A stretch of DNA of 20,049 nucleotides from Gallionellales bacterium GWA2_60_18. Lineage in GTDB: Bacteria; Pseudomonadota; Gammaproteobacteria; Burkholderiales; Gallionellaceae. How positions within the stretch are numbered: the stretch's first letter is position 1; every line of letters begins with the position of its first letter. The notes below the pieces were generated by a model that saw nothing but the letters and a program-made list of their open reading frames with translations, made no database searches and was not told the origin of the DNA. The position numbers and the translations under genes were made by a program. The stretch spans positions 3,056 through 23,104 of the forward strand of contig MGWS01000032.1 in NCBI GenBank assembly GCA_001801105.1. The letters are read 5' to 3'. Positions 1-20,049 of this stretch are shown piece after piece.

Positions 1-2
1 GC

Positions 3-71
3 AAGAGTTGCAACCCGGACGGCATCGGTCTCTCGCACTATGTGCTGATGGACAAGAAGGCGGCCAAATGA
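3..71 (+). CDS. 3' end of a small upstream gene, possible RiPP precursor peptide (partial)
   Basis: An open frame enters from the left window edge and stops at TGA 69-71. The visible tail is 22 residues, contains one Cys and ends HYVLMDKKAAK. Its stop overlaps the start of the radical SAM/SPASM gene as ATGA (68-71), the arrangement expected for translational coupling. Peptide-modifying SPASM enzymes are commonly encoded directly after their precursor peptide, so this tail is a candidate substrate. The adjacent cobalamin genes recall the CbpA/CbpB peptide-maturase class, but I cannot confirm that family from so short a tail. It could equally be the C-terminus of a longer unrelated protein. Confidence 0.5.
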   Translation, partial: KSCNPDGIGLSHYVLMDKKAAK

Positions 72-1447
72 CGGCTGCTGTTTTGCGCCGGGCCGATGCC
101 AGCCCGGTATTCATCCCCGTGGACATCGGCCACGCTGTTTACGCCGCCGTCACCGACCCGAACACCGCCTTCTGGGCGTTGGTCGACAAGACGCGCATCC
201 GGGAAGAGATTGCTGGCGGCACGCTGCTCGACAGCTATCGGGCCAAGGCCGACAGTTTCGCCCGCGAGCTGCATGCGCTACGCTTCGAGTTGAAACCTTC
301 CGGTGTTTACCTGAATCCGACCGAGCGCTGCAACCTCGATTGCACCTACTGCTACCTGCCCGGCGAGCAGCGCAGCAACGGCAGTCACATGCCGCCAGAA
401 ATGCTGGCCGCCTCGCTCGGCAAACTGCGCGACTACTTCCGCTCGGTGATGCCGGAAGGGCGCAAGCCGCGCGCCATTTTTCACGGCGCAGAACCGTTGA
501 TGAACAAGGCGGCGGTATTCTCCGCCATCGATGCATTTTCCGATGATTTTGTTTTCGGCTTGCAAACCAACGGTACGCTGCTCGATGACGCGGCGCTGGA
601 ATTTCTTACTTCGCGCAACGTCAGCATCGGCCTGTCGCTGGACGGTCCTTTTGCCGGCATCACCGATGCCACGCGCAAAACCTGGGGCGGCAAGAGTGTG
701 CATGACAAGGTACTGGCGGCGATGAAGAAGTTGAAAGGCTATGGCTCGTGGAGCGTCATCACCACCTGCACCACCGAAAACCTGCCCTATCTGACGCAGA
801 TGGTCGAGCTGTTCCATGCCAACGAAGTGCCGACCTGCATGCTCAATACGGTACGCTGCACCCTGCCCGGTGCGCGCGGCGTGAAGCCGGCCGACGGTGA
901 TATGGCCAAGGCGTTTTTTGCCGCCATGGACCGTACACACGAGCTTTATCGTGAAACGGGGCGCAAGCTGATGGTCGCCAATTTCGCCAATATCCTGATC
1001 GGAATTCTCGCGCCGACGGCACGACGGCTGATGTGCGATATCTCACCCTGTGGCGGTGGCCGCGCTTTCTTCGCGCTGGCGGCAGACGGCGGCCTGTATC
1101 CGTGCAGCGAGTTCATCGGCCTGCCACGATTCAACGGCGGCAATTTGCTGGCTGAGGGCGGCGTCGAAGCGGCGCTGGCCTCCACCGCTTTCCAGGCCGT
1201 GACGACGCGCGATGTCGATACTTTCAGCCCCTGCGGCGACTGCGCGATCCGCCATTTCTGCGGCTCGCCCTGTCCGGCCGAGGCACAGGAAATGAATGGC
1301 GGCATGGAGAAGATCGGTGCTTTCTGCGAGTTTTACAAGGAGCAGGTTAACTACGCTCTGCGCCTGATCGCCGACGGCAAGGCCAACGACTACCTGTGGG
1401 ATGGGTGGGACGAGGATACGGAGACGGTATTCGATCTGGCGATGTAA
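68..1447 (+). CDS. Radical SAM/SPASM peptide maturase
   Basis: A 459-residue enzyme expected to use S-adenosylmethionine and several 4Fe-4S clusters to modify a peptide. The radical SAM motif CNLDCTYC (C88, C92, C95) follows an N-terminal domain of about 80 residues. The C-terminal third is a typical SPASM region: Cys before GGGRAFFALAADGG, Cys in YPCSEF, then CGDC, Cx5C, CGSPC and a last Cys in GAFCEFYK, enough for two auxiliary clusters. The ATG at 68 is chosen over an in-frame ATG at 8 because it overlaps the upstream stop (ATGA) and has AAGAAGG seven bases ahead. The location beside cobS/cobC and the small upstream frame suggest a CbpB-like peptide maturase; the enzyme class is secure, the exact subfamily and product are not. 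Confidence 0.9.
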   Translation: MTAAVLRRADASPVFIPVDIGHAVYAAVTDPNTAFWALVDKTRIREEIAGGTLLDSYRAKADSFARELHALRFELKPSGVYLNPTERCNLDCTYCYLPGEQRSNGSHMPPEMLAASLGKLRDYFRSVMPEGRKPRAIFHGAEPLMNKAAVFSAIDAFSDDFVFGLQTNGTLLDDAALEFLTSRNVSIGLSLDGPFAGITDATRKTWGGKSVHDKVLAAMKKLKGYGSWSVITTCTTENLPYLTQMVELFHANEVPTCMLNTVRCTLPGARGVKPADGDMAKAFFAAMDRTHELYRETGRKLMVANFANILIGILAPTARRLMCDISPCGGGRAFFALAADGGLYPCSEFIGLPRFNGGNLLAEGGVEAALASTAFQAVTTRDVDTFSPCGDCAIRHFCGSPCPAEAQEMNGGMEKIGAFCEFYKEQVNYALRLIADGKANDYLWDGWDEDTETVFDLAM

Positions 1448-1514
1448 CTGAGGATGGGTTTTCTTTGAAACTTGAATGCCGATTGCCCCGCCAGTTAGTG
1501 TGTGTCCATTATTC

Positions 1515-1550
1515 TTGGCGTGAAGCGGATCGCCCGCTTCATGGTGCCAA
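1515..1550. terminator. Hairpin between convergent genes, possible terminator
   Basis: TGAAGCGG (1521-1528) and CCGCTTCA (1534-1541) form a perfect 8-bp stem with a 5-nt loop. It is extendable by a G-T and a C-G pair, and by TTGG/CCAA with a bulge. It lies between the stop of the radical SAM gene (1447) and the convergent stop of cobC (1558), where a shared terminator is expected. No T-tract follows on either strand, so a Rho-independent role is uncertain. Confidence 0.35.
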
Positions 1551-1557
1551 ACCGACA

Positions 1558-2154
1558 TCAAGATTGCCTGTGAGGTATCCGTTCCGAGTCGTGAGCGCAT
1601 CGGAGATGCTGGCTGTCTGTGGCGAATTGCACGCAAACTACTGCCCCATATTCCATCTGCCAACCTAGCGTATCCGCCAGCGATACGTCTGCGAACAGCG
1701 CCAGCAGCGCGCGTATGCTGCCGCCGTGCGCGACCAGCGCGATGTGCTGCTGGGGCAGTTGCGCCAAGTCGTGCATGAATCCCTGCGCGCGTTGCATCAG
1801 TTGCTGCGCCGACTCGCCGCCCGGCGGGGCGTAGTCCATCACATCGGCGGCCCACGCGTCGATCTCGTTGTGCGGAATATCGTCCCACGGTTTGCCTTCC
1901 CATGCGCCGAAGTGCTTCTCGATCAAGCGTGTGTCGCTGCGCAGTGGACAGCCTAGCGCTTGCGCCAGATGTTCGCCCAACCGGTGGGCGCGCAGCAGCG
2001 GCGAGGCGATGACGAGTTGCAGCGGCGGCAGGCAATGCAGGATGTTGTTCGCTTCTGTTTCGAAGCTGCCGGCCACGTCGATGTCGAGCTGGCCGTAGCA
2101 GATACCGGACGCGATGTTTGGTTTGGTGTGGCGGATGAGATAGAGCGTTTGCAT
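1558..2154 (-). CDS. cobC: Alpha-ribazole-5'-phosphate phosphatase (histidine phosphatase family)
   Basis: A 198-residue member of the phosphoglycerate mutase-like histidine phosphatases. It has the N-terminal RHT motif (phospho-acceptor H9), a Ser-Pro-Leu-Leu-Arg segment at 51-55, GAWEG with E86, and the second catalytic histidine in VAHGGS (H143). In cobalamin synthesis this enzyme removes the 5'-phosphate from alpha-ribazole phosphate or the late cobalamin phosphate. The ATG overlaps the cobS stop by one base (TGATG), so the pair is an operon with coupled translation. The family alone could also suggest another small-molecule phosphatase; the link to cobS makes the cobalamin role very likely. 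Confidence 0.88.
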   Translation of the reverse strand: MQTLYLIRHTKPNIASGICYGQLDIDVAGSFETEANNILHCLPPLQLVIASPLLRAHRLGEHLAQALGCPLRSDTRLIEKHFGAWEGKPWDDIPHNEIDAWAADVMDYAPPGGESAQQLMQRAQGFMHDLAQLPQQHIALVAHGGSIRALLALFADVSLADTLGWQMEYGAVVCVQFATDSQHLRCAHDSERIPHRQS

Positions 2155-2933
2155 CAAAGTGCGGCGAGCAGGCCCAAGTAAAACGCCAGTTCGGAAAGCT
2201 GCTGCACCGCGCCCAGGCAGTCGCCGGTGTAGCCGCCCAGCCGTTGTTGCAGCCGCCAGGCGAGGTATGCGCGCATCAGCAGGGCAGCGAATGTGGCGGA
2301 GAACAGGGCCGTGGCATCCGCGCCTGCGGCGTATAGCAGGCCTAGTGTGGCGCTGCCGGTGAGCAGCGCGACGGCGAAGCTGAAGCGGCTGAGTTGCTGC
2401 GCGACTGGTTTGGCGCGCGCACTGTCGTCGTCGCGGATGTAGCGCTGGGTGAGCATCAGGCTGGCCGCCATCAGGCGGCTGACGCTGTGTGCCGCGATCA
2501 GTGCGGCGGCGGCGAGCGGCAGCGAGTGTCTGCCGCACAGCTCGAACAGCGCCTGATATTTCAGCAGCAGCGCCAGCACGATGGCGATCACGCCATAGGC
2601 GCCGACACGCGAATCCTTCATGATCGCCAGCATCTTTTCTTTGGTGTGGCCACCGCCGAAGCCGTCGGCAAAGTCGCTCAGGCCGTCTTCGTGGAATGCG
2701 CCGGTGACGAGGATGCTTGCGGCTATGCTCAGGCCCACCGCCAGCGACAGCGGCAGCACCTGCGCGCCCAGATACAGCACGGCGGCGGCGATTGCGCCGA
2801 CGAGCATGCCGACCAGCGGCAGATAGCGCGCGGCCTGTTCGAGTTGTTGCGCGGAATGACCCACCCACGCGGGCACGGGGATGCGCGTGAAGAACTGGAC
2901 GGCGGTGAGGAACAGGCGCAGTTGTCGCAACAT
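2154..2933 (-). CDS. cobS: Adenosylcobinamide-GDP ribazoletransferase (cobalamin synthase)
   Basis: A 259-residue integral membrane enzyme that joins adenosylcobinamide-GDP to alpha-ribazole or its phosphate, the last assembly step of the cobalamin nucleotide loop. It starts like other family members (FFTRIPVP at 14-21). It carries the acidic signature GAFHEDGLSDFADGFGGG at about 78-95, which binds Mg2+ and substrate, and GGYTGDCLGA near the C-terminus. Several hydrophobic segments span the inner membrane. Length is normal. It is the first gene of the cobS-cobC pair. The short upstream region has no room for a cobalamin riboswitch; it holds a tandem 9-bp repeat instead. Confidence 0.95.
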   Translation of the reverse strand: MLRQLRLFLTAVQFFTRIPVPAWVGHSAQQLEQAARYLPLVGMLVGAIAAAVLYLGAQVLPLSLAVGLSIAASILVTGAFHEDGLSDFADGFGGGHTKEKMLAIMKDSRVGAYGVIAIVLALLLKYQALFELCGRHSLPLAAAALIAAHSVSRLMAASLMLTQRYIRDDDSARAKPVAQQLSRFSFAVALLTGSATLGLLYAAGADATALFSATFAALLMRAYLAWRLQQRLGGYTGDCLGAVQQLSELAFYLGLLAAL

Positions 2934-2936
2934 GGC

Positions 2937-2954
2937 TGACAGGTGTGACAGGTG
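2937..2954. repeat. Tandem 9-bp direct repeat upstream of cobS
   Basis: TGACAGGTG occurs twice in immediate succession (2937-2945 and 2946-2954), four bases upstream of the cobS start codon. No ordinary ribosome binding site is visible for cobS at this position. The repeat may be an operator, or just slippage; I know of no regulator with this site. Confidence 0.5.
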
Positions 2955-3047
2955 TAATGAGAGCGCGGTCAGACTAGCAGTGGACGCATGCTATGTCCAT
3001 ATGCAGAGCGCTTTGGCGGGCGCTTTTCTGCTAAAGTGCGCGCCATC

Positions 3048-3229
3048 ATGCATATGACCGGCTACCAGCTTTACGCGCGCCTGCTCGGCTACGTCAAACC
3101 CTATTGGCGCGTCTTTGCGGCATCCACTTCGGTATGGTGGTGGTCGCCGCCACCGAGCCGCTGGTGCCGGCGCTGATGAAGCCGATGCTGGACGGCACCT
3201 TCGTGCACAAGGATCAGGCGATGATGCGT
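3048..3229 (+). pseudogene. 5' remnant of a lipid A export ABC transporter gene (msbA-like), frameshifted and truncated
   Basis: The frame starting at 3048 or 3054 reads MTGYQLYARLLGYVKPYWRV, the typical N-terminus of betaproteobacterial MsbA-type lipid A flippases. At about 3123-3133 the homology moves to another frame and continues as GMVVVAATEPLVPALMKPML, then DGTFVHKDQAMMR. This is explained by loss of one base near 3126. Homology then ends at about 3229, so roughly 60 of some 580-600 codons remain, without the remaining membrane segments or the ATPase domain. A promoter-like TGCTAAAGT (3029-3037) still precedes it. The identification rests on remembered family sequence, not an alignment. 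Confidence 0.7.
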
Positions 3230-3289
3230 AACTGCACCGCATCCAGTCCGCTGTCACAGAGCGCGCTTGAGCCGCTCGGCTTGCCTGTT

Positions 3290-3317
3290 TTCCCGGTATG
3301 TTCTTCGCTGCTAGAAT
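3290..3317 (+). promoter_or_regulatory. Candidate sigma70 promoter of the symporter gene (extended -10)
   Basis: TGCTAGAAT at 3309-3317 is an extended -10 element (TGn plus a one-mismatch TATAAT). The -35 is weak (TTCCCG at 3290-3295, 16-bp spacer), as is common for extended -10 promoters. Transcription would start near 3324, leaving a leader of about 30 nt with the GGAG ribosome binding site at 3340-3343. Confidence 0.4.
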
Positions 3318-3353
3318 GTGCCGCGTCATCTTGATTACCGGAGCCCGTCAGCC

Positions 3354-4790
3354 ATGTTGATCGGTTTTGTCTTTCTGTATTTGATCGTTTCAATCGGCAT
3401 CGGCATGTATGCGGCCACCAAGGTCCACAACGCGCGCGACTACATCACTGCCGGACGTTCGTTGCCGATGTACATCGTGCTGGCCATGGTGTTTGCCACC
3501 TGGTTTGGCGCGGAGACCGTGCTCGGCATCCCCGCCACCTTCATGGAAGAAGACTTGGGCGGCCTGATCTCCGACCCGTTCGGCGCCTCGCTGTGCCTGG
3601 TCCTGTTCGGTCTGTTCTTCGCGCGCAAGCTCTATCGCATGAACCTGCTCACCATCGGCGACTTCTATCGCCAGCGCTATGGACACAAGGTCGAGGTCAT
3701 CGCCGGTATCGCCATCGCGCTGTCCTATCTCGGCTGGGTATCGGCGCAGGTCACCGCGCTGGGGCTGGTGTTCAACGTATTGTCCGACGGCCAGATCACC
3801 CAGGCGCAGGGCATCCTCATCGGCGCCGCTATTGTGCTGATGTATACGCTGTACGGCGGCATGTGGTCGGTGGCCATGACCACCTTCGTCCAGATGATCG
3901 TCATCGTCATCGGCCTGATCTACATCTCGGCGCTGCTAGCCGACATGACCGGCGGCGTCGCGCCGGTGATCGAGCACGCGGCCAACAACGCCAAATTCCA
4001 TTTCTGGCCAGAGATGAATGCGGTGGCCATGGTCGCCTTCATCTCCGGCCTGCTGACCATGGGCTTCGGCTCCATCCCGCAGCAGGACGTGTTCCAGCGC
4101 GCCAACTCCTCCAAGAACGAGAACGTCGCGGTGTGGGGCACGGTGCTGGGCGGTGTGGCCTATTTCCTGTTCGCCGCGGTGCCGTTGTTCATGGCCTACT
4201 CGGCCAACCTGATCGACCCGGCGCTGGCCGCGCAGTGGCTCGCCGATGACAGCCAGAAGCTGTTGCCGGAGCTGGTCAAGGCGCACCTGCCGATGTTCGC
4301 CCAGGTGATCTTCTACGGCGCCTTGCTGTCGGTGATCATGAGCACCGCATCAGGTACCCTGCTCGCCCCTTCGGTCACATTATCCGAGAACGTGCTCAAG
4401 GGCTGGATCACGCGCAAGAACCTGTCGGACCACAAGATGCTGGAGATGACGCGCTGGGTGGTGGGGGTCTTCTCGGGGTGCGTCACGCTCTACGCGCTGT
4501 GGGCGCTGGACCATGAGACCGGCATCCACCAGATGGTGGAGAATGCCTACAAGGTGACGCTGGTGCTGGCCTTTACGCCGCTGGTGGCGGGGCTGTACTG
4601 GAAGCGTGCCACGACGCTCGGTGCCTATCTGGCGATGGGCCTGGGTGTGGCGACCTGGCTGCCGATGGAGTTCCTGGTGCCGGAAGCCGATCTTCCGCCG
4701 CAATTTGCCGGCTTTCTGATGAGCGTCGTCGGCATGGTCGCCGGTTCACTGCTGTCCGGGCCGGCGCCTCATCGCGCTTCCCACGGTTAG
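3354..4790 (+). CDS. Sodium:solute symporter family transporter (substrate unknown)
   Basis: A 478-residue polytopic membrane protein of the SSS/SSF family, which couples solute uptake to the Na+ gradient. Family marks are the first helix (about 2-21) followed by ARDYITAGRSLP, the FATWFGAETVLGIPA segment (about 47-61), YGGMWSVAMTTFVQ (167-180), and GFGSIPQQDVFQRA (237-250), which matches the classical family signature. About 12-13 hydrophobic helices are visible and the length is usual. The ATG at 3354 has GGAG ten bases upstream; an in-frame ATG at 3318 would add a non-homologous N-terminus. It sits between the msbA remnant and the Pho box of phoB, so no operon partner reveals the substrate. 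Proline, pantothenate, acetate or sugar transport cannot be separated by eye. Confidence 0.9.
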   Translation: MLIGFVFLYLIVSIGIGMYAATKVHNARDYITAGRSLPMYIVLAMVFATWFGAETVLGIPATFMEEDLGGLISDPFGASLCLVLFGLFFARKLYRMNLLTIGDFYRQRYGHKVEVIAGIAIALSYLGWVSAQVTALGLVFNVLSDGQITQAQGILIGAAIVLMYTLYGGMWSVAMTTFVQMIVIVIGLIYISALLADMTGGVAPVIEHAANNAKFHFWPEMNAVAMVAFISGLLTMGFGSIPQQDVFQRANSSKNENVAVWGTVLGGVAYFLFAAVPLFMAYSANLIDPALAAQWLADDSQKLLPELVKAHLPMFAQVIFYGALLSVIMSTASGTLLAPSVTLSENVLKGWITRKNLSDHKMLEMTRWVVGVFSGCVTLYALWALDHETGIHQMVENAYKVTLVLAFTPLVAGLYWKRATTLGAYLAMGLGVATWLPMEFLVPEADLPPQFAGFLMSVVGMVAGSLLSGPAPHRASHG

Positions 4791-4805
4791 TTCCGGGGGG
4801 CGCCA

Positions 4806-4845
4806 TTGTCATCTCCCTGTCATGAAATTTTCATACCCTTGCAAT
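4806..4845 (+). promoter_or_regulatory. Pho box array (PhoB binding sites) upstream of phoBR
   Basis: Four 7-mers recur at exact 11-bp spacing: TTGTCAT (4806-4812), CTGTCAT (4817-4823), TTTTCAT (4828-4834) and TTGCAAT (4839-4845). The middle pair, CTGTCAT-GAAA-TTTTCAT, is close to the E. coli Pho box (two CTGTCAT-type repeats separated by four bases). The array lies 25 bases before the phoB start, so phoBR is probably activated by its own phosphorylated PhoB under phosphate limitation. No confident -10 hexamer can be assigned in the short remaining space. Confidence 0.8.
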
Positions 4846-4870
4846 CCTGAACGATAGCGGGGGAATAACG

Positions 4871-5557
4871 ATGAGTGCGAAGATACTGGTGGTGGAAGAC
4901 GAGCCGGCGATCCTGAAGCTGCTCGAATTCAACGTCATGCAGGCCGGCTTCCAGGTGCTGCGCGCGGAGGATGCCGACAGCGCATGGCGCCAGATCCGCG
5001 ATACCCTGCCGGACATGATATTGCTGGACTGGATGCTGCCGGGCACCAGCGGCTTGGTGCTGGCGCGGCAGCTGCGCGCCGATGCGCGCACCCGCGACAT
5101 CCCCATCATCATGTTGACCGCGCGCGGCGACGAGCGCGACAAGATACTGGGGCTGGAGTCCGGCGCGGACGATTACATCACCAAACCGTTCTCGCCGCGC
5201 GAACTGATGGCGCGCATCCGTGCCGTGCTGCGCCGCCATGCCCCGCAATTGCCGGATGAGACGGTGGCGGCGGGCGGTCTCGAGCTGTCGCCCTCGGCGC
5301 ACCGGGTGAGCGTGAAAGGCGTGCCGGTGGAACTGGGGCCGACCGAGTTCCGCCTGCTGCACTTTTTCATGACCCATGCGGAACGCGTGTATAGTCGCAC
5401 GCAACTGCTCGACCAGGTGTGGGGCACCCAGGTGTTCGTCGAGGAGCGCACGGTGGACGTGCATATCCGCCGCCTGCGCGCCGCGCTGGAGGCGTCCGGA
5501 ATGGACGCGCTAATCCAGACGGTGCGCGGCAGCGGTTACCGATTTTCCGTGAATTGA
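4871..5557 (+). CDS. phoB: Phosphate regulon response regulator PhoB
   Basis: A 228-residue OmpR-family response regulator. The receiver domain (1-120) has the acidic pocket E9/D10, the phospho-acceptor D53 in LLDWMLPG, T83 and K105, the same numbering as E. coli PhoB. The C-terminal winged helix (about 130-228) contains [25 protein letters not shown], the recognition-helix stretch [12 protein letters not shown] and the final GSGYRFS. It is followed after nine bases by phoR and preceded by a Pho box array, which fixes the identity as PhoB rather than another OmpR-type regulator. The ATG has a GGGGGAA stretch five bases ahead. On phosphorylation it should bind Pho boxes and activate phosphate acquisition genes. 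Confidence 0.95.
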
Positions 5558-5566
5558 GGGGATGCA

Positions 5567-6868
5567 TTGCAGGATTTCTGGTTCAGGCTGCTCTTGCCGG
5601 TCGCAGCCAGCGCGCTGTTTGCGCTGCTGTTGTGGGGCGTCTTTTCGGCCAGCGTAGCCCTGTCGTTCATGCTGCTGGTGCTGCTGATATTCATGGCGCG
5701 CCATGCGCGGCAGCTGTTCAGGCTGGAGCGTTGGCTGGACGATCCGCGCATCGAGACCATTCCGGAGGCGGAAGGTTTCTGGGACGAGGTGTTCTCGCAG
5801 CTGTACAAGATGGTGAAGCTGCACCAGCAGACCCGGCGGGACCTGGCGGCAGAACTGCAACATATCGAACAGGCCACCGCCGCGCTGCCGGAAGGTGTGG
5901 CGATCCTGAACGAGGCGAACCGCATCGAGTGGAGCAACCCGCTTGCCCAGCGCCACTTCGACCTGGATCCCGAGCATGATGTCATGCAGGACATCACTTA
6001 TCTGGTGCGCCAGCCGGAATTCATCGATTATCTCCAGAAGGCGGATTTTGCCCAGCCGCTGGTGATGCGCCCGGCGCGCCACGGCGACATGGTGCTGTCC
6101 ATCAAGCTGATTCCCTATGGCGCGAACAAGCGCCTGCTGATCAGCCGCGATATCACGCAGCTCGAACGCATCGAGGCGATGCGGCGCGACTTCGTCGCCA
6201 ATGTGTCGCATGAATTGCGCACGCCGCTGACTGTGGTGAACGGCTTTGTCGAGAACCTGCAAGACATGCCGGACATGCGTCAGGAGGATGCGCGGCAGGC
6301 CTTGCAGCTGATGGCCGAGCAGACCCGGCGCATGGATCACCTGGTGGCCGACCTGCTGGCTTTGTCCAGCCTGGAGAACGACCAGAATCCGCTACGCGAG
6401 GAAAAGGTGGAGATGAAACCGCTGCTTGAAGACGTGCTCCGCGAAGGGCAACTGCTGGATGGCGGCAAACGCGAACTGCGCCTCGAGATGTCTTGCGGCG
6501 AGAACCTGTCGGGCAACCGCGAGGAGTTGCGCAGTGCGTTCGGCAACCTGCTCAGCAACGCCATCCGCTACACGCCGGAAGGCGGGACTATCCTGCTACG
6601 CTGGGAGAAACGCGACAGCCATCCGGTGTTCGCGGTACAGGACAGCGGCATCGGCATCGCGCCGCAGCACATCCCGCGCCTGACCGAGCGTTTCTACCGC
6701 GTGGACCGCAGCCGTTCGCGCGAGACCGGCGGTACCGGGCTGGGGCTGGCGATTGTCAAACATGTCGCGATGCGCCATCAGGCCCGGCTGGATATCACAA
6801 GCGAAGAAGGCAAAGGCAGCACCTTCGCGCTGGCGTTTCCGGCCAGGCGCGCGATCCATCCGGGTTGA
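5567..6868 (+). CDS. phoR: Phosphate regulon sensor histidine kinase PhoR (TTG start)
   Basis: A 433-residue inner-membrane histidine kinase partnering PhoB. Two adjacent hydrophobic segments (about 7-26 and 30-43) form a minimal hairpin with almost no periplasmic loop, as in PhoR, which reads phosphate status through the Pst/PhoU complex rather than a ligand. A PAS-like region follows (about 100-200), then HisKA with FVANVSHELRTPLT (H215), the N box NLLSNAIRYTPEGG (about 327), DSGIGI, ERFYRVD and GTGLGLAIVKH. The start is TTG: GAGGGG at 5556-5561 overlaps the phoB stop and lies five bases before TTG 5567, whereas the nearby ATG at 5562 is in another frame. Its stop is directly followed by the inverted-repeat region. 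Confidence 0.94.
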   Translation: MQDFWFRLLLPVAASALFALLLWGVFSASVALSFMLLVLLIFMARHARQLFRLERWLDDPRIETIPEAEGFWDEVFSQLYKMVKLHQQTRRDLAAELQHIEQATAALPEGVAILNEANRIEWSNPLAQRHFDLDPEHDVMQDITYLVRQPEFIDYLQKADFAQPLVMRPARHGDMVLSIKLIPYGANKRLLISRDITQLERIEAMRRDFVANVSHELRTPLTVVNGFVENLQDMPDMRQEDARQALQLMAEQTRRMDHLVADLLALSSLENDQNPLREEKVEMKPLLEDVLREGQLLDGGKRELRLEMSCGENLSGNREELRSAFGNLLSNAIRYTPEGGTILLRWEKRDSHPVFAVQDSGIGIAPQHIPRLTERFYRVDRSRSRETGGTGLGLAIVKHVAMRHQARLDITSEEGKGSTFALAFPARRAIHPG

Positions 6869-6869
6869 A

Positions 6870-7059
6870 TTGAACCTGGAGCCGCAGTTGACCGCTCGAT
6901 TTGTTACTCGACAGCACGATTTACTCTTTCAGCCGGTTGGTGAGTTCGCTACGTGGCGGATTGCACAGTTTTTGCGGCGCATGGTGGTGTTGCAACGCCT
7001 TGCCCTGCACCGCAAAAACAGCACACTCCACCACGTTCAACTACGGTTTCCAGGTTGAA
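6870..7059. repeat. Non-coding segment bounded by imperfect 24-bp inverted repeats
   Basis: The left arm (6870-6893) begins TTGAACCTGGAGCCGCAG and the right arm (7035-7059) ends GGTTTCCAGGTTGAA. Reverse-complemented, they agree at about 20 of 25 positions with one indel. A second, perfect 10-bp inverted repeat lies inside: GTTTTTGCGG (6968-6977) and CCGCAAAAAC (7010-7019). No convincing gene is present between phoR and the convergent gene at 7076. The layout fits a small non-autonomous element or a decayed insertion sequence. No clear target duplication is visible, and the boundaries are my estimate. Confidence 0.45.
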
Positions 7060-7075
7060 AAAAGGCAGCCCGTTC

Positions 7076-8704
7076 TCAGATTGAAACCGCCGTGAAGCCG
7101 ACGCGTTCGTAATCCAGGCCGTGCTCCACGCTGAACCCCATCTTGATCAGCTGTTTTTCCAGATTGGCATGCAACACCTCGACCACGCGGTTGGGCTGGA
7201 AATAGTCGCGCGGAACGACCAGGCTGGGCGGGGTGTTGAGCGCCGGCACGGCGTGCAACAGGAAGGCCGGGACGTATTTGTCCGGCACCGTGAGGTTGAC
7301 GCCGGTCGCCTTGATGCTCACCGCCTCGGCCTGACCCTGCAGGTAACGCACGCCGATCTGCAATTGTCCGGCGCGCGTGACGTTCGCCCAGGCCGTGATG
7401 CCCAGCATGAAGGTCGCCGCATCGCTGGGGCGCAGGGCGATCAGCTGGTTGTAGCCCAGGCGTCCGCCGAAGGTATCCGCGCGCGTGAGCCGCGCGCCCA
7501 TGATGCTTTCGTTGTCGAGATGCCAAGTCTCCAGCGGGAAACCCATTTCGAGCAGTTCCTTGTTGTGCGCATCCTGCAGCACCTGGCCAAAAGTCTCGAT
7601 CTGCCGCCGCGCCGCGCTGCCTACTGACGTCTCCGGTGCGGGTTGTTTGAACGGCCTGCCGGACAGGTGCGCGTAGATGCTTTCCGGCTTGTAGCAGAGT
7701 TGCGCCTGCTGGGCGACCGGTTTGCGCTCGGTGGCGCGCGTGTTGCGGTCTTCGCACCAGCACTGGTGCAGGAAAGACAGGAACTCGATGCAGTCGTTGC
7801 TGGTGCTGTGGTCGCTCAGGTTGGCCTGGCGCGGGGTCTGGCCCTGCTGCAGCAGGATGGTCTTGACGCGCAGCAGCTTGGACAGCGGCACCATGGCCAG
7901 GTAGCGCATGGTTTCGTTATGGGTGACGGTCTTGACGGGTTGCAGCCCGCGCTTGCTGGCCAGGTCGATGGCGAGCGGCAGGGCGTCCCCCTTGCTGACG
8001 GTGTAGCTGCGCTCCACCGTGACCGTATTGCACCATTGCGCCAGCCAGCGATCCAGCAGATGCAACTGGGTGCGGGTCAGCTCGGCGGGACGCGCATAGC
8101 AGGCGAGCAGGGATTTGACATAGACGCCGAGGCAACTGCTGCGCGGCTGGATGGCGCTGAGCGGATCGGGTACCTCGGCCTGGTGCAGGCCGTGTTCTTC
8201 GGCAAAGGCATACAATTCATGCAACTGGTGCCACAGCTTGGCATCGAACTCGTAGCCGGTGCGCAGATGCTCGAATATCTCCAGGCCGCTGTACAGCAGG
8301 CAGCGCTGGCACAGCAAGGCCCCATGCCTGGCGAGTTGCTTGTCGCCGGCCATATAGCCTTGCAGGCAGCGCTGATAGCCCAGCACCATCGCCTGCCACA
8401 ACTGCACCAGCGCGACGAACACCATCAGCTCGCTCTCGTTCAGCGGCAGCGGCTTGGCGATGAGTTTCTTGGCGTAATCGTCCTGCACATAGCCGACGGT
8501 CTCGCGCAGCAGTTCCAGCGTGTCAAGCCGCTCCTGGCCACGCATCGGATAGCGGTTGAGTTCATTGATCTGGGTGAGCAACAGGCTGTGCGCCAGCTGC
8601 AGATTGGTCAGTTGCAATTGCCCCAGCCATTGCGCGCAACTGGCCGCATCCTTGCAGAACGGATTGGCGCGGTCGTCGGTGGGTTCGAGCGGCAGGGTCA
8701 GCAT
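7076..8704 (-). CDS. Conserved betaproteobacterial protein of unknown function, possible C-terminal PilZ-like domain
   Basis: A 542-residue cytoplasmic-looking protein with no signal peptide or membrane helix. The N-terminal part (about 1-250) is Leu/Gln/His-rich and helical, with patterns such as CAQWLGQLQLTNLQLAHSLL and GQERLDTLELLRETVGYVQ. I associate this type with a beta-proteobacterial family of unassigned function. The C-terminal part is predicted beta-rich: HLDNESIMGARL at about 393-404 followed by LGITAWANVTRAGQLQIGV resembles the D/N-x-S-x-x-G motif and barrel strands of PilZ domains, but no clear RxxxR motif was found, so c-di-GMP binding is speculative. The ATG at 8704 is preferred to 8746 because the added residues look unlike protein; no good ribosome binding site is seen for either. 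It is transcribed like the oxidoreductase upstream (115 bp gap). Confidence 0.75.
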   Translation of the reverse strand: MLTLPLEPTDDRANPFCKDAASCAQWLGQLQLTNLQLAHSLLLTQINELNRYPMRGQERLDTLELLRETVGYVQDDYAKKLIAKPLPLNESELMVFVALVQLWQAMVLGYQRCLQGYMAGDKQLARHGALLCQRCLLYSGLEIFEHLRTGYEFDAKLWHQLHELYAFAEEHGLHQAEVPDPLSAIQPRSSCLGVYVKSLLACYARPAELTRTQLHLLDRWLAQWCNTVTVERSYTVSKGDALPLAIDLASKRGLQPVKTVTHNETMRYLAMVPLSKLLRVKTILLQQGQTPRQANLSDHSTSNDCIEFLSFLHQCWCEDRNTRATERKPVAQQAQLCYKPESIYAHLSGRPFKQPAPETSVGSAARRQIETFGQVLQDAHNKELLEMGFPLETWHLDNESIMGARLTRADTFGGRLGYNQLIALRPSDAATFMLGITAWANVTRAGQLQIGVRYLQGQAEAVSIKATGVNLTVPDKYVPAFLLHAVPALNTPPSLVVPRDYFQPNRVVEVLHANLEKQLIKMGFSVEHGLDYERVGFTAVSI

Positions 8705-8717
8705 GTTTGTTGTTTTG

Positions 8718-8734
8718 AGTATCAGCCCGATACT
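8718..8734. promoter_or_regulatory. Short palindrome upstream of the unknown 542-residue protein
   Basis: AGTATCAGCCCGATACT is a perfect 6-bp inverted repeat with a 5-bp centre, 14 bases upstream of the chosen start codon at 8704. Its size and place fit an operator or an mRNA leader hairpin. No partner regulator is seen. Confidence 0.3.
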
Positions 8735-8819
8735 TCCATGAGGCATGCCCGCCCGTCAAGCGGCGGCAGCGTGAAGGATGGCGAGCCAGTGCCAAGCGCT
8801 GACCGAATGTCGTGCCTGC

Positions 8820-11800
8820 TCATAGCAGCACCCTCTCGATGCTGCCGTCATTGGCCTTGGCCACATAATCGGCCAGCCAGTTCTCGCCGAGCAGATGCCG
8901 GGCCATCTCGATCACGACGTAGTCCGAGGTGGTATCGCTGTCGTCGTTGTAGCGCGACAGCCCTTGCTGGCAGGACGGGCAGGCAGTGAGTATCTTTACC
9001 TCGCCCGCGAAGCCGTCGGCGCGCAACAGGGCCGCACCCTTGCGCATCTCCTCTTCCTTGCGGAAGCGCACCTGGGTGGCGATGTGCGGCTGCGACATGC
9101 CGAAGGTGCCCGCCTCGCCGCAACAGCGCTCGTTCAATGCGACCGGCACGCCCATCAGCTCGTTCACCACTTTCAGCGGCGGATGGGTCTTTATCGGCGA
9201 GTGGCACGGGTCGTGGTACATGAATCGGGTGCCTTCCACGTCCTGAAGCCTTACCCCTTTCTCCAATAGATACTCATGGATGTCGAGCAGGCGGCATCCC
9301 GGGAATATCTTGTCGAACTGGTATTGCAGCAACTGGTCCATGCAGGTGCCGCACGACACGATCACTGTTTTGATATCCAGATAGTTCAGCGTGTTGGCGA
9401 CGCGGTGGAACAGCACGCGGTTGTCCATGGTGATTCTGCCGCCGATGTCTTCGCGCCCGGCAGAGGTCTGCGGATAGCCGCAGCACAGGTAACCGGGCGG
9501 CAGCACGGTGATCGCGCCGAGGTCGTACAGCATCGCCTGCGTTGCCAGGCTGACCTGGCTGAACAGGCGCTCCGAGCCGCAACCGGGGAAGTAGAACACC
9601 GCCTCGGCGTCTTCGCCGGCCTTGCGCGGGTCGCGGATCACCGGCACCACGGTAGCATCCTCGATGTCGAGCAGCGCGCGCGCAGTGCGGCTCGGCACCC
9701 CGGCGGGCAGCGGCTTGTTGATGAGGTGGATCACCTGCGCCTTGAGCGGCGGTTTGCCGACGGTGGCGGGCGGGTGGCGGGTCTGCTCGGTCAGTAGCCC
9801 TATGCCTTTGGCCATGCGGTACGCCATGCGCTGCCCGCGGTAGGCCCACTCGATCAGAACCTTGCGCACCAGCTTGATGGTGGCCGGGTCGGTGGCGTTG
9901 AGGAACAGCATCGAGGCGGCTGTCGCCGGATTGAACTTCTTCTTGCCCTGCTTGCGCAGGAAATTGCGCATCGCCACCGAGACGTCGCCGAAGTCGATAT
10001 CCACCGGGCAGGGCGCCTTGCATTTGTGGCACACCGTGCAGTGATCGGCGACATCGCCGAACTCGGCGAAGTGCGCGACGGAAATGCCGCGCCGGGTCTG
10101 TTCCTCATACAGGAACGCCTCGATCAGCAGCGAGGCGGCGAGGATCTTGTTGCGCGGCGAATACAGCAGGTTGGCGCGCGGCACATGGGTATTGCAGGCC
10201 GGCTTGCACTTGCCGCAACGCAGGCAATCCTTGATCGAATCGGAGATGTCGCCGAGCTCGCTCTGTTCCAGGATCAGGCTCTCCAGTTCCATCAGGTTGA
10301 AGCTGGGAGTATAGGCGCGCTCCAGATTGCTGCCGGGCAACAGCTTGCCCTTGTTGAAGCGCCCGTCCGGATCGATCCTCTGCTTGTAGGCGATGAAGGG
10401 GGCGATCTCCTGCTGTTCCAGGTAATCGAATTTGGTGATGCCGATGCCGTGCTCGCCGGAGATCACGCCGCCCAGGTCGCGCGTCAGCCGCATGATGCGG
10501 TCTACCGCGCCGTAGGCCTGCTGCAGCATGGCGTAGTCGTCCGAGTTGACCGGGATGTTGGTGTGCACGTTGCCGTCGCCCGCATGCATGTGCAGCGCGA
10601 CAAACACGCGGCTCTTCAGCACGCGGGCATGGATCGCCTCGCAGCGTTCGAGGATGGTTTGATAGGTGCGGCCACTGAACATCTGGCGCAGCGGCTCGCG
10701 CACCTCGCGCTTCCATGAGGCGCGCAGGGTATGGTCTTGCAGGGCGTGGAAGATAGAGCTGGTAGGCGGTAGCTCGTGGCTCGTAGCTTGAGGCGGGGTT
10801 GTGCTACCCGCTACCGGCAACCCGCTACAGGCTCCATCAAGATTCTCCAGCAACCAGGTCCAGCGGTTGCGCACCTCGGCGAGCAGTTGCTGTGCGTTCT
10901 GGCGACGGTTGCCCAGCAGTTCTTCATCGCCCAGTTGCGCATCGTCCTGGTAATAGAGCGGCAGTTCACCGACGAAAAACTCGTCCAGCGCATCCAGCAG
11001 TGCGAGTTTGTTGGAAAGCGACAGCTCGATGTTGATGCGCTCTATGCCGTCGCAATAATCGCCCATGCGCGGCAGCGGGATCACCACATCCTCGTTGACC
11101 TTGAACGCGTTGGTGTGGCGCGCGATGGCGGCGGTGCGCGCGCGGTCGAGCCAGAACTTCTTGCGCGCCTCGGCGGATACGGCGATGAAGCCTTCGCCGT
11201 GGCGCAGGTTGGCCAGCCGCACGATCTCCGAAGCGGCAGCGGCGACAGCGTCCGCATCGTCGCCGGCCACGTCCGCGACCAGCACCATCTTCGGGCGCGT
11301 GCCGCGTCTGGACTTGGTGGCATAGCCCACCGCCTTGAGATAGCGCTCGTCCAGATGTTCCAGCCCGGCGAGGAACACCGGGGAGGCGAAAGATGATTTG
11401 TTGTCAAATAATCCGGTGATCTCCACGATGGCGGGCACCGCCTCGCGTACCTGGCCGAAGAACTCCAGGCACACCGTGCGGGTGTGCGCGTGGGCGCGGT
11501 GCAGGACGAAGCGCGCCGAGGTGATGATGCCGTCGCAGCCCTCCTTCTGGATGCCGGGCAGGCCGGATAGGAACTTGTCGGTGACGTCCTTGCCCAGCCC
11601 GGCCTTGCGGAACGCGTTGCCGGGGATGGACAGGATCTCGGGTTCGCCGGCCGGTTGCCGGCACGCCGCATCGTGATAGCGCGCGATGCGGAACTTCGCG
11701 CTCTCCGCATCGTGGATCTTGCCGAGGTTGTGCTCCAGACGCTCGACCAGCATCCACAGGCCGTCCGGGGTCACCATCTTCCACGAGGCCAGATTGTCCA

Positions 11801-12707
11801 GCGCGGTGCCCCACAGCACGGCTTTCTTGCCGCCGGCGTTCATCGCCACGTTGCCGCCGATGCAGGAGGCGTCGGCCGAGGTGGGGTCGACCGCGAACAC
11901 CAGTCCGTTATCGTCGGCGGCCTCCATCACCCGCCGCGTCACCACGCCCGCGCCGCAATGGATGGTGGCATAGGACTCGTGCAGCCCAGGCAACGTCAGC
12001 CGCTCGACCGGCGACAGGGCATCCAGTTTTTCGGTGTTGATCACGGCGGAATAGCGGTCGAGCGGAATGGCCCCGCCGGTATAGCCGGTGCCGCCGCCGC
12101 GCGGGATGATGGTCAGGCCGAGTTCGATACAGGCGCGCACCAGCGGTGCGACCTCGTCCTCGGCGTCCGGCGTCAGCACCACGAACGGATATTCCACGCG
12201 CCAGTCGGTCGCGTCCGTCACGTGCGACACGCGTGCCAGCCCGTCGAACTGGATATTGTCGCGGCGGGTGATGCGGCCCAGCACGCGCAACGCGCGCCTG
12301 CGTAACTGCAGGGTATGCTCGAATTCGTCGGCGAAGCGGTGGACTGCCGCGCTGGCCAGTTCGAGCAGGCGCTTTACCGCGTCGTTATGACTTTCCCTGG
12401 TATCGGACACGTCTTCGGCGGCCACGCGCCGTGCCTCGATGGCGTTCAGGCGGTGATGCAGCGCGCCGATCAGCGCCTCGCGCCGCTTGCGGTTGGCGAG
12501 CAGGTCATCTTCCAGATACGGGTTGCGTATCAGCACCCAGATATCGCCCAGCACCTCGTACAGCATCTGCGCCGAGCGACCGGTGCGGCGTTGTTCGCGC
12601 AGCGTGTTGATGATGTCCCACGCTTCAGCACCGAGGATGCGCAAGATGATCTCGCGGTCGGAGAATGACGTGTAATTGTATGGGATTTCGCGGAGCCGAG
12701 CGTTCAT
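8820..12707 (-). CDS. Fused FAD-linked oxidase / 4Fe-4S / CCG-domain oxidoreductase (DUF3683 type)
   Basis: A 1295-residue fusion of a GlcD-like flavoprotein and a GlcF-like iron-sulfur subunit, expected to oxidise a 2-hydroxyacid (D-lactate, glycolate or D-2-hydroxyglutarate class) and pass electrons to a membrane carrier; the substrate is not determinable here. In order: an N-terminal DUF3683-like region (1-170); a PCMH-type FAD domain with [17 protein letters not shown] (about 200) and [15 protein letters not shown]; a FAD-oxidase C-terminal domain with [12 protein letters not shown] (about 705) and [15 protein letters not shown]; two 4Fe-4S motifs, [11 protein letters not shown] (about 826) and [12 protein letters not shown] (about 893); then CCG-type segments [28 protein letters not shown] and ACPSCQ. 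All expected cysteines are present. Residues about 624-650 are encoded by repeat-like DNA inserted in frame. The start follows AAGG at nine bases and fits family N-termini. Confidence 0.9.
10758..10836 (-). repeat. Repeat-like tract inserted in frame inside the oxidoreductase gene
   Basis: The tract is made of short repeated words: GTAGCGGGTTGCC/GGTAGCGGGTAGC on the coding strand, and GCTACGAGCCACGAGCTAC. GGTAGGCGGTAGC (10761-10773) and GCTACCCGCTACC (10803-10815) are inverted repeats matching at 11 of 13 positions. The encoded peptide, rich in Gly, Ser, Thr and Pro, falls between two conserved segments of the FAD-oxidase domain and looks like a flexible linker. The DNA resembles intergenic interspersed repeats more than coding sequence. 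Confidence 0.6.
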
Positions 12708-12734
12708 GCCGGTAGCCTTGGTTTCGGGGCGTTC

Positions 12735-12740
12735 ATTCTA
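12735..12740 (-). promoter_or_regulatory. Candidate -10 element for the fused oxidoreductase gene
   Basis: The minus strand reads TAGAAT here, 28 bases upstream of the oxidoreductase ATG at 12707, giving a leader of about 20 nt. The -35 region is not clear. It is back to back with the candidate thpR promoter, and both would use sequence around 12757-12765. Confidence 0.35.
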
Positions 12741-12759
12741 CCGTATCGCGCGCCATCGC

Positions 12760-12787
12760 TCGACCCCGACGGCGTTGCGGATAGAAT
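12760..12787 (+). promoter_or_regulatory. Candidate thpR promoter, possibly giving a leaderless mRNA
   Basis: TCGACC (12760-12765), a 16-bp spacer and TAGAAT (12782-12787) form a plausible sigma70 promoter. Transcription would begin at about 12793-12796, essentially at the ATG at 12795. No Shine-Dalgarno sequence precedes that ATG, which fits a leaderless transcript. Confidence 0.35.
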
Positions 12788-12794
12788 GTGCATC

Positions 12795-13331
12795 ATGAAA
12801 TCGGTGAACTCTTGCAACCGGGTGTTTTTCGCGCTCTGGCCGGATGACGCTGAGCGCGCCGCGCTGGCGGCGTGGCAGGAGCCGTTGCGCGAACTGTGCG
12901 GCGGGCGCGCGATGCGCCCCGATACGCTGCATACCACGCTGGTGTTCCTCGGCGAGATGCCCGTGCAGCGGCTGGAACCATTGCAGTTGGCGGCGCAGGA
13001 AGTGGCATTCGGGCCGTTCGAGCTGCGCTTCGACGGCGCGCGTTACTGGGGCCACAATCATGTCGTGTTCGCCGCGCCGGGTGCCGTTCCCGCAGCGCTG
13101 CATGCGCTGGTGCACAGTCTGGAACAGCGGCTGGCGGTGCACCGCTTCCGTTTCGAGCGGCGAATCTACAAACCCCATGTCACGCTGCTGCGCCATGCGC
13201 AATGGGGCGACACCCCCTTGCCGGAGCTGCCGCCCGCCGTCTGGCAGGCGCGGGATTTCGTGCTGGTGCGCTCGCTGCGCGACGAACAGGGCGCGCGCTA
13301 CGAAGTGCTGGCGAAATTTCCCGCCAAATGA
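12795..13331 (+). CDS. thpR: RNA 2',3'-cyclic phosphodiesterase (2H phosphoesterase family)
   Basis: A 178-residue member of the LigT/ThpR 2H family, which opens 2',3'-cyclic phosphates on RNA ends; some members also ligate tRNA halves in vitro. The two catalytic HxT motifs are intact: HTTLVFLG (H46, T48) and HVTLLR (H128, T130). The N-terminal NRVFFALWPDD is typical. The first ATG of the frame is at 12786, inside the likely -10 element, so the ATG at 12795 is preferred. It is transcribed divergently from the oxidoreductase and followed 83 bp later by a Cys-rich mini-protein gene in the same direction. Confidence 0.92.
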   Translation: MKSVNSCNRVFFALWPDDAERAALAAWQEPLRELCGGRAMRPDTLHTTLVFLGEMPVQRLEPLQLAAQEVAFGPFELRFDGARYWGHNHVVFAAPGAVPAALHALVHSLEQRLAVHRFRFERRIYKPHVTLLRHAQWGDTPLPELPPAVWQARDFVLVRSLRDEQGARYEVLAKFPAK

Positions 13332-13332
13332 T

Positions 13333-13386
13333 ATGGTTTTTCATGACCGATGGCCGGACCTGCTCCGGGATTGCAGCAAAAACCAT
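13333..13386 (+). other. Nested hairpin between thpR and the Cys-rich mini-protein gene
   Basis: ATGGTTTTT (13333-13341) and AAAAACCAT (13378-13386) are a perfect 9-bp inverted repeat. Within it CCGGA-CCTGC-TCCGG forms a second stem. The structure fills most of the 83-bp gap and ends 18 bases before the GGAGGA ribosome binding site of the next gene. It could be an mRNA leader structure or a processing site; the T-run is in the 5' arm, so it is not a standard terminator. Confidence 0.45.
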
Positions 13387-13414
13387 TACATCATCGGCAT
13401 GACTGGAGGAAGTA

Positions 13415-13606
13415 ATGAAACAGGCAAAACAGTCCAGTGCTCTGCGCCGGACGTGCGGCAATTGCGACTGGACGCTCAGGAGCAAGAGCGATGCGAATCA
13501 AGTGGTCTGTGTCGCGCATCTGAAGATCATGCCGGTCGATCATTCCGGCGAATGCGATCATTACCGTCAGACCGCAACCTGCTACCGGACGCAGCACAAA
13601 AAGTGA
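13415..13606 (+). CDS. Cysteine-rich mini-protein of unknown function
   Basis: A 63-residue basic protein with a strong ribosome binding site (GGAGGA at 13405-13410, four bases before ATG). It has five cysteines: TCGNC (C14, C17), C32, C47 and C56, plus several histidines (H35, H43, H49). The CxxC and spaced later Cys suggest a small zinc-ribbon-like or other metal-binding fold; there is no signal peptide. I do not recognise the family. It follows thpR in the same direction, separated by a hairpin, and could be co-transcribed. The stop codon lies in an inverted repeat shared with the convergent tcdA stop. Confidence 0.75.
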   Translation: MKQAKQSSALRRTCGNCDWTLRSKSDANQVVCVAHLKIMPVDHSGECDHYRQTATCYRTQHKK

Positions 13607-13623
13607 ACCCCGTTTCAGGTTCA
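13604..13623. repeat. Inverted repeat carrying both convergent stop codons
   Basis: TGAACC (13604-13609), an 8-nt loop and GGTTCA (13618-13623) form a 6-bp stem. The left arm begins with the TGA of the Cys-rich gene. The right arm, read on the other strand, begins with the TGA of tcdA. On the minus strand the sequence TTGAACCTG (13624-13616) matches the outer end of the 6870 inverted repeat. It may help terminate both convergent transcripts, although no T-tract is present. Confidence 0.5.
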
Positions 13624-14391
13624 ATCCTCCTGCCGGATTGTGATCCGCTCCAGGCATAGCGCCGCCGCGGCAAAACCCATCGCCGCCGTCACCGTCACCG
13701 CCGAACCATAACCCGCACAACTCAGGTCTCCCGTGGTGCAGCTCGTCCCTTTGCGCGCGGGTTGCTCCAGATACACGCAGACGGCGCCGAACTTGCCGTT
13801 CTTCCTCGGCAACAGGCGGTGTTCCTTGCGCAGCAAATTTCTCACCCGCGCCAGCAACGCATCGTGCGTCACCTGCCCGATGTCCGCCGCGCGCAGACTG
13901 AGCGGATCATCCTTCCCGCCTGCCGCGCCGCACACCACCAGCGGAATCTTGTTGTAGCGGGCATGCGCGATCAGGGCGGCTTTCACCCGCGCCTCGTCGC
14001 AGGCGTCGATGACGGCATCGAACGCGCCCGGGGCGATCAGTTGCGGCAGGTTCTCCAGCGTCAGGAAATCCTCGATGGCATGCACCCGGCAAGCGGGATT
14101 GATGTCGCGGATGCGCGCCTGTAGCGCCAGCACCTTGGCCTCGCCCAGCGTGCTGTCCAGCGCCTGGATCTGCCGGTTCACGTTGGACACGGCGATCTGG
14201 TCGAAGTCGATCAGCGTGAGGTTGCCGACGCCGCTGCGCGCCAGCGCCTCGACCGCCCAGGAACCGACTCCGCCCACCCCCACCACCGCCACGCGGCCGC
14301 GATGCAGCGCGATGCGGGCGCCCTCGCCATACAGGCGGTCGATGCCGCCGAAGCGGCGTTCATGGGTGTCGTCGAGTGGATGCAGAGGCAT
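13621..14391 (-). CDS. tcdA: tRNA threonylcarbamoyladenosine dehydratase
   Basis: A 256-residue E1-like ThiF/MoeB-family enzyme that uses ATP to cyclise t6A37 of tRNAs to ct6A. The N-terminal ERRFGGIDRLYGEG is typical of TcdA/CsdL. The nucleotide-binding loop is VVGVGGVGSWAVEALARSGV, followed by LIDFDQIAVSNVNRQIQA with the Asp and Arg used for adenylation, and the DACDEARVK and VCGAAGGKDDPL segments. A C-terminal hydrophobic patch (GSAVTVTAAMGFAAAAL) is seen in the family and may anchor it to the membrane. The ATG at 14391 lies four bases after the tatD stop, and upstream in-frame starts would run back into tatD. Translation coupled to tatD is likely. Confidence 0.93.
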   Translation of the reverse strand: MPLHPLDDTHERRFGGIDRLYGEGARIALHRGRVAVVGVGGVGSWAVEALARSGVGNLTLIDFDQIAVSNVNRQIQALDSTLGEAKVLALQARIRDINPACRVHAIEDFLTLENLPQLIAPGAFDAVIDACDEARVKAALIAHARYNKIPLVVCGAAGGKDDPLSLRAADIGQVTHDALLARVRNLLRKEHRLLPRKNGKFGAVCVYLEQPARKGTSCTTGDLSCAGYGSAVTVTAAMGFAAAALCLERITIRQED

Positions 14392-14395
14392 GGTG

Positions 14396-15172
14396 TCAGT
14401 CGGGCGCAAAGAGTCGTGGAAGCACGGATGATGCATTCTGTGTGGTGATGCGCGCAATCTCTTGCGGCGGTACACCGCGCAACTCCGCCAGCGTCTGCGC
14501 GATGCGCGGCAGGTATTCCGGCTTGTTCGGCGCGCCGCGCGGCAGGAATGCCGGAGGCAGGTCCGGCGCGTCGGTCTCCAGCACGATGGTCTCCAACGGC
14601 AGGGTCGCGGCGAGGTCGCGCAAGTGTGTGGCGCGCGGCCAGGTCATCGCGCCGCCGAAGCCGAGCTTGAAACCGAGCTTGATGAACTCCTCCGCCTGCC
14701 GGCGGCTGCCGTTGAAGGCATGGGCGATGCCGCCCCTCACCCTGTGCAGGCGCAGGTGCTTGAGGATGATGTCCTGCGCGCGGCGGATGTGCAGCAGCAC
14801 CGGCAGGTCGAACTCGCGTGCCAGCTTGAGTTGTTCGACGAAGAAGTGCTCCTGGCGCGCCTGCGCGTAATTGGCGATGAAGAAATCCATGCCGATCTCG
14901 CCGATCGCCACCGGGCGGTGGTCGCGCAGATAGTTGCGCAACACCGTCAGATCATCCGGCATGGCGCTGTCGACAAACATCGGATGGATGCCGTAGGCCG
15001 GCGCGCAGCCTGGGTGCAGCGCGCACAGCTTGCGCACGGCCTCGAAGTTGTTGCGATTCACCGCGGGCACGACGATGCGGTCCACGCCCGCTGCTGCGGC
15101 AGCGCGCACGATGTCGGCCTGCGCGCTGCCGAATTCGGCGGCGTCGAGATGGCAGTGGGTGTCTATTAACAT
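14396..15172 (-). CDS. TatD-family metal-dependent hydrolase / DNase
   Basis: A 258-residue TIM-barrel hydrolase of the TatD family, cytoplasmic two-metal nucleases implicated in DNA repair or processing. The metal and catalytic residues are all visible: HCHLD (H6, H8), GEIGMDF (E92), LLHIR (H128), HAFNG (H151) and ETDAP (D201). Length is normal. Bacteria often carry several paralogues (TatD, YcfH, YjjV) that cannot be separated by eye; the sequence reads most like YjjV, so no symbol is assigned. It is directly upstream of tcdA. A REP doublet separates it from the quinone reductase gene further upstream. Confidence 0.9.
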   Translation of the reverse strand: MLIDTHCHLDAAEFGSAQADIVRAAAAAGVDRIVVPAVNRNNFEAVRKLCALHPGCAPAYGIHPMFVDSAMPDDLTVLRNYLRDHRPVAIGEIGMDFFIANYAQARQEHFFVEQLKLAREFDLPVLLHIRRAQDIILKHLRLHRVRGGIAHAFNGSRRQAEEFIKLGFKLGFGGAMTWPRATHLRDLAATLPLETIVLETDAPDLPPAFLPRGAPNKPEYLPRIAQTLAELRGVPPQEIARITTQNASSVLPRLFAPD

Positions 15173-15191
15173 ATCGTTCCAATCTCATCGT

Positions 15192-15261
15192 TGTAGGAGC
15201 GGCGGCAGCCGCGAAAATACGGTAGCGCGGCGGGAATCTCGCGCCTTCCGGCGCTCCTACA
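15192..15261. repeat. REPIN-like doublet (two inverted REP sequences) between tatD and the quinone reductase gene
   Basis: TGTAGGAGCG (15192-15201) and CGCTCCTACA (15252-15261) are perfect inverted repeats. Each continues inward into its own small stem: GCGGC-A-GCCGC at 15202-15212, and GCGCC-TTCC-GGCGC at 15241-15254. Read from their outer ends, the two 23-nt halves differ at three positions, and two of those (11 and 18) are a compensated G-C to C-G swap. The pattern is like the GTAGGAGCG REP family of gammaproteobacteria, usually mobilised by a RAYT transposase encoded elsewhere. The right half overlaps the end of the quinone reductase gene and supplies its TAG stop. Confidence 0.8.
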
Positions 15262-16255
15262 GCGTCAGCACGATCTTGCCGGTCATGCCGCCCGCCTCGA
15301 TCATGCGGTGCGCCTCGGCGGCCTGCTCCAGCGGCAGCTTTTTCGTCACCAGCACGCCCAGACGTCCCGCCTCGACCAGTTGCGCGCCCTGTTCCAGTAT
15401 CTTGCGCTGGCGCACACGCTCCTCGTGCAGATTCATCACCTGCGGCGTGAGCATCAGTTCGAAACACAACGACAGGTTGCGCAGCCGTGCCTTCTGCACA
15501 TCGTCCTGCGTCAGCGCGGTGGCGAGCAGGCTGACCACCTTGCCGCCGATGCGCGCGGCATCGAGCGAGCGCAAGAAAGTGTCGCCGCCCACGGTATCGA
15601 ACACCACGTCCGCTCCCTTGCTTTCCGTCCAGTCCAGCACCTCCTGCACGAAATCCTGCGCGTGATAATCGACGATCTTCTCCGCGCCCAGACCGTGCAC
15701 CAGCCCGACCTTGCGGTCGCATCCGACTGTCACCGCGATGTGCGCGCCGAGATGATGCGCGAGTTGCAGCGCGACATGCCCGACACCGCCGGCGGCGGCA
15801 TGGATGAGTATCGTCTGCCCGGCTTGCAGGCCGGCGCGTTCGACCAATGCCTCCCACGCGGTGATCAGCACCAGCGGCAGCGCGGCGCTGTCCTGCAACG
15901 ACAGGTTGGCAGGCTTCGCGGCGCAGTAATCCTCGTGCAGCGTGGTGTATTCGGCGTAGCAGCCCGGCTCGTCGCCGATGCCGCCGTTGCAGAAATACAC
16001 TTCGTCGTTGACCCTGAAGCGCGTCACCTGTGCGCCCGCCGCCGTCACGATGCCCGCGCCGTCGCAGCCGAGGATGGCCGGCAGCTTGTCGGGATGATAG
16101 GCCGGCCTGGCGCGCAGCTTGGTGTCGAGCGGATTCACCCCGGCGGCGGCGAGCTTCACCAGCAGATGGTGCGGCGACGGCAGTTCCGGTTGCGGCACGT
16201 CATGCAGTTGCAAGACTTCGACGCCGCCTGCGGCGGTGGCGAGGATGGCTTTCAT
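15257..16255 (-). CDS. NAD(P)H:quinone oxidoreductase-like MDR-family protein
   Basis: A 332-residue medium-chain dehydrogenase/reductase of the zinc-free quinone reductase group. The N-terminal catalytic domain has [15 protein letters not shown] and LGCDGAGIV. The NADPH-binding Rossmann segment is [20 protein letters not shown] (about 150-170), followed by VDYHAQDF and FDTVGG. No structural-zinc Cys cluster is present. It probably reduces quinones or enones with NADPH; the physiological substrate is unknown. The TAG stop is part of a GTAGGAGCG repeat, so the last residues (GKIVLTL) abut the repeat. It is divergent from aroC, with a second palindromic repeat in the gap. Confidence 0.88.
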
Positions 16256-16271
16256 CTATGATTCTCCGTGT

Positions 16272-16304
16272 CCGTCATTATTCCGGCGCAGGCCGGAATG
16301 ACGG
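16272..16304. repeat. Interspersed palindrome between the quinone reductase gene and aroC
   Basis: CCGTCA-TTA-TTCCGGC (16272-16287) pairs with GCCGGAATGACGG (16292-16304) around a GCAG loop, with a 3-nt bulge. This TCATTCCGGCGCAGGCCGGAATGA type is, from memory, a repeat scattered through many proteobacterial genomes. It lies between two divergent starts, so it is part of the upstream region of both genes. Confidence 0.7.
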
Positions 16305-16362
16305 GTTATCGTCAATGGGCCGTATGTTAAACTTCGCGCACTCTTTTAGCGAGGCCACAGCC

Positions 16363-17457
16363 ATGTCTGGAAACACTTTCGGTAAGCTGTTCACCGTCAC
16401 TTCCTTCGGCGAATCGCACGGCGCGGCCATCGGCTGCATCGTCGACGGCTGCCCGCCGGGGATGGAATTGAGCGCCGCCTGCATCCAGCCCGACCTCGAC
16501 CGGCGCAAGCCCGGCACCTCGCGCCATGTCACGCAGCGTCAGGAGTCGGACACGGTGGAGATACTCTCCGGCGTGTTCGAAGGCAAGACCACCGGCACCC
16601 CCATCGCGCTACTGATTCGCAACGAAGACCAGCGCAGCAAGGACTACGGCAACATCGCCGACACCTTCCGCCCCGGCCACGCCGACTACACCTACTGGCA
16701 GAAATACGGCATTCGCGACCATCGCGGCGGCGGACGCGCCTCGGCGCGCGAGACCGCGGCGCGCGTGGCGGCGGGCGCCATCGCCAAGAAATGGCTGCAC
16801 GAACAATACGGCGTGTACGTGCAAGGCTATCTCGCGCAACTCGGCGAGATCGTGATCCCGTTCAAGAGCTGGGGCGACGTGACCGCCGACGGCAACAGCT
16901 TCTTCGTCGCCGACGCCAGCTATGTCGGCCAGTTGGAAGACTACATGGACGCGCTGCGCAAATCCGGCGACTCCATCGGCGCCAAGCTCGCCGTGGTGGC
17001 GCACAACGTCCCGGTGGGCTGGGGCGAGCCGGTGTTCGACCGGCTGGACGCCGACATCGCCCATGCGCTGATGGGTATCAACGCGGTCAAGGGTGTGGAG
17101 ATCGGCGCGGGCTTCGGCTGCGTCACGCAAAAAGGCAGCGAGCACGGCGACGAACTCACGCCGCAGGGCTTCTTATCGAACAACGCGGGCGGCATCCTCG
17201 GCGGCATCTCCACCGGGCAGGACATCGTCGCGCATTACGCGATCAAGCCGACTTCGAGCATTCGCATTGAACGCAACTCGATCAACAAGGCGGGGGAGGC
17301 GGTGAAGGTTTCTACCGAGGGCAGGCATGATCCCTGTGTGGGGATACGCGCTACGCCGATTGCGGAGGCGATGGTGGCGCTGGTGTTGATTGATCATGCT
17401 CTGCGCAATCGGGGGCAGTGTGGGGATGTGGTTTGTGAGACGCCAAAACTGCGTTGA
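16363..17457 (+). CDS. aroC: Chorismate synthase
   Basis: A 364-residue enzyme that converts 5-enolpyruvylshikimate-3-phosphate to chorismate using reduced FMN, the last common step of aromatic amino acid synthesis. Family signatures are intact: [18 protein letters not shown] near the N-terminus (16-33), [20 protein letters not shown] (about 103), [40 protein letters not shown] and [18 protein letters not shown] near the end. Length is standard. The ATG at 16363 has GAGG eight bases upstream and gives the conserved N-terminus; the upstream open frame continues into the quinone reductase region without homology. Its TGA overlaps a possible TTG start of the next gene. Confidence 0.97.
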
Positions 17458-17471
17458 GCCCCACTTTAGAT

Positions 17472-17897
17472 ATGGCTGATCTTCAGGAGAGCGCGCAGCT
17501 AAACGAGCTATACCGGCTTTACGGAATAGCTGCTCACAATTGCAGCAATATCGAATACCGAATCGTGTATCTGCTATTGGGTCCGAAATGGAAGCAAACA
17601 GCTAACCTCAACTCGGAAATAGTAGTGGAAATTTACGATAAGCTTCAGCGCCTACCTTTGGGCGTCTTGCTCAAGGAGTACAAGCAACACTTCATTTTTT
17701 CTGATAAGCAACGTGAGCTAATGGATTCTGTGCTAGAAAAACGAAACTATCTGATGCACCGTTTTTTCGGTGCGTATGGAAAGAAGATGCACGACCCAAG
17801 GGTGCAAGAACAAATGATCTCTGAATTGAAAGATCTCACGTCCATCTTTCAGTCGGTATCGCGATCACTAGATCCGGAGACATGGAAGCAAGCGTAG
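17472..17897 (+). CDS. HEPN-like small alpha-helical protein (putative RNase)
   Basis: A 141-residue, predicted all-helical protein with RNYLMHRFF at 91-99. This is an R-x4-H motif at the start of a helix, as in the catalytic motif of HEPN-domain RNases. The rest is compatible: an N-terminal helix with HNCSNIEYRIVYLLL and a C-terminal helix. Base composition is visibly more AT-rich than in the neighbours, which suggests recent acquisition. No nucleotidyltransferase-type antitoxin partner is seen next to it. ATG 17472 is chosen; an alternative TTG at 17454 overlaps the aroC stop and would add six residues. Neither has a good ribosome binding site. The TAG stop lies in a GTAGGATGGGTT repeat. 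Function is inferred only from the motif. Confidence 0.7.
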   Translation: MADLQESAQLNELYRLYGIAAHNCSNIEYRIVYLLLGPKWKQTANLNSEIVVEIYDKLQRLPLGVLLKEYKQHFIFSDKQRELMDSVLEKRNYLMHRFFGAYGKKMHDPRVQEQMISELKDLTSIFQSVSRSLDPETWKQA

Positions 17898-17954
17898 GAT
17901 GGGTTGAACCCTTCGACTGCGCTCAGGATAAACTCTGCGATATCCATCAAAATC
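17894..17954 (+). repeat. GTAGGATGGGTT-type repeat at the end of the HEPN-like gene
   Basis: The sequence GTAGGATGGGTTGAACCC starts at 17894 and provides the gene's TAG stop. It continues into CTTCGACTGCGCTCAGGAT, another word I recall from interspersed intergenic repeats, and ends near CCATC. The outer limit of the repeat is uncertain. No gene is visible. Confidence 0.5.
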
Positions 17955-18186
17955 GCCGGGGGTTGCCCGGCAGCAAGTTCCTTTCTTTTGCTTCGCCAAA
18001 AGAAAGGAACCAAAGAAAAGGCGACCCTGGTTTGCCGCCCCTGCGGGGTGCCCTCGATCAGATGCAAACGAGCGGGGCTGCGCAACTCGCACGATCCGCT
18101 ACGCGGCCACGTGCTCAAACAGTGCTCGCCTAACATCACCGCTCGTTTGCATCTGATCGAGGCGGCGCTCAAGGGAAGGTAAGTCA
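17955..18186 (+). repeat. Structured repeat element, copy A
   Basis: A 232-nt element with four ordered hairpins. H1 is GCCGGG-GGTTG-CCCGGC (17955-17971). H2 is a perfect 14-bp stem, GTTCCTTTCTTTTG (17977-17990) with CAAAAGAAAGGAAC (17997-18010), and loop CTTCGC. H3 is CCCC-TGC-GGGG (18038-18048). A long perfect 24-bp arm (18052-18075 with 18139-18162) encloses H4, CCGC-TAC-GCGG (18096-18106). The end is AAGTCA (18181-18186). Copy B on the other strand has the same order and loops but compensated stems. Short open frames here are translations of the repeat, not genes. Confidence 0.85.
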
Positions 18187-18199
18187 AAGGCGGTTTTGT

Positions 18200-18222
18200 G
18201 TGCGCTGCGCGCACGTTTTTTT
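18200..18222 (+). terminator. Rho-independent terminator (+ strand)
   Basis: GTGCGC (18200-18205), loop TGC and GCGCAC (18209-18214) are followed by G and seven T residues (18216-18222). This is a standard intrinsic terminator for rightward transcripts from aroC and the HEPN-like gene, reading through repeat copy A. Confidence 0.7.
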
Positions 18223-18228
18223 GTGTTG

Positions 18229-18252
18229 GTGAGGCGGGCGTGCCCGCCTCAC
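18229..18252. other. Perfect 11-bp hairpin between the two repeat copies
   Basis: GTGAGGCGGGC (18229-18239) and GCCCGCCTCAC (18242-18252) pair perfectly around GT. It stands between the terminator and copy B. It may be a terminator or another short interspersed palindrome; downstream on the + strand is a GT-rich stretch without a clean T-run. Confidence 0.6.
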
Positions 18253-18286
18253 TGGTTTTGGATTTTGGGGTTCGGGTTTCGGCTTA

Positions 18287-18500
18287 TGACTTTCCTCCCC
18301 TGTGCGCCGCCGAGTAGCGCAGGCTGGTCAGGGGATGTCGGCGAGGACTGTCTGAGCGCGTAGCGCGAGTTCCGCAGCCGCCTGACCAGTCGAGCAACGC
18401 AGGGAACCGCGAAGCGGCGGTAAGCTGGGGTCGCCTTCTTTTTGGTTACTTTTTCTTGGCGAAGCAAGAAAAAGTAACTAGCTGTCGGGCTACCCCCGAC
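18287..18500 (-). repeat. Structured repeat element, copy B
   Basis: A 214-nt inverted counterpart of copy A, read on the minus strand from 18500. H1 is GTCGGG-GGTAG-CCCGAC (18500-18484). H2 is GTTACTTTTTCTTG-CTTCGC-CAAGAAAAAGTAAC as a perfect 14-bp stem (18478-18445). H3 is CCGC-TTC-GCGG (18417-18407). The arm pair is CTGGTCAGG and CCTGACCAG, enclosing H4, GCGC-TAC-GCGC (18366-18356). It ends in AAGTCA (18292-18287). Shared single-stranded words with copy A include AAGGCGACCC, AACTCGC and CTCGCC. Stems differ from copy A but stay paired. Confidence 0.85.
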
Positions 18501-18506
18501 GGTGTT

Positions 18507-18544
18507 GGTGTTGGATTACGCACCGTGCGCCAACCCAACCTACG
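18507..18544 (-). repeat. GTAGGTTGGGTT...AATCCAACA interspersed repeat
   Basis: On the minus strand the sequence starts GTAGGTTGGGTTGGCGCACG at 18544 and ends TAATCCAACA. From memory this matches a very common proteobacterial intergenic repeat of the form GTAGGTTGGG...CCCAACA. It abuts copy B of the structured element. Confidence 0.6.
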
Positions 18545-18570
18545 GAACTGTTAGCGGCGGATATTTTCGC

Positions 18571-18598
18571 GTGGGCACAAAAAACGTGCCCACCCTAC
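18571..18598 (-). repeat. GTAGGGTGGGCAC hairpin at the 3' end of the glycosyltransferase gene
   Basis: On the minus strand GTAGGGTGGGCAC is followed by GTTTTTT and GTGCCCAC, giving an 8-bp stem (18586-18593 with 18571-18578). The TAG of the glycosyltransferase gene (18597-18595) is inside the repeat's GTAGGG head. It may also act as the gene's 3' hairpin, but the T-run is in the loop rather than after the stem. Confidence 0.65.
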
Positions 18599-20049
18599 AA
18601 CTTCCGGTATAGCCGGTAATGCTCGTTCTTGTCGCCCTTGCGGCTGCCTTCCCAGATTTTCTTCCAGCGTTTTTCGTCCAGCAGCGGCTTGGATAGCCGG
18701 TCGCCCTGGATCAGGCGCAGGTCGCAGCGTTCGTGGCGGTCTTCGCGCGTGAGGATGCCGCCGAAGTAATGCAGCATGGCGCGCTGGCCGTCGCCGAGGT
18801 AGTCGCGCCCGACGCACTGGTATTTTGTCGGCATGGCGTGTTTCATCGAGGCGACCATGTGGCGGTAGCTCTTGCCGCTGTCCAGCCAGGGCAGCCAGAT
18901 CGTCATGGCGAGTATCCATAGCAGGGTGATGCCCGCCGCCCAGTTCACCACGGCACGGCGCATCGAGCGGCCGACGCGCCACACCAGCACCAGCCACAGC
19001 ACCGTGGCGATGACCGCGATGACGAAAGGCGTGGTCTGGAATTCCGGATCGAAGCCGGGCTGGTAGTCCTTCAGCCAGCGCGTGATCTTGGCGTGGTTGT
19101 CCAGCAGCAGTCCGGCCCAGCCCCACCACATCGCGATGGCGAGCAAGGCGAAGGTCATCAGGCCGAACCAGTCGAGCGCGTTGGCCGCGCCGCGCCGGAG
19201 TGCGGACAGTGAGGCGGTGGCGAGCAGGGCGAGCGGCAGCAGCATCGGCAGCGCGAATACTTCCTTGATGTCGGGCACGAAGCTGAGCGTCACCAGCATC
19301 ACGCCGAATGCGACCAGCGGCAGTTGCAGGTCGTCGCGCTGCGCCAGGCGGCGGCGCGACTGCCACACCACCCAAGCCGCCAGCGGCAGCGCGGGCCACG
19401 CCAGCCAGGGCAGGTTCTTCAGATAGTAGAACGATTCGTGTGTCGGGCCGCGTCCGGCATAGTCCAGCCAGTTGCCGATGTTGTGTGTCCACGCCCAGTC
19501 GGCGAACAGTTGCGGCGAGTGCAGGTACAGCAGCAGCGGCCATATAATGAGCCAGGGCAGGGCGCACAGCGCGGCGACGGCGAGGCTGGAAAGATAGCGG
19601 CGCACGCGCCACTGGGAGAATAGCGCGGGCAGCGCGGCGGCGATCAGCACGAACAGCAGCGGTGCGATGAAGCCCTTGGACATGAAACCGATGCCCATGC
19701 CGGTGCCGATCAGCAGGCCGGCGCGCACGCTGCGTTCCTGGCTGAGCGTGAAGCCGTACAGCATCATCGCGCAGCCGGCCAGCAGGCCGAGGTCGGTGAT
19801 CATCTGGTGCGCGCGCACCAGCATGCCGAGGCAGCCGATCAGGATGATGGCGGCGGCCCAGCCGCGGTTCTCGCCGTACAGTCTGCGCCCGGCCAGCCCG
19901 GTGAACAGCAGTGCGAGCGCGGTATAGAAACCGCTCGCCAAGCGCGCGCCGTCATGCAGCGGCAGCAGCGGTGCGAACAGTTTGGCAGACAGCGCGGCGC
20001 TCCAGTAGAACAGCGGCGGCTTGTCCAGATACGGCTCGCCCGCGAGCAT
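18595..20049 (-). CDS. GT-C family membrane glycosyltransferase, ArnT/PMT-like (N-terminus outside the window)
   Basis: At least 484 residues of an inner-membrane glycosyltransferase of the dolichyl-phosphate-mannose/ArnT (GT39/GT83-like) class, which transfers a sugar from a polyprenyl-phosphate donor to lipid A or another periplasmic acceptor. The visible start contains GEPYLDKPPLFYW, the conserved motif that normally follows about 60 residues including the catalytic acidic loop, so the gene begins beyond 20049 and the ATG there is not its start. About ten hydrophobic helices are visible, then a soluble C-terminal domain (about 370-484). The IKEVFALPMLLPLALLA segment resembles the K-x-x-Y/F-LP motif of ArnT homologues. 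The donor and acceptor are not determinable. The TAG stop lies in a repeat. Confidence 0.85.
   Translation of the reverse strand: MLAGEPYLDKPPLFYWSAALSAKLFAPLLPLHDGARLASGFYTALALLFTGLAGRRLYGENRGWAAAIILIGCLGMLVRAHQMITDLGLLAGCAMMLYGFTLSQERSVRAGLLIGTGMGIGFMSKGFIAPLLFVLIAAALPALFSQWRVRRYLSSLAVAALCALPWLIIWPLLLYLHSPQLFADWAWTHNIGNWLDYAGRGPTHESFYYLKNLPWLAWPALPLAAWVVWQSRRRLAQRDDLQLPLVAFGVMLVTLSFVPDIKEVFALPMLLPLALLATASLSALRRGAANALDWFGLMTFALLAIAMWWGWAGLLLDNHAKITRWLKDYQPGFDPEFQTTPFVIAVIATVLWLVLVWRVGRSMRRAVVNWAAGITLLWILAMTIWLPWLDSGKSYRHMVASMKHAMPTKYQCVGRDYLGDGQRAMLHYFGGILTREDRHERCDLRLIQGDRLSKPLLDEKRWKKIWEGSRKGDKNEHYRLYRKL

Follow-up and report, generated by a model that had tools for sequence, protein, structure and literature searches.

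Two structured copies in the window (the whole stretch of DNA that was analysed, 20,049 nucleotides) were best explained as the inverted ends of a mobile element that is cassette-like, non-autonomous and widespread, here in a compact copy without cargo, a reading to which a probability of roughly 0.64 was assigned. The original prediction had placed copy A at 17955-18186 on the plus strand and copy B at 18500-18287 on the minus strand, and both were recovered, with an inverted repeat of 110 nt (79% complementary) joining 17945-18054 to 18401-18510. Together, A and B bound a single unit at approximately 17,947-18,505 as its inverted ends; the outer limits were placed by reference to the points at which two copies of one cassette, located at different loci, cease to be homologous. 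Both the fold and the unit as such are well supported. The structured strand that reads outward from the unit (termed R) is the minus strand at the left end (copy A, 17947-18190, the inverted partner of B, with the same core as the collected copies) and the plus strand at the right end (copy B, 18287-18505, the inverted partner of A). R is opposite to the strand that had been read before; this functional polarity, the placing of hairpin H2 in a pseudoknot with a triple-helix signature, and the recognition of A and B as two ends of one unit all go beyond the earlier description.

Between the ends lies a centre of 100 bases (18187-18286) with two hairpins carrying T-rich tails (18198-18224 and 18225-18266), at the place where many relatives hold cargo genes. 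The window unit is of the compact kind, with cores 450 bp apart, and is resembled by a compact unit of genome G700 (71% over 606 columns). Its neighbours are a plus-strand ORF at 17454-17897, which had no Pfam match, and a minus-strand ORF with its stop at 18595; no promoter-like sites were found in the window stretch of the unit. REP-like repeats (GTAGGATGGGTTGA..ATCCATC and, on the minus strand, a relative CGTAGGTTGGGTTGG..AATCCAAC) adjoin both outer ends at 17894-17948 and 18510-18543 and are a separate thing from the unit; the same kind of repeat was seen upstream of a RAYT-like gene (by eye) in loci L352 and L359.

Each end is approximately 210 nt long and on R runs from a branched domain through a first pseudoknot (PK1) to, in about half of the flanks, a second (PK2). 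PK1 is an H-type pseudoknot in which a segment a is followed by eight pyrimidines, one G, the 5' arm of H2, a loop with the complementary a', and the purine arm, and its loop strand and the main stem's purine arm are parallel. To judge from the letters, the pyrimidine strand lies along the H2 stem as the third strand of a triple helix would, with U.A-U, C+.G-C and G over a T-A inversion as the proposed triplets. At the left end (minus strand), the 14-bp H2 stem with its loop GCGAAG occupies 17977-18010 as a perfect inverted repeat with pair covariation, and its purine arm lies at 17982-17989. The putative third strand TTTTCTTT (18012-18019) runs parallel to the purine arm AAAAGAAA, and the segment TCGCC (18020-18024) pairs with GGCGA of the H2 loop (17993-17997) to close PK1, a helix that covaries across classes. 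PK2 of this end (17955-17976; TTGC/GCAA and GCCGG/CCGGC) was identified in the sequence and by counting flanks against shuffles, and the branched domain (18025-18186) contains hairpin H3, a variable arm of 24 bp and an internal motif (AACTCGC at 18084-18090 and GCTCAAACA at 18113-18121, letters given on the plus strand). At the right end (plus strand), the branched domain spans 18287-18426, with the motif TGTCTGAGC at 18349-18357 and GCGAGTT at 18365-18371. It is followed by TCGCC (18431-18435), which closes PK1 by pairing with GGCGA of the H2 loop (18458-18462), by the putative third strand TTCTTTTT (18436-18443), parallel to the purine arm AAGAAAAA (18466-18473), by the 14-bp H2 stem and loop (18445-18478), and by PK2 (18479-18500), in which TAGC/GCTA (18479-18482 and 18489-18492) and GTCGG/CCGAC (18484-18488 and 18496-18500) pair.

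Both H2 hairpins of the window are perfect 14-bp stems. Alignment of A with B bore out the reported changes on both sides of the H2 stem at positions 4, 9 and 11, as well as a C-G to G-C change in H3; the loops CTTCGC and TAC are kept in both copies, and the long arm is perfect in A and of another sequence in B, all as originally described. Two readings were revised. What had been described as hairpin H1 makes a better PK2 when the opposite strand is read, and the linker after H2, which had been noted as shared linker words, is present in both copies and tracks H2 in mirror register rather than being passive.

All eight triplets (T.A, C.G or G.T) were kept in 160 of the 162 pattern matches in the loci collected, every one of which was counted, and were broken in the remaining two; 2000 shuffles gave a mean of 87.6 and a maximum of 101. 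By distinct combinations, the rule held in 13/15, a value reached by 0 of 5000 shuffles. The tracked strand is the purine arm, as Hoogsteen contacts would predict, and the H2 arms were fully paired over the same eight positions in 146/162 copies. Besides the two pairs of the window, purine arms and third strands changed together in AAGAGAAA with TTCTCTTT, AAAATAAA with TTTTGTTT and AAAAGAAG with TTTTCTTC. Antiparallel pairing between the linker and H2 could be discarded, as no copy was fully in register and the best shifted register fitted 114/162 copies, against 160 for the parallel arrangement. A purine-motif triplex on the other strand was judged less likely since G over T-A is a pyrimidine-motif rule, reportedly that of Griffin and Dervan in 1989. 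It is also disfavoured because purine-motif triplexes cannot form in RNA, according to the available part of PMC4666352.

The loop helix follows suit. Segment a and the loop pair as TCGCC/GGCGA, TGGCC/GGCCA, GTGCCC/GGGCAC, TGTGC/GCACA, CAAC/GTTG, CTTGAA/TTCAAG and others, and pseudoknot and triplex were jointly possible in 40 of 49 loop classes (300 permutations of the upstream parts: mean 21.2, maximum 29). Some of the nine failing classes were misparsed, a parsing error that the 49 still include, and some are truly weak (L195). Pair counting in 17 equal-length sequences, picked for diversity out of 254, gave 98.0% of cells paired against 85.5% in shuffles (0/500 shuffles reached the observed value) and double changes at 10 of 18 pairs, and the signal was lost when partners were slid. 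The changes in stem, third strand and loop helix are concerted, and the three covary in the order of an H-type pseudoknot with a triple helix; by this measure the ends appear to be kept by fold more than by sequence. Selection on the folded form, proposed originally over recent duplication, is supported by the covariation, which persists in these wider samples and makes the case stronger than the two copies alone could. Of the 154 distinct 3' flanks, 76 could form PK2 (mean 12.9 and maximum 20 in 20 mononucleotide shuffles), which leaves about half of the flanks without it by the criteria used. H3-like hairpins with a three-base loop were present in 101 of the 122 copies read, and the loop was TNC in 81.

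Mismatches on R were G.U in 66 cases, A.C in 3 and other in 34, across 92 unique hairpins (1239 pairs), part of which came from patterns that fix some stem letters; hairpins derived from the model alone (n = 64) gave 51 G.U and 3 A.C. Three sites, L200, the second site of L207 and the first site of L206, had been dropped before counting as misparsed or likely false. The large excess of G.U over A.C on R fixes the polarity of the strand, although it does not prove an RNA form, because G.T is better tolerated than A.C in DNA too. The G.U bias would amount to such G.T tolerance if the repeat were instead a DNA-level H-DNA element akin to BoxC/PIT/TM-ECO, acting as a replication block or an instability motif. 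In duplex DNA the repeat has mirror symmetry, and deletion remnants were found at end sequences (L353 and L354), as this alternative would have it, yet the loop helix covaries with the linker and a pseudoknot is superfluous for H-DNA. The deep groove of A-form RNA suits a one-nucleotide bridge over five base pairs better than B-DNA does, and the single nucleotide that bridges five base pairs here would fit the former. Intrastrand triplex repeats are abundant in bacteria, but TM-ECO is a G/C-rich purine motif, both as given in the available part of PMC4666352. Taken together, an H-DNA element was considered unlikely, at long odds.

The mobile-element reading draws on a wider collection of copies. 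A pattern made from A and B with stem and third-strand positions left free matched twice in the window (by construction) and in 0 of 100 shuffles. As a check independent of the window, a pattern with free stem and linker was applied elsewhere; 24 places were matched in 9 of 200 genomes of one order, and the reversed control matched none. The core pattern matched at least 120 stretches in genome contigs, several genomes more than once, and the matches listed were from Pseudomonadota, mostly Beta- and Gammaproteobacteria. The expectation that many copies could be gathered with a covariance model was borne out in many genomes. The model, built on the 52-nt core, matched in 24 of 150 genomes across the phylum (E up to 0.001), and copies were carried by 30/34 genomes in the genus of G001 (1e-6), 17/17 in the genus of G675 and 10/17 in the genus of G275. 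Copies numbered up to 23 per genome (G727 23, G001 12, G724 11, G729 11, G699 10); these copies are related to one another, such that the counts overstate independent events, and some of the genomes are fragmentary.

Relatives were found in Pseudomonadota, Bacteroidota and Fusobacteriota. Blastn of A and B against plasmids returned one record each, leading to copies in Ilyobacter and Variovorax, and a Bacteroidetes repeat used as query led to copies in Parabacteroides and Aureibacter and to a further Ilyobacter copy. The internal motif is TGTTTGAGC..GCGAGTT in the Parabacteroides and Aureibacter copies, the counterpart of TGTCTGAGC..GCGAGTT in copy B, and was absent from the Methylobacter copies. 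A single stretch in IMG/VR carried either pattern. One Aureibacter copy (L250, plasmid pAT6, 1001-1038) lies between Cas5/Csc1 and Cas7/Csc2 of a type I-D system, by annotation. No named family had been put forward for the element, and a Rfam 15 search of the whole window gave 0 matches at the gathering score. By E-value, 17880-18620 gave nine matches, all far below gathering (best E 0.16), and three loci of other phyla gave a single match (E 0.68) outside the element. The repeat strings were not found in the literature searched, and no described element or cassette system of this design was found there either, mostly at the level of titles and abstract openings.

Neighbouring copies are arranged as ends. 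Among the matches listed in the three genera, opposite-strand neighbours within 2.5 kb were outward in 63 cases and inward in 2, and the window pair is outward. The outward share among these matches was 36/36 in the genus of G001, 15/15 in that of G675 and 12/14 in that of G275; single-place contigs and overlapping opposite-strand matches on one hairpin were left out of the latter two counts. Same-strand neighbours within 2.5 kb numbered 1 and 11 in the genera of G001 and G675, respectively (among matches listed), and 0 in that of G275; some of the 11 belong to arrays spaced 50-163 bp. Spacing fell into two ranges among the matches listed in the genus of G001 (352-559 bp in 17 pairs, 908-1816 bp in 19 pairs) and of G675 (346-623 bp in 7/15, 1007-2111 bp in 8), and was 333-421 bp in 11/12 pairs of the genus of G275, with one pair at 1376 bp. 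In two of the three genera, about half of the pairs enclose 0.9-2.1 kb with accessory genes. The 36 pairs in the genus of G001 account for 72 of its 150 listed places; the other 78 are unpaired among the matches listed, contig ends also counting toward missing partners. One outward pair each was found in Parabacteroides, Ilyobacter and Variovorax. At a looser threshold (E up to 0.01), outside the three genera, outward pairs were present at 15 loci and inward pairs, 104-168 bp apart, at 7 (L187, L196, L201, L239, L246, L247 and L249, from genomes G658, G166, G619 and G631); the inward pairs might be touching neighbouring units or another arrangement in those families. In genome G735 (C1, C5, C44 and C51), weak same-strand matches 50-163 bp apart form short arrays unlike the two-ended unit.

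Evidence of movement was obtained from individual loci. One cassette, consisting of a 137-aa cargo and two ends, is present in G727 and G729 (1018 bp at 85%); the matching stretch reaches from approximately 12 bases beyond one PK2 into the other, and the flanks, searched over approximately 1.1 kb on either side, gave no match. This cassette sits at two unrelated loci, and homology ends at its ends. Homologous cargo (53% identical) lies at different loci in G724 and G700, and besides the unit these two loci have a single common match of 105 bp. The original proposal of a structured RNA or a hairpin-dependent mobile element gains support from the multiple copies and from this one cassette at two unrelated loci, and its two alternatives seem to describe the same thing from different sides, namely a mobile unit with structured ends.

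Orthologous sites with and without units were found at two loci. At a convergent glmM/pstB locus (by eye), where 18 of 20 fetched regions were read (L284 and L285 were left out), units are present in G001, G724 and G700, while 12 regions have a short spacer and a terminator-like hairpin (imperfect in L275) and three (L272, L273 and L274) have a PK2-like remnant alone. Across this convergent gene pair (L267-L283 compared with L279, L280 and L286), the unit was seen at the position that a bidirectional terminator-like hairpin occupies in relatives. The second locus could be read at both ends in G699 and G720, whose cargo differs (HEPN in G699, a 236-aa ORF in G720); in G700, G711, G727 and G703 the left end, if not both, is present and is followed by other ORFs, and short spacers were found in G728 (62 bp), G706 (75 bp) and G708 (35 bp). 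One flank with a high-copy repeat was left out of the site comparison.

That the unit takes the place of an ordinary bidirectional terminator hairpin at the glmM/pstB-type locus is what would be expected if the ends served the host only, as a structured RNA that acts as bidirectional terminator or mRNA 3'-end stabiliser and is spread by recombination, with genes enclosed by accident. The window stretch has an excess of terminator-like sites (10 against 1.2 in shuffles), and the H2 side tends to be turned toward gene ends, as in 73 of 115 classifiable copies (of the 162 copies, 31 are near locus ends and 16 inside a long ORF). Just 34 of these 115 sites, however, are between convergent genes, and a simple hairpin terminator would need no conserved third strand. 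A purely host-serving RNA also fits poorly with the same cassette at unrelated loci with homology stopping at the ends, with the mostly ends-outward order with varied cargo inside, and with up to 23 copies per genome, and it was regarded as unlikely.

The different genes beside such ends in different species at the second locus, and the end modules common to different copies, could also result from homologous recombination alone, with the multi-copy ends as landing pads between which cargo is swapped without a dedicated enzyme. Recombination by itself leaves unexplained both the upkeep of the fold, notably of the third strand, and the new sites for one cassette, and as the whole explanation it was thought quite improbable; cassette exchange may act on top of a trans-acting enzyme.

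In Methylobacter, the structured core lies inside a MITE with 5-bp duplications (by eye, five copies) and not in an inverted pair. The autonomous partner of this MITE is likely a 1107-bp IS with the same ends; in G566 (L155, L162, L157, L178 and L167), the IS ends ACTGATGTTACGC are common to the MITEs; of those read, the structured core is present in two, of 321 and 331 bp, and absent from one of 106 bp. Outside Methylobacter, no target-site duplication was seen by eye.

Cargo was examined in 20 regions fetched from the genus of G001 (19 long pairs and L335, the second end of which was obtained in another search). An ORF of more than 100 aa lies between the ends in 18 of them, and the other two (L325 and L328, both cut by contig ends) have an ORF of 67 or 69 aa. 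Pfam matches above the cut-off were obtained for 4 of 17 cargo proteins (RES, RelA_SpoT, CoiA_N and RiboL-PSP-HEPN) and not for the other 13. Among ten cargo proteins compared with PADLOC, one matched PDC-S33 at 3e-104, one the TIR effector model at 2.7e-6, and two further matches were near 0.003. The PDC-S33 cargo is a candidate defence gene of RelA/SpoT type, and some of the cargo looks like anti-phage defence genes. Nine long units of the two other genera contain ORFs of 67-280 aa, among which a toxin-antitoxin-like pair and DUF2971-like, lipoprotein-like and transposase-like ORFs were recognised by eye. In one unit (L392, G730), an antitoxin-toxin-like pair of short ORFs stands with a DUF2971-like ORF (by eye).

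Across the loci of at least 2,500 bases among L001-L149 (833 ORFs), no protein family was found near most copies, nor did a mobilising enzyme come to light. The idea that one particular neighbouring gene has a constant regulatory part was rejected, the largest ORF groups (23 and 8 loci) looking, by eye, like the element itself read as protein. The group of 23 loci (..RQKKVTKKKAT..) is probably a spurious ORF family that annotation may call hypothetical proteins. Next in size are a group of 9 loci and a blastp group of 7 (L022, L034, L037, L070, L127, L128 and L146) in which a gene resembling chorismate synthase (by eye) is close to the element. Another such gene was seen in the window at 16030-17457; this neighbourhood is a candidate for a recurrent or inherited site of the element.

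Under the mobile-element reading, an enzyme supplied in trans would recognise R in its folded state, whether RNA or single-stranded DNA, and move or exchange the unit. The inverted order of the ends means that any transcript or strand running out of the unit has the R form at its end. With the same fold at the end of both strands, one polymerase or recombinase could start on either, as would be expected of copying through an RNA or single-stranded DNA intermediate. The knot could also serve as an exit terminator or 3' stabiliser, in which case insertion beside gene ends would be tolerable. That these cassettes make up a new class of mobile element, with ends in at least three phyla and with mobility through a pseudoknot-triple-helix at the 3' end of each strand, is a tentative proposal that we hold at somewhat below even odds; on this proposal, the cassettes would amount to a large store, so far uncatalogued, of accessory and anti-phage functions carried as single genes. 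If the main reading is right, many bacterial genomes hold a class of cassettes that annotation has missed because the ends are conserved in fold rather than in sequence, and the ends offer a handle for collecting cargo genes. The triple helix would provide, within a family of bacterial repeats, a naturally occurring example of third-strand rules (T over A-T, C over G-C, G over a T-A inversion) that are readable from evolution.

Several known systems share features with the unit. As with REP, REPIN and BIME repeats and their RAYT transposases, the copies are multi-copy, intergenic, non-autonomous and present as inverted doublets. REP sequences are palindromes with a GTAG-type tetranucleotide and have a RAYT partner. 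They measure 20-40 bp according to the available part of PMC4666352, unlike the ends of the unit, which reach approximately 210 nt, have several helices and can enclose genes. By Pfam, no Y1 transposase was found among the 17 cargo proteins, and two genomes had a RAYT-like gene (by eye) at one locus. Mobile insertion cassettes and MITEs, as far as the available sources describe them, resemble the unit in having a passenger gene or nothing between inverted ends and no transposase found inside, and inverted terminal repeats are present in the window's relatives, with AACACCGTCGGGGG / CCCCCGACGGTGTT or near variants outermost. Known MITEs and mobile insertion cassettes have the sequence-conserved terminal repeats of a DDE transposon with target duplications; among the present copies, such repeats with target duplications were seen by eye in Methylobacter and not elsewhere.

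BoxC/PIT/TM-ECO is likewise a multi-copy bacterial triplex motif, with the G/C-rich purine consensus CCCTCNCCC...GGGNGAGGG...GGGNGAGGG and, as described in the available part of PMC4666352, with neither a loop helix nor a cargo unit. The window core departs from this consensus, being a putative pyrimidine-motif, A/T-rich triplex on R. G/C-rich CTCCC..GGGAGAGGG repeats (BoxC/PIT-like by eye) were seen beside or inside units at L003 and L286, and thus two unrelated triplex-prone repeats share sites.

Telomerase RNA contains an H-type pseudoknot with a triple helix, and a loop strand runs along the pseudoknot helix in the same topology as that proposed here. The guanidine-III riboswitch is of the same kind, according to the available part of PMC5696562. 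Neither is known as a dispersed repeat or as the end of a mobile unit, unlike the present ends.

Integron cassettes are mostly single accessory genes beside folded attC sites that are kept by structure over sequence, and are defined by one attC-type site per gene in direct order. A derivation of the units from integron cassettes with aberrant attC sites would account for the single accessory genes, and an integrase exceeded the cut-off in 15 of 34 genomes, all 15 of which carry copies (against 15/19 of the others). The ends nevertheless form inverted pairs (63 against 2 among matches listed) and not single sites in direct order, and the copy-rich genomes G727, G001, G724, G729 and G699, which may be incomplete, had no integrase over the cut-off; this derivation was considered highly improbable. 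The units share with integron cassettes accessory genes next to fold-conserved sites, and differ in having two inverted ends per gene, each of approximately 210 nt and bearing the signature of a pseudoknot and a triplex.
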